Position numbers and translations under genes: made by a program | Assembly (NCBI RefSeq): GCF_003584015.1 | Contig: NZ_QXFM01000112.1 | Coordinates: forward strand, 1-64,000 | Reading direction: 5' to 3' | DNA: 64,000 nucleotides | Source of the DNA: Aurantiacibacter xanthus | GTDB taxonomy: Bacteria; Pseudomonadota; Alphaproteobacteria; Sphingomonadales; Sphingomonadaceae | Notes under the pieces: model-generated | What the model was told of the DNA's origin: nothing | What the model saw: only the letters and a program-made list of their open reading frames with translations | Databases searched by the model: none | Shown here: piece by piece, positions 1 through 64,000 of the stretch | Layout: every line of letters begins with the position of its first letter | Numbering within the stretch: the first letter of the stretch is position 1

Positions 1-624
1 GCTCGACCGGTCCCGTTCGAGGCCGACATTCAGGCCTTCGAACTGGTGGACGCGGCCTTTCCGCCGCCAACCTGCTCGACGCTGTTTGTCGGTTCCTCCT
101 CGATCCGGCTGTGGCGCAGTCTGGCCGACGATTTCTCCGACCGCCGGGTGATCAATCGCGGCTACGGCGGTTCGACCATCGCCGATACGGTCCGCTTCTT
201 TGACCGCATCGTCACGCCCTATGCCCCGCGCGCCATCGTGTTCTACGCGGGAGAGAACGATCTCGCCCAGGGCAGGAGCCCGCGTCAGGTGTTCCGCGAT
301 CTGGAGAACCTGCTCAAGCTGAAGCGCGAGCGCTTGGGCGATACCCCGATGTGGGTGATTTCACTCAAGCCCTCGCCATCGCGCTGGGCGCAGCGCGAAC
401 AGCAGATCGCCTTCAACACCATGGCGCGCGAGCTGGCGCTGACCGAAAACGATCTGGCCTATATCGACGTGGCGTCGCCGATGCTGACCCCTGCCGGTAC
501 GCCGAAGGACATCTACGGCCCCGACCGGCTGCACATGCGGGCATCGGGCTACCAAATCTGGACCGCGCTGGTGCGCGCGGCCTTGCAGGACGTGCCGCCG
601 CCCGCGCGGTGCCGGACACGATAG
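1..624 (+). CDS. SGNH/GDSL-family hydrolase (5' end outside window)
   Basis: The frame is open from base 1, so the start lies upstream of the window; GTG at 46 is only the first internal candidate. The SGNH hydrolase blocks are visible: GSSSIRLW near codon 31 (block I, nucleophile Ser), YAGENDL near codon 83 (block III Asn) and DRLHM near codon 176 (block V Asp/His dyad). The family are esterases, lipases or acetyl-hydrolases on small esters or acetylated sugars; the substrate cannot be read from the sequence. The visible part is nearly full length for the family (about 207 codons). It ends 62 bases before the next gene on the same strand. Confidence 0.85.
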   Translation, partial: ARPVPFEADIQAFELVDAAFPPPTCSTLFVGSSSIRLWRSLADDFSDRRVINRGYGGSTIADTVRFFDRIVTPYAPRAIVFYAGENDLAQGRSPRQVFRDLENLLKLKRERLGDTPMWVISLKPSPSRWAQREQQIAFNTMARELALTENDLAYIDVASPMLTPAGTPKDIYGPDRLHMRASGYQIWTALVRAALQDVPPPARCRTR

Positions 625-686
625 TCAGGAACCAGTGGCTGCGATCAGGGGTTTACCTCGCAAAGACCCCTAACAGGAGACATTCC

Positions 687-932
687 ATGATTGGCAAGAT
701 TATCGGCGGCATCGCAGGCGCCAAGATGGCGGAAAAGACCTCGAACATCGGCGGCACCGGCGGGGCGCTGCTCGGCGCGACGGCCGTGGCCGTGGTGCGC
801 CGCCTCTCGTTGCCGGCGCTGCTGGCCGTGGGCGCGGGCGGCTATGCCTACAAGAAGTATTCCGAGCGCAAGGCCAAGTCGCCGGCGGAACAGGCCAAGG
901 CCGACACCGGCGTGGCCTCCGCCGCCGTCTGA
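687..932 (+). CDS. Small Gly/Ala-rich membrane-associated protein, unknown function
   Basis: This 81-residue protein starts at an ATG preceded by AGGAGA with six-base spacing. Longer overlapping frames are rejected for lack of such a site. It opens with a glycine-rich stretch (MIGKIIGGIAGAKMAE), followed by a hydrophobic segment at about residues 24-55 that looks like one or two membrane helices. The tail is charged and Lys/Ala-rich (YKKYSERKAKSPAEQAKA). I do not recognise a named family. Small proteins of this layout are common in sphingomonads and usually remain hypothetical. Confidence 0.65.
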   Translation: MIGKIIGGIAGAKMAEKTSNIGGTGGALLGATAVAVVRRLSLPALLAVGAGGYAYKKYSERKAKSPAEQAKADTGVASAAV

Positions 933-951
933 GCTTGCGGATGGAGGAGGC

Positions 952-1836
952 TCAGGCCGGCCTTTCGGGGTCGAGCCCGGCGGCTTCCTCCACCACCTTG
1001 GCGATGGCGGTGAAATCCGCCGCGCCCCCCTCGCGCGCCAGTGTGCGTTCGAGATAGTCGGCGACCACCTGACCAAGCGGCAGCGGAACCTGCGCCGCCT
1101 CGGCTTCCTTCAGCAGCAGGCGCGTGTCCTTCAGGCTTAGCGCTGCCGCAAAGCCGAAGTCGAAAGTGCGCGGAAGGACCGATTTCGGCCATTTGTCGCG
1201 GGTGGCGGAATTGATCCCGGTCGACTGGTTGAGCACCTCGATCATTTTCGCGGGGTCCAGCCCGGCCTTGATCCCGAAAGCCATGCCCTCCGCCGTCACC
1301 CCGATGGCGACCGCGCCGAGCAGGTTGTTGACCAGTTTCATCGTCTGCCCGGCTCCGGGCGTTTCGCCCATGAAGGTCGGCTTGCCCAGCCGTTCGAGCA
1401 GCGGTTCAAGCATGGGGTAATGCTCAGCCGGGCCGCCTACCATCAGCGACAATGTGCCATCGTGCGCCTTGGCGATCCCGCCCGACACCGGCGCATCGAA
1501 GCTCGCGACGCCCCTCGGTGCCAGCAGCGCATCGAGTTCGACCGCGAGCTGCGGCCCCGAGGTCGACAGATCGCACAGGATCGCGGGGCTGCCGCCGCTG
1601 GCGATCTCGGCTACGGCATCGCGCACGATGGCCGGGGTGGGCAGACTGGTGAACACGATGTCGCACTGCGCGCCGAGCGCCTTGGCGCTGCCCGCCGCTT
1701 CCGCGCCCTTCTCCACCAGCGCGGCGACGGCCTCGGCGTCGATATCGTGGACCAGCAGGCTGTCCGCATGGCCGATCAGCCGCGCGGCCATGCCTGCGCC
1801 CATGCGGCCCAGTCCGAGAAATCCAACCTTGGTCAT
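952..1836 (-). CDS. NAD(P)-dependent 3-hydroxyisobutyrate-dehydrogenase-family oxidoreductase
   Basis: This 294-residue protein has the beta-hydroxyacid dehydrogenase layout. There is an N-terminal Rossmann motif (GFLGLGRMG, residues 5-13), the substrate motif DAPVSGG at 114-120, and the catalytic lysine K167 within MKLVNNLL. The family oxidises short beta-hydroxy acids to semialdehydes with NAD(P)+ in the cytosol; the exact substrate is unknown. Its ATG overlaps the stop of the upstream metallo-hydrolase as ATGA, so it is the third gene of a coupled P450-hydrolase-dehydrogenase operon. That context favours a catabolic job over a role in valine breakdown alone. No neighbouring mmsA is present. 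Confidence 0.85.
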   Translation of the reverse strand: MTKVGFLGLGRMGAGMAARLIGHADSLLVHDIDAEAVAALVEKGAEAAGSAKALGAQCDIVFTSLPTPAIVRDAVAEIASGGSPAILCDLSTSGPQLAVELDALLAPRGVASFDAPVSGGIAKAHDGTLSLMVGGPAEHYPMLEPLLERLGKPTFMGETPGAGQTMKLVNNLLGAVAIGVTAEGMAFGIKAGLDPAKMIEVLNQSTGINSATRDKWPKSVLPRTFDFGFAAALSLKDTRLLLKEAEAAQVPLPLGQVVADYLERTLAREGGAADFTAIAKVVEEAAGLDPERPA

Positions 1837-2654
1837 GTGTGCTCCGATAGGGCTGTGGCGATGGGGGTGTGCGGGGCGAGATCGACCCGCGCGATATCGT
1901 CATCCGAGGGGAAACAGCGCAGCACCAGCGGATCGTGGCCCGGAATGACATGGTCGAGCGACTGACCCGCAAGGTCCATCAGGCGTTTTTGCGCGGCGGC
2001 ATAGGCCGCCACATCGACAAAAATCGGGAAGGGAATCGCGCGGGTGATATTGGCGTAAAGATGCGCGGCGTCGCTCGCCAGCACCACGGCCCCGCGCGCG
2101 GTGTCGCAGACGACCGCCTGCAATCCGGCGGTGTGCCCGGCCAGCTGCACCAGCCGGATGCCCGGCGCGAACTCGCTGTCGCCATCGTGAAACACCACGT
2201 GGTCGGCATAGAGCTTGCGCACCAGCTGCGCGACCGGTTCGCCATCGAAGGGCGCGCGGGTCGGTTCGTCGAGAATGCGGCGGCTGGTGGCGAAGGCCAG
2301 TTCGGCGTCCTGCACGTGGAACCGTGCATTGGGAAAGGTGCTCAAGCTGCCGGCGTGGTCGTAGTGCAGGTGGGTGAGGATTACGTCCTCGACCAGCAGC
2401 GGATCGACCCCGGCGGCGCGCAGCCCTTCGCTCACCGGGCGGGTGATCACGCGCCCGCGCGCCACTGCTGCCTCCTCGCCGAAACCGGTATCGACCACGA
2501 GGGGCGGCGCGCCCTCGCGGTGGATCGCCCAGACGAAATAGTCGAGCGGCATCGGCAGATCGTGATCGTCGACCGGCGCGGCGAAGTTGGCGGCGGCCAT
2601 CCGCTCGTGACGGGCATAGCGGATCGCGTCGATACGGGTGACGGGCAAGCTCAA
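1833..2654 (-). CDS. Metallo-beta-lactamase-fold hydrolase (N-acyl homoserine lactonase-like)
   Basis: The metal motif HxHxDH is present as THLHYDHAG (H95, H97, D99, H100 counted from the chosen start), with further family motifs such as LAGHTAG downstream. The fold hydrolyses lactones, thioesters or similar esters. The frame is open to 2711, but a start there would lie inside the P450 gene. I chose the TTG at 2652-2654, because TTGA overlaps the P450 stop codon and the protein then begins SLPVTRIDAIRY, as expected for the fold (273 residues). Its own stop overlaps the next ATG. It probably opens a lactone or ester made by the linked oxygenase; that is inference. Confidence 0.85.
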   Translation of the reverse strand: MSLPVTRIDAIRYARHERMAAANFAAPVDDHDLPMPLDYFVWAIHREGAPPLVVDTGFGEEAAVARGRVITRPVSEGLRAAGVDPLLVEDVILTHLHYDHAGSLSTFPNARFHVQDAELAFATSRRILDEPTRAPFDGEPVAQLVRKLYADHVVFHDGDSEFAPGIRLVQLAGHTAGLQAVVCDTARGAVVLASDAAHLYANITRAIPFPIFVDVAAYAAAQKRLMDLAGQSLDHVIPGHDPLVLRCFPSDDDIARVDLAPHTPIATALSEHT

Positions 2655-3832
2655 GTGAACTTGAGCCTTACCGGTTGCCTGATCGGACCGTGGCCGACGG
2701 TGGTCATCCACGGTTCGTAGTCGCCCGCGATTTCGAACGCCTCGACCTCGCGCACGAGCGTGCCGAGAAAGGCCTGTGCCTCGGTTTGCGCGAGCATTCG
2801 CCCGACGCAGCCATGCACCCCGTAACCCCAGCCGAGCGAGTGCCGCGTGTCGCGCTCGATGCGGTATTCGTCGGGGGCGTCCCAGAAGCGTGGATCGCGG
2901 TTGGCGGCGGCGAACATCAGCCCGCAGCGAGTGCCCGCCGGAATCACGTAATCGTCAATCGCGACATCGACCGCGGCGATGCGGCCCGCCATGCGGCTGG
3001 GCGAATCCCACCGCAGCGATTCGTCGAAAGCACTGCGCAGGAGCTTGGGATTGGCGCGCAGCTTGGCGTATTCCTCGGGGAACAGCGCCCAGGCGCGGAT
3101 CGCGTTGGCCATGGTGAGGTAGGTGGTGTCGGCCCCGGCGCTGAGCACGGTTTGCAGCAGCAGCTTGGCCTCGTCCTCGGTCACTTGCCCCGCGTCGGCG
3201 GCGGCGAAGATGCTCGCGCCGATGCCTTCGGGGTCGAGCGCGTTCCGGTCGCAGGCCGTGCCGAGCCATTCGACCACGGCGGAGAAATCGTGGTCCATCG
3301 CCTCGTCGAACAGCTCGCCGGGCGGGCCCATCGTCGCCCAGACCATCTGCGAGAAGCCGTGCATGTGGTGGCGGCCCTCCTTTGGCAGGCCGAGCACCTC
3401 GGGCAGGATATCGAAGATCCACGCCTGCGTAATCTCGCCCACGGCGTCCACGGCCTCGCCTTCACGCTCGCGCAGCTTGCCGACGAACGCTTCGGCGGAG
3501 GCCTGAAAGATCGCCTTGGTCCGCTCCAGCGCGCGCGGGCTGAGCGCGTCGGAGACCACCTTGCGCACCTGCGTGTGGCGGGGCGGATCGTCGGTCAGCA
3601 GGATTTCGGGCCGGGGCGAGTTGGGATCGTGCCAGGGGCGGCTGGTGGAGGAGAAACTCTTCCAGTCGAGCAATCCGCTGGTGACGTGTTCGTGCCGCGC
3701 GATCATGCAGGTGCCGTCGTGCAGCCGCACCACGGGGGCGAACTCGCGCAGCGCATCGTCGACCGCGCGGGCATCGCGCACCGCTGCGGGGGTGAAGATG
3801 TCGAGCGGGTAGTCGGGGATCGGCTTGGTCAT
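2651..3832 (-). CDS. Cytochrome P450
   Basis: This 393-residue protein is the usual length for a soluble bacterial class I P450. The I-helix oxygen-activation motif AGADTT lies near residue 234, the K-helix ExxR (ESLR) near 270, and the haem ligand is C342 in GWGYGVHGCVG. In the last motif Trp replaces the usual Phe and the HxC pair is kept. The enzyme would hydroxylate a hydrophobic substrate with electrons from a ferredoxin and reductase. No ferredoxin gene is visible here; a ferredoxin reductase lies at 16116-17342. It is the first gene of a three-gene overlapping operon. The substrate is not predictable from sequence. Confidence 0.95.
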   Translation of the reverse strand: MTKPIPDYPLDIFTPAAVRDARAVDDALREFAPVVRLHDGTCMIARHEHVTSGLLDWKSFSSTSRPWHDPNSPRPEILLTDDPPRHTQVRKVVSDALSPRALERTKAIFQASAEAFVGKLREREGEAVDAVGEITQAWIFDILPEVLGLPKEGRHHMHGFSQMVWATMGPPGELFDEAMDHDFSAVVEWLGTACDRNALDPEGIGASIFAAADAGQVTEDEAKLLLQTVLSAGADTTYLTMANAIRAWALFPEEYAKLRANPKLLRSAFDESLRWDSPSRMAGRIAAVDVAIDDYVIPAGTRCGLMFAAANRDPRFWDAPDEYRIERDTRHSLGWGYGVHGCVGRMLAQTEAQAFLGTLVREVEAFEIAGDYEPWMTTVGHGPIRQPVRLKFT

Positions 3833-3840
3833 GGCTGCGC

Positions 3841-3905
3841 TCCGGATCGGGCCCTTCGAGACGGTTCAGCCTGCGGCTTCACCTCCTCAGGGCGAACGGT
3901 GAGGA
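3841..3905. repeat. REP-like intergenic element
   Basis: The gap upstream of the P450 gene holds short palindromic pieces: AGCC-tgc-GGCT, and TCACC/GGTGA around the core CTCAGGGCGAACGG. It has the look of short intergenic repeats that recur in sphingomonad genomes. Only this copy was noticed in the window, so the repeat call rests on resemblance and not on counted copies. Confidence 0.4.
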
Positions 3906-3911
3906 AGGCAC

Positions 3912-4805
3912 TCACAGCCCCAGCCCCCGGAACCACACCTTGCCATCCGCGCCCGTCTCGAAATGCCCGGCGGTCGGCTCGGCGAAGTGCGCGCCGACGA
4001 TCAGAATGCCGCTGTCTTTGTATGTGTCGACGAAGGCGACGCGGGTGGCGCGGCCAGCGTCCTTGTCCATGTCGAAGGTCGCGTCGCGGTGCGGCATTGC
4101 GCATTGCATCGGGTGGTGCATCAGGTCGCCGGTGATGACCGCGCTTTCGCCCTTGCTCTCGATGCGGACATGGATGTGGCCCGGCGTGTGGCCATGGCTC
4201 GGCTCGCAGGTGAGTTCGGGGCAGATCCGGTGGTCGGTGTCGATAAAGTCGGCCATGCCGAGCGCCACGATCGGATCGACGCATTCGACCAGATGGCCAT
4301 CCGAATGGACGCCATCGTGGCGGAGCACCTTCTCCCATGCCTCGTATTCGGTCTTGCCGAACAGGTAGCGCGCGTTGGGGAAGGTCGGCTTGTAGGTGCC
4401 GGTTTCCGGGTCCTTGTAGGTGTTCCAGCCGACATGGTCGAAATGCAGGTGCGTGCAGAACACAATGTCCACCTGCTCGCGCGTAATGCCGAGGCTGGCG
4501 AGGTCTTCGAGGAAGCCTTCGGGCAGGTTGCAGAAGACATCGAAATCGCGCTCGCGCCCGGCGCCGATGCAGCTGTCGACCACGATCACCTTGTCGGGCG
4601 TCTGCACCACGAAGCCCTGGAAGTTCATCCGCTGCTGGCCTTCAGGCGTCGCATAGTGCGGGTGCAGCCAGTCGAGCGCGATAACCTCCTCGGGGGTGGC
4701 GTCGGGCATGGTCATGTGGATGTCGTCGCGGAAGTCCCACAGCTCGACGATGCGGCTGATTGTGACATCGCCGACCTGCCAGCTCTTTACGTGCTCTGCG
4801 GCCAT
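3912..4805 (-). CDS. Metallo-beta-lactamase-fold hydrolase
   Basis: The open frame runs further upstream, but the real start is the ATG at 4803-4805, which follows AGGAGAGAGGA directly. The 297-residue product begins MAAEHVKSWQVGDV. The metal motif CTHLHFDHVGW gives H119, H121, D123 and H124. Later motifs include HGHTPGH and VITGDLMHHP, the latter carrying the bridging Asp. The family hydrolyses lactones, esters or thioesters. It lies downstream of a GMC oxidoreductase on the same strand and upstream of the P450 operon. This is the second MBL-fold enzyme in the cluster and is clearly divergent from the first, so it is probably not a recent duplicate. Confidence 0.85.
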   Translation of the reverse strand: MAAEHVKSWQVGDVTISRIVELWDFRDDIHMTMPDATPEEVIALDWLHPHYATPEGQQRMNFQGFVVQTPDKVIVVDSCIGAGRERDFDVFCNLPEGFLEDLASLGITREQVDIVFCTHLHFDHVGWNTYKDPETGTYKPTFPNARYLFGKTEYEAWEKVLRHDGVHSDGHLVECVDPIVALGMADFIDTDHRICPELTCEPSHGHTPGHIHVRIESKGESAVITGDLMHHPMQCAMPHRDATFDMDKDAGRATRVAFVDTYKDSGILIVGAHFAEPTAGHFETGADGKVWFRGLGL

Positions 4806-4821
4806 TCCTCTCTCCTTTTGG

Positions 4822-4911
4822 CCCTCTCCCTTAAGGGGGAGGGTTGGTTGGGGGTGTGCCACGTCGCCAGTGCCGGACCACCCACCCCCAGCCCCTCCCT
4901 GAAGGGAGGGG
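4822..4911. repeat. Compound inverted repeat between MBL and GMC genes
   Basis: There are two GC-rich palindromes. One at 4822-4843 has 11-base arms and one mismatch. The other at 4892-4911 has perfect 9-base arms around GA. Each is joined on its inner side to a TTGGGGGTG-type sequence in opposite orientation. The two halves are therefore inverted copies of one roughly 35-base unit. It resembles intergenic repeat units seen in Sphingomonadales. As RNA it could form a long hairpin downstream of the GMC gene, but no T-run follows. Confidence 0.7.
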
Positions 4912-4918
4912 AGTCTTG

Positions 4919-6589
4919 TCATGCCGCCACAGCCGTCTTCGGCTTGTAGCGTGCTACACTTTCCTCCGGGAGCTGCGCCGGTGTCAACCGGGCTTTGCCG
5001 AGAACGAAGTCGGCGCATTTCTCGCCGATCATCACGCAGGGAGCATTGGTGTTGCCGCCGATCACCAAGGGCATCACGCTCGCATCGGCGACACGCAGGC
5101 CCTCGATCCCGATCAGGCGCAGCTCCGGATCGACCACGGCGCTTGAATCGCCCGCCGCGCCCATCTTGCAGGTCCCGACCGGGTGGTGAACCGTGTAACC
5201 CGTCTCGCGGATATAGGCGTCCCACTGTTCGTCGCTTTGGCACTCGGGGCCGGGGGCGACCTCGGTGCCCTGATACTTGGCGAAGGGTTGGCTGGCGAAG
5301 GCCGTGCGGGCGATCTTCAGCGCGCGGATCAGCGGCTGGATATCGTCGGGGTGTTCGAGCAGGTGCGGGTCGATCAGCGGGGCTGCGGCCGGGTCGGCTG
5401 AGGCCAGCGTCACTTCGCCCCGGCTCTTCGGATAAAGCGCCACCGGGCTGATCGCATAGCCATGGCCGACCGGGAACGGCACACCCTTCACCGTCAGCCG
5501 CTTGGCGGGCTGGAACACGAACTGCACATCGGGTTTCGAAAGCGAGGGATCGGTGCGCAGGAAGGCCACGCTCTCGAACACATTGCCCGCCAGCGGACCC
5601 TTGCGGGTGAGCAGATAGTTGAAAAACTGGAGAACGTTGCGCGGCATGGCGCGCCAGCTGATGCCGTAGCTGGTCATGTCGCCCGTCTCCATGTGGATCG
5701 GGCTGGCGACATGGTCCTGATAGTTCTGGCCGACCCCCGGCAGATCGTGGACCACCGCGATGCCGTGCTCGCGCAAATGTGCGGCGGGGCCGATGCCGCT
5801 GAGCATCAGGATATGCGGGCTCTGCACCGCACCGGCGCTCAGGATCACCTCGTGACGGGCGCGCAGGATGCGGCCATCGGTCAGCTCGACACCCACCGCG
5901 CGCCGGTTCTCGACCACGATGCGCGCCACCCGCGCATCGACCTGCAAATGGATATTCCCGCGCGCCATCGCCGGGCGGAGCATGTTCTTGGCCGTGCTCT
6001 CGCGCTGGCCGTCGCGGATCAGGCCTTGACGGCGGCCATAGCCCTCGGGATCGGGGCCGTTGAAATCGGGGCAGGCGGGGAATTGCTGCTCGGCCAGCGC
6101 GGCCATGAAGGCGTAATTGAGCGGGTTCGGCCCCTCGACCATTTTTGCATTTATGGGGCCGCTGGTGCCGTGGAAGACGCTCGCCGGATAGTCCTCGTTA
6201 TGCTCGGTGCGGGTGAAGTAGGGCAGCACCTCGGCATAGGACCAGCCTGTGCAGCCAGCGTCGGCCCAGTCGTCATAGTCGGTGGGGTGGCCGCGAAAGT
6301 AGACCATGCCGTTGATCGAGCCGCTGCCGCCGATGACCTTTCCGCGCGGCACCCCGATCCTGCGGCCCGCCATGCCGGGCTGGGGGACGGTCTCGAACCC
6401 CCAGTTGGTGGCCTTGCGCCCGATGGCGGCGGCGACGAAGCTGGGCACGTGGATGAACGGATGGCTGTCATGCCCGCCCGCTTCGAGCACGCAGACGGTT
6501 TTGGACGTATCCTCGCCCAGCCGCGCGGCCACGCATGCGCCGGACGAACCTGCGCCAATGACGATGTAGTCGAACTCGCCTGCCAGCAT
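4919..6589 (-). CDS. GMC-family FAD-dependent oxidoreductase (choline dehydrogenase-like)
   Basis: This 556-residue protein has the GMC plan. The ADP-binding site is IVIGAGSSG near residues 9-17, GMC signature 1 lies in the GSGSINGMVYFRG region, and the C-terminal active-site block HHPVGTCKMG is near residue 467 with its catalytic His. A further FAD-contact segment follows (LRVADASVMP). The family oxidises alcohols to aldehydes or ketones, passing electrons to oxygen or quinone. The ATG at 6589 is supported by MLAGEFDYIVIGAG, where the Rossmann strand starts as expected. Beside a P450, it may oxidise the hydroxyl that the P450 introduces; this is inferred from linkage only. Confidence 0.93.
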   Translation of the reverse strand: MLAGEFDYIVIGAGSSGACVAARLGEDTSKTVCVLEAGGHDSHPFIHVPSFVAAAIGRKATNWGFETVPQPGMAGRRIGVPRGKVIGGSGSINGMVYFRGHPTDYDDWADAGCTGWSYAEVLPYFTRTEHNEDYPASVFHGTSGPINAKMVEGPNPLNYAFMAALAEQQFPACPDFNGPDPEGYGRRQGLIRDGQRESTAKNMLRPAMARGNIHLQVDARVARIVVENRRAVGVELTDGRILRARHEVILSAGAVQSPHILMLSGIGPAAHLREHGIAVVHDLPGVGQNYQDHVASPIHMETGDMTSYGISWRAMPRNVLQFFNYLLTRKGPLAGNVFESVAFLRTDPSLSKPDVQFVFQPAKRLTVKGVPFPVGHGYAISPVALYPKSRGEVTLASADPAAAPLIDPHLLEHPDDIQPLIRALKIARTAFASQPFAKYQGTEVAPGPECQSDEQWDAYIRETGYTVHHPVGTCKMGAAGDSSAVVDPELRLIGIEGLRVADASVMPLVIGGNTNAPCVMIGEKCADFVLGKARLTPAQLPEESVARYKPKTAVAA

Positions 6590-6667
6590 TGTTGTACTCT
6601 CCCGCCGCGCATGGTGCCAGCGGGGGAGATGATTGCAAGTCTAATTGTTTTGGGGGATGGGGTCTTC

Positions 6668-6952
6668 TCAGACAACTCCCACGGTGAAGACAAGGAAAGG
6701 AAAAAGCGCAATAGCAAGAAGGACGATCAAAAAGCCAACTTGTGGCTCCCATTTATCGGCGCGTCTTAGGATGAGGCCCGCTCCTATCAGTGCGAGGACC
6801 ACCAAAAACGGTGGGATAATATGCAACAGAATATGGTCTCGAAGAGAAGCAGATGGTGTTGTTGCCTGCGCCATCAGGATCAAGAGGTGTAGGTTCATTG
6901 CCAAAATAAGTGACCACAGAAAGGCAATCAAAACGGTTCCGAACTTAACCAT
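6668..6952 (-). CDS. Small three-helix membrane protein, unknown
   Basis: This 94-residue frame encodes about three hydrophobic segments: residues 5-28, 46-62 and 71-92. Between them lies one polar loop (RDHILLHIIPP) and a conserved-looking RRADKWEPQ. Base composition is visibly poorer in GC than the neighbours. The ATG at 6950-6952 is preceded by a G-run that could act as a weak ribosome site. I do not recognise a family. It lies directly downstream of the toxin-antitoxin block and of a remnant copy of the lyase gene end, which suggests a recently rearranged stretch. Confidence 0.5.
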   Translation of the reverse strand: MVKFGTVLIAFLWSLILAMNLHLLILMAQATTPSASLRDHILLHIIPPFLVVLALIGAGLILRRADKWEPQVGFLIVLLAIALFPFLVFTVGVV

Positions 6953-6960
6953 CTTTACCC

Positions 6961-7000
6961 CCCCCCATCACACTCAATCGCCCCAGCAGCAGCCCCGCTC
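6961..7000. repeat. Direct repeat, outer copy (remnant of citryl-CoA lyase 3' end)
   Basis: This 40-base block matches 7521-7560 at 34 of 40 positions without gaps, in the same orientation. A shared core of AGCCCCGCTC and CCCCAGC is identical. The other copy encodes the last codons of the lyase gene at 7518-8300. The two copies flank the toxin-antitoxin pair, and this copy overlaps the toxin stop codon. Confidence 0.75.
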
Positions 7001-7262
7001 AATCATAAACCTCACGGCGATGCCCCACAGCCACCACGACAACCACAAGCCTGTCGTCCTCGATCCGCGCGATCACGCGGAAGTCACCGAAGCGATAGCG
7101 CCAATAGCCGCTGTAATTGCCGACCATCGCCTTGCCACGCTGGTTCGGATGATCGAGCGCGGCGATCTCTTCAAGTCCGGTTACGATCCGTGCTGATGGC
7201 GCATGGCCCAGCTTGCGCAATTGCTTGCGCGCGCCGGGCGTGATCTCAACCGTCCAGGCCAA
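6999..7262 (-). CDS. Type II toxin, RelE/ParE superfamily
   Basis: This 87-residue protein begins WTVEITPGARKQLRKL and continues through KAMVGNYSGYWRYRFGDFRV to VVVVAVGHRREVYD. That is the strand-helix-strand pattern and basic core of RelE-type mRNA interferases, with the typical GxxRxRxGxxR-like region and an HRREVYD tail. It would cleave mRNA at the ribosome when the antitoxin is lost. Its ATG overlaps the 3' end of the antitoxin gene by 17 bases, which couples translation. Its stop lies within the outer direct repeat. Confidence 0.9.
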   Translation of the reverse strand: MAWTVEITPGARKQLRKLGHAPSARIVTGLEEIAALDHPNQRGKAMVGNYSGYWRYRFGDFRVIARIEDDRLVVVVVAVGHRREVYD

Positions 7263-7464
7263 GTTCGCGCTTCAACTGATCCAGAGTGATGTTCTCGCCC
7301 GGTTCGGGATTGCGCAGCGCCTCTTCAAGCAAGGCGAGGTCTTCCAGTTCCTCGATCCGCTCGATCAGGGCTTCGCGCGCCAGATGGCTCTTCGAGCGGC
7401 CCATGCGCTTGGCAACGGCGGTGAGGCGGGCTTCCAGTTCAGGATCGAGGCGAACGGCGAGCAT
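7246..7464 (-). CDS. Type II antitoxin with ribbon-helix-helix DNA-binding domain
   Basis: I start this 72-residue protein at the ATG at 7462-7464, preceded by GGAGA with proper spacing. The longer frame to 7521 runs through the promoter region and is rejected. Residues 1-45 (LAVRLDPELEARLTAVAKRMGRSKSHLAREAL) form a ribbon-helix-helix domain. The acidic C-terminal helix would wrap and neutralise the toxin. It is the first gene of the pair and is expected to repress its own promoter together with the toxin; a 10-base palindrome lies just upstream. Confidence 0.88.
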   Translation of the reverse strand: MLAVRLDPELEARLTAVAKRMGRSKSHLAREALIERIEELEDLALLEEALRNPEPGENITLDQLKRELGLDG

Positions 7465-7482
7465 GGCGAATCTCCATTTGTC

Positions 7483-7492
7483 ATACATGTAT
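7483..7492. promoter_or_regulatory. Candidate antitoxin operator palindrome
   Basis: ATACATGTAT is a perfect 10-base palindrome 18 bases upstream of the antitoxin start, in an AT-rich stretch (TGTTATACATGTATGAC read on the minus strand) that also offers -10-like hexamers. Ribbon-helix-helix antitoxins bind short palindromes of this kind. The assignment is by position and symmetry only. Confidence 0.5.
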
Positions 7493-7517
7493 AACACAGA
7501 CACAAAATGTAGGAAAG

Positions 7518-8300
7518 TCACTCCCCATCATAACTAATCGCCCCAGCCGCAGCCCCGCTCATCACAAAGCCGATCGGCCGCTCTGCCTCCTCGGTCAGGT
7601 GCCCGATCAGCCCGCCAGTCCGGCACAACAAACCGATCCCCTTCAGCGCCGCCAGTGGCCAGCCCAGATCGAGCATGATCGCGGGGATCGGGCCGTTCAC
7701 GTTCACCGGCAGCGCGCGGCCAATCGCCTCGGGCAGCGCCGCCTGCAACGCGCGCATCATCGCCACGTGCTCGCCCGAGACACCGCGCTCGTCGGCGAGC
7801 TTCAACAACAGGTTCGCACGCGGATCGCCCTCGGAGTGCTGCGGGTGGCCGAAGCCGGGGACCGCCTTCGTATGCGCGCGCCACTCGGCGATTTTGCGCC
7901 GCGCCACCATGTCCACCGCATCGCCGCTCGCGCGTTGGTCGGTCACGCAGTCGTGGTAGAACTTGCCCGCAATCTCGGCGCTGCCCAGCACCACCGAGCC
8001 GCAGCCCAGCAACCCCGCCGCGACCGCGCCCTGCACCGCCTCGGGCGCGGCGGCGAGCGTCATCCGCGCGGCCACCACCGAGGGCACCAGCCCGTGCTCG
8101 GCCAGCGCGCAGAGCACCGCGTTGAGGAAGAAGCTCTGGTCCTCGTTGGGCTCCTCGCCCGTCACCAGCAGCCAGAAGTAGCTGGAGAAATCGAACTTGC
8201 CGATGATGTCCTCGCACAGGTCGCGCCCGCGCACGGTGATCGATTCCGCGTCCGAGGTGCAGATCGCAGTGTAGGGCTGATCCTGTTTGCCGATGCGCAT
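7518..8300 (-). CDS. Citryl-CoA lyase / citrate synthase-family protein
   Basis: The 260-residue product starts at the ATG at 8298-8300, with GGGAGA upstream. The longer frame passes through a palindromic repeat and is rejected. The sequence matches short citrate-synthase-fold lyases: MRIGKQDQPYTAICTSDAES at the start, PGFGHPQHSEGDPRA in the middle (catalytic His region), and NVNGPIPAIMLDLGW towards the end. It is much shorter than a true citrate synthase (about 430). Such proteins cleave or form citryl-CoA-like thioesters with acetyl-CoA. It is divergent from the CoA-transferase gene, which could supply its acyl-CoA substrate. Confidence 0.8.
   Translation of the reverse strand: MRIGKQDQPYTAICTSDAESITVRGRDLCEDIIGKFDFSSYFWLLVTGEEPNEDQSFFLNAVLCALAEHGLVPSVVAARMTLAAAPEAVQGAVAAGLLGCGSVVLGSAEIAGKFYHDCVTDQRASGDAVDMVARRKIAEWRAHTKAVPGFGHPQHSEGDPRANLLLKLADERGVSGEHVAMMRALQAALPEAIGRALPVNVNGPIPAIMLDLGWPLAALKGIGLLCRTGGLIGHLTEEAERPIGFVMSGAAAGAISYDGE
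7521..7560. repeat. Direct repeat, inner copy (coding 3' end of lyase gene)
   Basis: This is the second copy of the 40-base repeat seen at 6961-7000 (34 of 40 identical). It covers the last 13 or so sense codons of the lyase gene up to the base before its stop. Similarity continues weakly for about ten more bases. Together the copies bracket a roughly 520-base toxin-antitoxin block. Confidence 0.75.
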
Positions 8301-8336
8301 CTTGTCTTTCTCCCGTCTGGTTGTGTCGCAGCCTAT

Positions 8337-8404
8337 CCGTTCGTGTCGAGCGAAGTCGAGACACCTTTGCGCGCAAGTGTCTCGACTTCGCTCGACACGA
8401 ACGG
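8337..8404. repeat. REP-like perfect inverted repeat, 28-base arms
   Basis: The arms 8337-8364 and 8377-8404 are perfect reverse complements around a 12-base loop (CTTTGCGCGCAA). The core GTCGAGCGAAGTCGAG is typical of abundant palindromic elements in Erythrobacter-like genomes, and read through it encodes the peptide VRVERSRDT in either direction. It lies between the divergent lyase and CoA-transferase genes, about 30 bases from each start, so it occupies the shared promoter region. It has no T-run, so it is not a classical terminator. Confidence 0.85.
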
Positions 8405-8434
8405 CAAGTGGAGAGAAAATCGGGAGAGACATTT

Positions 8435-9565
8435 ATGGCAAAGCCGCTGAACGGCATTCGTGTGCTCGATATGGGCACCTTCATCACCGGCCCGGCCTGC
8501 GGGATGCTGCTGGCGGACCTCGGGGCCGAGGTCATCAAGGTCGAGATGCCCGAGACGGGCGACCCGTTCCGCGCCTTCAAGGGCGATCTCTATTCGCCGC
8601 ATTACCAGACTTACAACCGCAACAAGAAGTCGATCACGCTCAACACCAAGGCGAGTGAGGAGGATCGCAAGGCGCTCGACGAGCTGGTCGCAACGGCTGA
8701 CGTGTTCATCCAGAATTTCCGCCCCGGTGTCGCGGAACGCCTGTTTGTCGATGCGGCCAGACTCCAGAACATCAACCCGCGGCTGATCTATGTCGATATT
8801 TCGGGGTTCGGCAACGATGGCCCGTGGAAGGACCGTCCGGCTTTCGACACCGTGTCGCAAGCCGCCTCGGGCTTTCTCAGGCTGCTCGTGAATCCCGGCA
8901 ATCCGCGTGTGGTCGGCCCGGCGATTGGCGATGCGGTGACGGGGTTCTATGCCGCCTATGGCGTGCTCGCCGCGCTTTATGAGCGTGAGAAGAGCGGCAA
9001 GGGCCGCCGCGTGGAAACCTCGATGTTCGAGGCCATGGCGCATTTCAACCTCGACGACTTTACGCACTATCTCAGCGCCGACGAGGTGATGGGGCCATGG
9101 AGCCGCCCGCATGTCTCGCAAAGCTATGTGTTCGAATGCGCGGATGGCGGCTGGATCGCGCTGCACATGTCGAGCCCGCCCAAGTTCTGGGAGAACCTTG
9201 CCGAGGCGGTAGGCCAGCCCGACATGCTCGCCCAGCCCGAGTTCGAAAGCCGCCCGGCGCGGATCGCGAACTATGAAAACGTGGTGAAATTCCTCGCCCC
9301 GATCTTCGCCGGCCAGCCGCGTGCCCATTGGGAGGAGCGGCTGACCAGCCTCGAAGTGCCGCACTCGGCGGTCTATTCGAGCAAGGAGGTGCTGGAGGGC
9401 GATCTCGCCAAGCACCACCAGTTGGAGATCAGCGGTGAGGGCCAACGTGGCACCTTCCGCACGATCCGCAATCCTATCCGGTTCGATGGCGAGGTGGAGA
9501 GCAGTGTCACCCCGCCGCCCGAGCTGGGCCAGCACAATGAAGAAATACTTGGCCGCAAGCCATGA
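8435..9565 (+). CDS. Family III CoA-transferase (CaiB/BaiF type)
   Basis: The 376-residue product starts at the ATG at 8435 behind GGGAGAGA. The longer frame crosses the palindrome and is rejected. The start MAKPLNGIRVLDMGTFITGP and the segments LLADLGAEVIKVE and YNRNKKSITLN are standard for family III CoA-transferases, as is the GKGRRVETSMFEAM region, which normally carries the catalytic carboxylate. The family moves CoA between carboxylic acids through an enzyme anhydride. Here it is divergent from a citryl-CoA-lyase-like gene, so activation of a tricarboxylate or hydroxydicarboxylate followed by C-C cleavage is a reasonable reading. The substrate is unknown. Confidence 0.93.
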   Translation: MAKPLNGIRVLDMGTFITGPACGMLLADLGAEVIKVEMPETGDPFRAFKGDLYSPHYQTYNRNKKSITLNTKASEEDRKALDELVATADVFIQNFRPGVAERLFVDAARLQNINPRLIYVDISGFGNDGPWKDRPAFDTVSQAASGFLRLLVNPGNPRVVGPAIGDAVTGFYAAYGVLAALYEREKSGKGRRVETSMFEAMAHFNLDDFTHYLSADEVMGPWSRPHVSQSYVFECADGGWIALHMSSPPKFWENLAEAVGQPDMLAQPEFESRPARIANYENVVKFLAPIFAGQPRAHWEERLTSLEVPHSAVYSSKEVLEGDLAKHHQLEISGEGQRGTFRTIRNPIRFDGEVESSVTPPPELGQHNEEILGRKP

Positions 9566-9626
9566 TGCGTTAGATTGCTAAGGATGAGGCCGTGCAAAAA
9601 GACTCGGCCCAACGGGAGAATGGATC

Positions 9627-10169
9627 ATGGCAAAACTGCCGAGCAGATTGCACCACACCGCCTATGTGACCAAGGATCTGGAGATGACCCGCGCCTTTTA
9701 CGAGGACGTGATCGGCCTGCCGCTGTCGGCCACCTGGTGCGAGGCCGATATGCTGTTCGGCAAGGAGCGGACCTATTGCCACGTGTTTTTCGACCTTGGC
9801 GATGGCAGCTCGCTGGCGTTCTTCCAGTTCGCCAATGCCGACGATCAGGCCGAGTTCGGGCCGGAGATTCCGTCCTCGCCGTTCATCCATATCGCGCTCA
9901 ACGTCGATGCCGAATGTCAGGCGGGGATCGAGCAGCGCATCAAGGAGGCCGGGATTTCAGCGCCCGATACCTATGTGCTGGAGCACGGCTATTGCCGCTC
10001 AGTCTATGTGAAGGACCCGAATGGCATGATCGTCGAGTTCTGCAACGACGATCCGCGCGCCGCCGATGGCAAGGCCGAGCGTCAGGCCAAGGCCCATGCC
10101 GAGTTGAAGCGCTGGCTGGCGGGCAACCACGAGAACAACAACACGTTCCGCAAGGAAGAGGCCGCATAG
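9627..10169 (+). CDS. VOC-superfamily metalloenzyme (glyoxalase/extradiol dioxygenase fold)
   Basis: This 180-residue protein follows a GGGAGAA ribosome site and starts MAKLPSRLHHTAYVTKDLEM. Candidate metal ligands fit the VOC pattern: H9 or H10 in strand 1, H88 in SPFIHIALNV, and E137 in GMIVEFCND. The fold covers glyoxalases, epimerases, dioxygenases and resistance proteins; a single two-motif unit of this length would work as a dimer. It lies 61 bases after the CoA-transferase and 10 bases before the MetE-like gene, so it is probably co-transcribed with both. The actual reaction is unknown. Confidence 0.85.
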   Translation: MAKLPSRLHHTAYVTKDLEMTRAFYEDVIGLPLSATWCEADMLFGKERTYCHVFFDLGDGSSLAFFQFANADDQAEFGPEIPSSPFIHIALNVDAECQAGIEQRIKEAGISAPDTYVLEHGYCRSVYVKDPNGMIVEFCNDDPRAADGKAERQAKAHAELKRWLAGNHENNNTFRKEEAA

Positions 10170-10179
10170 GGCCGCGCGG

Positions 10180-11301
10180 ATGAGCGGTTTCGCCACCACC
10201 CACACCGGCAGCCTGCCGCGTCCCGACTATCTGCTCGACCTGATGTTCGCCCGCGAAGGCGGTGAGGCGGTCGATCCCGCCGCGCTCGATGCCGCGGTGG
10301 AGCGGGCGACGGCGGAGGTGGTCGCGCGGCAGATCGAAGCGGGGCTCACCGTCGTCAACGATGGCGAGATGTCGAAGCCGAGCTATGCCACCTACATCAA
10401 GCACCGGCTCTCAGGCTTTGGCGGCGAGGCGGGGCAATACGAATTCGCCGACCTCGAGGACTTCCCCGGCGCCAAGGCGCAGGTGTTCGGCAACAAGGGC
10501 CGGGCAAAACGCTCGGCGCCCGCCTGCACCGCGCCGATAGAAGTGATCGACATGGAGGCCCCGCGCATCGACGCCGAGCGGCTCAAACGGCTGGCGAAGG
10601 GCCACGGCACCTTCATGTCGGCGGCCTCGCCGGGCGTCACCGCGCTGTTCTTCCCCAACCAGTACTACGCCAGCGATGAGGACTATGTCTTCGCCCTCGC
10701 CGAGGGGCTGCGGCACGAATACGAGACCATCGCGGCGGCGGGGATCACCTTGCAGGTCGATTGTCCCGACCTCGCCATGGGCCGGCATGTGCAGTTCACC
10801 CACCTCAGCCTTGCAGAGTTCCGCCAGCGCATCGGCATGAACGTCGCCGCGCTCAACCATGCCTTGCGGGACATTCCGCCCGAGCAATGCCGGATGCACC
10901 TGTGCTGGGGCAACTATCCCGGCCCGCATCACTGCGACGTGGCGCTCGCCGAGATCGCCGACATCGTGTGGCAGGCGAGGCCCCGGACGGTGCTGCTCGA
11001 AGGCGCGAACCCGCGCCACGCGCACGAGTTCGCCTATTTCGAAAGCCATCCCCTGCCGCAAGACAAGGTGCTCTGCCCCGGCATGATCGAGCCGCAAAGC
11101 CCCTATATCGAGCATCCCGAACTAATCGCGCAACGGATCGGCCGCTACGCCGACCTGCTCGGGCGCGAGCGGGTGATGGCGGGGGTGGACTGCGGTTTCT
11201 CGGTCCACGCGGGCAGCAATGCGCTCGACCCGCAAGTGGTCTGGGCGAAACTGGCCGCGCTCAGCGAAGGGGCGCGGATAGCCACTTCCCGCTACTGGTA
11301 A
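10180..11301 (+). CDS. MetE-like cobalamin-independent methyltransferase-family protein
   Basis: This 373-residue protein corresponds to the catalytic C-terminal half of MetE. It starts TTHTGSLPRPDYLL, carries NDGEMSKPSY, and has zinc-ligand candidates H240 and C242 (MHLCWGNYPGPHHCD) and C338 (AGVDCGFS). True MetE is about 750 residues; this short form lacks the N-terminal half. Such proteins may demethylate substrates or use methyl donors other than polyglutamyl-folate. Ten bases separate it from the VOC gene. Its place in a degradation cluster suggests methyl transfer from a substrate, not methionine synthesis; that is inference. Confidence 0.85.
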   Translation: MSGFATTHTGSLPRPDYLLDLMFAREGGEAVDPAALDAAVERATAEVVARQIEAGLTVVNDGEMSKPSYATYIKHRLSGFGGEAGQYEFADLEDFPGAKAQVFGNKGRAKRSAPACTAPIEVIDMEAPRIDAERLKRLAKGHGTFMSAASPGVTALFFPNQYYASDEDYVFALAEGLRHEYETIAAAGITLQVDCPDLAMGRHVQFTHLSLAEFRQRIGMNVAALNHALRDIPPEQCRMHLCWGNYPGPHHCDVALAEIADIVWQARPRTVLLEGANPRHAHEFAYFESHPLPQDKVLCPGMIEPQSPYIEHPELIAQRIGRYADLLGRERVMAGVDCGFSVHAGSNALDPQVVWAKLAALSEGARIATSRYW

Positions 11302-11311
11302 GGCGGCCATT

Positions 11312-11331
11312 CCCGCGCTAGGCGGGCTTTT
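11312..11331 (+). terminator. Candidate intrinsic terminator after the MetE-like gene
   Basis: A short stem (CCCGC, loop GCTAG, GCGGG) is followed by CTTTT, 11 bases after the stop and 7 bases before the tRNA. The stem is only five base pairs, so termination may be partial. Confidence 0.45.
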
Positions 11332-11337
11332 CGCAGT

Positions 11338-11422
11338 GCGGGCGTGGCGGAATGGTAGACGCCGGGGACTTAAAATCCCCTGAGCCTTGCTCGTGCGGGT
11401 TCGAGTCCCGCCGCCCGCACCA
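11338..11422 (+). tRNA. tRNA-Leu (anticodon UAA)
   Basis: The acceptor stem pairs GCGGGCG (11338-11344) with CGCCCGC (11412-11418), followed by A and an encoded CCA. The anticodon loop CTTAAAA at 11369-11375 is closed by GGGGA/TCCCC and gives UAA. The T-arm GCGGGTTCGAGTCCCGC is present, and a long variable arm, as expected for a class II Leu tRNA, fits between. Total length is 85 bases. It lies at the edge of the catabolic gene block. Confidence 0.96.
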
Positions 11423-11561
11423 GCTCGCCAAACCGAGCGCGGAGCGAGTTTGCTTTGCAATATGTAAACCATCCAAAGGCGCAGGCATCCGACATTATGG
11501 GCAGCGCGGTATATTTCCGTGCGGGCGCTTAGGTGTTGATAAACCAATCCTGAACGATCCT

Positions 11562-12257
11562 ATGTCAGTAAGCGATTCTGGCAGGAGGCCTAAGCCGCCC
11601 GCCGCAATCAATTGGGACCGTCGCCTTATGCAAGACCCAGCAAGGCTCGACAGTACGAGCACCCCAGACCCAGGGCAGGAGGCCACTGGGGCCGAGATGC
11701 GCGCCGCGCCGCGCGTCGGCCTGCTGATTCGGCCGGCGAAGATCATTTCGCCCGACCACCAGTTCCTGTGCGTGATCCGCGATCTTTCGGAGACCGGTCT
11801 CAGCGTCTGCGTGTTCCACTCCCTGCCCGAATGCGATCACTATACGATCGAATTCCAGAACGGCGACCGCATCCCGGCCGAGGTGATGTGGCGCGATGGC
11901 GACCGGATGGGCCTCAAGTTCCTTGAGCGCGCCGATCTCGACCGGCTGATCACCTCTCCGAGCCGCTATGCCAAGCGCCCGATCCGCATCGAACTGGAAG
12001 CACCGGCGATTGTCGCGATGCCGGGGCGCGATGTTCCCGTGCGGATCTGCGACATCTCCGGGCAGGGCGCGAAGATCGCCTGCGAAGAGCACATGATGCT
12101 GGCATCGAACGTCGTTCTCAGGGCCACGCACCTTCCCTCGACCCGGGCGAAGATCCGCTGGCGGCGCAACGGAGCCTATGGCCTTGTGTTCGAAGATACG
12201 CTGCAGATGAGCGAACTGGCACGCATCGTCGCTGCCATGCAGAACGTCGCCCTGTAG
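11562..12257 (+). CDS. Protein with two PilZ-like domains
   Basis: The frame is open from 11352, inside the tRNA, so I use the ATG at 11562 (231 residues); the ATG at 11628 is an alternative and neither has a strong ribosome site. Residues 47-120 carry a PilZ pattern: RAAPR then RDLSETG at 73-79. A second related unit at about 135-225 has RYAKRPIR then CDISGQG at 163-169 and an IRWRRNGAYGLVF-like end. PilZ domains bind cyclic-di-GMP through RxxxR and D/NxSxxG. In the first unit RxxxR is present and DLSETG fits; in the second the motif is RYAKR with DISGQG. The output is unknown. Confidence 0.8.
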   Translation: MSVSDSGRRPKPPAAINWDRRLMQDPARLDSTSTPDPGQEATGAEMRAAPRVGLLIRPAKIISPDHQFLCVIRDLSETGLSVCVFHSLPECDHYTIEFQNGDRIPAEVMWRDGDRMGLKFLERADLDRLITSPSRYAKRPIRIELEAPAIVAMPGRDVPVRICDISGQGAKIACEEHMMLASNVVLRATHLPSTRAKIRWRRNGAYGLVFEDTLQMSELARIVAAMQNVAL

Positions 12258-12260
12258 ATC

Positions 12261-12764
12261 TCAGGCGCGGCGGAAAGTCAGCGCCACCCCGTTGATGCAG
12301 TGGCGCTTGCCCGTCGGACGCGGGCCGTCATCGAACACGTGGCCGAGATGCCCGCCGCAATCTGCACAATGCACCTCGCGCCGCACGTAGCCGAGCTTGC
12401 GGTCGGTCGAATAGCCCACCGCGCCGGCGTCAATCGCCTGATAGAAGCTGGGCCAGCCGGTGCCGCTGTCGAACTTGGCCTGCGAAGAATAGACCGCATT
12501 GCCGCATCCGGCGCAGGCGAAGGTGCCCGCGCGGTGTTCGTCGTTAAGCGGCGAGGAGAACGGGCGCTCGGTCGCCTCTTCGCGCAGCACACGGTATTGC
12601 ATGGGGCTTAGGCGGCGGCGCCATTCGGCGTCGCTGCGGGTGACGCGGAAGCTCTGCTGCGCCTGCGCCGGTTCGCTGCCGCAAGCGCTCAGCACGGGGA
12701 GCGAGACGCCCACACCGAGCCATGTCAGCGCGGCGCGACGGGTGAGGCGGGGGCCGTGGGTCAT
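12261..12764 (-). CDS. msrB: Exported peptide-methionine (R)-S-oxide reductase
   Basis: This 167-residue MsrB has an extra N-terminus: a twin-arginine pair (LTRRAALTW, R9-R10), a hydrophobic run and a lipobox ending LSAC at C28. It is therefore probably a Tat-exported lipoprotein acting in the periplasm. The MsrB core shows zinc-binding CAGC and CADC, the WPSF substrate motif and the catalytic C156 in RHCINGVAL. It repairs R-methionine sulfoxide in proteins. It is the third gene after an ABC ATPase and permease on the same strand, ten bases downstream of the permease stop, so it is probably co-transcribed. Confidence 0.92.
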   Translation of the reverse strand: MTHGPRLTRRAALTWLGVGVSLPVLSACGSEPAQAQQSFRVTRSDAEWRRRLSPMQYRVLREEATERPFSSPLNDEHRAGTFACAGCGNAVYSSQAKFDSGTGWPSFYQAIDAGAVGYSTDRKLGYVRREVHCADCGGHLGHVFDDGPRPTGKRHCINGVALTFRRA

Positions 12765-12774
12765 GAGGGCACCT

Positions 12775-14052
12775 CTAGCGGGCCGCGGCGGAACCCTTGC
12801 TGAACAGGCCGCGCACGAACCCGACCGGCCCGCGCCTACTCTCCTTTCCCTTTATAGCACCTTGCGGGCCGGACTTCATCACCCGCTTGCGGAACATGCT
12901 CGCCCCGACCCGCACGAACAGCGCCACGCACAGCGCCTGCCAGCCAAGCGCCAGCGCGTGCGGCCAGAGGCGCTCGTCCATCGCCGCGTGGGCGACCATC
13001 ACGAAGGGCGAGCTTAGGGGAAAGGCCATGCCGAGCCAGTCGATCCAGCCGCCGGCATTGGTGATGGTGAGGCTGGAGAGGAAGAACACCAGCACCTGCA
13101 ACATGGTGGCAGGCATCGACAGCGTCTGCACCTCGCGCACCGTCTTCGCCTGCGAGCCGATGGTGAGGAAGATCGCGCCCAGCAACAGATAGCCCATGCC
13201 GAAATAGAGCGCGAACAGCACCATGAACATCGGCCAGCCGACGCCCGGCATCGCGTAGTCCGAGAGCGAGACCCCGCCCGCCGTCAGCACGATGCCCGCC
13301 GTGGTGCCCCAGACCGCGATGCCCACCACCGACACCGCCAGCATCGCGAACAGTTTGCCGAGGAACAGCGCGTCCATCGGAATGGCAGCGGCCAGCACCT
13401 CGATGATCTTGTTGCCCTTCTCCTCGACGAGGTTCGACAGCACCATCGAGGCGAGCAGCATGATCAGCAGGAACAGCAGTACCTGCCCGCCCTGTGCGGT
13501 GTTGATCCGCGCCGAGTTGCGCGCGGCGGCGCTGGAGGCGACTTCGCTGGTGGCAACTTCGGGATAGGCGAGTGTTTGCCCTTCGGCCTGCGCGGCAATC
13601 ATGCTGATCACGCCCTGCCAGCGTTCGATGCTGCCTTCGGTGGCGGTGAGATGCGGCGAAGCAGGCGTGCCGGTGACGACGGCGGCGAGCTGGCCCTCGC
13701 TTTTCTGCAAGGCGGCCCGCGCGTCGAAGGTTTCCCCCGGCGCGACCGCACGCAATTCGCTCATCGGGGGGACAGCGGAACCGAGACGTTCGGACAGGGC
13801 CTCGCCCGCCTTGAGCATCGCGCGGTTATCCTCGGCGCTCATGGCGAGGCCGACGCTGGCCACGCCCGCGCCCTGCTGCACCTGCGCGCCGACGCCGCCC
13901 GCCAAGGCCATCACCACCACCGGGAACAGTGGCCCGAGCAGGAAGAAGATGAACGCGCGGCTGAACAGGATCGCGGTAAAGTCGCGCCGCGCGACGACAT
14001 AGGCGGCCTGAAACAGCGAGAGGCGCCCGCCGGGGTGTTTCTGCGTGCTCAT
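12775..14052 (-). CDS. ABC-2-type transporter permease
   Basis: This 425-residue protein has one N-terminal membrane helix (about residues 25-50, after ARRDFTAILFSRAF). A large extracytoplasmic domain follows (about 60-180), then five or six helices at about 190-390. This is the layout of NatB/CcmB-like ABC-2 permeases with one large external loop. The conserved phrase EEKGNKIIEVL typical of Na+/drug exporters is present. Its start overlaps the stop of the ATPase gene by four bases (ATGA), so the two form one exporter. The substrate is unknown; Na+ or organic compounds are the common assignments. Confidence 0.88.
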   Translation of the reverse strand: MSTQKHPGGRLSLFQAAYVVARRDFTAILFSRAFIFFLLGPLFPVVVMALAGGVGAQVQQGAGVASVGLAMSAEDNRAMLKAGEALSERLGSAVPPMSELRAVAPGETFDARAALQKSEGQLAAVVTGTPASPHLTATEGSIERWQGVISMIAAQAEGQTLAYPEVATSEVASSAAARNSARINTAQGGQVLLFLLIMLLASMVLSNLVEEKGNKIIEVLAAAIPMDALFLGKLFAMLAVSVVGIAVWGTTAGIVLTAGGVSLSDYAMPGVGWPMFMVLFALYFGMGYLLLGAIFLTIGSQAKTVREVQTLSMPATMLQVLVFFLSSLTITNAGGWIDWLGMAFPLSSPFVMVAHAAMDERLWPHALALGWQALCVALFVRVGASMFRKRVMKSGPQGAIKGKESRRGPVGFVRGLFSKGSAAAR

Positions 14053-15029
14053 GCTGGCTCTCCCGGTTCGCCTGCGACCATGTCTTTCGCCGCCGCCTCC
14101 CCCGCGATGGCGACGAAGGCGTCGTGCAGCCCGGCGCGTTCGATAGAGAGCGAGAGGATCCCCGCCTCGCCCTCGATCAGCGCCTTGAGCAGCGGCTCCA
14201 CCCCGCTTTCGGGCAGGGCGAAGGTCCAGAAATTGCCCACTTGCCGGGTGTCATTTGGCAGCGCGGCGCGCCAGCCCCCCTCGCGGCGGCGCGTTTCGAG
14301 GCGGACCTGCGCCGGGATCCGGTCGCGCGCTTCGTCGACTCGGCCCGCGAACGGCACCTTGCCGCCAGCGATGATCGCGATGCCTTCACACAGGCGTTCG
14401 GCATGGGCGATGACGTGGGTGGAGAAGATCACCGTGGTGCCCTTGTCGGCCAGCCCCCGGATCAGCACTTCGAGCTTGCCCTGATTGATCGCGTCGAGGC
14501 CGGAGAACGGTTCGTCGAGCACCACCAGTTTCGGTTCGTGCACGAGGGTGCCGAGCAGCTGCACGGTCTGCGCCATGCCCTTGGAAAGCTGGCGGATCTG
14601 GCGCTCGACCGCATGGCCGAGGCCGTGGTTTTCGAGCAGTTCGCGCGCCTTCTCGCGGCCCTGTTTCAGCGGCAGGCCGCGCAGCGCGCCCATGAAGGCC
14701 ACGGCCTCATAGGCTTTCATCGCCGGGTAGAGCCCGCGTTCCTCGGGCAGGTAGCCGATGAAGCGGGCGACATCCTGCGGGTTGCTGGCGCCGAGCACCA
14801 TGCGCTCGCCTTCGTCGGGGTCGATAATGCCGAGCAGCATGCGCAGGGTGGTGGTCTTGCCCGCGCCGTTGGGGCCGAGGATGCCGTAGATCGCGCCGGT
14901 GGGGATGGCGAGGTCCACCCCGTCGACCGCCGTGGTGCCGTCGAACCGCTTTACCAGCCCGCGCGCGTCGATGGCGAGCGGGGCCGGGGTGTCAGTGCCT
15001 GCGGAGAAATCGCCTGTCGCCATGGTCAT
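14049..15029 (-). CDS. ABC transporter ATP-binding protein (NatA-like)
   Basis: The Walker A motif is GPNGAGKTT at residues 52-60, the signature region reads QLSKGMAQ near 145, and Walker B is LVVLDEPFSGLD near 170; the switch His follows in FSTHVIAHAE. The C-terminal 90 residues form the extension seen in ABC-2 exporters of the NatA type. At 326 residues the length is normal. The ATG at 15029 has a second ATG two codons in. It is first in a three-gene operon with the permease and msrB, and divergent from queG with about 30 bases between starts. Confidence 0.93.
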   Translation of the reverse strand: MTMATGDFSAGTDTPAPLAIDARGLVKRFDGTTAVDGVDLAIPTGAIYGILGPNGAGKTTTLRMLLGIIDPDEGERMVLGASNPQDVARFIGYLPEERGLYPAMKAYEAVAFMGALRGLPLKQGREKARELLENHGLGHAVERQIRQLSKGMAQTVQLLGTLVHEPKLVVLDEPFSGLDAINQGKLEVLIRGLADKGTTVIFSTHVIAHAERLCEGIAIIAGGKVPFAGRVDEARDRIPAQVRLETRRREGGWRAALPNDTRQVGNFWTFALPESGVEPLLKALIEGEAGILSLSIERAGLHDAFVAIAGEAAAKDMVAGEPGEPA

Positions 15030-15058
15030 GCTGTCGCTTTAGGGGAGAGGGATGAAGC

Positions 15059-16132
15059 TTGCACACCCCTACCATGGTTAATCTCGCCGAGGCCACGTTG
15101 CAGGACCGGTTGCGCGAAAAGGCGCGCGAGCTGGGTTTTGCCGCCATCGGCTTCGCTCCGGCGGAGGATGACCCGGTGCGCAGCGCAAGGCTGCACGAGT
15201 GGATCGCGGCGGGCTACCACGGCGATATGCAATGGATGGCCGACCGCGCCGATGTGCGGCAGGGGCCGCAATCGATGTGGCCGGTCGCCAGAAGCGTGAT
15301 CGCGCTGGGGATGAGCTATGCGCCGGAAGTCGATCCGCTGGCGCTGGAGGGCGATGCGGAAAAGGCACGCATCTCGGTCTATGCCCATGGGCGCGACTAT
15401 CATGATGTCGTGAAGAAGGCGCTGAAGGCGCTGGCGCGCTGGCTGGTCGAGCAGGCGCCCGAGACCGAACTCAAGGTCTTCGTCGACACCGCGCCGGTGA
15501 TGGAAAAACCGCTCGGGCAGGTGGCGGGGCTGGGCTGGCAGGGCAAGCACACCAATCTGGTGAGCCGCGAACACGGCTCGTGGCTGTTCCTCGGCGCGAT
15601 TTACACCACGGCGGAGTTCGTGCCCGATAAGCCGCAGGCCGACCACTGCGGATCGTGCCGCGCCTGTCAGCAAGCCTGCCCGACCGAGGCCTTCGTGTCG
15701 CCCTACAAGCTCGATGCGCGGCGCTGCATTTCCTATCTGACGATCGAATATGCCGGGCCGATCCCGGAGGAGTTTCGCGAAGCCATCGGCAACCGCATTT
15801 ACGGCTGCGACGATTGCCTCGCCGTGTGTCCGTGGAACAAGTTTGCCGACACGGCAGCGCGGCACAAGGCCTTCGCCGCGCGCGAGGAGCTGATTGAACC
15901 AATTGTGGCGGAGTTATTGACGCTCGACGATGCCGCTTTCCGGGCGAAATTCTCGGGCTCGCCGATCAAGCGGATCGGGCGCAATCGCTTCGTGCGCAAC
16001 TGCCTGATCGCCGCCGGGAACAGCGGAAATGCCGAGTTGATCGCGCCGGTGCGAACCCTGATCGACGATCCCGATCCGGTGGTCGCCGAAGCCGCGCGCT
16101 GGGCGCTGGACAAGCTTACATCAGTTCCTTGA
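15059..16132 (+). CDS. queG: Epoxyqueuosine reductase
   Basis: QueG makes the last step of queuosine synthesis, reducing epoxyqueuosine in tRNA with cobalamin and two iron-sulfur clusters. The first cluster motif is [11 protein letters not shown] near residues 197-207, and the second is [11 protein letters not shown] from residue 250. A C-terminal HEAT-like segment follows. I chose the TTG at 15059 because GGGGAGAGGG sits at proper distance before it. The ATG at 15074 lacks a ribosome site but would change only five residues. The 3' end overlaps the convergent ferredoxin reductase gene by 17 bases. Confidence 0.93.
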
Positions 16133-17342
16133 GCGGCCGCTCGGCGTCGGCCACCTCGCCCGCATCGACCTGCGTACGCGCCTCGATCAGCTTGCGGCCC
16201 TGCACATAGTCCTTGGTGCGGTTGACGGCGTCGATGGCGAGGATGCGGCCATCCTTCAGATAAACCACCGAAAAACTCCGCTCCGCCGGGTCGCCGCGCA
16301 GCACCGTGGCGTCATGCCCAGAGCTGATCCCGGCGGTCTGCAACCGGAGGTCGTACTGGTTCGACCAGAACCACGGGAAGGCCTCGTAGGGCACCGGCGC
16401 GCCGCAGATCGAGCGGGCGGCGGTGGTCGCCATGTCGTTGGCGTTCTGCACGCTTTCGAGCCGGATTACCGCACCGCCGGCATGGCCGTTGGCATGGGCC
16501 GCACAGTCGCCGATGGCATAGATGTCGGGCAGGCTGGTGTGGCAGAATTCGTCGACATCGACGCCGTTGGCCCCGGCAGCACCGGCATCGATCAGCGGAC
16601 CGACCGCAGGCACGATCCCGATCCCGACCACCACCGCATCGCAAGGCACCACTTCGCCATTGGTCAGCTCGACCCCGGTTACGCGGGTGCCGTCGCCCTG
16701 CAGGCATTCGACCCCGACGCCGAGCCGCAGGTCGACGCCCTGCGCGCGGTGTTCGGCTTCATAGAAGCGCGACAGATCTTCGCCCGCCACGCGCGAGAGC
16801 ACGCGGTCGAGCGATTCGATCAGCACGACCTCACAGCCCAGCTTGCGCAGCACCGCTGCCGCCTCCAGCCCGATATAGCCGCCGCCGATCACCACGATCC
16901 GGCGTCTGCCCTCGGCGAGTTCGGCCATCAGCGTGTCGACATCGGCCTTGTCGCGCACCGCGTGGACGCCTTCGAGATTGCCGCCGCTGCACGAGAGCCT
17001 GCGCGCATTGCCGCCCGCCGACCAGATCAGCTTGCCATAGCCCATCGTCTCGCCGCCCGAGAGCGTGACCTGATGCGCCTCGGGATCGATCCGCGTCACC
17101 GCCTTGCCGAGGTGCAGCGTCACCTCCTTTTCGGTCCAGAAGGCCTCGGGCCGGATCAACAGCCGCTCGAACGGCTTGTCGCCCGAAAGGTACTCCTTCG
17201 ACAGCGGAGGTCGCTCGTAAGGGGGCAGCGGGTCGCGCCCGATCATGGCGATCGAGCCGGTGAAACCCTGTTGCCGCAAGGCGATGGCGGCCTGAGCGCC
17301 GCCATGGCCGGCTCCCACGATGATCACGTCGTAGCTTGTCAT
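16116..17342 (-). CDS. NAD(P)H:ferredoxin reductase, P450-partner type
   Basis: This 408-residue FAD protein starts [19 protein letters not shown] (FAD Rossmann motif). It has [11 protein letters not shown] near residues 43-53, a second dinucleotide motif [11 protein letters not shown] near 150 for NAD(P)H, and YAIGDCAAH for FAD. A C-terminal reductase domain follows ([16 protein letters not shown]). This is the putidaredoxin/rhodocoxin reductase family, which passes electrons through a 2Fe-2S ferredoxin to P450s. The P450 at 2651-3832 is a possible client, but no ferredoxin gene is adjacent. It is downstream of the glutamate dehydrogenase gene on the same strand and converges on queG. Confidence 0.92.
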
Positions 17343-17374
17343 GGCGGCGTGTTGCCCGGTTTACTGGCCCAGCG

Positions 17375-20300
17375 TCAAGCCTCCGCGACAGGCGCGGGCC
17401 GATCCTGATCGAGCAACAGGTTGCGCGCCTGCCCTGCGAGCTGCGCCAGCACCGCCGGACGGACCGGCTGCACCGCTTGTGCGCGCGCGACGGTCTGGCG
17501 GAACTGGCCGATCTGATCCTCGTTCTGCTCGGCCCACTGCCGCACTGCGCCTTCGGGGTCCTGGGCGAAGCCCGGCGTCATGGCGGCAAGGCGGGCGAGG
17601 AACTCGCGGCGGATCTGCTGGAAATCGCGCGCGAGGCCCGCCACCAGCAGCCGCTCCCACGGGTCGGCCGGGCTCATCACCGAAGCCTCGCCCTGCGCCC
17701 AGTCGATGCCGAGCGAAGCACCCGTGAGCGTGAAGGCGCGAACCAGGGCGAGCGGATCGATCCCCGAGGAGTTGGCAAGGCTGGCGATGCCGATGGCCCC
17801 GTCGAGCGCGAACAGCCGCGCCACCTTGCGCGCCAGCACTTCGGGCGCGCCGAGTGCTTCGAGGTCGTCGGCAATTGCACTGACGTGGGCCGAGGCCTGC
17901 TTGCCGATCAGCGTATCGACGTGCGCGGCGAGCTGGCTCACCACCTTTCCGAGGCGCTCGCGCAGATCGGCCGGGTTGGAGGCACCGTTGGCGGCCCGGA
18001 TCACGTCGGCGATATGCGCGCGCAGGCCGCTCGCCGCCTGTTCGAACAGGCCGAGCCGCGCGGCTTCGGGCATGGCTGTGGCGTCGATTTCTTCCCACAG
18101 CGCCTCCATCTCGAACATGGCCGCGGCCGCCACGAAGGCGCTGCCGACGATGGACAGGCCGACGCCCTCTTCCTCCGACAGTTCGAACGGATGGATCAGG
18201 CCCATGCGGTTGACCATCCGGTTGGCCACCACCGTGCCGACAATCTCGCGCCGCAGCTGGTGATCGAGCAATTGCTGCGGGAACTTCTCCTGCAACAGGC
18301 GCGGGAAGTCGGCCAGCACCAGCGCATCGGCATCGTCGTCCTGCGCGAGTGGCGAGTGCTCGACCGCATCCTGCAGCGCCATCTTGGTGCTCGACAGCAG
18401 CACGGCGAGTTCGGGGCGCGTCAGGCCCTGCCCATCGCTGCCACGCCGCGCCAGTTCGTCGTCGCTGGCGAGGCCCTCGGTCACGCGGTCGAGCACGCCG
18501 ATGTCCTCCAGCATCTCGATAAGCCGCACATGCGCGCCCATCGAGCGCGCCCCGCCGCTCTCGGCAATCGACAGCGCCAGCGCCTGCAACCGGTTATCCT
18601 CCAGCACCAGCCCGGCGACCTCGTCGGTCATGTCCTTGAGCAGGGCATTGCGCTGGTCTTCGGTGAGCTTGCCCGCCTTGAGCGCGGCGCTCAGCGCGAT
18701 CTTGATGTTGACCTCGTTGTCCGAGCAGTCGACGCCCGCCGAGTTGTCGATGAAGTCGGTGTTGATCCGCCCGCCCTTGAGGCCGAAGGCGATGCGTCCG
18801 GCCTGGGTAACGCCAAGGTTGGCCCCCTCGCCGACCACCTTCACGCGCAGGTCCGCCGCATTGACGCGCAGCCCGTCGTTGGCCGGATCGCCGACCTCGG
18901 CATTGCTCTCGTGAGCGGCCTTCACATAGGTGCCGATGCCGCCGAACCACAGCAGGTCGTTGGGCGATGTGAGGATCGCGCTCATCAGGCTTTCCGGGTC
19001 GAGCGCCTCCTCGGCAATGCCCAGCGCCGCGCGCGCTTCGGGCGAGAGTTCGATCCGCTTCAGGGTGCGCGGGAACACGCCGCCGCCCTTGCTGATGAGG
19101 TCGGCTTCATAGTCCGCCCAGCTTGACCGAGGGAGGTCGAACAGCCGCCTGCGTTCCGCCCAGCTGGTGGCCGGATCGGGATCGGGGTCGATGAAGATGT
19201 GGCGGTGGTCGAAGGCGGCGACCAGTTTGATCGCCTTCGACAGCAGCATCCCGTTGCCGAACACGTCGCCCGACATGTCGCCCACGCCGACCACGCGCAC
19301 CGGCTCTTCCTGCACATCCACGCCCATTTCGCGGAAGTGCCGCTGGACCGAGACCCAGGCCCCGCGCGCGGTGATGCCCATCGCCTTGTGGTCATAGCCG
19401 TTCGAGCCGCCGCTGGCGAAAGCGTCGCCGAGCCAGAAGTCGTGTTCGATGGCGATGGCATTGGCGGTGTCGGAGAAGGTGGCCGTGCCCTTGTCGGCGG
19501 CGACCACGAAATAGGGGTCTTCGCCGTCGTGGATCACCACGCCCGCCGGGTGAACCACCTTGCCCTCGACCAGATTGTCGGTCAGCGACAGCAGTGTGCG
19601 GATGAACAGTTTATAGCTCTCCTTGCCCTCGGCGAACCAGGCATCGCGGTCGAGCGCGGGGTTGGGCAGCTGCTTGGGATAGAACCCGCCCTTGGCCCCG
19701 GTCGGCACGATCACGGCGTTCTTGGTCGTCTGCGCCTTCATCAGGCCGAGCACCTCGGTGCGGAAGTCGTCGCGCCGGTCCGACCACCTGAGGCCGCCGC
19801 GCGCCACGGGGCCAGCGCGCAGGTGAATGCCCTCCACCCGGCGCGAATAGACGAAGATCTCGCGCCACGGCACCGGCTTGGGGAGCCCCGGTACGAGCGA
19901 GGAATCGAACTTGAAGGCCAGCGCCTCGCGCCCCGCCGGGGCGAACACGTTGGTGCGCAGGATCGCCTTGATGGTGTTCCAGTAGAGCCGTAGCACGCGG
20001 TCATCGTTGATCGCGGAAACTTCGGCGAGGCCGGCGCGGATGGCATCCTCGGCGGCCTCTTCCGCCTTGGCCCGGTCGCCCTTGCAGGCGGGATCGTGGC
20101 GAGCGGTGAACAGGTCGATCAGCCCGCGTGTGACCGCCGGTGCGCCTGCCAGCGCCTCGACCACGGTGTGGATCGTGAAGGCGATATTGGCCTGCCGCAG
20201 ATAGCGGTAGATCGCGCGCAGCCATTCGGTGTCTTGCGCATCGAGCCCGGCACTGATCACCAGCCGGTTGAAAATGTCGTTCTCGGCCCCGCCGTTGATG

Positions 20301-22117
20301 ACATGGCCGATGGCCTCCTCGATCACGTCGGCGCGCTTGAGCAGGCTGACCGGATCGACCCCCGGCTGCACGGCTAGTCCGAAATCGTGGATCGTCCCGG
20401 CGTTGTCGACCGCGAGTTCGGTCGGCATTTCGGACAGTACGCGGAAGCCGAAGTTCTCCAGCGCGGGCACCGCGTCGGACAGCGGCATCGCCCCGGCGTG
20501 CTGATAGATCTTCAGCCGCAGCGGGCCGGTGCAGTGTTCCTCGGCGCAATAGAGCCGTACCCCGCGTTCGGGCGCATTCTCGTCGTCGAGCGCGCGCAGG
20601 CGGATGATGTCCTGCGCCGCCTCGGCCGGGCCGTAGCGCGTGCGATATGCAGTGGGCAGGGCATTGGCATAGCGCATCGCGAGCGCGGCGGCGTCGGCCT
20701 TCCGGTCGGTTTCGCCCAGTGCATCCTCCACCGCGTCGAGCCAGCCGCGCAGCAAGGTCTGCACCGCGCGGTCGAGCGCTTCGGCATCGGGCGTCTGCTC
20801 CTGCCCGCGGTAGTCGAGCACATAGCGCAGCAGCGCGAGGTTGCCGCCTTCGACCATGAGGCTCCAGTCGAGCGTGGCGGCACCGGTCTCGCTTTCGACC
20901 AAACTCTGAATCTCTTGCCGGACCGAGGTCGAGAGCAGGTCGCGCGGCAGCCAGACGAAGGCGAACAGGTGGCGGCCCAGCGGCGCGGTAACGAGCGTGG
21001 CGCGCGGGCGCGGGCGTTCGCCCAGCGCAATCATGGCGGCGACCACGCGCACCAGATCGTCATCCGAGAAACTGATCACGAGGTCGTGCGGCAGCACGGT
21101 CAGCGAATGGACCAGCGCCTTGTAGTCGTGGCTCTGCGGCGAGAAGGCGAACCTCTCCATCAGGGTGGCGAACTGGCGGCGCAGTACGGGCACCTTCTCG
21201 GGCGGCGAGGACAGCGCGGCGCTGGTCCACAGGCCCGCATGGACCGACAGCGCGGCCACCCGGCCATCCTCGTAAACCGGCACGATGAACAGATCGAGCG
21301 GCACCGTGCGGTGAACGCGCGAGAGGCGGTTGGCCTTGATCACCAGCGGCGCGCGGCCCGGCGCGCCATTTTCGCCGTCGAACCAGGCGAAGGCGCGGGC
21401 GAAGGTATCGTCGGCCACTACGGGATCGCCGGGGCGGCGGAAAATGCCGAGCGCATTCTCAATTCCGCCGTCGCGCCGGCGCAGGAGATGGCCGAGCTGG
21501 GTCATCATCCCGTCGCCGAGCCAGCGCAGCAGTGCCGCGCCCTCGCCATCGGCCACGAGGTCGGCATCCTGCATGATGCGCGCCTGCATCGCGGGCCAGT
21601 CGGCGACGGCGGCGCGCACGTCGAGAATCGCGGTTTCGAGCGCCTGTTCGAGCGCCTTGCGTTCGCGCGCATCGACCCGCGCGGTTTCGATATAGATCCA
21701 CGATTCGCGCTTTTCGCCGGTGCCCGCGCCCTCGGGCACGTCGACCAGCGCCCCGCCCTCGCGGCGGACGGGCAGGATCGGGTGGATCAGCAGGTCGATC
21801 GGCAGGTTGCGCGCCTGCATGGCGGCGGCAATCGAATCGACGAGGAACGGCACGTCCTTGTTGACCACCGCGATGCGCAGGAAGCGGCGCGCCCCGGCCT
21901 CGTTGCTCATGCGGATGGCGGGCTTGCCGTCTTCGCGCTGGCGGGCGGTGGCGAGCACGAAGGCGGCCGCCTCGTCGAGCGCTGCGCCATCGAGCCCCGC
22001 TTCGCCGGGCAGGAAGCTGCCGGTGATGCGGCGCTTGAGCACCTCGGCAAAGCCGCGCTCCTGCTCGGTCAGGTCAGCGGCTGTGGAAGCGGGCGAGGTC
22101 GGCGTGGTCGTGGCCAT
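17375..22117 (-). CDS. gdhB: NAD-specific glutamate dehydrogenase, large (GDH-180) type
   Basis: At 1580 residues this is the size of the large NAD-GDH class found in proteobacteria and actinobacteria. A long N-terminal half with ACT-like regulatory segments precedes the dehydrogenase core. That core has GGLRWSDRRDDFRTEVLGLM and the lysine motif PTGAKGGFYPK near residue 800, then VVGVGDMSGDVFGNGML for NAD. A helical C-terminal region of about 450 residues completes it. It oxidises glutamate to 2-oxoglutarate and ammonia, mainly in amino-acid catabolism. It lies downstream of an LLM oxidoreductase and an alpha/beta hydrolase on the same strand. No truncation or frameshift is visible. Confidence 0.97.
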   Translation of the reverse strand: MATTTPTSPASTAADLTEQERGFAEVLKRRITGSFLPGEAGLDGAALDEAAAFVLATARQREDGKPAIRMSNEAGARRFLRIAVVNKDVPFLVDSIAAAMQARNLPIDLLIHPILPVRREGGALVDVPEGAGTGEKRESWIYIETARVDARERKALEQALETAILDVRAAVADWPAMQARIMQDADLVADGEGAALLRWLGDGMMTQLGHLLRRRDGGIENALGIFRRPGDPVVADDTFARAFAWFDGENGAPGRAPLVIKANRLSRVHRTVPLDLFIVPVYEDGRVAALSVHAGLWTSAALSSPPEKVPVLRRQFATLMERFAFSPQSHDYKALVHSLTVLPHDLVISFSDDDLVRVVAAMIALGERPRPRATLVTAPLGRHLFAFVWLPRDLLSTSVRQEIQSLVESETGAATLDWSLMVEGGNLALLRYVLDYRGQEQTPDAEALDRAVQTLLRGWLDAVEDALGETDRKADAAALAMRYANALPTAYRTRYGPAEAAQDIIRLRALDDENAPERGVRLYCAEEHCTGPLRLKIYQHAGAMPLSDAVPALENFGFRVLSEMPTELAVDNAGTIHDFGLAVQPGVDPVSLLKRADVIEEAIGHVINGGAENDIFNRLVISAGLDAQDTEWLRAIYRYLRQANIAFTIHTVVEALAGAPAVTRGLIDLFTARHDPACKGDRAKAEEAAEDAIRAGLAEVSAINDDRVLRLYWNTIKAILRTNVFAPAGREALAFKFDSSLVPGLPKPVPWREIFVYSRRVEGIHLRAGPVARGGLRWSDRRDDFRTEVLGLMKAQTTKNAVIVPTGAKGGFYPKQLPNPALDRDAWFAEGKESYKLFIRTLLSLTDNLVEGKVVHPAGVVIHDGEDPYFVVAADKGTATFSDTANAIAIEHDFWLGDAFASGGSNGYDHKAMGITARGAWVSVQRHFREMGVDVQEEPVRVVGVGDMSGDVFGNGMLLSKAIKLVAAFDHRHIFIDPDPDPATSWAERRRLFDLPRSSWADYEADLISKGGGVFPRTLKRIELSPEARAALGIAEEALDPESLMSAILTSPNDLLWFGGIGTYVKAAHESNAEVGDPANDGLRVNAADLRVKVVGEGANLGVTQAGRIAFGLKGGRINTDFIDNSAGVDCSDNEVNIKIALSAALKAGKLTEDQRNALLKDMTDEVAGLVLEDNRLQALALSIAESGGARSMGAHVRLIEMLEDIGVLDRVTEGLASDDELARRGSDGQGLTRPELAVLLSSTKMALQDAVEHSPLAQDDDADALVLADFPRLLQEKFPQQLLDHQLRREIVGTVVANRMVNRMGLIHPFELSEEEGVGLSIVGSAFVAAAAMFEMEALWEEIDATAMPEAARLGLFEQAASGLRAHIADVIRAANGASNPADLRERLGKVVSQLAAHVDTLIGKQASAHVSAIADDLEALGAPEVLARKVARLFALDGAIGIASLANSSGIDPLALVRAFTLTGASLGIDWAQGEASVMSPADPWERLLVAGLARDFQQIRREFLARLAAMTPGFAQDPEGAVRQWAEQNEDQIGQFRQTVARAQAVQPVRPAVLAQLAGQARNLLLDQDRPAPVAEA

Positions 22118-22165
22118 TTGGGTAGTCTCCTTGCGCCGTAGCGCAGCAGTGGGCCTTGGGGGGAA

Positions 22166-23149
22166 TCAGGCGGCGATGCGTTCCATCGCCAGTTCGAGCG
22201 AGCGGCGGCGGGCCGCCGGATCGTAGGTTGCGCCGGAGAAGATGATCTCGTCGGCATTGGTGCGGGCAATGAAGCGTTCGACCCGCTCGGCCACGGTGCG
22301 GGGTGAACCCACGGCAGCGGCAGTCGAGAGGCTTTCGAGCATCGCCTGCGCCTGCATCGGCAGCGTGGCGCGATATTCGGGGATCGGCGGCGGCAGGCGG
22401 CCCGGATCGCCGCTGCGCAGGCGCACGAAGGCCTGTTCGTGGCTGCTGGCGAGTGTTTCGGCTTCGTGGTCGGTCTCGGCGGCGATCATCGTCATAGCGG
22501 CCATGAGATGCGGCTTGTCGAGGTATTCCGAGGGGCGGAACTGCGTGCGGTAGGCCTCCAGCGCGGCATCGAGGTGCGCGGGGGCGAAGTGGCTGGCAAA
22601 GGCATAGGGCATGCCCAGCCGCGCGGCGAGCTGCGCGCCGAACAGGCTTGACCCCAGCATCCACATCTCCACCTTCGCGCCGAGGCCGGGGGTGGCCATG
22701 ATCGGCAGCTCGAGATCGCCGGTCAGCAGCGCGCGCAGCTCGACCACGTCCTGCGGGAAATATTCGGCGGCGCGGTGCAGATCCTTGCGCAGCGCCTGTG
22801 CCAGCACCTGCCCCGCACCGGGCGCACGGCCCAGCCCGAGGTCGATCCGCCCCGGAAACAGAGCGTCGAGCGTGCCGAACTGCTCGGCGATCACGAAAGG
22901 GTTGTGGTTGGGCAGCATCACTCCGCCCGAGCCCACGCGGATCGTGCGGGTGGCATGGCCGATATGCGCCAGCACCACCGACGTCGCGCCCCCGGCAATG
23001 CCCGGCGAGCCATGGTGCTCGGCCACCCAGAAGCGCTTGTAGCCGACCTTCTCGGCAGTCTGCGCCAAGGCGGCGGCATCGGCGAGGGCTTCGGAAACGT
23101 CGCTGCCCTCGCGCACGGTGACGAGGTCGAGAACGGAGAATTGCGTCAC
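22166..23149 (-). CDS. LLM-class flavin-dependent oxidoreductase (luciferase-like)
   Basis: This 327-residue protein begins FSVLDLVTVREGSDVSEAL and contains YKRFWVAEHHGSPGIAGG, VGSGGVMLPNHNPFVIAEQF and RIDLGLGRAPG. This is the signature series of the YhbW/MsnO8-like group of bacterial luciferase-family proteins. The family binds FMN or F420 and oxidises diverse compounds; the substrate here is unknown. Its ATG overlaps the stop of the upstream alpha/beta hydrolase by four bases, so the two are translationally coupled. Forty-eight bases separate it from the glutamate dehydrogenase start downstream. Confidence 0.9.
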   Translation of the reverse strand: MTQFSVLDLVTVREGSDVSEALADAAALAQTAEKVGYKRFWVAEHHGSPGIAGGATSVVLAHIGHATRTIRVGSGGVMLPNHNPFVIAEQFGTLDALFPGRIDLGLGRAPGAGQVLAQALRKDLHRAAEYFPQDVVELRALLTGDLELPIMATPGLGAKVEMWMLGSSLFGAQLAARLGMPYAFASHFAPAHLDAALEAYRTQFRPSEYLDKPHLMAAMTMIAAETDHEAETLASSHEQAFVRLRSGDPGRLPPPIPEYRATLPMQAQAMLESLSTAAAVGSPRTVAERVERFIARTNADEIIFSGATYDPAARRRSLELAMERIAA

Positions 23150-23886
23150 AACAGGCTCTCCAGCGTGCGTTCTAGCAGGGCAATGTCCTGCGGGCGCGAC
23201 AGGCGATGGTCGCCACCCTTCACCAGAATGCCCTGCACGTCGTCCGACGCGAGCGCGCGCATCAGCAGCACCGAGATATCGGACGGCACCTCGTCATCCT
23301 CCTGCCCGTGCAGCAGGCGCACCGGGCAGGTGAGCGGCACCTGGCGAATCAGCATCCGCTGGAGCTGCGCGTCCTGCCAGAAACCCGGATAGGTGGGGGT
23401 GGGCATGGGGCCGTAGGGATTGTCTTCGAACACCGTCTGACCAGCGGCCAGCGCGGCTTTCTGTTCCCGGTCATAGCCCCAGGAGGTGAAGTCGGGCGCG
23501 GCGGCGATGCCGATCATTGCGTGCAGCCGCTCACCCAAAGCCATGCCCACCAGCAGCATCAGCCAGCCGCCCATCGACGAGCCGACCAGCAGCACCGGGC
23601 CTTGCACCTGCGCCGCGATCAGCGCGAGCACCTCGTCTTTCCAGCGGGTTAGCGTGCCCTCGCCGAAAGTGCCGTCGCTGTGGCCGCAGCCCGAATAGTC
23701 GAGCAGGAGGCAGGCGCGGCCTTCGCTGGCGGCCCAGTCATAGATGGCAGTGGCCTTGGAACCGTCCATGTCGGACATGTAGCCGGGCAGGAACACGATG
23801 GTCGGGCCAGTGCCCGCGACATGGCGAAAAGCGATCCGGCGCCCGTCGACTTCGTGGAAGTCGCAAGCTTGTTCGGCCAGTTCCAT
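23146..23886 (-). CDS. Alpha/beta hydrolase
   Basis: This 246-residue protein has the nucleophile elbow GSSMGG, with S104 in the GxSxG position. The oxyanion region is [15 protein letters not shown], an acid candidate lies in [11 protein letters not shown], and the C-terminal His is in [12 protein letters not shown]. The layout is close to carboxylesterases and to palmitoyl-protein-thioesterase-like ABHD10 proteins. The substrate is not known. It is the first gene of a pair with the LLM oxidoreductase and is divergent from thrS, with about 100 bases of promoter space between. Confidence 0.9.
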
Positions 23887-23990
23887 TCGGCACTCCTCTC
23901 CATTGGCGCCGCCAGCAACGCGCTAAAACCTTTCAGCGCGCCGCGCCTTGTGCCATGGCGCGCGCAGGCAATCGACAGATATCTGGTATC

Positions 23991-26003
23991 ATGAGCAATC
24001 ACTTCAAGATCTCCCTTCCCGATGGTTCCGTTCGCGAGATGGCACCGGGCTCGACTCCGGCCGATGTGGCGGCGGAAATCGGGCCGGGGCTGGCCAAGGC
24101 GGCGCTGGCCGCGCGCGTAAATGGCGAGCTGCGCGATCTCACCCGCCCGTTCGAGGGCGACGCCGAGCTGGCGCTGGTCACCAGCCGCGACGAGGCCGAG
24201 GCGCTGGAGCTGGCGCGGCACGACTATGCCCACGTGCTGGCCGAGGCGGTGCAGGCGCTGTGGCCGGGCACCCAGATCACCTTCGGTCCCGCCACCGACG
24301 ACGGCTTCTACTACGACGTGAAGGCGCCCGAGAGCCGCGCGCCGTTCTCGATGGACGACCTTCCGGCCATCGAAGAGAAGATGCGCGAAATCATCCGCGC
24401 CGATAAGGTGCTCACGCGCGAGGTCTGGACCCGCCAGCAGCTGATCGACAAGTGGCAGGCCGATGGCGAGACCTTCAAGGCCGAGTGGGCGAAGGAACTG
24501 CCCGAGGGCGAGGAACTGACCGTTTACAGGAGCGGCCCAAAAGACTCTGAGGATTCCTGGCTCGACATGTGCCGCGGGCCGCACCTGCCCTCCACCGGCA
24601 AGCTCGATCCCGATGCCTTCAAGCTGATGCGCGTTGCCGGGGCCTACTGGCGCGGCGACCAGAAGAACGCGCAGCTCACGCGCATCTACGGCACCGGCTG
24701 GCTGACCAAGAAGCAATTGAACGCGCACCTCACCCGGCTGGAAGAGGCCGCCAAGCGCGACCACCGCAAGCTCGGCCGCGAGATGGACCTGTTCCACTTG
24801 CAGGAAGAGGCGCATGGCTCGGTGTTCTGGCACCCCAAGGGCTATCGCATCTGGCGCGAGCTGGAAGCCTATATGCGCCGCAAGATGGACGGCGGCGGCT
24901 ACCGCGAGATCAAGACCCCGCAGGTGATGGACGCACGCCAGTGGGAGCAGTCGGGCCACTGGGGCAAGTATCGCGAAAACATGTTCGTGATCCCCGACGA
25001 GGTGCCCAACACCGAGGACGAAGGCCCGATCGTCAGCGATGCGGCCGAATGGATGGCGCTCAAGCCGATGAACTGCCCGGCCCACGTGCTGGTGTTCAAG
25101 CAGGGCATCACCTCCTACCGCGACCTGCCGATCCGGCTGGGCGAAATGGGCTGCTGCCACCGCAACGAGCCGCACGGCGCGCTCCACGGCCTGATGCGCG
25201 TGCGCCAGTTCACGCAGGACGATGCGCATATCTTCTGCACCGAGAATCAGGTGGTCGACGAAGTGCGCCAGTTCTGCGAGCTGGCCGACCGCGTCTATCG
25301 CGACTTCGGCTTCACCTATCATGTGAAGCTGGCGCTGCGCCCCGAGAAGCGCTTCGGCTCCGACGAAATGTGGGACAAGGCCGAGCAGGAGCTGCGCGAT
25401 GCGGTCGCGGCGGCAGGCATGGCCAACGACGACTATGGCTGGGAAGAGCTGCCCGGCGAAGGCGCGTTCTATGCCCCCAAGCTCGAATGGCACCTGACCG
25501 ACGCGATTGGCCGCACCTGGCAGGTCGGCACGATCCAGTCCGACCGCGTGCTGCCCGAGCGGCTCGACGCGAGCTATATTGGCGAGGACGGCGGACGGCA
25601 TCGCCCGGTGATGCTCCACCGCGCGATCTTCGGCAGCTACGAGCGCTTCATCGGCATCCTGATCGAGCACTTTGCGGGCCGCCTGCCCGCCTGGCTCGCG
25701 CCGGTGCAGGCGGTGGTGGCGACCATCGTCTCCGACGCCGATCCTTATGGCGAACAGGTGATGGCGAAGCTCAAGGCGGCGGGCATCCGCTGCGAGAGCG
25801 ACTATCGCAACGAGAAGATCAACTACAAGGTGCGCGAGCACAGCCTCGCCAAGGTGCCCTATCTGCTCGTGCTCGGCATGCGCGAGGCGGAAGAGGGCAA
25901 GGTGGCGCTGCGTATCCTCGGCGAGAAGGACCAGCAGGTGCTGACCCTCGACGAGGCCGTGGCGCTGATCGCGGGTGCGTCGAGCCCGCCCGATCTGGCG
26001 TGA
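23991..26003 (+). CDS. thrS: Threonyl-tRNA synthetase
   Basis: The 670-residue enzyme starts at ATG 23991 ([17 protein letters not shown]). The longer upstream frame runs through the divergent promoter. Domains in order: TGS (about 1-62), the SAD editing domain with [12 protein letters not shown] and [12 protein letters not shown], the class II catalytic core with zinc ligand C362 in [11 protein letters not shown], and the anticodon-binding domain with [15 protein letters not shown]. It charges tRNA-Thr and clears mis-charged Ser. A GNAT gene follows with a GTGA overlap. Confidence 0.97.
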
Positions 26004-26437
26004 TTATCCGCGCTGGCGAGCCGCGTGACTGCGCGGCTGCTCTGGCAATCTGGCGGGCTGCGGTGGACGCGACCCACGGCTTCCTGACGCCCGCAGACCG
26101 TCAGACGATTGACGCGCAGGTCGGCGCGTTCCTGCCGCAGTCGCCGCTGTGGGTGGCGGAATTGGGCGGCGAGGTGGCCGGGTTCATGGTGCTTGACGGC
26201 GACATGATCGAGGCGCTGTTCGTCGCTCCCGCGCGGCACGGACAGGGCGTCGGCTCGGCGCTTGTCGCCCATGCCCTGTCGCTTGCCCCGCAGGCGCGGG
26301 TCGATGCCAACGAGCAGGCCGATAACGCGGTCCCATTCTACCTTGCCAAGGGGTTCGAGCGGATTGGCCGTTCGGAGTGCGATAACGAGGGGCGGCCTTA
26401 CCCGCTCGTCCATTTCCGCTTCCCGGCCAGGGCCTAG
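26000..26437 (+). CDS. GNAT-family N-acetyltransferase
   Basis: This 145-residue protein uses a GTG at 26000 that overlaps the thrS stop (GTGA). The longer frame upstream is a shadow of thrS. It begins [21 protein letters not shown], has the acceptor strand [15 protein letters not shown] and the acetyl-CoA loop [13 protein letters not shown], then the [12 protein letters not shown] hairpin. This is the YafP/PhnO-like GNAT form. The substrate is unknown. Tight overlap suggests it is read through from thrS; a link to tRNA or threonine is not shown. Confidence 0.88.
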
Positions 26438-26446
26438 GGCGCGAAG

Positions 26447-27190
26447 ATGGACGCCCTTGCGGGGTTCACGGCACTGCAACTCGCGCTGGCACTCGGCGCG
26501 GCGCTGGCGGCGGGCTTCGTGCGGGGGCTGGCCGGGTTCGGGCTGTCGGTGGTGCTGGTGCCGGTGCTGCAACTGACCATGGCGCCGCAGCTGGCGGTGT
26601 TCGTCGGGCTGGTGTCGCTGTCGCTGATCGCGCTGACCGACCTCGGACGCATCCGCCGCGATGCCGACCGTTCGTCTGTTCCCTTCGTGCTGGTTGCCGT
26701 GGCGGCCACGCCGCTGGGCCTGTGGGCGCTCAATGCGCTCTCAGCCGATCTGGCGCGCGTGCTGATCGCGCTGGTTTCGCTGGGGGCCTTCGTGCTGGTG
26801 GTCGCGCCGATGGGGCCGCTGCGGCTGCCGCGCCCTGTCGCGCTGCCACTGGCGGGGATCGCGACGGGCTTTCTCGGCGGTTTTGCGGGGATGCCGGGGC
26901 CGGGGATGGGGCCGTTCTACCTGCGCGGCAGCTTCGCCCCGCGCGCGGCACGGGCAAGCATGATGGCGATCTTCCTCGTCCTTTCGCCGCTGTCGGTGGC
27001 CTTCTTTTGGTGGCGAGGCGTGGGCTCATGGCGCGAACTGGTGCTGGCGGCGCTGCTCTTTCCCGCCGTGCTGGCAGGCGACTGGCTTGGCCACCACGCC
27101 TTCGGCCGCGTCACCACGCGGCAATGGCAGGTGGCGACAGGCGCGGTGCTGGCGGTGACGGCAATGGTGGCGCTTGGCCGCCTGCTTTAG
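26447..27190 (+). CDS. TauE/SafE-family (TSUP) membrane permease
   Basis: This 247-residue protein has about eight hydrophobic segments and the family phrases AAGFVRGLAGFGLSVVLVPVL and GFLGGFAGMPGPGMGPFYL, the two inverted half-repeats of TSUP proteins. The family exports sulfite, sulfoacetate or other small organic anions by ion coupling. It starts nine bases after the acetyltransferase stop. Its last four bases overlap a convergent 40-residue frame. Confidence 0.88.
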   Translation: MDALAGFTALQLALALGAALAAGFVRGLAGFGLSVVLVPVLQLTMAPQLAVFVGLVSLSLIALTDLGRIRRDADRSSVPFVLVAVAATPLGLWALNALSADLARVLIALVSLGAFVLVVAPMGPLRLPRPVALPLAGIATGFLGGFAGMPGPGMGPFYLRGSFAPRAARASMMAIFLVLSPLSVAFFWWRGVGSWRELVLAALLFPAVLAGDWLGHHAFGRVTTRQWQVATGAVLAVTAMVALGRLL

Positions 27191-27309
27191 AAGGGGAGCG
27201 CCTGTCCGGCGAGAATCAGCGCCAGAGCGCAGCCCATGACCACGGCAATGCGCAGCAGGTCCACCGGGCTGGCGGCGAGCTGACGGATGCGGGCGAAAGA
27301 AGCGGTCAT
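27187..27309 (-). CDS. Candidate 40-residue single-helix membrane protein
   Basis: The frame from ATG 27307-27309 encodes a basic N-terminus (MTASFARIRQLAASPVD) and one clear membrane helix (about residues 18-36, LLRIAVVMGCALALILAG). It is below the usual gene-finder limit. The start codon lies inside a perfect 10-base inverted repeat. I do not recognise a family. Support is the orderly charge and helix layout, a start with a promoter-sized gap upstream, and no overlap with other genes apart from four bases of the TauE gene. Confidence 0.45.
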   Translation of the reverse strand: MTASFARIRQLAASPVDLLRIAVVMGCALALILAGQALPF

Positions 27310-27328
27310 ACCCGAAAAGTATGACCGC
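27302..27328. promoter_or_regulatory. Inverted repeat over the small ORF start
   Basis: GCGGTCATAC and GTATGACCGC are perfect 10-base arms around CCGAAAA. On the minus strand the left half covers the ATG of the 40-residue frame. It could be a repressor operator or an RNA hairpin hiding the start. No T-run follows, so it is not an intrinsic terminator of the TauE gene. Confidence 0.5.
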
Positions 27329-27359
27329 GCTCCGGTAAACAAACTGTTAAAGTGCCAGC

Positions 27360-28337
27360 CTAGGCGACGGGCACGTGCTGGCTGCAACAGTGGAACGAGC
27401 CGCCGCCGGTCAGCACCGCGTCGGCCATCAGGCCCACTGCCTTGCGCCCCGGAAACAGCTTTCCGATCGCCTCGACTGCCGCCGCATCGTTGGCGCAGCC
27501 GTAGATCGGCACCACTACCACCTTGTTCGCGATCACGAAGTTCATGTAGCTCGCCGGCTCGGCATCCTCCTCACCGTAAAGCCCGGCGGAGGGGATGCGG
27601 TGGACCGTCAGCCCGAAGTCGGCGGCCCGTTGCGCCGCATCGTCATAGACGGCCGCATTGGGATCGTCGTCGCTGGTCGCCACGGGAATAGCGATTTCCC
27701 CCGGCGCGACGAACCGCGCGAGGTTGTCGACATGGCCATCGGTGTGGTCGCCGAGCAGGCCGTCACCGAGCCACAGGATGCGCTCGAAGCCCAGCTCCTG
27801 TGCCAGATGCTCCGCGATTTCCTCGCGCGACAAATCGGGGTTGCGGTTGCGGTTGAGCAGGCACTGCTCGGTCGTCACCACGAGGCCGGTGCCATCGGGA
27901 TCGATCGAGCCGCCCTCCAGCACCCAGTCGGCCTTGCGATAGGCAAAATGGCCCGCCTCGGCGAGCGAGGCGCCAGTCTCCTGATCGCCATCGAGCAGAT
28001 ACTTCTCGCCCCAGCCATTGAAGCCGAAGCCCTGTGCGAGCCGCTTGCCATCGTCGGTGCGGACGATCAGCGGGCCGGTGTCGCGAATCCAGATGTCGCC
28101 ATAGGGGTGGCGCTCGAAGACCACCGCCGGATGCGCCAGCGCCCGCGCGGCGGCCTCGCTCTCATCATCGCGCACCACGAGGCGCACCTGCTGGCCGCTT
28201 TCCGCAATGGCATTGGCGAAGGCGGCAACCTGCGCCTGCGCCGGGGCGAGATCGTCCTCCCACAGGTCGGCAGCGGCGGGAAAGCCGATCCAGATCCACT
28301 CCTGCTCGGCCCACTCGGGCGGCATCGTCTGGCTCAT
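27360..28337 (-). CDS. Agmatine deiminase / peptidylarginine-deiminase-family protein
   Basis: The 325-residue protein begins at ATG 28335-28337 (MSQTMPPEWAEQEWIWIGFP), four bases after the M28 peptidase stop on the same strand; the longer frame overlaps that gene. Motifs of the family: RDTGPLIV (substrate Asp), GDHTDGHVDN (catalytic His) and the C-terminal GGGSFHCCSQ with C317 as nucleophile. The usual sequence there is GGGxIHCxTQ. The enzyme would hydrolyse agmatine to N-carbamoylputrescine and ammonia, starting putrescine synthesis. The usual partner amidase is not next to it. Confidence 0.9.
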   Translation of the reverse strand: MSQTMPPEWAEQEWIWIGFPAAADLWEDDLAPAQAQVAAFANAIAESGQQVRLVVRDDESEAAARALAHPAVVFERHPYGDIWIRDTGPLIVRTDDGKRLAQGFGFNGWGEKYLLDGDQETGASLAEAGHFAYRKADWVLEGGSIDPDGTGLVVTTEQCLLNRNRNPDLSREEIAEHLAQELGFERILWLGDGLLGDHTDGHVDNLARFVAPGEIAIPVATSDDDPNAAVYDDAAQRAADFGLTVHRIPSAGLYGEEDAEPASYMNFVIANKVVVVPIYGCANDAAAVEAIGKLFPGRKAVGLMADAVLTGGGSFHCCSQHVPVA

Positions 28338-28341
28338 GCGT

Positions 28342-29976
28342 TCAGCACCCCTCGCCGGCAGCGCAGCTGGCATCGCGGGTGGCGCGGAATTCGTCGCCCT
28401 CGACCCAGTTCGGCCAGTCCGCGCTTTCGGCCAGCTCGCGGCCAATCGCATAGTAAAGCCCGACATCCTGTGCCACGCCGCTCCAGTCCCAGTTCGGATC
28501 GTACTCGTCCTTGGGGCCGTGATAGCGGTGGGCGGTATAGTCGGCGTGGCCTTCTTCGCCCGCTTCGAACCCGCCGTCGAACAGGTCTTCGCCGCTCTTC
28601 ACATAGAGCATCGGCACGCCGCGCTTGGCGAGGCTGAAGTGGTCCGAGCGGTAGTAGTACCCGGCCTGCGGGCTGGGGTCGGCGGTGATCGTGCGGCCCT
28701 GTGCAGCAACGGCGCGCTCAAGCGTTGCGTCAAGCTCGCTCTTGCCGCCGCCGATGGCGACCACGTCGCGCGCCGGGCCGAGCACATAGAGCGCATCCAT
28801 GTTCACCCCGCCCACCGTCTGGCTGAGCGGGAACACCGGGTTGGCACCATAGTACTCCGAGCCGAGCAGGCCCGATTCCTCCGCAGTCACTGCCACGAAG
28901 GCGAGCGAGCGTGCCGGTGCCCCGGCCTCGTGATGCATCTTCGCAAGCGCGACCAGCGCGGCAGTGCCGGTGGCATTGTCGACCGCGCCGTTGCAGATGT
29001 CGTCGCCATCGGGGGCGGGAGTGCAGCGGCCGAGGTGATCCCAGTGCGCGGTGTGGAGCACATATTCGTCGGGCCGCTCGGAGCCGGGCAGTACGCCCAC
29101 AACATTGGCCGAGGCGAAGCGGCGGATATCGTTGTCGAACGAGGTGCTGGCCGTGATGCCGAGCGGGACGGCGGTGAAACCGGGCTGCGTGGCGGCTTGC
29201 TCCATCTGCGCGAGGTCCATGCCTGCCGCGCTGGCGATCTTTTCGGCAACATCGTGCGTGACCCAGCCGTTGACGAGCGTCTGGCTCATCCCGCCATCGT
29301 TGCGCGCGGCATAGACCTGCGGGCCGGACCAGCTCGATTCGACCACGTTCCAGCCATAAGCGGCGGGGAAATCGGCATGGATGATGATCGCGCCCGCCGC
29401 ACCCTGACGCGCGGCTTCCTCGAACTTGTAGGTCCAGCGGCCATAGTAGGTCATGGCGCGACCGTTGAACGTGCCTTCGAGCGTGTCGGCGGCATAGTCG
29501 GCATCGTTGACGAGGATGAGCGCGGTCTTGCCGTGCATGTCGACGCCGGCATAGTCGTTCCAGCCGCGCTCGGGCGCGTTGATGCCGAAGCCGACGAACA
29601 CGATCTCGCTATCGTCGAGCGCCACGTGATCCTGCTCGCGGTAGGTCACGCCGACCCATTGGTCGCCGAAGCTGTAGTCGGCGCCGGCAATGGTGAGCGG
29701 GGCGATGTTCTGCGCGGCGATCTCGACCAGCGGCACCTCCTGCACCCAGCTGCCGTTGTTGCCCGGCTCGAGCCCGGCGGCGGCGAACTGCTCCTCAAGA
29801 TAGGCGATGGTCTTTTCCTCGCCCGGCGTGCCGGGGGCGCGGCCCTCGAATTCGTCGGACGAGAGGACGCGCGTGACCTCCTTCAGCGTGTCGACCGGGA
29901 CCGGCGGGGCCTCCTGCGCCGAGGCCACGGTGGACAGCGCCAAGGCGCAAAGCGGAGCGAGCGTGCGGGTGAGCAT
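28342..29976 (-). CDS. Secreted M28-family metallopeptidase
   Basis: I prefer the ATG at 29974-29976, giving a clean signal peptide (MLTRTLAPLCALALSTVASA, cut before QEAPP); the frame is open to 30000. A PA-like insert is present around residues 130-230. The zinc-binding core follows: HTAHWDHLG, CNGAVDNATG, EESGLLGSEYY, and a late SDHFSLAKRGVPML with the final His. M28 enzymes cut N-terminal residues or act on dipeptides outside the cytoplasm. It precedes the agmatine deiminase gene with almost no gap, so co-transcription is likely. Confidence 0.9.
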   Translation of the reverse strand: MLTRTLAPLCALALSTVASAQEAPPVPVDTLKEVTRVLSSDEFEGRAPGTPGEEKTIAYLEEQFAAAGLEPGNNGSWVQEVPLVEIAAQNIAPLTIAGADYSFGDQWVGVTYREQDHVALDDSEIVFVGFGINAPERGWNDYAGVDMHGKTALILVNDADYAADTLEGTFNGRAMTYYGRWTYKFEEAARQGAAGAIIIHADFPAAYGWNVVESSWSGPQVYAARNDGGMSQTLVNGWVTHDVAEKIASAAGMDLAQMEQAATQPGFTAVPLGITASTSFDNDIRRFASANVVGVLPGSERPDEYVLHTAHWDHLGRCTPAPDGDDICNGAVDNATGTAALVALAKMHHEAGAPARSLAFVAVTAEESGLLGSEYYGANPVFPLSQTVGGVNMDALYVLGPARDVVAIGGGKSELDATLERAVAAQGRTITADPSPQAGYYYRSDHFSLAKRGVPMLYVKSGEDLFDGGFEAGEEGHADYTAHRYHGPKDEYDPNWDWSGVAQDVGLYYAIGRELAESADWPNWVEGDEFRATRDASCAAGEGC

Positions 29977-30080
29977 ATGGTTTCGTCCGAAATTTGTCAT
30001 GGCGCGAGCAATGGCAGGACCGCCGCCCTATCGCAAGCGCAACACTTGCCCGCGCGCGCGGCACAAGGCAGGAGGCAGGC

Positions 30081-32741
30081 ATGACCGCCGACTGGCAATC
30101 CGCACTCGCCCGCGCCCAGGCGCATGCTCCGTTTCTCGCGCTGGCGCTGCGCCGTCGGCCCGAACTGGCTGAGCTGTTGGCGCAGGGACGCGGCGAAGAG
30201 GCGCTTGTCGCAGCACGCCGCTCGGGCGAGGGCGTCGAGGATATCGGCGCGGCGCTGCGGATCGAGCGGCTCTCGCATGCGCTGGTGCTGGCGATTGGCG
30301 ATCTGGCGGGGGCCTTCCCGCTCAGTCAGGTGCTGCGCGAATTGACGGGCTTTGCCGACAGCGCGCTTGACCGGGCGATGCGCGCGGTGGTCGCGCGGCG
30401 CTGCCCCGAGGCCGAGTTCGCCGGGTTCACCGCGCTGGCGCTGGGCAAACAGGGCGCGGGCGAGCTGAACTACAGCTCCGACATCGACCCGATCCTGCTT
30501 TACGACCCCGCCACCCTCCCGCGCCGCGAGCGCGACGATCCGGGCGAGGCCGCGCAGCGCTATTCGCGCCAGCTGGTCGAGCTGCTCTCCTCGCACACCG
30601 GCGAGGGCTATGTGATGCGCGTCGACCTGCGGCTGCGTCCGGCGGCGGAAGTCAGCCCGCTGGCGATCTCCTTTCCGACCGCGCTTTCGCACTACGAAAG
30701 CTCGGCGTTGGCGTGGGAGCGCGCGGCCTATATCCGGGCCCGCGCGGCGGCGGGCGATATCGCAGCGGGCGAGCATTTCCTTGACGAGGTGCGCCCGTTC
30801 GTCTGGCGACGCAGTCTCGACTTTACCGCGATTGAGGAAATCCGCCGCCTCACCTTGCGCATTCGCGAAGCCTATCCCGGCCCGCGCGAGCCCGGAGCCG
30901 GTTTCGACGTAAAGCGCGGGCGCGGCGGCATCCGCGAGATCGAGTTCTTCGCCCAGACCCACCAGCTGATCTACGGCGGCCGCCTGCCCTCTTTGCGGCT
31001 GCGCGGCACCCGCGCGGCGCTCGATGCGCTGGCGGGCGAGGGGATTATCACCCCGGCGACGGCGCAGGAACTGGGCGAGGCTTACGACCGGCTGCGCGTG
31101 GTCGAGCACCGGCTGCAAATGGTCGAGGACCGGCAAACCCACGAACTGCCCGCCAGCGCCGAGGCGCTCGACAATGTCGCGCGGCTTGACGGGATGGCGG
31201 ACGGCGCGGCGCTGCTGACCGAATTGCGCGACATCTGCGCGCGCGTGGGCGCACATTACGATGGGCTGCTCGGGGAGGGCGACGATGGCGCATCGGGCGG
31301 CATCACCGTGCCCGAGACGTTCCGCGCCGATTTCGACGCGCGGGTCGATCACTGGACCGGCAGCCTGCGCGTGATGCGCAGCGCCGGGGCGCAGCAGGCC
31401 TTCGCGGTGATCCGCCCGCGTTTGCTCGAAGCGCTGGCCGAAGCGCCCGACCCGGCGCGCGCCATGGCGCGGTGGGAGACCTTGCTCGAACGCTTGCCGA
31501 CCGCGATCAACCTGTTCCGCCTGTTCGAACAGCGCCCCGGCCTGCTCGACACCGTGCTGCGGGTGCTGACGCTGACCCAGCCGCTCGCCGATGAACTGGC
31601 GCGCAGGCCCGAGCTGCTCGATGCGCTGATCGACGCCCGCGCGCTCGACCTGCCCGGCAGTGTCGACGATCTCGCCGAGGCCATGCGCCAGTGCGAGGAG
31701 CCCGACTACGAGACCCGGCTCAGCCGCATCCGGCAGGTGGTGGGCGAGGAGCGGTTCGCGCTCGGGGTGCAGCTGATCGACTGCCGCCACGATCCGCTCG
31801 CCATTGCCGAGGGGCTGTGCCGCGTGGCCGAAGGCGCGGTGCGCACCGGGGCCGAGGCCGCCATCGACGAGTTCGAACAGGTCCACGGGACAATCGCGGG
31901 CAGCGAGTTGATCGTTCTCGGCCTCGGGCGGCTGGGCGGCGGGGCGCTCACCCACGCCTCCGATCTCGATGTGGTTTACCTGTTCAACGGCGAGATCGGT
32001 GAGGAATCGGACGGGCGGCGTCCGCTCTCGACCTCGCTCTATTTCAACCGGCTGGCGACGCGGGTCACTGCCGCGCTGTCGGTGCCGACCGCCGAGGGCG
32101 CGCTCTACGAGATCGACACGCGGCTGCGTCCGCAGGGCAAGCAGGGGCCGCTCGCGGTCAGTGTCGAGAGCTTCGCGCGCTATCAGGCGAGCGAGGCCTG
32201 GACCTGGGAGCACATGGCGCTCGCCCGCGCGCGGCCGATCTTCGGTAGCGCCGAGGGGCAGGCGGGTTTGCAGCAGGCGATCCGCGAGGTGCTGCTCGCC
32301 CCGCGCGACCCCGAGAAACTGCGCGCCGACGTGCTCAAGATGCGCGGCGATGTCGCCACCCACAAGCCGCCGCGCGGCGATCTCGATGTGAAGCTTCAGC
32401 GCGGCGGGCTGATGGATAGCGAGTTCCTCGTCCACTACCTGCAACTGCGCCACGGCGTGGGCCTTGCGCCTGCGCTGGAGACCGCCATCGGCGGGCTGGA
32501 GGCAGCGGGTTTACTGCCTGCGGGCTATGTCGAGCATCACCTTGCGTTGACCCGCGTGCTGGTGGCCGCGCGCTTGCTCGCACCGGGAAGCAGCGAGCCC
32601 TCACCGCCTGCGAGCGCGGTGCTGGCGCAGGCCTGCGGGACGGACGACCTGCCCGCGCTGCGCCGCGCGATCATGGCCTCGCGGCAAGCCATCGCCGCGC
32701 AATGGGCAGCGGTGTTTGACCAGAAACTGGAGATCGAATGA
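30081..32741 (+). CDS. glnE: Bifunctional glutamine synthetase adenylyltransferase/deadenylase
   Basis: The ATG at 30081 follows AGGAGGCAGGC. The 886-residue protein has two nucleotidyltransferase halves. The N-terminal one has LNYSSDIDPILLYD near residue 133 (deadenylylase); the C-terminal one has THASDLDVVYLF near 628 (adenylylase). Helical linker domains follow each half. It adds or removes AMP on glutamine synthetase according to nitrogen status, through PII. The stop overlaps the next ATG (bcp) by four bases. Confidence 0.96.
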   Translation: MTADWQSALARAQAHAPFLALALRRRPELAELLAQGRGEEALVAARRSGEGVEDIGAALRIERLSHALVLAIGDLAGAFPLSQVLRELTGFADSALDRAMRAVVARRCPEAEFAGFTALALGKQGAGELNYSSDIDPILLYDPATLPRRERDDPGEAAQRYSRQLVELLSSHTGEGYVMRVDLRLRPAAEVSPLAISFPTALSHYESSALAWERAAYIRARAAAGDIAAGEHFLDEVRPFVWRRSLDFTAIEEIRRLTLRIREAYPGPREPGAGFDVKRGRGGIREIEFFAQTHQLIYGGRLPSLRLRGTRAALDALAGEGIITPATAQELGEAYDRLRVVEHRLQMVEDRQTHELPASAEALDNVARLDGMADGAALLTELRDICARVGAHYDGLLGEGDDGASGGITVPETFRADFDARVDHWTGSLRVMRSAGAQQAFAVIRPRLLEALAEAPDPARAMARWETLLERLPTAINLFRLFEQRPGLLDTVLRVLTLTQPLADELARRPELLDALIDARALDLPGSVDDLAEAMRQCEEPDYETRLSRIRQVVGEERFALGVQLIDCRHDPLAIAEGLCRVAEGAVRTGAEAAIDEFEQVHGTIAGSELIVLGLGRLGGGALTHASDLDVVYLFNGEIGEESDGRRPLSTSLYFNRLATRVTAALSVPTAEGALYEIDTRLRPQGKQGPLAVSVESFARYQASEAWTWEHMALARARPIFGSAEGQAGLQQAIREVLLAPRDPEKLRADVLKMRGDVATHKPPRGDLDVKLQRGGLMDSEFLVHYLQLRHGVGLAPALETAIGGLEAAGLLPAGYVEHHLALTRVLVAARLLAPGSSEPSPPASAVLAQACGTDDLPALRRAIMASRQAIAAQWAAVFDQKLEIE

Positions 32742-33214
32742 TGAGCGAAAGACCCGATATCGGCGATAGCGTCCCCGACATTGCACTGGAAACGCCCGAA
32801 GGCGGGAGCGTGAAGGTGTCGGACTTCAAGGGCGAGAAGCTGGTGCTGTTCTTCTACCCGAAGGACAATACCCCCGGCTGCACCACCGAGAACGTCGACT
32901 TCTCGGCGCTGGCCGCAGACTTCGCGGCGGCGGGCACGAAGCTGCTCGGCATCAGCAAGGATTCGGCGAAGAAGCACCAGAACTTCATCGCCAAGCACGA
33001 TCTGAAAGCCCCGCTCGCCACCGACCCCGAGACCGATGGCCTCGCCGATGCGCTGGGCATCTGGGTCGAGAAGAGCATGTATGGCCGCCAGTATATGGGC
33101 ATGGAGCGCACCACCTATCTGGTCGACGGCGAGGGCAAGATCGCGCGCGTCTGGCGCAAGGTGAAGGTGAAGGGCCACGCTGCCGAGGTGCTGGCCGCAG
33201 CGCAGGAGTTGTAA
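32738..33214 (+). CDS. bcp: Bcp/PrxQ-type peroxiredoxin with a single cysteine
   Basis: This 158-residue thiol peroxidase starts with ATGATG overlapping the glnE stop. The active site FFYPKDNTPGCTTE places the peroxidatic cysteine at C48. It is the only cysteine in the protein: position 53, where E. coli Bcp has its resolving Cys five residues on, is Val. It would therefore work as a one-Cys PrxQ reduced by an external thiol. The protein removes H2O2 and organic peroxides in the cytosol. AGGAG at its 3' end serves the next gene. Confidence 0.94.
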   Translation: MMSERPDIGDSVPDIALETPEGGSVKVSDFKGEKLVLFFYPKDNTPGCTTENVDFSALAADFAAAGTKLLGISKDSAKKHQNFIAKHDLKAPLATDPETDGLADALGIWVEKSMYGRQYMGMERTTYLVDGEGKIARVWRKVKVKGHAAEVLAAAQEL

Positions 33215-33216
33215 CC

Positions 33217-34014
33217 ATTCCTGCCGAACTCGATCTGTCGCAGGCGATCCGCGCTGCGCTGCTCACTGGTGACGCGCGCGCCAAAGTGATGGCGACGCGC
33301 AAACTGGTGCGCGACTGGCGGCTGGGCCGCCTGCCGACCGGGTTTTCGGTGGCCATGCCCGATCACCCCGAATGGCCCGCGGGGCTGGAGGTGCTGCCGC
33401 CCTCGCACATGCCCAAGCGCGGGCGCGGCGGCTCGGAGCGCAACCGGATCGCCCTGTGGCATTCGCTCGCCCATATCGAGTTCGTCGCCATCGACTTGGC
33501 GCTCGACATGGTCGGCCGTTTCGGCCCGGCGCAGGGCGAAGGCTTTATCGCCGACTTCCTGCGCGTGGCGGCGGATGAGGCGATGCACTTCGCGATTATC
33601 GAGCGCCATCTTGCGCAAATGGGCGCGCGCTATGGCGATCTGCCCGTCCACGGCGGTCTGTGGCAGGCCGCGAGCGACACCGCCGACGACGTGCTCGCGC
33701 GGCTGGCAATCGTGCCGATGGTGCTGGAAGCGCGGGCGCTTGATGTAACACCTGCTACGCTGGAACGCGTAAGAGCGCAGGGCGATGAGCGGGGCGCGAA
33801 GATCCTTGAGCGGGTGCTTGACGATGAGATCCGCCACGTCGCGGCGGGCACAAGCCATTTCGACAGGCTCTGCGAAAAGCGCGGATTCGTGCCGGAGAAT
33901 CACTGGCAAAAGCTGGTTCGGGAACGTTTCGGCGCACGCATTAAGCCGCCGTTCAACGACTCAGCGCGCCAAGCTGCCGGTCTGCCGCGAGAATATTATA
34001 CTGCGATTGCCTGA
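33217..34014 (+). CDS. DUF455 ferritin-like protein (probable ATT start)
   Basis: The downstream frame matches DUF455 proteins. Ferritin-like helices carry HSLAHIEFVAIDLAL, ADEAMHFAIIERHL and DDEIRHVAAG, which look like di-iron carboxylate/His ligands. The first ordinary start codon is GTG at 33286, with ATG at 33289, but homologues have about 25 more residues. Codons 33217-33285 encode a matching AELDLSQAIRAALLTGDARA segment. AGGAG at 33204-33208 sits eight bases before ATT at 33217, directly after the bcp stop, so I extend to the ATT. It gives 265 residues. The function of the family is not established. Confidence 0.8.
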   Translation: MPAELDLSQAIRAALLTGDARAKVMATRKLVRDWRLGRLPTGFSVAMPDHPEWPAGLEVLPPSHMPKRGRGGSERNRIALWHSLAHIEFVAIDLALDMVGRFGPAQGEGFIADFLRVAADEAMHFAIIERHLAQMGARYGDLPVHGGLWQAASDTADDVLARLAIVPMVLEARALDVTPATLERVRAQGDERGAKILERVLDDEIRHVAAGTSHFDRLCEKRGFVPENHWQKLVRERFGARIKPPFNDSARQAAGLPREYYTAIA

Positions 34015-34128
34015 TTAACCTTTGACCGCTCTATTGGTTCCCGACGGAAAAAGCGCGAACACATCGCTGCTTTGGGAACTGCGGGATCGGCCGGAAGGCT
34101 GGCCCCAAGAAAGAGCAAAAGGGATCGT

Positions 34129-34797
34129 ATGCTCTCGAAAATTGCAACCGCGCTCGTGGCGCTGACTGGCCTTGCCGCAGCCCCGGCTCTTGCTAACGAA
34201 ACCACCGTCGGCGTTGCGGCTTCGGCCGGCGCCTCCACCGCATCGGGCGGTGTCGATACCGAATTCAGCGAACTGTTCGCCAACTGGCAGACCCTCGAAA
34301 CCGGTGGCCGTGTGACCCAGTCGGGCGACATCATGGCCGGCCCCAGCATCGCGATCTCGGTCCCTTCGCGGATGCCGCTCGAAAACGCCGTGCTGACCAG
34401 CGGTTATGGCATGCGCAACCATCCGATCCTGCGCCAGCGCCGCGGCCACAAGGGCGTCGACCTTGCCGCGCCGACCGGCACTCCGGTCTATGCCACGGCT
34501 GACGGCATGGTGGGCATGGCGCAGCCGTTCAGCTCCTATGGCAACTACGTCCAGATCGAGCACGGCGGCGCGATGCAGACCCGCTATGCGCACCTGTCGA
34601 GCTATGTCGTGAACGTGGGCGACAACGTGCAGAAGGGCGACCTGATCGGCTACGTCGGTTCCACCGGCCGTTCGACCGGCCCGCACCTCCACTACGAAGT
34701 CCGCGTGGCTGGCGAAGCGGTCAACCCGATCCCCTACATGACCGCCGAACTCGCGATCGACAACAGCCCGCTGGCCGCGCGCGGCGGGCCGGAATGA
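34129..34797 (+). CDS. Exported M23-family peptidase (LytM domain)
   Basis: The 222-residue product starts at ATG 34129, giving a signal peptide (MLSKIATALVALTGLAAAPALA). The LytM/M23 domain has GYGMRNHPILRQRRGHKGVD (first zinc His and Asp), YVQIEHGG, RYAHLS and GPHLHYEVR (final HxH pair). All ligands are present, so it may be an active peptidoglycan endopeptidase, unlike EnvC/NlpD-type inactive ones. It stands alone on its strand and ends in a strong shared terminator. Confidence 0.92.
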   Translation: MLSKIATALVALTGLAAAPALANETTVGVAASAGASTASGGVDTEFSELFANWQTLETGGRVTQSGDIMAGPSIAISVPSRMPLENAVLTSGYGMRNHPILRQRRGHKGVDLAAPTGTPVYATADGMVGMAQPFSSYGNYVQIEHGGAMQTRYAHLSSYVVNVGDNVQKGDLIGYVGSTGRSTGPHLHYEVRVAGEAVNPIPYMTAELAIDNSPLAARGGPE

Positions 34798-34819
34798 TCT
34801 CCGGCAACTGAGCTTCAGG

Positions 34820-34867
34820 CCCAAGCAAAAGGGCGGCAATCTCGCGATTGCCGCCCTTTTGCTTGGG
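34820..34867. terminator. Strong bidirectional intrinsic terminator
   Basis: Perfect 21-base arms (34820-34840 and 34847-34867) flank a CTCGCG loop. The core GGGCGGCAAT pairs with ATTGCCGCCC, and A- and T-rich runs lie at both flanks (CAAAA/TTTTG), so it can stop transcription from the M23 gene on the plus strand and from galU on the minus strand. Confidence 0.93.
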
Positions 34868-34885
34868 TGATGCCTTGAAGGAGGC

Positions 34886-35761
34886 CTACTCTGCGAGCAG
34901 GCGCTCCGCCATGGCGCGGACATCGGCGCCCATGTCCTCGCGTTCAAGCGCCAGCGCCAGCGTCGCCTCGACGAAGCCGAGCTTGCTGCCGCAGTCGAAC
35001 CGGCGACCGGCAAAGGTGACGGCATGGAACGGCTGGGTGCCGATCATGCGCGCCATGGCATCGGTGAGCTGAATTTCGCCGCCCGCGCCCTTGCCCTGCG
35101 TTTCCAGCGTGCGCATCACTTCGGGCTGAAGGATGTAACGGCCGGAGATGATCTTGTTCGACGGTGCTTCTGCCACCGGCGGCTTCTCGACCAGGCCCTT
35201 GACCTCCGTCAGCGCGCCGCTGCTCGCGCCCGGATCGATCACGCCGTAGGACGAGACCTCCTCGTGCGGAACTTCGAGCACCGAAATGAGGTTTCCGCCC
35301 ACTTCATTATAGGCCTCGACCATCTGCGCCATGCAGCCCGGCTTGCCGACCATCATCTCGTCGGGCAGCAGGATGGCGAAGGGCTCGTCACCGACGATGG
35401 CGCGGGCGCACCAGATCGCGTGGCCAAGACCCAGCGGCACCTGCTGGCGCACCGTGATGATATCGCCCGGCGTGGCGCGGGTCGGTTCGAGCACCGACAT
35501 GTCCTTGCCGCGCTCTTCCATGGTGGTTTCCAGCTCGAACGCCTTGTCGAAATGCTCGACGATGGCGGTCTTGCCGCGGCCGGTGACGAAGATCATCTGC
35601 TCGATCCCCGCCTCGCGGGCCTCGTCCACGGCATACTGAATCAGTGGCCGGTCAACGATAGGGAGCAGCTCTTTCGGGATAGCCTTGGTGGCGGGAAGGA
35701 AGCGGGTGCCAAGCCCGGCAACCGGGAAGACAGCTTTGCGGATCGCTTTGGGTTTGCTCAT
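34886..35761 (-). CDS. galU: UTP-glucose-1-phosphate uridylyltransferase
   Basis: The 291-residue protein starts at ATG 35759-35761 (MSKPKAIRKAVFPVAGLGTR). The nucleotide-binding motif AGLGTRFLPATKAIPKE, the LPDEMMV substrate loop and VEKPPVAEAPSN are standard for GalU. It makes UDP-glucose from glucose-1-phosphate and UTP, a precursor of surface glycans and glycolipids. It is not in an operon here: convergent with the M23 gene and divergent from a small membrane protein gene. It may serve the capsule genes further right. Confidence 0.96.
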   Translation of the reverse strand: MSKPKAIRKAVFPVAGLGTRFLPATKAIPKELLPIVDRPLIQYAVDEAREAGIEQMIFVTGRGKTAIVEHFDKAFELETTMEERGKDMSVLEPTRATPGDIITVRQQVPLGLGHAIWCARAIVGDEPFAILLPDEMMVGKPGCMAQMVEAYNEVGGNLISVLEVPHEEVSSYGVIDPGASSGALTEVKGLVEKPPVAEAPSNKIISGRYILQPEVMRTLETQGKGAGGEIQLTDAMARMIGTQPFHAVTFAGRRFDCGSKLGFVEATLALALEREDMGADVRAMAERLLAE

Positions 35762-35896
35762 GGTTAAGGTGATGAAGCGAGGGCACAAAGTGGTCAAGGC
35801 GGATCGTCACCGCAGTGCAACATTGGGGCACATTCCTGCGACAGAATGAACTTTTTGTCAGCCTGCGCGTTGGGTGGGAAACTGGAGGATAGTCTC

Positions 35897-36139
35897 ATGA
35901 CCTTGATCAGGCTGGCTGCGCTCGCTGCTGCAGGCGCACTTGGATACCGTTATTTCGACAAGTTGCGGCGAGGCCAGCATGCGGCCTTCGCGGACGGGCA
36001 GGGCGATGGCGAGAATTTCGCACAGGTGCGCGATTCGGGGCCTTCCGCAATGGCTGACAAGCCGCGTCGCGAGTGGACCGGAGTGGACGAGGAAAGTGAT
36101 CAGAGTTTCCCTGCCAGCGATCCGCCCGCCAACTACTGA
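35897..36139 (+). CDS. Small membrane-anchored protein with SFPASDPPA tail
   Basis: This 80-residue protein starts at ATG 35897 after GGAGG with nine-base spacing; an earlier in-frame ATG at 35846 has no such site. An N-terminal helix (MTLIRLAALAAAGALGYRYF) is followed by a polar acidic tail ending EWTGVDEESDQSFPASDPPA. Tails of this type recur in short proteins of sphingomonads; the role is unknown. It overlaps the convergent RHH gene by seven bases. Confidence 0.72.
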   Translation: MTLIRLAALAAAGALGYRYFDKLRRGQHAAFADGQGDGENFAQVRDSGPSAMADKPRREWTGVDEESDQSFPASDPPANY

Positions 36140-36378
36140 TCGCGCCGCCCGGCCAGATCGGCAACCAGCCACAATCTCAGCGCCGTGGCGAGACCGGGCG
36201 CAGGATCGGCGTCGATGCGTTCGGCGTCGATCTGCGCCACCAGTGCGTTCAGAGGCAGGCCCTCGCGTTGGGCAGCGCTTTGCAACAGCTCCCAGAACAG
36301 CGGCTCAAGGCTGATCGAGGTCTTGTGGCCGGCAATCTCGACCGAGCGTTTGACCGGCGGGTGATAGAGCGTGTCCAT
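36133..36378 (-). CDS. Ribbon-helix-helix (RHH_4) domain protein
   Basis: This 81-residue protein carries PPVKRSVEIAGHKTSISLEP, with LFWELLQSAAQREGLPLNALVAQID after it: the alphaproteobacterial RHH_4 pattern of one strand and two helices. It is probably a small DNA-binding protein; the target is unknown. It stands alone on its strand with about 350 bases upstream that hold only a gene remnant. Confidence 0.85.
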   Translation of the reverse strand: MDTLYHPPVKRSVEIAGHKTSISLEPLFWELLQSAAQREGLPLNALVAQIDAERIDADPAPGLATALRLWLVADLAGRRDQ

Positions 36379-36540
36379 GGTTTCTCACGCTAGGCGAGGC
36401 GGGCCGGGGGCCCTACGAATTTTTTGGGGTGGCTGGCAGCCGCCGCCCACCCCAGGCTCAATTGAACGCGCAGAACGATTGGGTGGCAGAGGTTGTCCGG
36501 CTACGAAACCCTGACGGGCAACACGTAGGCCGCGCTCCTG

Positions 36541-36687
36541 CTGTCAGTCGACTTCCCGCCCACGCCCGAACGCTACAGCAGCGTGAAGTTCCGCACCGAC
36601 TTCGCCAACCGGACGGGCGTGGTCGAGACCATGACGCTGGTGCGCGAAGACGGCGTTTGGCACGTCGTCGGCATTTTCATGAGCTGA
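36541..36687 (+). pseudogene. 3' remnant of a DUF4019 protein gene
   Basis: The last 48 codons before TGA at 36685 read VDFPPTPERYSSVKFRTDFANR and then GVVETMTLVREDGVWHVVGIF. That is the C-terminal part of DUF4019 proteins, including the TDFANR and VETxTxVREDGxW patterns. Upstream the frame meets TAG at 36526, and I find no matching N-terminal two-thirds within 36379-36540. A gene of about 130 codons has been cut down. The rest of this 346-base gap shows no other gene. Confidence 0.6.
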
Positions 36688-36724
36688 CCTTTGCGCCTGT
36701 CCGGTCAATCGGCGCGGGAGCGCC

Positions 36725-37447
36725 TCAGTACATGTGCTGCCCGCCGTTGATCGACAGTGTCGACCCGGTGACGAAGGCGCCTTGTTCGGATGCGAGGAAG
36801 CTCACGCCGCGGGCAATTTCGTCGGCATGGCCGAGACGGCCCACCGGGATCTTGGCGACGATCTTTTCCAGCACGTTCTCGGGCACGGCAGCGACCATGT
36901 CGGTGTCGATATAGCCGGGTGCGATGGCGTTGACGGTAATACCGAAACGCGCGCCTTCCTGCGCCAGCGCCTTGGTGAAGCCGTGGATGCCGCTCTTGGC
37001 GGCGGCATAGTTGACCTGGCCATATTGTCCGGCCTGCCCGTTGATCGAGCCGATGTTGACCACCCGGCCCCAGCCACGCTCCTTCATGCCGGCGAAGGTC
37101 GCCTTGGCCATGTTGAAGCAGCCGCCGAGGTTGATTCGCAGCACGTCGCTCCAGTCTTCATAGCTCATCTTCAGCAGCGTGCCGTCGCGGGTGATGCCGG
37201 CATTGTTGACCACCACGTCGATCGGGCCGACCTCGCTGGCGATCTGCTCGCACCCGGCGAGCGTTGCCTCGTAGTCGCCCACGTCGAACTTGAACACGGG
37301 AATGCCGGTTTCTTCGGCGAAGGCCTTGGCCTTTTCATCGTTCCCCGCGTAGTTCGCAGCCACGGTAAAGCCATCGGCTTTCAGCGCTTCGCAAATGGCG
37401 CGGCCAATGCCGCGGGTTCCGCCGGTAACTACTGCAACGCGAGCCAT
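36725..37447 (-). CDS. phaB: Acetoacetyl-CoA reductase
   Basis: This 240-residue SDR starts MARVAVVTGGTRGIGRAI (NADPH motif TGGxxxIG) and has NNAGITRD, then the catalytic Ser-Tyr-Lys in NIGSINGQAGQYGQVNYAAAK. The SINGQxGQxGQxNY run is characteristic of PhaB and separates it from FabG. PhaB reduces acetoacetyl-CoA to (R)-3-hydroxybutyryl-CoA for polyhydroxyalkanoate. No phaA or phaC is adjacent. It is on its own between the DUF4019 remnant and an exported protein. Confidence 0.93.
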   Translation of the reverse strand: MARVAVVTGGTRGIGRAICEALKADGFTVAANYAGNDEKAKAFAEETGIPVFKFDVGDYEATLAGCEQIASEVGPIDVVVNNAGITRDGTLLKMSYEDWSDVLRINLGGCFNMAKATFAGMKERGWGRVVNIGSINGQAGQYGQVNYAAAKSGIHGFTKALAQEGARFGITVNAIAPGYIDTDMVAAVPENVLEKIVAKIPVGRLGHADEIARGVSFLASEQGAFVTGSTLSINGGQHMY

Positions 37448-37529
37448 GCTTCTCTCCCAACAACGATAGGAGAATCATGGCAAAGCGATGAGCTAAGGTA
37501 AAGGGAAACCAACGCTTTTGGCGCTGCGA

Positions 37530-38297
37530 TCAGAAGCGGAATTGCGTTCCGATATAGACGGCCTGGCTATCCTGCTGGCGCACATCGGGCAGCGGGCGCA
37601 GGTCGCGTTCCTGCTGGTAGCGCACGCCGGCAGTCACATTGAGGTTGCGCGTCAGGCTGTAGCTGCCGCCGACGTCGAGCATCCGGTCACCCAGCTGATC
37701 GTTTGTATTGGCTGGCCGACCTGCGGGCGCTTCTTCTTCCAGCTCGATTCGGGCGGCGAAGCGGCTCGGCTTCTCAGCCGCGCCAGCGCGAGGCTTGAAC
37801 TCGGCGAGATCGGGAACTTCGGCCGAGGACAGGCTGGCGGCAAGCCCGCTCGTCTGCGTGGGCGACTGGGCGAAGCTGCTGTAACCGCGTGCAAGGCCGA
37901 GGTTGTAGCGCGACGAAGCCAGGCGCAGGCTGCCATCGGCGGAGGCGCCATCACGCCCGCCATCGACCGAGGTGCGGCCTGAAAGGATCTGTGCGACTCG
38001 CTGATCGACCCGCACCGCCACGGTAACCGCGCGGCCGGAGCCGTCACTGGCCGAATTGGCGGGGGTGAAGCGCATCAGCGGCGCCTTGCCACCGGCCCGC
38101 TGCGCCACGATGCGGGCAATGCGCGGATCGGCGGAAGCCGGGGTAAAGGAAACAGAAGGACCGGCTTCAGAATAGGTCGAATCGTTGCCGATAAGGCCGA
38201 TCGCAACCACCGAGCTGGGCAGGGCAGCAGCCAGCAGCACGCCGCCGGCGGCAAGCGCCAGCTTCGGTGCCAATCTGGAAAACCCCCTGAACATCAT
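37530..38297 (-). CDS. Exported protein, probably outer-membrane associated
   Basis: This 255-residue protein has an N-terminal hydrophobic signal (about residues 10-32, APKLALAAGGVLLAAALPSS) and a low-complexity polar middle with VDQRVAQILSG. It ends in alternating strands: LDVGGSYSLTRNLNVTAGV then AVYIGTQFRF with terminal Phe, the mark of outer-membrane beta-strands recognised by BamA. The tail is too short to make a full barrel alone. I do not recognise a named family. It is divergent from the DUF3576 gene. Confidence 0.7.
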   Translation of the reverse strand: MMFRGFSRLAPKLALAAGGVLLAAALPSSVVAIGLIGNDSTYSEAGPSVSFTPASADPRIARIVAQRAGGKAPLMRFTPANSASDGSGRAVTVAVRVDQRVAQILSGRTSVDGGRDGASADGSLRLASSRYNLGLARGYSSFAQSPTQTSGLAASLSSAEVPDLAEFKPRAGAAEKPSRFAARIELEEEAPAGRPANTNDQLGDRMLDVGGSYSLTRNLNVTAGVRYQQERDLRPLPDVRQQDSQAVYIGTQFRF

Positions 38298-38615
38298 GCT
38301 TCCTCAACTTACCAGACCCAACGTAACTTATCGGGCCAAGATGGCCAGACCCTTAAGCCCCTTATGCGGGTAACTCACGAGTCTTCGCCTATTGCTTATA
38401 TGTGATACGCATATGACGGCGATATGGCCATGAATAAGCTGCATTCGTGTCAGGTTGTGGATAAGGTGTTGCACGCGATCCACAATCGCCGGTTTGATTA
38501 AGCGGTGGTTCACGGCTAGTCGCCGCAAGTGCGCCGCGCTTCGCACCGGGCCTTGCCGCGTCAAGTGGCCGGTTTATAGCGGAGCGCAACATGGAATTTG
38601 CTGACAGGAACGCCA
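38298..38615. other. 318-base non-coding divergent promoter region
   Basis: The region separates the exported protein gene and the DUF3576-leuS operon. It is less GC-rich in the middle, with ATATG and CATAT arms around a TGATACG centre near 38398-38414. AGGAA before 38616 serves the DUF3576 gene. I see no further gene, RNA or repeat. Confidence 0.5.
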
Positions 38616-39071
38616 ATGGCTTTTTCGACTGAACGTGCTGGCCGCTTTGCTCGCGTGCTGCTGCTGGGCGCAGGGGTTGCCGCGCTGGCCGCTTGCGGTG
38701 GCGGCAACGACAAGCGCCTGCGGGCGGACCTCGCCGCCTCGCAGGTCACTGCGATTGGCGTCAACTCCTACCTCTGGCGCGCCAGCCTCGAAACGCTGTC
38801 GTTCATGCCGCTGACCCAGGCGGACAGCGCGGGCGGTGTCATCGTGACCGACTGGTATGCCAACCCCAGCAGCCCGGAAGAGCGGGTGAAGCTGTCGGTG
38901 ACGATCCTCGATCAGGATCTGCGCGCCGATGCCCTGCGCGTTGCCGCCAGCCGTCAGGTGCTGCGCGACGGAACGTGGATCGAGGCGCCGGTGCAGGCTG
39001 CCACCGTGCAGCGGCTGGAGGACATCATCCTTACCAAGGCGCGCGATCTCCGGCGTTCCGCCATCGGCTGA
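38616..39071 (+). CDS. DUF3576 lipoprotein
   Basis: This 151-residue protein starts at ATG 38616 after AGGAA. It has a signal peptide with lipobox LAAC (C27 in VAALAACGGG) and the DUF3576 core: GVNSYLWRASLETLSFMPL, DSAGGVIVTDWY and LSVTILDQDLRADALRVAASRQ. The family is found in alphaproteobacteria beside leuS and lptE, suggesting a role in the outer envelope; the molecular role is unknown. It is the first gene of the DUF3576-leuS-lptE-holA run, 19 bases before leuS. Confidence 0.92.
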   Translation: MAFSTERAGRFARVLLLGAGVAALAACGGGNDKRLRADLAASQVTAIGVNSYLWRASLETLSFMPLTQADSAGGVIVTDWYANPSSPEERVKLSVTILDQDLRADALRVAASRQVLRDGTWIEAPVQAATVQRLEDIILTKARDLRRSAIG

Positions 39072-39090
39072 TCTGGCCTAGGGGCCCGCT

Positions 39091-41619
39091 ATGACAAATT
39101 CCCGATTCGCAACCAGGTTCAATCCTGGCCAAGCCGATTCGCGCTGGCAGCAGGCGTGGGACGAAGCACGCTGCTTCGAGGCCGACAGCACCAGCGCCAG
39201 GCCCAAGAGCTTCATCCTCGAGATGTTCCCCTATCCCTCGGGGCGCATCCACATCGGCCACGTGCGCAACTACACGATGGGCGATGTGCTGGCGCGCTAT
39301 CACAAGATGCGCGGGCGCGAGGTGCTGCATCCGATGGGCTGGGACGCCTTCGGGATGCCGGCCGAAAACGCGGCGATGGAAAAGGGCGTCCACCCGGCAG
39401 GCTGGACCTACGACAACATCGCCACGATGAAGCGGCAGCTTAAACAGCTCGGCTTTGCGCTCGACTGGAGCCGCGAGATCGCTACCTGCGATCCCTCCTA
39501 TTACGGCCACGAACAGGCGCTGTTTCTCGCGCTGTACGAGGCGGGCCTTGTCTATCGCCGTGAATCGGCGGTGAACTGGGACCCGGTCGACATGACCGTG
39601 CTCGCCAACGAGCAGGTCGTGGACGGGCGCGGCTGGCGCTCGGGCGCGCTGGTGGAGAAGCGCAAGCTTAACCAGTGGTTCCTCAAGATCACTCAGTTCG
39701 CCGACGATCTGCTCGAAGGCCTCGATACGCTCGATGGCTGGCCGCAGAAGGTCCGTACGATGCAGGAGAACTGGATCGGCAAGTCGCAGGGCTTGCAGTT
39801 CCGCTTCGACCTTTCCGACGGCGGCACGGTGGAGGTCTATTCGACCCGGCCCGACACCATCTTCGGTGCTAGCTTTGTGGCGGTCGCTGCCGACCACCCG
39901 ATCGCGCAGGGCGTTGCCGCAGGTAACCCCGAGGCACAGGCCTTCATCGCCAAGTGCCGCGAGGGCGGCACCACTGCTGCCGAACTCGAAACCGCCGAGA
40001 AGCTGGGCTTTGACACCGGCCTCACGGCCAGGCACCCGTTCACCGGGGCCGACCTGCCAGTGTTCATCGCCAACTTCGTGCTGATGGACTACGGCACCGG
40101 TGCGGTGATGGCGGTGCCCGGCCACGACCAGCGCGACTTCGAGTTCGCGACCAAGTACAGCCTGCCCATTATCCGCGTGATTGCAGCCAATCCGGGCGAT
40201 GCCGAGGTGCCGCTGCGCGAGGCGGAAACCGGTGACGGCGTTCTGGTCCACTCCGACTTCCTTGACGGCATGCGCGTGGACGAGGCCAAGGCCGCGATCA
40301 TCGCGCGCGCCGAGCAAGGCGGCTGGGGCGAGGGCAAGACCGTGTGGCGCCTGCGCGACTGGGGCGTATCGCGCCAGCGCTATTGGGGCACGCCGATCCC
40401 GTTCATCCACTGCGATGCCTGCGGCGTGGTGCCCGTGCCCGCCGACCAGCTTCCGGTCACGCTGCCCGAGGATGTCGATTTCTCGATTCCGGGCAACCCG
40501 CTCGAACGCCACCCGACGTGGAAGCAGGTCGACTGCCCCAAGTGCGGTGCGGCGGCCCGGCGCGAGACCGATACGCTCGATACCTTCGTCAACAGCTCGT
40601 GGTATTTCCTGCGCTTCGCCAGTCAGCCTGCCGACAAGGCCTTCGACAAGGCCGAGGTCGCGCAGTGGATGCCGGTGCAGCAATATATCGGCGGCATCGA
40701 GCACGCGATTTTGCACCTGCTCTACGCCCGCTTCTGGACCCGCGCGCTGGCCCATGTGGGGCTGCTCGACGTGAAGGAGCCGTTTGCCTCGCTGTTCACG
40801 CAAGGCATGGTCACGCACGAGACCTATTCGCGCAAGGACGGCCCGCGTGAAGTGTTCTTCAGCCCGGCCGAGATCGACCGCAGCGGCGAGGGTGCCTCGC
40901 TCAAGGCCGATGGTCAGCCGGTCGATATCGGCAAGGTCATCAAGATGTCCAAGTCGAAGAAGAACGTCGTCGACCCCGAGGACATCATCGCTCAGTATGG
41001 CGCCGACGCCGTGCGCTGGTTCATGCTGTCGGACAGCCCGCCCGAGCGCGACCTGCCGTGGTCCGAAGCGGGGATCGAGGGCTGCGGCCGCTTCGTGCAG
41101 CGCCTGTGGCGTCTGTTCGGCCAGCTTGACGAGAGCGCCGAGGGTGAGGACAAGGCTCTGGCCCGCCGCACGCACCAGACTGTCGCTGCCGTAGCCGAGG
41201 ATATCGGGGCGCTGGCCTTCAACAAGGCCGTGGCCCGCATCTACGAGTTGACCGGCGCGACCGAGAAAGCCGCGCCCACGGCTGATCGCAATGCGGCGAT
41301 CCGCACCTTGCTGGCGCTGGTCTCGCCGATGATGCCGCACCTTGCCGAAGAGGGCTGGGAAGCGCTCGGCCAAAGCGGCCTGATTGCCGAGGCCGCATGG
41401 CCCGAGGTCGACCCCGCGCTGCTGGTGGAGGACGAGGTCACCATCGCGGTGCAGGTCAAGGGCAAGCTGCGCGATACGCTCACCGCTCCCAAGGGCGCGG
41501 CAAAAGAGACGCTTGAAGCCATGGCGCTTGCCAGCGAAAAGGTGCAACGTGCCATCGATGGCGCGGAAATTCGCAAGGTGATCGTGGTGCCCGACCGACT
41601 GGTGAACATCGTCGCATGA
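39091..41619 (+). CDS. leuS: Leucyl-tRNA synthetase
   Basis: This 842-residue class I enzyme has the HIGH-type motif [19 protein letters not shown] near residue 47, an editing (CP1) domain across about 220-410, a zinc-type CxxC pair in the inserted loop (DCPKCGAA), and [10 protein letters not shown] near residue 618. A C-terminal anticodon/tRNA-interaction domain completes it. The gene follows DUF3576 closely and its stop overlaps lptE (ATGA). Confidence 0.97.
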
Positions 41620-42107
41620 GGATGATCGCGCCTCTGTTGCTGCTGGCGAGCCTTTCCGCCTGCGGGTTGCAGCCGCTCTATTCGGGCGGCTCGTCGGGCG
41701 TGGTGGCGCAGGGGCTCGGTGCGATCGAGGTGGCCCCCATTCCGGGGCGCGAGGGCTGGCTGGTGCGCAATGCCCTGAACGACAGGTTCAGCGAGGCGGG
41801 CACTGAGGGTTCGCCGCGCTATCGGCTCGATGTCGTGCTCGACCAGCAGTTGGAAGGGCTCGGCCTGCTGACCGACGACACCATCGGGCGTGAGCGGCTG
41901 TCGCTGCGGGCGCGCTACCAGCTGGTGGAGCTGGCGACGGGCGAGATTCTCGTCGATGCGACTGCCGGGTCCGATGCCGGTATCGACGTCGTCTCCTCCG
42001 AATTCGCCACCATCGCCGCCGAGCAGACGGCGATGGAAAATCTGGCGCAGGATGTCGCCGGGCAAATTCAGGTCAGGCTGGCGCGCGCTCTGCGCGAGCA
42101 GCGGTGA
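41616..42107 (+). CDS. lptE: LPS-assembly lipoprotein LptE
   Basis: This 163-residue protein has a short signal peptide and lipobox ([13 protein letters not shown]16), then LQPLYSGG and a mixed alpha/beta sequence ending in VRLARAL. The low-similarity LptE family is usually found between leuS and holA, as here. It plugs LptD at the outer membrane and helps insert lipopolysaccharide. Its presence means the LPS-transport machinery exists in this organism, even though many sphingomonads make glycosphingolipids. Overlaps of four bases link it to both neighbours. Confidence 0.9.
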
Positions 42108-43138
42108 AGGCGACCCAGCGCGACATCTTTCGCTCCGCGCAGCGGGCCGGCGATGCCTGCCGTCTCTACTTTCTGTGTGGCCCCGATGAGGCCGGCGCTG
42201 CTGCTGCAGCGGCCAGGCTGATCGCCGCGCTGCCCGATCCGGGGGAGCGCTACGAGTTGAACGGCTCGGACCTGCGCTCGGACCCGGTACGGCTGGTCGA
42301 CGAGGCGCGCTCGACCTCGCTGTTCGGCGACCGGCGACACCTGCTGGTGCGCGTCAATGGCGAGGATGCGCACGATGCGCTCAAGACGTTCCTCGATCTG
42401 AAAGACCGCGGCGAGGCCGATCAGGCCTGGCCGGTGTTCATTGTCGCGAGCGGAGCCACCGACAAGTCGCGCTCGGCCAAGCTGCTGCTGAAGCGTGACG
42501 ATGCCATGGTCGGCATCTTCTACCCGCGCGACCTCAAGGACATGATCATCGACGTGCGCGCGCTGGCCGATGCGGCGGGGGTGCGCCTTGGCGGTGATCT
42601 GGCCGAACGGATCGCGCGTTCGGTCAATCTCGACATCCGGCTGGCCGGGGCCGAGGTCGAGAAGCTGGCGCTCTATCTCGACGCGTCGCACACCTCGCCC
42701 AAGAGCGCCGATGTGGCGAGCTACGAGGCGATCTGTGCAAGCACCGAGGAGGATGGCTTTGCCGCGCTTGTGAACGTCGCGCTCTCGGGTGACCTGCGCA
42801 AGCTGCCGGGCGAAGTGCGGCGGATGCGCGATTTGTCGATAAACCCGGTGGGCGTGGCGCTGGCGCTGGAGCGGCGCGCGGCGCAGCTCGCCTCGCTGAG
42901 CGCGAAGCTGCGCCCCGGCGAGGACATCGGCCGCTTTCTCGAAAACGAACGGGTGTTCTTCAAGGAACGGCGCGAAATCGGCCAGCAGTTGCAGCAGTGG
43001 AGCGGCGGCAAACTCGAACGGCTTGTGCCGCGCCTCACGCAGTTGCACCGCCTGCTGCTGTCGAACAGCCAGGTGGCCGAACTGCTGCTGGCGCAGGAGC
43101 TGGCGAGCATCGCCCGCGTCGCGGCGTCGCGGCGCTAG
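42104..43138 (+). CDS. holA: DNA polymerase III delta subunit
   Basis: This 344-residue protein begins at GTG 42104, overlapping the lptE stop (GTGA). It has the HolA start [12 protein letters not shown], the YFLCGPDEAGAAAAAARLIA region, and later SLFGDRRHLLVRV and AERIARSVNLDIRLAGAEVEKLALY, which match the clamp-loader delta subunit fold. It opens the beta clamp. It ends the leuS operon, directly abutting the convergent capsule gene. Confidence 0.93.
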   Translation: MKATQRDIFRSAQRAGDACRLYFLCGPDEAGAAAAAARLIAALPDPGERYELNGSDLRSDPVRLVDEARSTSLFGDRRHLLVRVNGEDAHDALKTFLDLKDRGEADQAWPVFIVASGATDKSRSAKLLLKRDDAMVGIFYPRDLKDMIIDVRALADAAGVRLGGDLAERIARSVNLDIRLAGAEVEKLALYLDASHTSPKSADVASYEAICASTEEDGFAALVNVALSGDLRKLPGEVRRMRDLSINPVGVALALERRAAQLASLSAKLRPGEDIGRFLENERVFFKERREIGQQLQQWSGGKLERLVPRLTQLHRLLLSNSQVAELLLAQELASIARVAASRR

Positions 43139-44473
43139 CTATTCGGGCGTCAGCGCGTGGCCTTCGAGTCGCGCGACCGCGTGCCGCACCACCTTGTCTA
43201 GCGCCTCTTCGGAGAAGAACCCGCCGGGGATCAGGCATTTTTCGACCAGCACGCGGCGGAAGGCGGCGAAGGTTTCTTCGTCGGGCGGGGTGCCTTCGGT
43301 CCAGAACCGGTCGATGCCATGCTGGAACGTGAGGTCGGCCATATCGTAGATCGCCTGGCCCAAGGCGATGACCGGTATGCCCATGTCGAGCGCGAATGTT
43401 CCGCTCGTACTGTTGATTGTCACCATACCCTTGGCGTGCTGGGCCACCGGGACGATGTCGCCGAACCCGAGATAGTCGACCCGCTCCTCGATACCGAGCG
43501 TTTCGGCCATCGAGCGCACTTCTTCGTGCCAGTCGACCACACCGTTGTCGAGCGGGTGTTCCTTCACCACCAGCCGCGTGCCCCGAGGCGCGTTTCTGGC
43601 GAACGAGCGCAGGACCAGCAGGATCGCGTCGTGCATGGTGGCAAAGGGCGAATGCAGGCGAATCTGCGCATCCGACGCCAGTTGCAGCGGGAAAAGATAG
43701 TAAGGCCTGTCTGACTTGAGCAACTGATGCATCAGTGCGGCGGCGTTCTCGCGCCGCTCTTTTCCGCGCAGCAGCTTGCGGGCCCAGCCGACGCCTTCGA
43801 TCAGCGGGTGCCAGGGCCGGTGATTTTCCCAATGCGGATAGTACCAGCGGGTGAACACGTCGGCGACGTTATAGGCTAGCCCTTCGAGTGCCCTGCGGGT
43901 GAACGAGGCTGGCACCTGCTTGTGCTGGGGAATTGGTGGCAGTTCGGCGGCGAGCTGGCGATACCAGGTCGGATCGCTGGGCAGCTCCGAATGGCCGTTT
44001 ACTCCCCCAAGCTCCAGCGTGACCCAGTCAGGCCGAATATAGCCTTCCTCGAACACGTGAACCGGCACGCCCAGTTCGCGGCAGATTGCCACGGCAGGGA
44101 CATGGTGCGCGCGACAGTCGCCGAACAGAACTACATCGGTAATGGCGTTATCGTGCACGATCGCGCGAAAGGCTGCCGGCCATTCCTTCAACGTGCCACG
44201 GTAATCGATTCCGCCCGGCAAACGCCAGAACAGCCGGTCGCCGCCGTTGAAATTGACCTTGAAGACGTTGTGCCCAGAATCGATAAGCCCTTGACCCAGA
44301 CGGCGAAACAGACGTCCCATCAGGCCTTGAAGCAACAGAACGTTGCGGGGGTGAGGGCCACCGTCAGGCGCGCTTCGCCCACCGGCGGAGATGCTCGCAA
44401 GCTTGTCATGCAGCATGCGATTGGCCCGCTCTTCCTGGGCTGAATTCAAATCGGGAAAACTTTCAAAACCCAC
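43139..44473 (-). CDS. kpsS: Capsule Kdo-transferase, KpsS family
   Basis: The protein carries VLLLQGLMGRLFRRLGQGL, NGGDRLFWRLPGG, VVLFGDCRAHHVPA and FEEGYIRPDWVTLE, then LVVKEHPLDNGVVDW and INSTSGTFALDMGIPV. This is the KpsS pattern of capsule Kdo-transferases, which place the first Kdo on a lipid acceptor. The frame is open to TTG 44539, but I prefer GTG 44473, which has GAGG nine bases upstream; ATG 44416 is another option. It is convergent with holA and divergent from the LtaS-like gene. Confidence 0.88.
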   Translation of the reverse strand: MGFESFPDLNSAQEERANRMLHDKLASISAGGRSAPDGGPHPRNVLLLQGLMGRLFRRLGQGLIDSGHNVFKVNFNGGDRLFWRLPGGIDYRGTLKEWPAAFRAIVHDNAITDVVLFGDCRAHHVPAVAICRELGVPVHVFEEGYIRPDWVTLELGGVNGHSELPSDPTWYRQLAAELPPIPQHKQVPASFTRRALEGLAYNVADVFTRWYYPHWENHRPWHPLIEGVGWARKLLRGKERRENAAALMHQLLKSDRPYYLFPLQLASDAQIRLHSPFATMHDAILLVLRSFARNAPRGTRLVVKEHPLDNGVVDWHEEVRSMAETLGIEERVDYLGFGDIVPVAQHAKGMVTINSTSGTFALDMGIPVIALGQAIYDMADLTFQHGIDRFWTEGTPPDEETFAAFRRVLVEKCLIPGGFFSEEALDKVVRHAVARLEGHALTPE

Positions 44474-44540
44474 AACGTCAAACCTCAATGCCCCCTCATA
44501 AGGAGGCCTAGAGGAAAAGCGTAAGAAAAATGAATCCAAC

Positions 44541-46085
44541 GTGGAAGAAATCCCCAGCGGAATAGCTCGTTACACGAGTGCGATCTCCGTGTGGGCTAGC
44601 CTTGAGACGGTTGTCCGGTTAACGCCTGCCGCGCATTTCATGGAATTCACTCTCCCCTTGTCGCTTGCCGTGATCGGCTCCCTGCTGGCCGATTGCCTTG
44701 CCCATCCCCGCCGGTCAGGTCTGCGGCAGGAGGCCGGTCTGTGGCTGACCGCGCTTTCGAGCATGGTGGCATTCGGTCTGTTCCTCGCCCTGAGTGGAGA
44801 CACCTTGCTGGCGGCCCTGACGGCTTTGGCGTTGCAAGTGCTGCTGGTGGTCTCGTCCAATGCCAAGCTGCGTATTCTGGGCGAGCCACTGCACTTTTCC
44901 GATCTGGCGCTGTTCTTCGCGGTATTTCAGCATCCGCAATTCTATTTCTCGGCCCTGTCGATCTGGCAGAAGATCGTTGGACTGGCCGTGCTGGCGTCGC
45001 TGATCGCGGCGTTTGTCTGGCGCTTCGATACCTCGGTGGCGATCCATCTGGGCGGTGCGACAATCGCTGTGATCGGGATCATGGCGATCGCACTCTCGCT
45101 GCGCCTGCCAGCATTCCGCAAGCTCGCCGCAAGGCCCGATGCCGAAGGCGATGTGGCAAAGCTGGGGCTGGTGCCGACCTTGCTGCTCTACTGGTTGCGG
45201 TGGCGGGGCACCCCGCCACAGACGCTGCGCTCGGCAGAGCCACATGCTGCGACAGTTGCGAACGAGGCAGAGATCGTCATCGCGATCCAGTGCGAGAGCT
45301 TTGCCGATCCGGTCGAGCTGTTCGGCGACAGGAAATATGCGCTGCCCGCGCTGGAGAGCGCCCGCTTGCAGGCGGCCCAATGGGGCAACCTGCTGGTCAG
45401 CGGCTTTGGTGCCTACACCATGCGCACCGAATATGGCGTGTTGTTCGGACGCGAGGAGGAGGCGCTGGGCTTCTGCCGTTACGATCCGTTCCTCACCGCC
45501 GCGCGCGAGGCCGAATGGGCGCTGCCGCACAGGCTCGGCACCGGGGCGTGGCGCAGCCTGTTCGTCCACCCGCACGACATGCGCTTCTACAATCGCCACG
45601 CGATCATGCCGGCGGCCGGCTTTGCCGAACTGGTGAGCGAGGATGCTTTCGCTCCGCCGCTTCCGGGCGAGGGCCGTTACGTCACCGACAAGGCCGTGGC
45701 CGACAAGATCCTGCAGCTGGCACAAGCTGCCGAGGAGCGCCGGTTCATCTATGCCGTCACGATCGAGAATCACGGTCCGTGGTCGGTCGACGGGGCGCTG
45801 GAAGACGACAGCCTGCTGAACCAGTATCTCCGCCGCGTTCAGGCGAGCGACGCGATGCTTGGCCAGTTGCTCGATGGACTGGCGGCCCTTCGCCGACCGG
45901 CGGTGCTGGCCTTCTTCGGCGACCACCGCCCGAGCATTCCGGGGCTCAGCCAGCCGGGCGGGCCTCGCCACACGCCCTATGTGATCCTGAAGCTGGACCG
46001 CAACGGTGATCTGGTCCCGGGCACCAATGCGCGCGAGGACATTACGCCCGCGCAATTGCATCGCGCCATTCTGGGCATGGTCTGA
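44541..46085 (+). CDS. LtaS-like membrane sulfatase-fold enzyme (phosphoglycerol-transferase type)
   Basis: An N-terminal part with about five membrane helices (residues 30-190) is followed by an alkaline-phosphatase-fold domain. Metal and nucleophile positions of LtaS-type enzymes are visible: E252 in IQCESF, T293 in AYTMRTE, and D461-H462 in FFGDHRPSIPG. Related enzymes move phosphoglycerol or phosphoethanolamine from lipids onto glycans. The start is uncertain: GTG 44541 is used here; ATG 44640 would still keep the helices, and would leave room for a promoter between this gene and kpsS. Its place beside kpsS suggests capsule modification or polymer synthesis. Confidence 0.82.
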   Translation: MEEIPSGIARYTSAISVWASLETVVRLTPAAHFMEFTLPLSLAVIGSLLADCLAHPRRSGLRQEAGLWLTALSSMVAFGLFLALSGDTLLAALTALALQVLLVVSSNAKLRILGEPLHFSDLALFFAVFQHPQFYFSALSIWQKIVGLAVLASLIAAFVWRFDTSVAIHLGGATIAVIGIMAIALSLRLPAFRKLAARPDAEGDVAKLGLVPTLLLYWLRWRGTPPQTLRSAEPHAATVANEAEIVIAIQCESFADPVELFGDRKYALPALESARLQAAQWGNLLVSGFGAYTMRTEYGVLFGREEEALGFCRYDPFLTAAREAEWALPHRLGTGAWRSLFVHPHDMRFYNRHAIMPAAGFAELVSEDAFAPPLPGEGRYVTDKAVADKILQLAQAAEERRFIYAVTIENHGPWSVDGALEDDSLLNQYLRRVQASDAMLGQLLDGLAALRRPAVLAFFGDHRPSIPGLSQPGGPRHTPYVILKLDRNGDLVPGTNAREDITPAQLHRAILGMV

Positions 46086-46100
46086 CGCGACCGGGCTGGC

Positions 46101-46886
46101 TCAGGGTTTGAGAGCCGCCAGTACCCGGTCGCGCAGAAATGTGGGCAGCAGCTTCTCGAGAAGCCTCAGCGCGGTGAAGGGCCAGGGCGTCACATAGTGG
46201 CGTTTGCCGCGCTCCGCCGCCTGCGCAATCCTCCTTGCGGCGACCTCGACGGGTATGGCCATAGGCCTCTTGTTGGCACCGCTGGCGATGAAGCCCGGTG
46301 CGACCAGCACAACCGAAACGCCGTGCGGCTTCATCGCGATCCGTAGCGCGTCGGCGAAGTGCGCCAGCCCGGCCTTGGAGGCTGCATAGCTGGCAGCCGA
46401 CGGCAGCGCATGATGCCCTGCTGCCGAGCCAATGATCACGATCCGCCCGCGCCCGCGCTCAGCCATCCGCTGCGCTATCGCCGTGGCCATGGCGGCAGGC
46501 GCGGTGAAGTTGGTTTGCACCATCCGTGCGACCTGTTCCGGCGGCTCCACAAGCGCATCTGCCGGGCAGACATCGCCAATCCCTGCAACGAGGTAAACCA
46601 CATCGAACGCAGTCTCGCTGTCTTCGGCAACGAGCGCGGCGACAGCGGCGTCGCAGTCGGTGAGGTCGAGACTGCGTTCGCTGGCCTCGGCACCAGCCGT
46701 GCGGGCAGCCTCGGCGGTGTCGGCAAGGCGCACTTCGTTGCGGCCCCACAGGCTCAGGACCGTGTCGGGCCCGGCATGATACAGCGCCAAGGCACGGCCC
46801 AGCGCACCTGAAGCACCTGTGATCAGCAAGTGCTTGGCAATTTGGGGTGTGGGTGATTGGCTACACCGGGATTGCAAGCGTGCCAT
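46101..46886 (-). CDS. SDR-family NAD(P)-dependent oxidoreductase
   Basis: This 261-residue SDR has the cofactor motif LLITGASGALGRAL near residues 20-33, a VYLVAGIGDV strand, and Ser-Tyr-Lys catalysis in IIGSAAGHHALPSAASYAASK. The C-terminus is hydrophobic and basic (LLEKLLPTFLRDRVLAALKP), as in membrane-associated SDRs of the KDSR/lipid type, and found in capsule loci. It is convergent with the LtaS-like gene and divergent from the hydroxylase gene, with about 75 bases between starts. The substrate, sugar or lipid, is unresolved. Confidence 0.85.
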   Translation of the reverse strand: MARLQSRCSQSPTPQIAKHLLITGASGALGRALALYHAGPDTVLSLWGRNEVRLADTAEAARTAGAEASERSLDLTDCDAAVAALVAEDSETAFDVVYLVAGIGDVCPADALVEPPEQVARMVQTNFTAPAAMATAIAQRMAERGRGRIVIIGSAAGHHALPSAASYAASKAGLAHFADALRIAMKPHGVSVVLVAPGFIASGANKRPMAIPVEVAARRIAQAAERGKRHYVTPWPFTALRLLEKLLPTFLRDRVLAALKP

Positions 46887-46962
46887 GTATTAACCTTGAA
46901 AAAGGGTTTTCGGCGCAAGTTCCTTGACAGCCAGTAGCCTTTTCTGTCCAGAAGAGATGATG

Positions 46963-47592
46963 ATGCCGACCTCCGACGATAACCCAAACCGGCTCGTTCT
47001 CTTTGAAAACCAGGCGGTTGAGAAGCTTACAGTAATCTCGCTTCGCTGGTTTGTCGTGGTTTGGTCCGTGCTCCTGCCGCTTATCGCCTGGGCCGGATGG
47101 GGGCGAGTGTCCGCTCTCGACGGGCTGGCGCTGGTGGGTCTTGGCCTGTTGGTATGGACGCTGTTCGAATATTGGGCACACCGCTACCTGTTCCACTGGG
47201 AAGCTTCGTGGAAGCCGGTGCAGCAGCTGGTTTTTCTGATTCACGGCAACCATCACGAACAACCGCGTGACCTTTTGCGCAACCTCATGCCGCCGGTCGT
47301 CAGTGTGCCCGTCGGGCTGATCGTGTGGGCCTTGTGCTTCGCGCTGGTCGGCCATGCCGGGACCTGGCTGTTTCTCGGGTTCATGAGCGGCTATGTCCTC
47401 TATGACCTGATCCATTATGCGTGCCATCAGTGGCCGATGCGCGGTCGGCTGGGCCGGATGCTCAAGCGCCATCATATGCGGCACCACTTCACCGACGAGA
47501 ACGGCAACTTTGCCATTACTGCGCTGTTCTGGGATCGCCTGTTCGCAACACGGGTCCACGGTGCTCGTCGGCAACAGGAAGCGGGCAAGTAG
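46963..47592 (+). CDS. Fatty-acid-hydroxylase/sterol-desaturase-family membrane protein
   Basis: The 209-residue protein has three tandem ATGs (46957, 46960, 46963); AGAAGAG is best spaced for the last. It has about four membrane helices and the di-iron histidine series of the family: EYWAHRYLFHW, HGNHHEQPRD, YDLIHYACHQWP and KRHHMRHHFTDEN. That order is like eukaryotic fatty-acid 2-hydroxylases (Scs7/FA2H). It could hydroxylate an acyl chain of a lipid anchor or a ceramide, which would fit sphingolipid-making bacteria; that role is inferred. Confidence 0.88.
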   Translation: MPTSDDNPNRLVLFENQAVEKLTVISLRWFVVVWSVLLPLIAWAGWGRVSALDGLALVGLGLLVWTLFEYWAHRYLFHWEASWKPVQQLVFLIHGNHHEQPRDLLRNLMPPVVSVPVGLIVWALCFALVGHAGTWLFLGFMSGYVLYDLIHYACHQWPMRGRLGRMLKRHHMRHHFTDENGNFAITALFWDRLFATRVHGARRQQEAGK

Positions 47593-47598
47593 CCTTTC

Positions 47599-48795
47599 CT
47601 ATTTGCGCGCGCAGTTCTCGATGAGCTGCACCGCAATCTGCATGTGCGCAGGCCAGTCCGGGGCGTGCCAGTCTTTCATTCGCGTCATCTGCGCCCGGTG
47701 CATCGGGCCGCGCTGCGCATGGTCGAGTATGGCGTCGCGCCAGCCCGGTCCATCGAGCGGGTCGCGGTAGTCGGGCGCATCGCCGCCGACCTCGCGATGG
47801 GCCGCGATGTCGCTGGCGATGACTGGGGTGCCGACCGACAGTGCCTCGGCAATCGGCATGCCGAAGCCTTCCGTGAACGACGGCATCACCAGAGCATTGG
47901 CCCCGCGCAGCCATCGCGCGAGATCGCCATCGCCGCAGCTGTTCACCTCCTCGACGAAGGGCTTTAGCGCCGGGCAGCGGTCGAGCAGGTCGAGGACCTG
48001 TTCGTTTTCCCAGCCGCGGCGGCCGATCACCACCAGGCGCGGAATTTCGGCGGCGGGCAGGCGCTCGGCCATGCTTCGCCACAGGTGCAGCAGCAACAGG
48101 TGGTTCTTGCGCGGCTCGATGGTGCCAAGACACAGCAGGTAGGGCCGCGCCTGCCGGTCATCGCGCGGAGCGGCCTCGGGGATGGCTTGTGTGCCCAGCA
48201 AGGCGGCCGCAATCGGCGGCGGCAGCAGCCCGCGTCCTTCGATCCAGCGCGCCAGCGACGCGCCGGTGGCAGCCGAATTGACGATCACCGCATCGGCCAG
48301 CTCGGCCACGGTTGCCATCCGCCGCTCGTGCAGTGCGGCGCCGCCGGGACGGGCATATTCGGGAAACTCGATCGGGATGAGGTCGTGGACCATGCACACG
48401 AAGCGGGCCTGTTCGCGCCCCAGTTTGCGGCGGACCTTGTCCGGGTGGTGGAGGTGGTGCGGCGAGACCTGCACCAGCACGTCAGCCGAGCCGACCCCGG
48501 CGTTGCGCGGCAACAACCGCGAGATCCACGGCGCGGCATCGGCCAGCGAGCGCTTGCCTTTCCGGCTTTCGCTGTTGGCCCAGCGCCGGTCCAGCTCGTC
48601 GAGGTAGGCGAGCGCCGCCGGGCGTGCAATCCGGCCGTAGATGCCCGAGGGATGAACAGCGCTGAACGCCAGCGCGTCGCCATAGGCCTCCAGCAGGCCG
48701 CGGGCATAGGCCATCTCCACCCGGTCGACGCCCGAAGGCGTGAAATGGCGGACGCGCGAGATCAGCCGCGAGATATCGAGCACTACCCTGGTCAT
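47599..48795 (-). CDS. GT4-family glycosyltransferase
   Basis: This 398-residue GT-B enzyme begins TRVVLDISRLISRVRHFTPSG and has FVCMVHDLIPIEFPEYA. The donor-side C-terminal half has LCLGTIEPRKNHLLLL and FTEGFGMPIAEALSVGTPVI, the EX7E-type nucleotide-sugar site. It is related to mannosyl- or rhamnosyltransferases of polysaccharide loci. Its ATG overlaps the kpsC stop by four bases, so it is coupled to Kdo-linker synthesis and may add the next sugar. It converges on the hydroxylase gene. Confidence 0.9.
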   Translation of the reverse strand: MTRVVLDISRLISRVRHFTPSGVDRVEMAYARGLLEAYGDALAFSAVHPSGIYGRIARPAALAYLDELDRRWANSESRKGKRSLADAAPWISRLLPRNAGVGSADVLVQVSPHHLHHPDKVRRKLGREQARFVCMVHDLIPIEFPEYARPGGAALHERRMATVAELADAVIVNSAATGASLARWIEGRGLLPPPIAAALLGTQAIPEAAPRDDRQARPYLLCLGTIEPRKNHLLLLHLWRSMAERLPAAEIPRLVVIGRRGWENEQVLDLLDRCPALKPFVEEVNSCGDGDLARWLRGANALVMPSFTEGFGMPIAEALSVGTPVIASDIAAHREVGGDAPDYRDPLDGPGWRDAILDHAQRGPMHRAQMTRMKDWHAPDWPAHMQIAVQLIENCARK

Positions 48796-50438
48796 GGCTG
48801 CGCGGCCTTAGCTTTGCGTTTCTGGAAACGCGAGACGATCCGGCCTTGCAGCCGCCGCAGCGGCTCTATCCAGCCCTGGCGATTGGGCATCGTACCTTCC
48901 GCCATGCGCCGGATCAGCACTTCGGGCGGGCAGGGCAGGCCGGTGACGGGGTCGAGATAGCGCGGGTAGAGCAGCAGCACGCCCGCCACCAGTTCGTCGA
49001 GCGTGAGCTGGCGTCCGCGCCGGTCGGGCACCGTGCCCAGATCGCGGGTCAGCCCCCAGCCGGCGAAGAACGGGGTGCCGTGGCAGGTCACCTCGCGCCC
49101 GCGCAGCAGCGCCTCGAAGCCGGAGAGCGAGGTCAGCACATGCAGCGCGTCGACCTCGTCGAGCAGATCGGCCATGCTGCCTTCGCGCACGATGCGGTCG
49201 GCATAGTGGAGCGCGTCTTCGTCGGCCACCGCGCCGTTGCGGTGCCCGGCATCGACATCGGGGTGCGGACGCCACCAGATTTCCGCCTCGGGCTCGCGGG
49301 CGCGGGCGCGTTTGAGCAGTTCGAGATTGGAGGCCAGCCCGCCGCCGCCCGCCAGCACCGACATGTCGTCCTCGACCTGACCGGGCACGAGCACCACGCG
49401 GCGCGTCCGTTTCAGGCTTTCGTCAGACTTGCCGCGTGCGCCGCTGCTGCGGGCATATTTGCTGATCCCGGCGGCAACGATGTTTTTGCGCAGCTGGCGG
49501 GCGCGCTCGATCAGCGCCGGGGCGAAGTCGGTGACCGCGAGGATCGTTTCGAGATCGCTTGGCGCAGAGGGATCGAAATGGATGCCCTGCCGGTCGACCA
49601 CTACAGAAGAGGGAGGCACCAGATTGCTGCCCAGACCGGCGGAACGAACGAAGCCGTCTTCCACCCGCACCAGCGCCACACCCCTTTCGCGGGCCTGTGC
49701 GATCAGCCTTGGCGAGATGCGCGAGGGCCAGACCGCCACCGCGCCGCCGTGTCGCTGCGCATGGGCGAGAGCACTGGTGCCGCTGTGGGCGATGCGCAGG
49801 CGCGTGCCGGGCACCCAGAGAAAGCGGCGGATTTCGGCGCGCTTCCACCAGCTCATGCCGCAGGCGGCGACGATGGTCTGGCCGCTTGTGCCGCGATTGC
49901 CGTCGATCACGCGCCGCCATTCCGCCAGCAGGGCGATGGCCTCGTGCGGGGTGAGCCAGTTGCCGGAGAACGGATCGCGCATGGGCTGGGCCAGCGCCGT
50001 CAGCGCCGTGGCCTTCAACGTGGCTTCGTCGTCCGCTGGGGCACCATAGGGGCCTGGCGAGAGGACTTGCACCGCGACCCCGAGGATGGCGGCGATGGCG
50101 ATCCACTCGTCATCGCCATGGGCGACCAGCCGCTTCGCTTGCGGCAGGATCGACCAGGGGTCGCAGTCGTGCGGGCAATCGAGGACGTCGCTCGCGCCAT
50201 AGGCTGTCTGCAAGTGCGGGAGTTCCGCCTTGTTGCGCGGGCGGAGCACCGTTTCGGCAAGCCGCTCGGGCGCGCATGGTGCGGCCCAGAAGGCTCCCCC
50301 CACGCGCGCTGTGCGCATGGCTTCGAGCAGGGCGTCGCTGTCAGCAGGCGCGAGATCCGGGGCGGGGTTCGCGGGCGCGCCCGCATGCTGCGCCCATGGG
50401 AACGGCGGTGCGCGCAGGAGAGGGGGGGCGTGGCTCAA
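48792..50438 (-). CDS. kpsC: Capsule Kdo-transferase KpsC with shortened N-terminal module
   Basis: At 548 residues it is shorter than classical KpsC (about 670, with two Kdo-transferase modules). The C-terminal module looks complete: ACGMSWWKRAEIRRFLW, RVEDGFVRSAGLGSNLVPP, VLVPGQVEDDMS, WWRPHPDVDAGHR and GFEALLRGREVTCHG. The first 170 residues hold only the tail of the other module (DPFSGNWLTPHEAIALLAEW). It would extend the Kdo linker on a lipid. It overlaps the phosphatase gene upstream and the glycosyltransferase gene downstream. Confidence 0.88.
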   Translation of the reverse strand: MSHAPPLLRAPPFPWAQHAGAPANPAPDLAPADSDALLEAMRTARVGGAFWAAPCAPERLAETVLRPRNKAELPHLQTAYGASDVLDCPHDCDPWSILPQAKRLVAHGDDEWIAIAAILGVAVQVLSPGPYGAPADDEATLKATALTALAQPMRDPFSGNWLTPHEAIALLAEWRRVIDGNRGTSGQTIVAACGMSWWKRAEIRRFLWVPGTRLRIAHSGTSALAHAQRHGGAVAVWPSRISPRLIAQARERGVALVRVEDGFVRSAGLGSNLVPPSSVVVDRQGIHFDPSAPSDLETILAVTDFAPALIERARQLRKNIVAAGISKYARSSGARGKSDESLKRTRRVVLVPGQVEDDMSVLAGGGGLASNLELLKRARAREPEAEIWWRPHPDVDAGHRNGAVADEDALHYADRIVREGSMADLLDEVDALHVLTSLSGFEALLRGREVTCHGTPFFAGWGLTRDLGTVPDRRGRQLTLDELVAGVLLLYPRYLDPVTGLPCPPEVLIRRMAEGTMPNRQGWIEPLRRLQGRIVSRFQKRKAKAAQP

Positions 50439-51046
50439 GGCCGCTCGCCCCAGGCTTGCAGCACCAACTGCTGCTGTCCATTGCGGGCAACGATGCCGTA
50501 TCCGCCGGTCGGCAGCTTGAGCGATGGCAGCGCCTTTGCGGCCTTATGCAGATGCGGGTCGGCCAGCAGGGCAAAGCGGGCCGCGCCATTGCTGGTGACG
50601 AGCAGCGTCGGTTGGTCGGAAGCAGGTTCGGCGGTAAACAGGTCCCGCCATGCCGCGATGCGCGCTTCGGGTTCTGCCACCCAGCCCGGAGGAACCTCCG
50701 CGCCGTGCTCCCATGCATTAAGCGCCTCCTTCCCGATCCGGGCGACAACCGCTTCCTCCGGCAAGTTCTCGTCGGGCCCGTGATCGACCTCGCGCAGAAA
50801 ATCGGCGGTCTCGACCTGTGGGGCACTTGGCATATGCGCGAGAATTGCCTCGGCGGTCTGCCGTGTGCGCAGCAAGGGGGACACCAGCATCCGCCCGAAG
50901 CGCCAGCCGCGCGCGGCAAAGCAGGCTCCAAGCGCGCGCGCCTGCTCCTTGCCCTTGGCGGTCAGGGGCAGGTCGGTGCGGGCGCCGATGCGGCGCGGCT
51001 GCTCGTCGGCTTCGAAGGTGTTGCCATGGCGGACGATAATGAACAT
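50435..51046 (-). CDS. Histidine-phosphatase-family protein with atypical second site
   Basis: The 203-residue protein starts at ATG 51044-51046 (MFIIVRHGNTF), with the RHG nucleophile motif at residues 6-8, SPLLRTRQTAE and an acidic E86 (FLREVDHG). The usual second catalytic histidine (VSHG) is replaced by Asn153 in VTSNGAARFAL. Its stop overlaps the kpsC start, and kdsB is upstream. It therefore sits within the Kdo pathway operon, where a Kdo-8-phosphate phosphatase (KdsC) is otherwise absent. A replacement for KdsC is one reading; the missing His makes the activity uncertain. Confidence 0.85.
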   Translation of the reverse strand: MFIIVRHGNTFEADEQPRRIGARTDLPLTAKGKEQARALGACFAARGWRFGRMLVSPLLRTRQTAEAILAHMPSAPQVETADFLREVDHGPDENLPEEAVVARIGKEALNAWEHGAEVPPGWVAEPEARIAAWRDLFTAEPASDQPTLLVTSNGAARFALLADPHLHKAAKALPSLKLPTGGYGIVARNGQQQLVLQAWGERP

Positions 51047-51094
51047 CGCCCCGGCTTTACGGCTCAGACTTTCGCGCGGCAATGGCTGCACGCG

Positions 51095-51904
51095 TTATGC
51101 CGGAAAGGGGTCGCCCAGTCGCGCAATCGCCTGTTCGGCGAGCGCGAGATCCTCGGGCGTGTCGATCCCGGACAAGGCGTGAGCGGGCATGGGCACGGGC
51201 ACCGTGGCGATGGTCCAGCCGCTTTCCATGAAGCGCAGCTGCTCAAGGCTTTCGAGCGTTTCGTAAGTGCCTTTCGCTGCGCCCACGAACCAGTCGAGCG
51301 CTGCCATCGTATAGGCATAAAGCCCGAGGTGCTGCCACACCGGCGAAAGCGGCTGTGCGCGCAGTTTTTGCTCGTCGCGCAGGGCGGGCAGGATCGCCTT
51401 GGAGAACCACAGCGCCTTGCCCTCGCCATCGCGCAGGCAGGTCGTGCCGCTGAACGGTGCGGTGCGCTTGTGTTCGCGCAGACGGTCAAGCCGGTCCCAG
51501 TCGAGCTGATAAACCGGGGTTGCCACCTGCGCCGTGCCCTCGCGCAGGCGCGTCAGCAGACCCGCAACGATCTCGCCCGAGATAAACGGCGCGTCGCCTT
51601 GCAGGCAGATCACCCGCCCGGGCAGGTGATCCTGCTGGAGCGCGGCGGCATGGGTTCTGGCGCTGCCCGAATCGAGCGCAGGATCGGTAAGGGCAACCCT
51701 TGCCCCCAGCGCGCGGGCGTGGTCGGCGATGCGTTCGTCGTCGGTGGCTACGACCAGCTCGCAATCGCCCGCGACGCGTGCCGCAAGGTTGCCGTTCGCG
51801 AGCACCCGTTCGAGCATGGTGCGCCCGGCGATCTTGCGCAGCGGTTTGCCCGGAAGGCGCGTCGAAGCATAGCGCGCCGGGATGACGATGAGGTCGGGGG
51901 CCAT
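51095..51904 (-). CDS. kdsB: CMP-Kdo synthetase
   Basis: This 269-residue protein starts MAPDLIVIPARYASTRLPGK (KdsB nucleotide site) and has LVVATDDERI, ICLQGDAPFISGEIV (QGD(E/A)P motif) and the hydrophobic end with SGIDTPEDLALAE. It couples Kdo with CTP to CMP-Kdo, the donor for KpsS and KpsC. It is 17 bases downstream of kdsD on the same strand and 48 bases before the phosphatase start. Confidence 0.95.
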   Translation of the reverse strand: MAPDLIVIPARYASTRLPGKPLRKIAGRTMLERVLANGNLAARVAGDCELVVATDDERIADHARALGARVALTDPALDSGSARTHAAALQQDHLPGRVICLQGDAPFISGEIVAGLLTRLREGTAQVATPVYQLDWDRLDRLREHKRTAPFSGTTCLRDGEGKALWFSKAILPALRDEQKLRAQPLSPVWQHLGLYAYTMAALDWFVGAAKGTYETLESLEQLRFMESGWTIATVPVPMPAHALSGIDTPEDLALAEQAIARLGDPFPA

Positions 51905-51921
51905 CAGGGCCAGCCCGAGGC

Positions 51922-52908
51922 TTACAGTGTGCCCAGACGCACGAGGTCGTGCATGTGGACGATGCCGACCAGCTTGTGGCCTTCGGTCACGAACAGCACC
52001 GAAACCGCGTTGTCGTTCATCAGCGTCAGCGCTTCGGTTGCCAGCATCGTCGGCTCTGCCGCGACTGGCCGGGGCGACATGTGCCGGTCGATCGGCTCGT
52101 CGAGATCGGACAGCGCGATCGCGCGGCGCAGGTCGCCATCGGTGAAGGCGCCGACAAGGTGGTCGGCCCGGTCGACGACGGCGGTGCAGCCATAGCGCTT
52201 GCGGCTCATCTCGATCGTCGCTTCGCGCAAGGTGGCATGGACCGGTACGCAGGGCAGCGCCATTCCGGTGCCCATCACATCGCTAAGAGTCGCCAGCTGG
52301 GCACCGAGGCGGCCGCCGGGATGGAACAGCCGGAAGTTGCTGGGGGAGAACCCGTGCGTCTCGATCAGGGCCACGGCCAGCGCATCGCCCAGCGCCATTT
52401 GCACGGTGGTGGAGGAGGTGGGGGCCAGTTCATTGGGGCAGGCTTCGCGCACCTGCGGCAGGCACAGGCAGATATCGGCGGCTTCGCCGGCCATGCCGTC
52501 GCGGTTGGAGGTGGCGACGACCAGCGGAACCCGGTTGAGCCCGCAATAGGTGAAAATATCGCTCAGTTCCGGAGTGTTGCCCGACCAGGTCACGGCGAAC
52601 ACCACATCCTCGGTGGAGATCGCTCCCAGATCGCCATGGCTGGCCTCGCCGGGATGGAGGAAAAAGGCGGGCGTTCCGGTTGAGCAGAAGGTGGCGGCAA
52701 TCTTGCGCGCGATATGCCCGCTCTTGCCCATGCCGGTGACGATCACGCGGCCCTTGTTTCCGGCAAACAGCTTGACGGCCTTCACGAAATTGGCCCCGAG
52801 GTCGGACTGCTCGAGAGAGTCCCTCAGCTCGTGGAGGCCCGCAATTTCGATATCGAGCGTATTGATCGCAGCGCTGATTTCCTGCGGGCGGGAGAGTTCT
52901 GTTTTCAT
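51922..52908 (-). CDS. kdsD: Arabinose-5-phosphate isomerase
   Basis: The 328-residue protein starts at ATG 52906-52908 (MKTELSRPQEIS); the open frame to 53076 runs through the promoter region. Residues 40-175 form the SIS sugar isomerase domain with VTGMGKSGHIARKIAATF, HPGEASHGDLG and TWSGNTPELSD. Two CBS repeats follow (about 210-328), with ATLREATIEMS and TDGDLRRAI. It interconverts ribulose-5-phosphate and arabinose-5-phosphate, the first Kdo step; capsule versions are also named KpsF. It is first in the kdsD-kdsB-phosphatase-kpsC-GT operon and divergent from kdsA. Confidence 0.94.
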   Translation of the reverse strand: MKTELSRPQEISAAINTLDIEIAGLHELRDSLEQSDLGANFVKAVKLFAGNKGRVIVTGMGKSGHIARKIAATFCSTGTPAFFLHPGEASHGDLGAISTEDVVFAVTWSGNTPELSDIFTYCGLNRVPLVVATSNRDGMAGEAADICLCLPQVREACPNELAPTSSTTVQMALGDALAVALIETHGFSPSNFRLFHPGGRLGAQLATLSDVMGTGMALPCVPVHATLREATIEMSRKRYGCTAVVDRADHLVGAFTDGDLRRAIALSDLDEPIDRHMSPRPVAAEPTMLATEALTLMNDNAVSVLFVTEGHKLVGIVHMHDLVRLGTL

Positions 52909-53124
52909 ATGCTGATCTGCCACACAACTATTGTTCAAACCCTGCAAGAGGGTCTGCACCGATCTCCCCAGCATCAGCACATCTGTGCTTGATCGGGCGG
53001 GAGGGGCCAGTATGTCAAGCGGTGTGTGCAAATGCGAAAACACTTTGTTCATACTTTGGCCATGAACAGTCAGCATTTGCTAAATGAGTGAAATGCGTAC
53101 TTTCCAGGGATTGGCACTGATATA
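52909..53124. promoter_or_regulatory. Divergent promoter region between kdsD and kdsA
   Basis: This 216-base gap is markedly richer in A and T than its neighbours and must drive both Kdo operons. It holds a short hairpin, AGCACA-tc-TGTGCT, at 52976-52989. TTGGCC with AT-rich sequence 17 bases on could serve kdsA. Neither ORF has a strong ribosome site; kdsA starts at ATAATG with no purine run at the usual distance. Confidence 0.45.
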
Positions 53125-53985
53125 ATGCAACTGTGCGGCCATCCGCTCGAACCGGGCTCTCCGCTGTTTGTGATCGCAGGCCCCTGCGTGATTGAGAGCG
53201 AGGCCCATAGCCTTGCCGTGGCCGAACGGCTGGCCGAGATTGCCCGGCGACAAGACGTGCTGCTGATCTTCAAAAGCTCGTTCGACAAGGCGAACCGCAG
53301 CTCGGGTGCATCCTACCGCGGCCCCGGCATCGACGAGGGATTGCGTATCCTTGAGAAGGTGCGGGCCGAAACCGGCCTGCCCGTGCTGACCGACGTCCAC
53401 GAAGCCAGCCAGGCGGCGGTGGTCGCGCAGGTGGTCGACGTGTTGCAGACCCCGGCCTTCCTTGCCCGGCAGACCGATTTCATCGCTGCCGTTGCCGCCA
53501 CCGGCAAGCCGGTGAACATCAAAAAGGCCCAGTTCATGGCGCCCGCCGACATGGCCAACGTCGTCGCCAAGGCGCGCGATGCGGCGAGCGCGGCGGGGCA
53601 CGATCCCGACAACTTCCTGCTGTGCGAGCGCGGCACGTCGTTCGGCTACAACACGCTGGTGTCGGACATGCGGGGGCTGGCGATCATGGCCCGCACCGGT
53701 TGCCCGGTGGTGTTCGATGCGACGCATTCGGTGCAGCAACCGGGCGGCCTCGGCACCAGTTCGGGCGGGCAGAGCGAGTTCGTGCCGCTGCTGGCCCGTG
53801 CGGCGGTGGCCGTGGGTGTGGCCGGGGTGTTCATGGAGACACACCCCGATCCGGCCAAGGCGCTGTCGGATGGTCCCAATGCCTTGCCGCTCGACCGGTT
53901 CGAGGCTTTGATCGCGCAGCTCAAGGCGCTCGACGCGGTGGTCAAGGCCGCGCCGGGCACCGATGCCGAGCTGTCTGGCCGCTGA
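53125..53985 (+). CDS. kdsA: Kdo-8-phosphate synthase, metal-dependent type
   Basis: This 286-residue enzyme joins arabinose-5-phosphate and phosphoenolpyruvate. Motifs: [50 protein letters not shown] and [13 protein letters not shown]21 in GPC is the metal ligand that marks the metallo-KDO8PS class (as in Aquifex); the E. coli class has Asn there. It is divergent from kdsD and is followed two bases after its stop by a PhyH-family gene. Confidence 0.95.
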
Positions 53986-53987
53986 TC

Positions 53988-55019
53988 ATGAGCATTGCCA
54001 GCCGGGCCAGGGCGATCGCGCTTGCGCCGATCCATGTCCTGCAACTGGCGACTTCGGCGAAGAGCTTTCTCGATCACCCGCTGATCGGATCAAAGCGGCT
54101 GAACCGTATGGGGTTGCACCGTGCGCGGGTGCGGCTGGCGGATCAGCTGTGCCGCTGGCGCCGCCGCCGTCTGGCGCGCCACGTCCGGCCCGAGTGGCGC
54201 GAGGCCTTCGACCGTGACGGTTTCGTCGTGATCGAAAATGTGCTCCCCGCAGGCGAGTTCGCCGCCATGCGCAAGACGATCCTCACGCACGAATGGCCCG
54301 CGCGCGAGATGCGGCAGGGCGATGCCATCACCCGGCGCATCGCGGTCGATCCCGAGATGCTGGCAACGGTGCCTGCGCTGGGCCAGTTGCTCGACCGGCC
54401 CGATCTGAACGCGCTGTTCCACTACGTCGCGAGCTTTCGCACGAAACCGCTGCACTATGTCCAGACCATCGTCAGCAAGTGCGGCGGCGACGATCTCGAT
54501 CCGCAACAGGCGATCCATGCCGACAGCTTCCATGCCTCGATGAAGGCCTGGCTGTTCCTCAACCCGGTGGCGCAGGAGGACGGCCCGTTCACCTATGTGC
54601 GCGGCTCGCATCGCTTCACGCCCGAGCGGCTGGACTGGGAGCATCGCCGCAGCCTCGCCGATCCGCAGGCTATCGACCGGCTGTCGGCGCGTGGTTCGCC
54701 GCGGGTCGACGCGGAGGATCTGGCGGAAATGCAGCTCGGCGCGGGCGAGGGCCTCGCGCTGCCCGAGAACACGCTGGTGGTGGCCGATACGGGTGGCTTC
54801 CACGCGCGCGGTGCGGCCACGCGGCCGGGCGAGCGGGTGGAGCTGTGGTCATACTCGCGGCGCAATCCGTTTCTGCCGTGGCTGGGCGGCGATCTGCTCA
54901 GCCTGCCGGGTCTGGCCGAGCGGCGAGTCGGCTGGCTGTGGGGCTTTCGCGACCGGTTCGAGCGGCAGCTCGGGCAACCGTGGCAGAAGGTCGGCAGGCG
55001 CCGCCCGACAGACGATTAG
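53988..55019 (+). CDS. Phytanoyl-CoA-dioxygenase-family (Fe/2-oxoglutarate) protein
   Basis: The 343-residue product starts at ATG 53988, two bases after the kdsA stop; the longer frame is a shadow of kdsA. The double-stranded helix core shows FDRDGFVVIENVLP and iron ligands H177 and D179 in HADSFH, with H272 in GGFHARG, and a 2-oxoglutarate Arg in RPGERVELW. PhyH enzymes hydroxylate lipids or small molecules. Coupling to kdsA hints at modification of Kdo (3-hydroxylation of Kdo is known chemistry for other oxygenases) or of the lipid anchor. Confidence 0.88.
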   Translation: MSIASRARAIALAPIHVLQLATSAKSFLDHPLIGSKRLNRMGLHRARVRLADQLCRWRRRRLARHVRPEWREAFDRDGFVVIENVLPAGEFAAMRKTILTHEWPAREMRQGDAITRRIAVDPEMLATVPALGQLLDRPDLNALFHYVASFRTKPLHYVQTIVSKCGGDDLDPQQAIHADSFHASMKAWLFLNPVAQEDGPFTYVRGSHRFTPERLDWEHRRSLADPQAIDRLSARGSPRVDAEDLAEMQLGAGEGLALPENTLVVADTGGFHARGAATRPGERVELWSYSRRNPFLPWLGGDLLSLPGLAERRVGWLWGFRDRFERQLGQPWQKVGRRRPTDD

Positions 55020-55318
55020 GCCGCAGAGGCTCTTCGCCGCATTACGGCCCACAGCAGGCTGTTCGCCGCAATGGGGCCGACGACATCGGCGATCTGATCG
55101 GCCTTGGTCCAGACCTTCGGATCGAGCGCGGCCCACCATGGAGCATTGGCGCGCAGGCCTGCGCCGAATTGCTCGATCCAGCGATATTCCGCCTGAGCCA
55201 ATTCGCGCCCGATGAAATAGCCGCAGGCGAGCAGGGCTCCGGCCCACCAGTTACGCGTCACCAGCCCGACGACGATCTGCAGCGCGAGGGCGACAGCGGC
55301 GTGTTCAAGCAGGGACAT
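55016..55318 (-). CDS. Small membrane protein, unknown
   Basis: This 100-residue frame has an N-terminal hydrophobic helix pair (SLLEHAAVALALQIVVGLVT and WWAGALLACGYFIGRELAQ), then a polar WIEQFGAG segment and a second Trp-rich block ending in VGPIAANSLLWAVMRRR. The order is neat enough to be real. I do not recognise the family, though similar short phage-like or envelope proteins occur. It overlaps the PhyH gene end by four bases and precedes nothing on its strand; the OPX gene lies upstream. Confidence 0.65.
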   Translation of the reverse strand: MSLLEHAAVALALQIVVGLVTRNWWAGALLACGYFIGRELAQAEYRWIEQFGAGLRANAPWWAALDPKVWTKADQIADVVGPIAANSLLWAVMRRRASAA

Positions 55319-55335
55319 TTGCTTTCGCTAGACAG

Positions 55336-56457
55336 CTAGTCGCTGATTCTGTTGGCCACGGTAGTCGCGGTCACGATCGGCGAGAACAGCTGGCCGATGG
55401 TTTGAATGACCTTGCGCGGCTGGTTGGAGGCGGAGTTGCCGAAATAAAGCACGTCCTCATCGTGCAGCGCGAATTGCTGGGCGAGGAAGTAGGTCGGCGT
55501 TTGCATCATGTTGAAATGATAAACCGTCGGCTCGGTTTCGTTGGGTCCGTTGTAGCGGAACAGGAACACCGCCTTGGGATCGCCCGAATTGGGGTTGGGC
55601 CCACCGGCTGCGGCGATCGCTTCCAGCACTGTCATCGTGCTGCGTGAAAAGGGCATCTGCTGCACGCGGCCCGAGGCACCGAGGACGGAAAAGGTCATCG
55701 GTTCGGAAATGACGGTCAGGCGGTCGCCCGGATAGGCTCGCAGGCTCCGGTAAGGTCCGGCCACAACATCGCTCAGCCGCACGCGGGCGGAGTTCTGGCC
55801 GCGCTCGAACAGCATGACGAGATCCTTGGCGTCACCGCGATAACCCCCAGCCAGGGCGATCGCATCGGCGAGCGTCTCGTTGTTGGTTTGCAGCACCAGC
55901 CTGCCTGGCTGGTTGACATCCCCGCTGACGATGATGGAGTTGCCGATCACTTCCTGGCGGCTGACCAGCACCTGCGGGTCTTGCGAGAGGTTGCGCAGGC
56001 CGGCGCGGATCTTGTCCTGCACTTCGGCGACGGTATTGCCCATGACGCGCAGCCGCCCGACATAGGGCACGTCGATCATGCCATCATCGTCGACCCGACG
56101 CGGGGGCAGTTCGTGGGCGCGGACAGAGGGATCGAACCCGCCACTCGGAGCGGTTTGCCCGTTCCCGCCAAACAGCGCGACGCCTGCCTCGAAAATCGTG
56201 ATCGAAAGCACATCGCCTTGGCCCACCATGTCGGTTGGCGGCGGTTCGTACTGCGGAATCTGCAAGGCGATCGGCTCGACCACCGGGGGGACGGCAGCCA
56301 TGTTGTCCACCGGCACCAGCGTGATGCCGAGATCGGTGAGGTCTGGATCGCTGACGCTCGCCTGGATCTGGCTGCCGGTCGGCCCGCTCGACGGAAGGGT
56401 GGAGCAGGCACTCACCAGTGTGAGCGCGAGCGCCAGATATGAGGATCTTAGATTCAT
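55336..56457 (-). CDS. Outer-membrane polysaccharide export lipoprotein (Wza/OPX family)
   Basis: The 373-residue protein starts at ATG 56455-56457, giving a lipoprotein signal (LALALTLVSACSTL, C18). The poly-export domain begins VGQGDVLSITIFEAG, with IDVPYVGRLRVMGNT after it. SLBB-like repeats follow (VSGDVNQPGRLVLQ and FSVLGASGRVQQMPF). OPX proteins form the outer-membrane channel for capsule or exopolysaccharide. Its presence shows export to the surface, although no Wzc or KpsE is in the window. It is divergent from the GT2 gene. Confidence 0.93.
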   Translation of the reverse strand: MNLRSSYLALALTLVSACSTLPSSGPTGSQIQASVSDPDLTDLGITLVPVDNMAAVPPVVEPIALQIPQYEPPPTDMVGQGDVLSITIFEAGVALFGGNGQTAPSGGFDPSVRAHELPPRRVDDDGMIDVPYVGRLRVMGNTVAEVQDKIRAGLRNLSQDPQVLVSRQEVIGNSIIVSGDVNQPGRLVLQTNNETLADAIALAGGYRGDAKDLVMLFERGQNSARVRLSDVVAGPYRSLRAYPGDRLTVISEPMTFSVLGASGRVQQMPFSRSTMTVLEAIAAAGGPNPNSGDPKAVFLFRYNGPNETEPTVYHFNMMQTPTYFLAQQFALHDEDVLYFGNSASNQPRKVIQTIGQLFSPIVTATTVANRISD

Positions 56458-56612
56458 TGCGGATTCTTGCGAGACTTCTCTATGGATGGCGTCCCTACAG
56501 TCAAACCCGGTCAAAGCCTAGCCCGATGCCGCAAATTCTCGTTTCGTCCCCGTCTATTGTGGCGCGTAATTTCGTCGATGGCTGCCGTTTGCGGCGGAAT
56601 CGTGCGTAGACG

Positions 56613-58412
56613 ATGATGGTGAGAGGTCCGAGGCGCAGCGGCCTAAGTCTGGTTCGCGATGTGGTATTGCTCATCGTGACCCGGCCTGACAAGCTTGTCG
56701 CTTGTGGGTGGTGGCGGGTGGTCGGCAAGCGCCTGCGCGCTCGCTATCGCCTCGAGGCTGCGTTCGCCGCGCTTCCTTTCGCCCGCCAACGGTGGATGAC
56801 GGATGCTGGCAGGGAAGACCTGCGCACGATTGCCCGGTGCGCGGACAGTAAGAAATTCCTGGCCATCGGGGTCCACCTGCACATTGCACATGGCACATCG
56901 AAACAGGCCATTCGCTCGGCGGTAAGCTCGGTTCAGAGGCAGAGTGTCAGAGCCAGAACGGTGCTCGTAACGGCGGAAGACCCAACCGATGCCGAGGGGC
57001 TGCAGCTTGACGATCCAATGACCTTGCTAGCCGGCGCATATGCCTCGCAAAGTCTCGGTTTGCGGGCTGTTCTTGAGGCCGCCCGGGACTTGCAGATTCC
57101 GTATATGCTGCCGCTCGCAGGCCGGGCGCAGCTCCCGCAGCATGCGCTTGCTGCCTATGTGGCTCACCTTCTGCAATGGGATGGCGAGCGAAACAAACCG
57201 GCGCTGCTTTTTGGCGATGAACTCATGATGTCAGGGCAAGGCCGAATTTGCGAAGCCTGGCTGAAGCCGGAATGGGACGCGCGCATGGCGTGGTCGCAGG
57301 ACTATGTCAGCGGTGCCTGCCTCGTGTCGGTCGATGCAGCGCTTGCGGCTGTTGCGGATAATGGCGGTGTCACGCCGCCGTCTATCTATGGATGGGCTCT
57401 TTCCATGTTGGTACGCGCACCATCTTTGGCGGTGACGCATGTCGCCCGCATTACCTGCTGCCGACCCGTTGATGCCTGGCAGGACGAGGGCCCGGGCCGA
57501 CTTGCGCAGGTGGAGCAGTTCGCACCGATCGCAACTCTTGCGAGGCCGGGCCCCTTCGGGACCGTTCGGCTGCAATATCCGCTACCCGCGCCTGCTCCCA
57601 AGGTGAGTATCCTCGTCGCCACCCGCGACCGGGTGGATCTGCTGCGCACCTGTGTGCAGGGGCTCTTGGAAGAGACAGCCTATCCAAACTTCGAGCTGAT
57701 CGTTGCCGACAACGACAGCCGCGAGCCGGAAACGCTGCGATATATGGACGAGATTGCCGAAGACCCACGTGTGCGCGTGGTGCACTGGCCGCACCCGTTC
57801 AACTACTCTGCGATCAACAATTTCGCTGCCGGACACGCATCGGGTGAATACCTGTGTCTGCTCAACAACGATATCGAAGTGCTGGAGCCGCAGTGGCTGG
57901 AAGAGATGGTGCGCGAAGCCGTGCAGCCGGGTGTGGGCGCGGTCGGCGCGCGCCTGCTCTATCCAGACCGGACTATCCAGCACGCAGGCGTAGCCCTTGG
58001 AATCGGAAACGCGGCAGGTCATGCCCATCGCGGCTTGCCCGTGGATGATGCGGGCTACTTCGCGCAGACGCATGTGGTGCGGGGTGCAAGCGCGGTTACG
58101 GCGGCCTGTCTGGTGGTGGCCAAGCGGCATTTCGATGCCGTTGGCGGCCTCGACGAAGTGGCTCTCGCCGTGGCCTATAACGACGTGGACCTATGCCTGA
58201 AGCTGCGGCAGCGCGGGCTGGCCAATATCTACACCCCGCTCGCCACGTTGATCCATCACGAGAGCAAGTCGCGCGGGCTCGATTTCGCTCCCGAGCATCT
58301 GGAACGCTACATGCGCGAGCTGGCCGTGTTTCAGCAGCGGTGGGGCACCACGGAAGCGGTCGATCCGTGGCACCACCCGCAGCTGAACCGGCAGAGTGAA
58401 GTGTTCAACTGA
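56613..58412 (+). CDS. GT2-family glycosyltransferase with N-terminal domain
   Basis: This 599-residue protein has a C-terminal GT-A domain: VSILVATRDRVDLLRTCV near residue 330, ELIVADNDSREPETLRYM, LCLLNNDIEVLEPQWL (DxD-like) and VAYNDVDLCLKLRQRG. The first 310 residues look like a degenerate second GT2-like unit with YMLPLAGRAQLPQHALA and FGDELMMS. This two-unit form is typical for rhamnosyl- or multi-sugar transferases of O-antigen and capsule clusters. Two ATGs (56613, 56616) are possible. It converges on wecC. Confidence 0.9.
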   Translation: MMVRGPRRSGLSLVRDVVLLIVTRPDKLVACGWWRVVGKRLRARYRLEAAFAALPFARQRWMTDAGREDLRTIARCADSKKFLAIGVHLHIAHGTSKQAIRSAVSSVQRQSVRARTVLVTAEDPTDAEGLQLDDPMTLLAGAYASQSLGLRAVLEAARDLQIPYMLPLAGRAQLPQHALAAYVAHLLQWDGERNKPALLFGDELMMSGQGRICEAWLKPEWDARMAWSQDYVSGACLVSVDAALAAVADNGGVTPPSIYGWALSMLVRAPSLAVTHVARITCCRPVDAWQDEGPGRLAQVEQFAPIATLARPGPFGTVRLQYPLPAPAPKVSILVATRDRVDLLRTCVQGLLEETAYPNFELIVADNDSREPETLRYMDEIAEDPRVRVVHWPHPFNYSAINNFAAGHASGEYLCLLNNDIEVLEPQWLEEMVREAVQPGVGAVGARLLYPDRTIQHAGVALGIGNAAGHAHRGLPVDDAGYFAQTHVVRGASAVTAACLVVAKRHFDAVGGLDEVALAVAYNDVDLCLKLRQRGLANIYTPLATLIHHESKSRGLDFAPEHLERYMRELAVFQQRWGTTEAVDPWHHPQLNRQSEVFN

Positions 58413-58435
58413 AGCGGCGCCGTGGCCGCCCGCTC

Positions 58436-59692
58436 CTACAAACCGACAACATCAATCAGGCTGGCAGTGTCTGGCACCTTGCCGGCAAGGCCAGCGAAGT
58501 CGGAGTGGCGTACCAGAACGCAGATGACATCTGCCTGAGCCAATGCCTCATCGATGGTGGCCAGCACTACAGGCTTGTCTGTCAGGCTTGCGGGCAATTC
58601 ATTGATATGCGGTTCAACGGCCAGGACCTGGCATCCCAGCTCGGCAAACTTCTCGGTGATCTGCAGCGCCGGGCTTTCGCGCAGGTCGTCGATGTTCGGT
58701 TTGAAGGCAAGGCCCATGCACGCGACCTTGATGTCCGCCATGCTGCGCGAAGTATCGGCCGAAAGCGCGGCAAGCACGGCCTCTTTGCCTTTCTGCAGCA
58801 CCCAGTCGGGCTTGGCGTCGTTCACTTCGCGCGCAGTGCGGATCAGTTTGGATTCTTCCGGCGCGGACGAAACGATGAACCAGGGGTCAACCGCGATGCA
58901 ATGCCCGCCGACACCGGCTCCGGGTTGCAGGATATTCACACGCGGATGGCGATTGGCGAGCGAGATCAATTCCCACACATCGATGTTGAAGCGATCGCAA
59001 ATCGTGCTCAGCTCGTTCGCGAAGGCGATCTGAACATCGCGCGAGCTGTTCTCGGTCAGCTTGCACATTTCTGCCGTACGCGCATCGGTGATCACGCAGT
59101 CTCCGCGGACAACCTTCTTGTACATCGCCACGGCCATTTCGCTGGCGCGCCGGGTCATCCCGCCGATAATGCGGTCGTTCTCGATCAGTTCGCTCAGCAC
59201 ATGGCCGGGCAGCACTCGCTCCGGGCAGTGCGCAATCTGGATATCGGCATCGTCGCCAGCGGTCTGCGGGAAGGTGAGGTCAGGGCGGGCCTCTGCGAGC
59301 CACGTCGCCAGCTGCTCGGTCGCACCGATTGGAGATGTGCTTTCCAGCACGACCAGATTGCCCGACGCCAGCACCGGGGCGATCATGCGGGCGGCCGAGG
59401 CAATATAGGACAGATCGGGCTCGTAGTTGTCCTTGAACGGCGTGGGCACGGCGATGATGAACGCATCGGCCGGTTCCGGCTCAAGCGTTGCATGGAGGCT
59501 GCCGTTGGTCACGACCTTGTGGACGACGCCATCGAGATCGGGTTCGACAAGATGGATCTTGCCGGCGTTGATGGTCTCGACCACATGCGCGGACACATCC
59601 ACACCGATTACCCGGGTGCCATGCGCGGCAAACAGCGCGGCGGTAGGCAGGCCGATATAGCCCAGCCCGACCATCGAAATACGTTCAAACAT
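58436..59692 (-). CDS. wecC: UDP-N-acetyl-D-mannosaminuronate dehydrogenase
   Basis: This 418-residue protein has the UDP-sugar dehydrogenase plan: ISMVGLGYIGLPTAALFA (NAD), AVPTPFKDN, the central VELISLANRHPRVNI-like helix, and GAGVGGHCIAVDPWF with the catalytic Cys. KPNIDDLRESPAL follows. It oxidises UDP-ManNAc twice to UDP-ManNAcA. Together with WecB 24 bases away on the same strand it would supply ManNAcA to the capsule. Confidence 0.94.
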   Translation of the reverse strand: MFERISMVGLGYIGLPTAALFAAHGTRVIGVDVSAHVVETINAGKIHLVEPDLDGVVHKVVTNGSLHATLEPEPADAFIIAVPTPFKDNYEPDLSYIASAARMIAPVLASGNLVVLESTSPIGATEQLATWLAEARPDLTFPQTAGDDADIQIAHCPERVLPGHVLSELIENDRIIGGMTRRASEMAVAMYKKVVRGDCVITDARTAEMCKLTENSSRDVQIAFANELSTICDRFNIDVWELISLANRHPRVNILQPGAGVGGHCIAVDPWFIVSSAPEESKLIRTAREVNDAKPDWVLQKGKEAVLAALSADTSRSMADIKVACMGLAFKPNIDDLRESPALQITEKFAELGCQVLAVEPHINELPASLTDKPVVLATIDEALAQADVICVLVRHSDFAGLAGKVPDTASLIDVVGL

Positions 59693-59716
59693 CAGTAGGT
59701 TGCCCTTTATTTATTG

Positions 59717-60832
59717 TCAGCCGGCGGTCAGGGTTGCGGCAATCCGTGCGGATGCCTTGCCGTCGCCGTAGGGATTGAGCGCGCGCGCCATTTCGTCGTA
59801 GGCTTCGGGATCGTTCATTAGCGATAACGCTGCAGAGCGGATCTTTTCCGCATCGGTGCCTACCAGTCGCACTGTCCCCGCATCGACGGCCTCAGGCCGC
59901 TCGGTCGTGTTGCGCATCACCAGCACCGGCTTGCCGAGCGAAGGTGCCTCTTCCTGCACGCCGCCGGAGTCGGTGATGATGAAGTGCGAACGGCGCATCA
60001 GCCAGACGAACGGCAGGTATTCCTGCGGTTCGATCAGGTGAACATCCGGTGTATCGCCGAGAATGCGGTTTACCGGCGCCTGCACGTTGGGATTCAGGTG
60101 CACGGGGTAGACGATCTGCGCATCGCCCTGTTCGCTGATATCGCGCAGGGCGCGGCAGATGTTTTCGAACCCTTCGCCAAAGTTCTCGCGGCGATGGCCG
60201 GTTACCAGAATCATGCGGCGATCGGGGGAGAGGAAGGGGAAGCGTGCCTGCATCTGCGCATCGAGTGCCGTATCGCTGTCGAGCCGCGCCACCACCTGGT
60301 GCAGCGCGTCGATCACGGTGTTGCCGGTGACGACGATGTTCGCGTCGGCAACGTTTTCGGCCAGAAGGCTTTGCCGTGCAGTTTGCGTCGGGGCGAAATG
60401 CATGTCGGCGAGACGGCCAACGATCATGCGGTTGGCCTCTTCCGGCCAGGGTGCATAGAGGTTGCCCGTGCGTAGGCCTGCTTCGACATGACCGACGGGA
60501 ACCTGCGCATAGAAGGCCGCCAATGCACCGGCCATCGTCGTGGTCGTATCGCCATGGACGAGCAGGCGGTCGTATGCTCCCTCTTTCAGGACATCGCGCA
60601 AGGCGAGAATAATGTTGGCGGTGATATCGGTCAGATCCTGACCCGGCTTCATGATGTCGAGATCGATATCGGGCACGATGTCGAACAGTGACAGAACCTG
60701 ATCGAGCATCTCACGGTGCTGAGCTGTAACGCAGACGTGTACGTCCAGCCCTGGCGTCTCTTTCAGTTTTTGCACCACCGGAGCCATCTTGATTGCCTCT
60801 GGGCGGGTGCCGAATACTATAAGTACTTTCAC
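59717..60832 (-). CDS. wecB: UDP-N-acetylglucosamine 2-epimerase (non-hydrolysing)
   Basis: The 371-residue protein starts at GTG 60830-60832, with GGAAGGA upstream, giving [19 protein letters not shown], the universal WecB start. Other motifs are [38 protein letters not shown] and [19 protein letters not shown]. It makes UDP-ManNAc from UDP-GlcNAc. A longer frame to 61288 overlaps the neighbour's promoter and is rejected. It is first in a wecB-wecC operon. Confidence 0.95.
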
Positions 60833-61052
60833 AAAGGGTCCTTCCCGTAGGCTTTCCGGTTTGGAGGCGCTATCCAGATATTGGCACTGGCGACAACCCC
60901 CTGTGACGTGGATGTCGACAGGTGGCCTTCCGAGTGAGGCAGTTGTGTTCCCATAGCCTTGCCCATACACATGCAAAAGCTGTCCCACAGGCGCCAGGAA
61001 ATGCCATTGGGGCTGTTGAGCCAGAGCCCGGTTCAGGAACATTTGTACGACG

Positions 61053-62741
61053 ATGACAGGCGAACGCCACCAAAAGTGGAAAGTTGCGCGCGGCCTGGCC
61101 GGTGCAGCCTTGCATCTGGCGGCCAACGGAAAGCCATCCGGGCTCGACTTGGCGCGCGAGGCTGTGGGCCTGTGTGCAGAGCCCGGCACGTTTGCAGCCT
61201 TTTGCAGAGCGGCGCTTGCCCTGTACGACACCACAGCAATCGAGGAGGCGGTTGCCTGGGCCGAGCCGCATGCCGGTGAAAATGACAAGCTGGCCAGGTT
61301 GATCGCTGACCTGCGCTCCGGCCCGCTGGCAGCAGTTGCGCTGGCGCGCAGGATGGAAGACCGGCGACCCTTGAGTATCGTTCCGGTGCCGGGCCGTATC
61401 CTCTACGTGTTGTATAAGTCTTTGCCGCATGCGAGCGATGGCTATTCTACGCGCAGTCACGGCATGGCGCAGGGGATGTTGGATAACGGTGCCGATCTGG
61501 TGTGCGTGACGCGGCCCGGCTTCCCTTGGGATTTCCTTGTGGGCAAGAGCGCGGCAGTGGCGGACGAAGCGATCGAGACGGTAGACGGTGTGGACTATCG
61601 CCGCCTGCCCTTTCCCAGGCGCAGCGATTTCCAGCCTGAGCCCAGTGAATACATGGATTATGCCTCGTTCGCATATCTGGAACAGGCGGCCGCGCGGCTT
61701 GTCGACGAGATGCGGCGTCATCGTCCGGCGTGCGTCGTTGCGGCGTCCAATCTTTCGACTGCTGTGCCTGCATGTCTTGCTGCACACTCGCTTGGTTTGC
61801 CTTTCGCCTATGAAGTGCGCGGCTTCTGGGAGATTACTCGCGGCTCACGCGAACCGGCTTTCCTCCACAGCGTGACTGGTCGCCAAGAGAGGTTTCTCGA
61901 GGTGGCCACAGCACGGGCAGCCGAGGCGGTGATCACCCTGACCGGTGCCATGCGTGACGAACTGGAGGAACGGGGTGTCGAGCGCGAACGTATTTCGCTG
62001 GCGCCCAATGCCTGCGATCCTGAGCGTTTCCGACCGTCAGCGCGCAATGCGATTCTGGCTGAGCGGATCGGTCTGGGAGCAGAAGTGCCGGTGATCGGTT
62101 ATGTCGGCTCGTTCACGCAATATGAAGGGCTGGACGACCTGACGAGTGCCTGCGCCGCACTGCGGCGAGCCGGGGTTGCGTTTCGCCTTTTGTTGGTGGG
62201 TAGCGGTACGCCCGGGCCGGACGGCCTCTGCGAGGTGACCGGGCGCGTTCGCGAGCTCGCGGCGCGCGAGGGGCTGGCAGACTGGTTGATCATGCCTGGC
62301 CGGGTGCCGCACGATGAGGTGGCCGACTGGTATTCGCTGATCGATATCGCGCCGTTCCCACGCAAGTCGCAGCCGGTGGCCGAGCTGGTGTCCCCGCTGA
62401 AACCGCTGGAAGCGATGGCGATGGAGAAGGCGGTGGTGGCCTCGTCGGTTGGGGGGATGCGTGAAATTGTGCGCGATGGTCAAACGGGGCTGGTTTTTGC
62501 GAAAGGCAACGTGCGGGCTCTGGAAGATGCTCTGCGCCGTTTGCTGGAAGACGAAGCCTTGCGGCAGCAGTTGGGTAAGGCGGCGAGGGCGTGGATCGTC
62601 GAGCAGCGAAGCTGGCGGCATTCTGCGGGCAATCTGCTCGATGCGCTGCAGCCCCTGATGGCAGGATTACCGGCTGCGTGTGTGAGGGGTGACAAAAATG
62701 GCGCGCCGCTTGCTGGTAACGCGGAGGTTGGCTTCGGCTAG
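61053..62741 (+). CDS. GT4-family glycosyltransferase with N-terminal helical extension
   Basis: This 562-residue protein has about 110 N-terminal helical residues, then a GT-B pair: [21 protein letters not shown] near residue 115, [17 protein letters not shown], and [11 protein letters not shown]. The donor domain has [17 protein letters not shown] and [19 protein letters not shown], the EX7E-type site. The DGYSTR-type start matches transferases in capsule clusters. It is divergent from wecB, sharing a 220-base gap, and converges on the asparagine-synthetase-like gene with a four-base overlap. Confidence 0.9.
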
Positions 62742-64000
62742 CCAGCCAGCCCCTTCTCCTGGACGAACATGCGTTGCAGTGTCCTGGCTTCTCGCTCTTC
62801 TTTAGAGACCGAGAGCATCACTTCTATCAGGCGACGACAGTTGTAAGGAGCAATGGGAAAGCCGGTCATATCGACTTCAGCATACCATGCGGCAGCCCAC
62901 TTTGCGTTTCTGTGCTCCCAGTAAAAAAGATCATGCCAGTCAAAATTATAAATATTTTCCGGAAAGAACTCCAAATAATCTATATAACTTTCAAATTGAT
63001 CCAATATAAAAGAATGATTTTTTGCTGATGAATTTGTAAACTTCTCCGCGAGTGAGAGGGGTGATGGCGTCAATTTGTCGCGCTTTTTGTAGAAAACGGT
63101 GCCGGTTTCTCCGACGGTCGAGATTATTATGGTGCAGTCGTGTGGCAATTCATCGAAATAAAGGCGCGCCAAGGATGGAAATCTTGCGCCATTTTTGAAT
63201 GAACGCGAATAGAGCTTGTGAAAATCGCAACTATAATCAACCTTGAGTAGGTCAAATATCCGGTGTGGGATTCTTGCCTGGAAAGCGACCGCATTGCCAC
63301 CGAGCAGGTCATCGCGTGAGCCCTCGTCCAGAGCTTCCAGCCGACCGTAGGTGAACGAAAACGCATCGTCTGCATAGGGGCGAGATAGTGCAGCCAGCAC
63401 CGTACGGCTGTCGCCACCATTCGTTAGCGACAAGGCGACCCGGCCTGTCGCCGCAAGGTTGACAGAGCGGGTCAGGAGATCGGCGAATTCAGGGTAGGCG
63501 CTGGCAACGGAGCGCGTGGGAAGTTCTTCGAAGGGGTAGAACCGCTGGTGTGAGAAGTTCTGGGCTGCTGCATCAAATGTCGCATGGCAGTTGGGAAAAA
63601 CGCAGGTGACATTGGCAAAGGGTGTCCAGAGTGCAGGATAGTATTTGCCTCCGGTTTCGACATAGTCAGGGTGGTTCATGAACTCGGCGATCTCTGCCGA
63701 GGGTGCCAATCCGGCGATCTCGCTGGCGAGCATCCAGTGTGAGCAGAAGGCTCGCGCACCGTTCAATGGGAAACTGTAGATGGCGTAGGTTGCGTGACAA
63801 TCCGGGATGGCGTGCAGGATATCGTTTTCGGCGATGAAAACAGCGAAGCGTCCGCCCAGGTATGCGATGTATTTCAGTGCCGCTTCGATACCGCCATGCT
63901 GGAACTCGTTAAGCGCTGTTCTTGCGCAGGCGGCAGTGGTTACGCCGGTATCAAGATCGTATGCGCGGCCGACGAGGCACAGGGTCGCAGGCCCGCTCGT
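62738..64000 (-). CDS. Asparagine-synthetase-like protein (5' end outside window)
   Basis: The frame is open to the window edge, so the start is beyond base 64000; TTG 63766 is only internal. The edge part (YIAYLGGRFAVFIAEND and DCHATYAIYSF) resembles the glutaminase-fold N-domain of class B asparagine synthetases. The next domain has a PP-loop-like LTNGGDSRTVLAAL near the middle, in place of the usual SGGxDS. Such proteins occur in polysaccharide loci, where they may amidate or otherwise modify sugars. The stretch about 62870-63250 is clearly AT-rich compared with its neighbours, which suggests later arrival. Confidence 0.7.
   Translation of the reverse strand, partial: TSGPATLCLVGRAYDLDTGVTTAACARTALNEFQHGGIEAALKYIAYLGGRFAVFIAENDILHAIPDCHATYAIYSFPLNGARAFCSHWMLASEIAGLAPSAEIAEFMNHPDYVETGGKYYPALWTPFANVTCVFPNCHATFDAAAQNFSHQRFYPFEELPTRSVASAYPEFADLLTRSVNLAATGRVALSLTNGGDSRTVLAALSRPYADDAFSFTYGRLEALDEGSRDDLLGGNAVAFQARIPHRIFDLLKVDYSCDFHKLYSRSFKNGARFPSLARLYFDELPHDCTIIISTVGETGTVFYKKRDKLTPSPLSLAEKFTNSSAKNHSFILDQFESYIDYLEFFPENIYNFDWHDLFYWEHRNAKWAAAWYAEVDMTGFPIAPYNCRRLIEVMLSVSKEEREARTLQRMFVQEKGLAG

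Follow-up and report, generated by a model that had tools for sequence, protein, structure and literature searches.

The kds–kpsC gene cluster

The window, which is the whole stretch of 64,000 nucleotides of Aurantiacibacter xanthus DNA that was analysed, carries a group of genes for capsule and for Kdo, a sugar of the cell surface, in which a gene of the histidine phosphatase family (HP) is found. As originally predicted, kdsA, kdsD, kdsB, HP and a kpsC-like gene are clustered, and this was borne out by their coordinates and by profile matches (Pfam and NCBIfam):

53125..53985, plus strand: kdsA, Kdo-8-phosphate synthase (TIGR01362, 400.4 bits, cut-off 314), divergent from the other cluster genes
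51922..53076, minus strand: kdsD, KpsF/GutQ-type arabinose-5-phosphate isomerase (TIGR00393, 261.9 bits, cut-off 203.7)
51095..51904, minus strand: kdsB, CMP-Kdo synthetase, of the HP-linked KdsB group (NF003952, 217.8 bits, cut-off 193; trees)
50435..51046, minus strand: HP, 203 aa, candidate Kdo-8-phosphate phosphatase (PF00300, 90.9 bits); ATG start assumed, GTG at 51091 a possible alternative
48792..50438, minus strand: kpsC-like capsule gene, 548 aa, TTG start (PF05159, 160 bits in a single stretch)
47599..48795, minus strand: group 1 glycosyltransferase (PF00534 and PF13692), after kpsC
43139..44539, minus strand: KpsS-like capsule gene (PF05159, 267.3 bits; NF050054, 257 bits, below the cut-off of 600)

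The window KdsB scored below the cut-off of TIGR00466 in the profile search, though above that of NF003952. In the kdsD reading frame, similarity to NF008141 starts at residue 69 (profile position 15), and the annotated start is probably too far upstream. A group 1 glycosyltransferase also follows kpsC in many sphingomonad relatives.

HP had been described as lying between kdsB and kpsC with a coupling overlap. The position was confirmed, and the overlap holds on the kpsC side, because the HP stop codon and the kpsC-like TTG start overlap as TTGA; on the kdsB side the genes are separated by 48 nt (ATG start) or 3 nt (GTG start).

Family, fold and catalytic residues of HP

By Pfam PF00300, HP is a branch-1 histidine phosphatase, its score lying well above the gathering score of 21.7. 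No NCBIfam family was matched at its cut-off, and therefore no specific function was assigned. The second-best NCBIfam match, the CobC alpha-ribazole phosphatase model TIGR03162, represents the same fold (6e4b), but HP scored 42.3 bits against a cut-off of 162.9 and has kdsB as its genomic partner. The PspA model NF045917 gave 26.6 bits against a cut-off of 350, and the KdsC model TIGR01670 did not match at E 0.001.

An AlphaFold2 model of HP (pLDDT 97.3) was compared with solved structures by VIA-align, giving Z values of about 20–21 to GpgP, PspA and the riboflavin HFP of Aquifex aeolicus, and of about 18–22 across the 50 entries listed, every one a histidine phosphatase, a phosphoglycerate mutase or a hydrolase named as of this kind. 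The model thereby places HP in the branch-1 histidine-phosphatase superfamily fold. GpgP Rv2419c (4qih, 4pz9) and PspA (4ij5) are small-molecule phosphatases with Z values of 20.5–21.2, but they are only 20–22% identical to HP and have other substrates. The Aquifex HFP (PDB 9mmh; Z 20.7, rmsd 2.8 over 190 residues) is 19% identical and belongs to a different pathway.

The motif R6-H7-G8, the second pocket arginine R60 and E86 were invariant in two HP alignments (45 and 56 rows), and H7 is the residue expected to carry the phosphate. In contrast to the Aquifex HFP, which has the canonical R8, H9, R58 and H149, the window protein has N153 at the site of the second catalytic histidine. Across 111 HP rows, this site was occupied by Asn in 109, Gln in one and His in one (one gene was entered twice), which leaves HP short of one of the four catalytic residues described as typical of the superfamily. 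Profile and predicted fold thus indicate a homologue of the histidine phosphatase superfamily, but one whose catalytic tetrad is incomplete. The canonical His is kept in two kds-linked HPs (L196 and L018). Unlinked HPs provided a weak control for this site: four of the seven order matches (L008, L010, L011, L014) had an AHG motif, and a regular expression picked out no clear motif in the other three.

Absence of KdsC in the genome and in most of the class sample

The original prediction held that KdsC is missing here and suggested searching the genome for a normal kdsC elsewhere. That search was run on the 99.86%-complete genome and no KdsC was found above the TIGR01670 cut-off of 106.95 bits. 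The sole match genome-wide (E up to 10) reached 26.3 bits in a 905-aa frame whose protein is assigned by Pfam to the E1-E2 ATPases.

The absence itself is the norm, however. KdsC was lacking in 210 of the 218 KdsA-positive genomes of the class sample (241 Alphaproteobacteria) and present in 8 genomes of that sample. Missing KdsC is therefore weak as a sole argument, and was set aside as the chief reason for a replacement. Moreover, all 31 of the KdsA-positive, HP-less relatives tested had neither HP nor KdsC, so the step is apparently feasible by something else in these cells. As far as the available text of PMC5615194 goes, the missing KdsC step has already been published as a pathway hole, a different and possibly non-specific phosphatase has been proposed for it, and E. 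coli is noted to survive without KdsC. KdsC absence can also mean absence of Kdo, the two being reported together for Granulibacter in the part of PMC8036547 at hand.

Conservation of the kdsB–HP pair

The relatives of the window locus were the best 80 of 236 loci matching patterns with RHGNTF and REIDHGPD motifs; these motifs are consequently favoured in the set, and the Asn motif was not among the selection patterns. In all 83 related loci, which come from Sphingomonadales, Hyphomonadales and Hyphomicrobiales, the gene immediately upstream of HP was kdsB (82 by automatic count, plus L076 with a split kdsB match). The gap was –1 to 70 nt in 82 of them, and none of the 83 had a fusion of the two genes. 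This recurrence excludes chance as the source of the arrangement. Among 30 further HP loci, 28 had kdsB directly upstream at 8–79 nt (one genome was entered twice).

The remaining neighbours varied. kpsC was within 200 bp of HP in 49 of 60 Sphingomonadales loci and was not found in any of the 13 Hyphomonadales or 6 Hyphomicrobiales loci. The Hyphomicrobiales order was kdsD-kdsB-HP-kdsA, with kdsA at most 300 bp downstream of HP in all six loci and kdsD upstream in all five that were long enough to show it. The presence of kdsA and kdsD without kpsC links HP with the making of Kdo and not with the export of capsule.

In the class sample, HP was beside kdsB in 16 family codes. HP was viewed in 22 of the 23 HP-bearing genomes (G220 was left out), and kdsB was directly upstream in 20: the window, 10 of L120–L130 (not L122) and 9 of L190–L199 (not L197, a short contig). 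In L122 and L197 no kdsB was found in the fetched stretch. Ten class loci of several kb each (L190–L196, L198–L200) had HP beside kdsB, with neither kdsA nor kdsD found nearby. On a Mesorhizobium plasmid, kdsA and kdsD flank a remote HP that is encoded on the opposite strand and keeps the canonical His.

In a KdsB tree, 52 HP-linked rows grouped together, and a single one of the 75 unlinked rows fell among them. One KdsB of this group (L205) had no HP in its 3.5-kb locus, and the HP profile found no match in L131–L160, loci taken from the 30 best-scoring genomes of the kdsB search. HP and KdsB distances were correlated (Mantel r 0.87, 49 pairs), a value not used as support because vertical descent alone would yield it.

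Co-occurrence with KdsA and exclusion of KdsC

In the order sample, HP was detected in 24 of 297 genomes, all of them among the 95 KdsA-positive ones and none among the 202 KdsA-negative ones (Fisher p 1.4e-13, kinship ignored). In the class sample, the 23 HP-bearing genomes of 241 all fell within the 218 that were KdsA-positive. All counts are inflated by shared kinship, the order, class and relative sets may share species, and weak HPs may be missed because scoring covered the top 10–13 candidates per genome.

HP never occurred together with a KdsC above the cut-off, either in the order sample (0/24), in the class sample (0/23) or in 50 genomes of HP relatives (0/50); the KdsC test covered 80 of the 95 KdsA-positive order genomes and 50 of the genomes that carry the 80 relative loci. 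Seven sub-threshold matches were found, six of 95–102 bits among the 50 relatives and one of 99 bits in the order HP genome G403, and none was accepted as a normal kdsC. Those of L101/L118, L116 and L117 are really the C-terminal part of PseF/NeuA-like cytidylyltransferases, that of G403 is of the same fused kind, and those of L113, L114 and L115 (Henriciella) are 95–100% identical, with a NeuB/PseI-type synthase encoded some 2 kb away. All seven are of the nonulosonate type, and such enzymes might also act on Kdo-8-phosphate in the few HP genomes that have them.

Within the same order, the sister family f5 showed the converse: all 25 genomes were KdsC-positive and none had HP. By coordinates, no more than 100 bp separated KdsC from kdsA in 24 of the 25, and both loci viewed had the order kdsA-kdsC-kdsB-kpsC, a cluster otherwise similar to that of the window.

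Putative role of HP in Kdo synthesis

From gene context, co-occurrence and precedent, HP is probably a dedicated Kdo-8-phosphate phosphatase, non-orthologous to KdsC, in part of the class. The original prediction of a replacement is thus partly supported, and on other grounds than the missing KdsC: in its favour are the conserved kdsB pairing, the co-occurrence with KdsA, the mutual exclusion with KdsC and the KdsC beside kdsA in f5. The reaction would be that of KdsC (the KdsC/YrbI family, TIGR01670, HAD), but with an unrelated fold and chemistry: HAD enzymes are metal-dependent and use an aspartate, whereas histidine phosphatases are metal-free and form a phosphohistidine.

HP would act between KdsA and KdsB. 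Kdo-8-phosphate would enter the pocket with R6, H7, R60 and E86, perhaps with help from further invariant residues, R19, D25 and R157 among them; H7 would take the phosphate, which water would then release. Free Kdo would be converted by KdsB to CMP-Kdo, supplying in this organism a KpsC/KpsS-type capsule linker. Asn153 would hold the phosphate through hydrogen bonds instead of charge, and may be an adaptation in a lineage whose link to kds genes was already in place.

The pairing with kdsB could also reflect a capsule or regulatory link. It is rather unlikely that HP became non-catalytic on losing the second His and now acts on KdsB as its regulator or partner, Kdo-8-phosphate being dephosphorylated by a non-specific enzyme encoded elsewhere. 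The near-universal Asn, the proposal and the dispensability of KdsC in E. coli cited above, and the 31 genomes lacking both enzymes, in which the step must use an enzyme encoded elsewhere, agree with such a role, but a pseudoenzyme need not retain four invariant pocket residues, and the canonical His of L196 and L018 hints at a lineage that was still catalytic when it was linked to kds genes. Less probable still is another local substrate, such as a capsule lipid acceptor, CMP from Kdo transferases or a KdsB-inhibiting side product: solved fold relatives act on several small phosphates, and kpsC is often close to HP in Sphingomonadales and overlaps it in the window, but the constant partner is kdsB, kpsC was not found in the loci of the two other orders, and in both f5 loci it is KdsC that lies between kdsA and kdsB. 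A general housekeeping phosphatase in an accidental operon position, compatible with the lack of an NCBIfam assignment, is very improbable and largely refuted by the kdsB adjacency and the confinement of HP to KdsA-positive genomes in both samples.

To our knowledge, no histidine phosphatase is known so far from Kdo synthesis; if HP is the Kdo-8-phosphate phosphatase, it would be the first, and would work with an Asn where the second catalytic His is expected. No statement of such a role was found in the portions available of the open-licence literature (including PMC5615194, PMC8036547, PMC3402364 and PMC4758666), and a Leptospira paper containing both 'histidine phosphatase' and 'kdsB' was discarded as a prior report, as the phosphatase in the text available lies among vitamin B12 genes. 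Precedents for histidine phosphatases are given in the accessible parts of PMC12051542 and PMC3866925; in the former, the missing phosphatase of Aquifex riboflavin biosynthesis was shown to be a histidine phosphatase, at a step where all enzymes reported before were of the HAD type. An active HP would make Kdo synthesis the second pathway, after riboflavin, with a histidine phosphatase at a step otherwise assigned to HAD enzymes, and would mean that a conserved catalytic His is exchangeable. The Kdo-making enzyme of KdsC-less bacteria is a gap that spans nearly all KdsA-positive Alphaproteobacteria sampled, and HP is a small, clustered candidate for it. More tentatively, the KdsC step may have been filled anew on several occasions in Alphaproteobacteria, by unrelated phosphatases encoded beside kds genes: the Asn-variant HP, a TIGR01459 HAD-IIA hydrolase and a CysQ-family enzyme, true KdsC being found in few lineages.

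Other phosphatases beside kds genes

The TIGR01459 HAD-IIA hydrolase was seen between kdsA and kdsB in L161 and L162. The CysQ-family enzyme abuts kdsB in L201–L203, which belong to a set (L201–L230) of the 30 best of 49 genomes picked for low kdsB scores or as fillers.

Genes of the kds locus in the window

The original prediction had grouped kdsD, kdsA, kdsB, a histidine-phosphatase-family gene (HP) and kpsC, and this grouping was confirmed by profile searches, which backed the gene names of the locus. On the minus strand, kdsD, kdsB, HP, the kpsC-like gene and a glycosyltransferase gene form a run, and kdsA is divergent from the kdsD-kdsB-HP-kpsC-like part of it. The main features are as follows:

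44541-46085, plus, sulfatase-fold protein (PF00884, Pfam)
46924-47592, plus, fatty acid hydroxylase (PF04116, Pfam)
48792-50438, minus, kpsC-like protein, 548 aa, one PF05159 stretch
50435-51046, minus, HP
51922-53076, minus, kdsD ORF

HP matched PF00300 with 90.9 bits in the Pfam search, and in the NCBIfam search it reached the cut-off of none of the families. The coupling overlap predicted at HP was borne out on the kpsC side, where its stop overlaps the kpsC start in TTGA. The name kpsC-like is owed solely to PF05159 in the profile search; this family matches one stretch of the window's 548-aa protein, but three in the 687-aa counterpart from a sister locus with KdsC (L179).

The kdsD ORF carries some 55 surplus N-terminal codons ahead of the first similarity; its true start is probably further in, and the divergent region towards kdsA would then be longer. 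The sulfatase-fold and fatty acid hydroxylase genes lie on the opposite strand, between a kpsS-like gene and the glycosyltransferase gene.

KdsC in the genome and in the class

No normal kdsC was found elsewhere in the genome, a 4.38-Mb draft rated 99.86% complete: a TIGR01670 search with E up to 10 gave nothing over the cut-off of 106.95. The single match (26.3 bits) fell in a protein that is an E1-E2 ATPase by Pfam.

In a sample of 241 Alphaproteobacteria (completeness filter 95), KdsA was present in 218 and KdsC, at E of at most 1e-12, in only 8, all of them among the 218. Absence of KdsC is the norm within this sample. In Rickettsia and divergent bacteria its lack has been reported as a hole in the pathway (PMC5615194), and it is also noted to be absent from Granulibacter, where Kdo was not detected (PMC8036547).

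HP is paired with kdsB

A plasmid search revealed HP relatives in Novosphingobium PP1Y, Novosphingobium US6-1 and Hirschia baltica. A contig scan of genomes gave 236 relatives, the best 80 loci of which were combined with the three plasmid loci into a set of 83 (60 from Sphingomonadales, 13 from Hyphomonadales, 6 from Hyphomicrobiales and 4, including the plasmid loci, unassigned by script). kdsB lies directly 5′ of HP in all 83 (82 by automatic count, the remaining locus having a split kdsB match), with -1 to 70 nt between the kdsB stop and the aligned HP start in 82 loci and 180 in one. Further loci from the order and class genomes had kdsB directly upstream in 28 of 30, with gaps of 8-79 nt (one genome counted twice). 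kpsC follows HP within 200 bp in 49/60 Sphingomonadales loci, and was found in none of the Hyphomonadales and Hyphomicrobiales loci. Therefore, kdsB is the constant partner of HP. In Hyphomicrobiales the genes run kdsD-kdsB-HP-kdsA: all six loci have kdsA no more than 300 bp from HP, and five show kdsD, the remaining one being a short contig that begins inside kdsB.

On a tree of 127 KdsB proteins, the rows of which were not chosen at random, the HP label needs 2 changes against a shuffled mean of about 40, and in the HP-linked group 52 rows carry HP while a single row, L205, lacks it; an earlier tree of 97 rows needed one change. Judged from these sequences, the pairing looks old and seldom broken.

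HP occurs with KdsA and without KdsC

Of the 297 genomes of the order, 95 have KdsA; a search with profile A2 (E no higher than 1e-15) found HP in 24, every one of which is among these 95. The KdsC search covered 80 of these 95. KdsC was detected over cut-off in 0/24 HP genomes and in 0/31 HP-less, KdsA-positive genomes of the window's family, and in 25/25 of a sister family (f5). By coordinates it is no more than 100 bp away from kdsA in 24 of the f5 genomes, and it is on a separate contig in the remaining one. In the class sample, the 23 genomes with HP were all KdsA-positive and all KdsC-negative, and none of 50 genomes of named HP relatives had KdsC over cut-off.

Weaker KdsC-profile matches of 95-102 bits in six of these 50 were rejected, three being fused to PseF/NeuA-like cytidylyltransferases and three having a NeuB-like synthase about 2 kb away; the remaining matches reached at most 33 bits. 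A 99-bit match in one HP genome of the order sample (G403) was likewise the C-terminal region of such a PseF/NeuA-like enzyme. These fusions follow the logic of the HP-kdsB pair, in that a phosphatase domain is joined to a CMP-sugar synthetase.

Fold, active site and proposed role of HP

The AlphaFold2 model of HP (mean pLDDT 97.3) was closest to solved branch-1 phosphatases, including GpgP, TIGAR, PspA, the Aquifex riboflavin histidine family phosphatase and CobC (Z about 20-21). R6, H7, G8, R60 and E86 were invariant in 45-row and 56-row alignments. The position of the second His is Asn153 in the window, and over 111 rows it is Asn in 109, the exceptions being L192 (Gln) and L196 (His). L196 and L018 (its motif read by eye) keep the His, yet both sit among kds genes, which suggests that the change to Asn arose inside a kds-linked lineage.

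HP is most likely a Kdo-8-phosphate phosphatase acting through phospho-H7 and supplying KdsB: it would strip the phosphate via this intermediate and leave free Kdo for KdsB. The analysis itself shows how the gene is paired and with what it co-occurs, which residues are conserved and what fold is predicted; we infer which substrate it takes, what N153 does and in which order catalysis proceeds. The closest proven parallel is the Aquifex enzyme, which completes riboflavin synthesis where the enzymes reported before were HAD proteins, an IMP-type enzyme also dephosphorylating the intermediate (PMC12051542). The original proposal that HP replaces KdsC is plausible, now on better evidence than the absence of KdsC; if true, it would close the class-wide gap only in part.

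Phosphatases beside kds genes without HP

In both f5 loci viewed (L179 and L180), KdsC lies between kdsA and kdsB, with kpsC next. Other loci held the following:

L161:7886-8803, minus, TIGR01459 HAD-IIA hydrolase, between kdsA and kdsB
L162:7815-8615, minus, TIGR01459 HAD-IIA hydrolase, between kdsA and kdsB
L201-L203, about 600-1489, plus, CysQ-family gene (TIGR01331), three genomes of one family
L018:5992-6645, plus, remote HP (Mesorhizobium sp. AR07 plasmid), flanked by kdsA and kdsD of the opposite strand
L177:6335-7126, plus, inositol-monophosphatase-type protein (TIGR02067 as best match with 133 bits, below its cut-off)
L178:8269-9579, minus, 436-aa protein, between kdsA and kdsD

The HAD-IIA hydrolase, found between kdsA and kdsB in genomes G510 (the one listed genome of the window's genus, besides the window's own, that has KdsA) and G392, is another candidate for the Kdo-8-phosphate step; the L161 and L162 relatives have neither HP nor KdsC, and one belongs to the window's genus. 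The CysQ-family gene (268-276 bits, cut-off 229) ends at the kdsB start in 3/3 genomes of family f22, a lead to another unrelated phosphatase adjoining kdsB. The remote HP has a canonical-looking second His. All three are leads; in the other HP-less loci, which were viewed rather than scanned systematically, no phosphatase was recognised between kds genes.

The inositol-monophosphatase-type gene adjoins kdsA and is convergent with it. The 436-aa protein, which stands where kdsB is expected, is cytidylyltransferase-like at its N-terminus and aldolase/RraA-like at its C-terminus.
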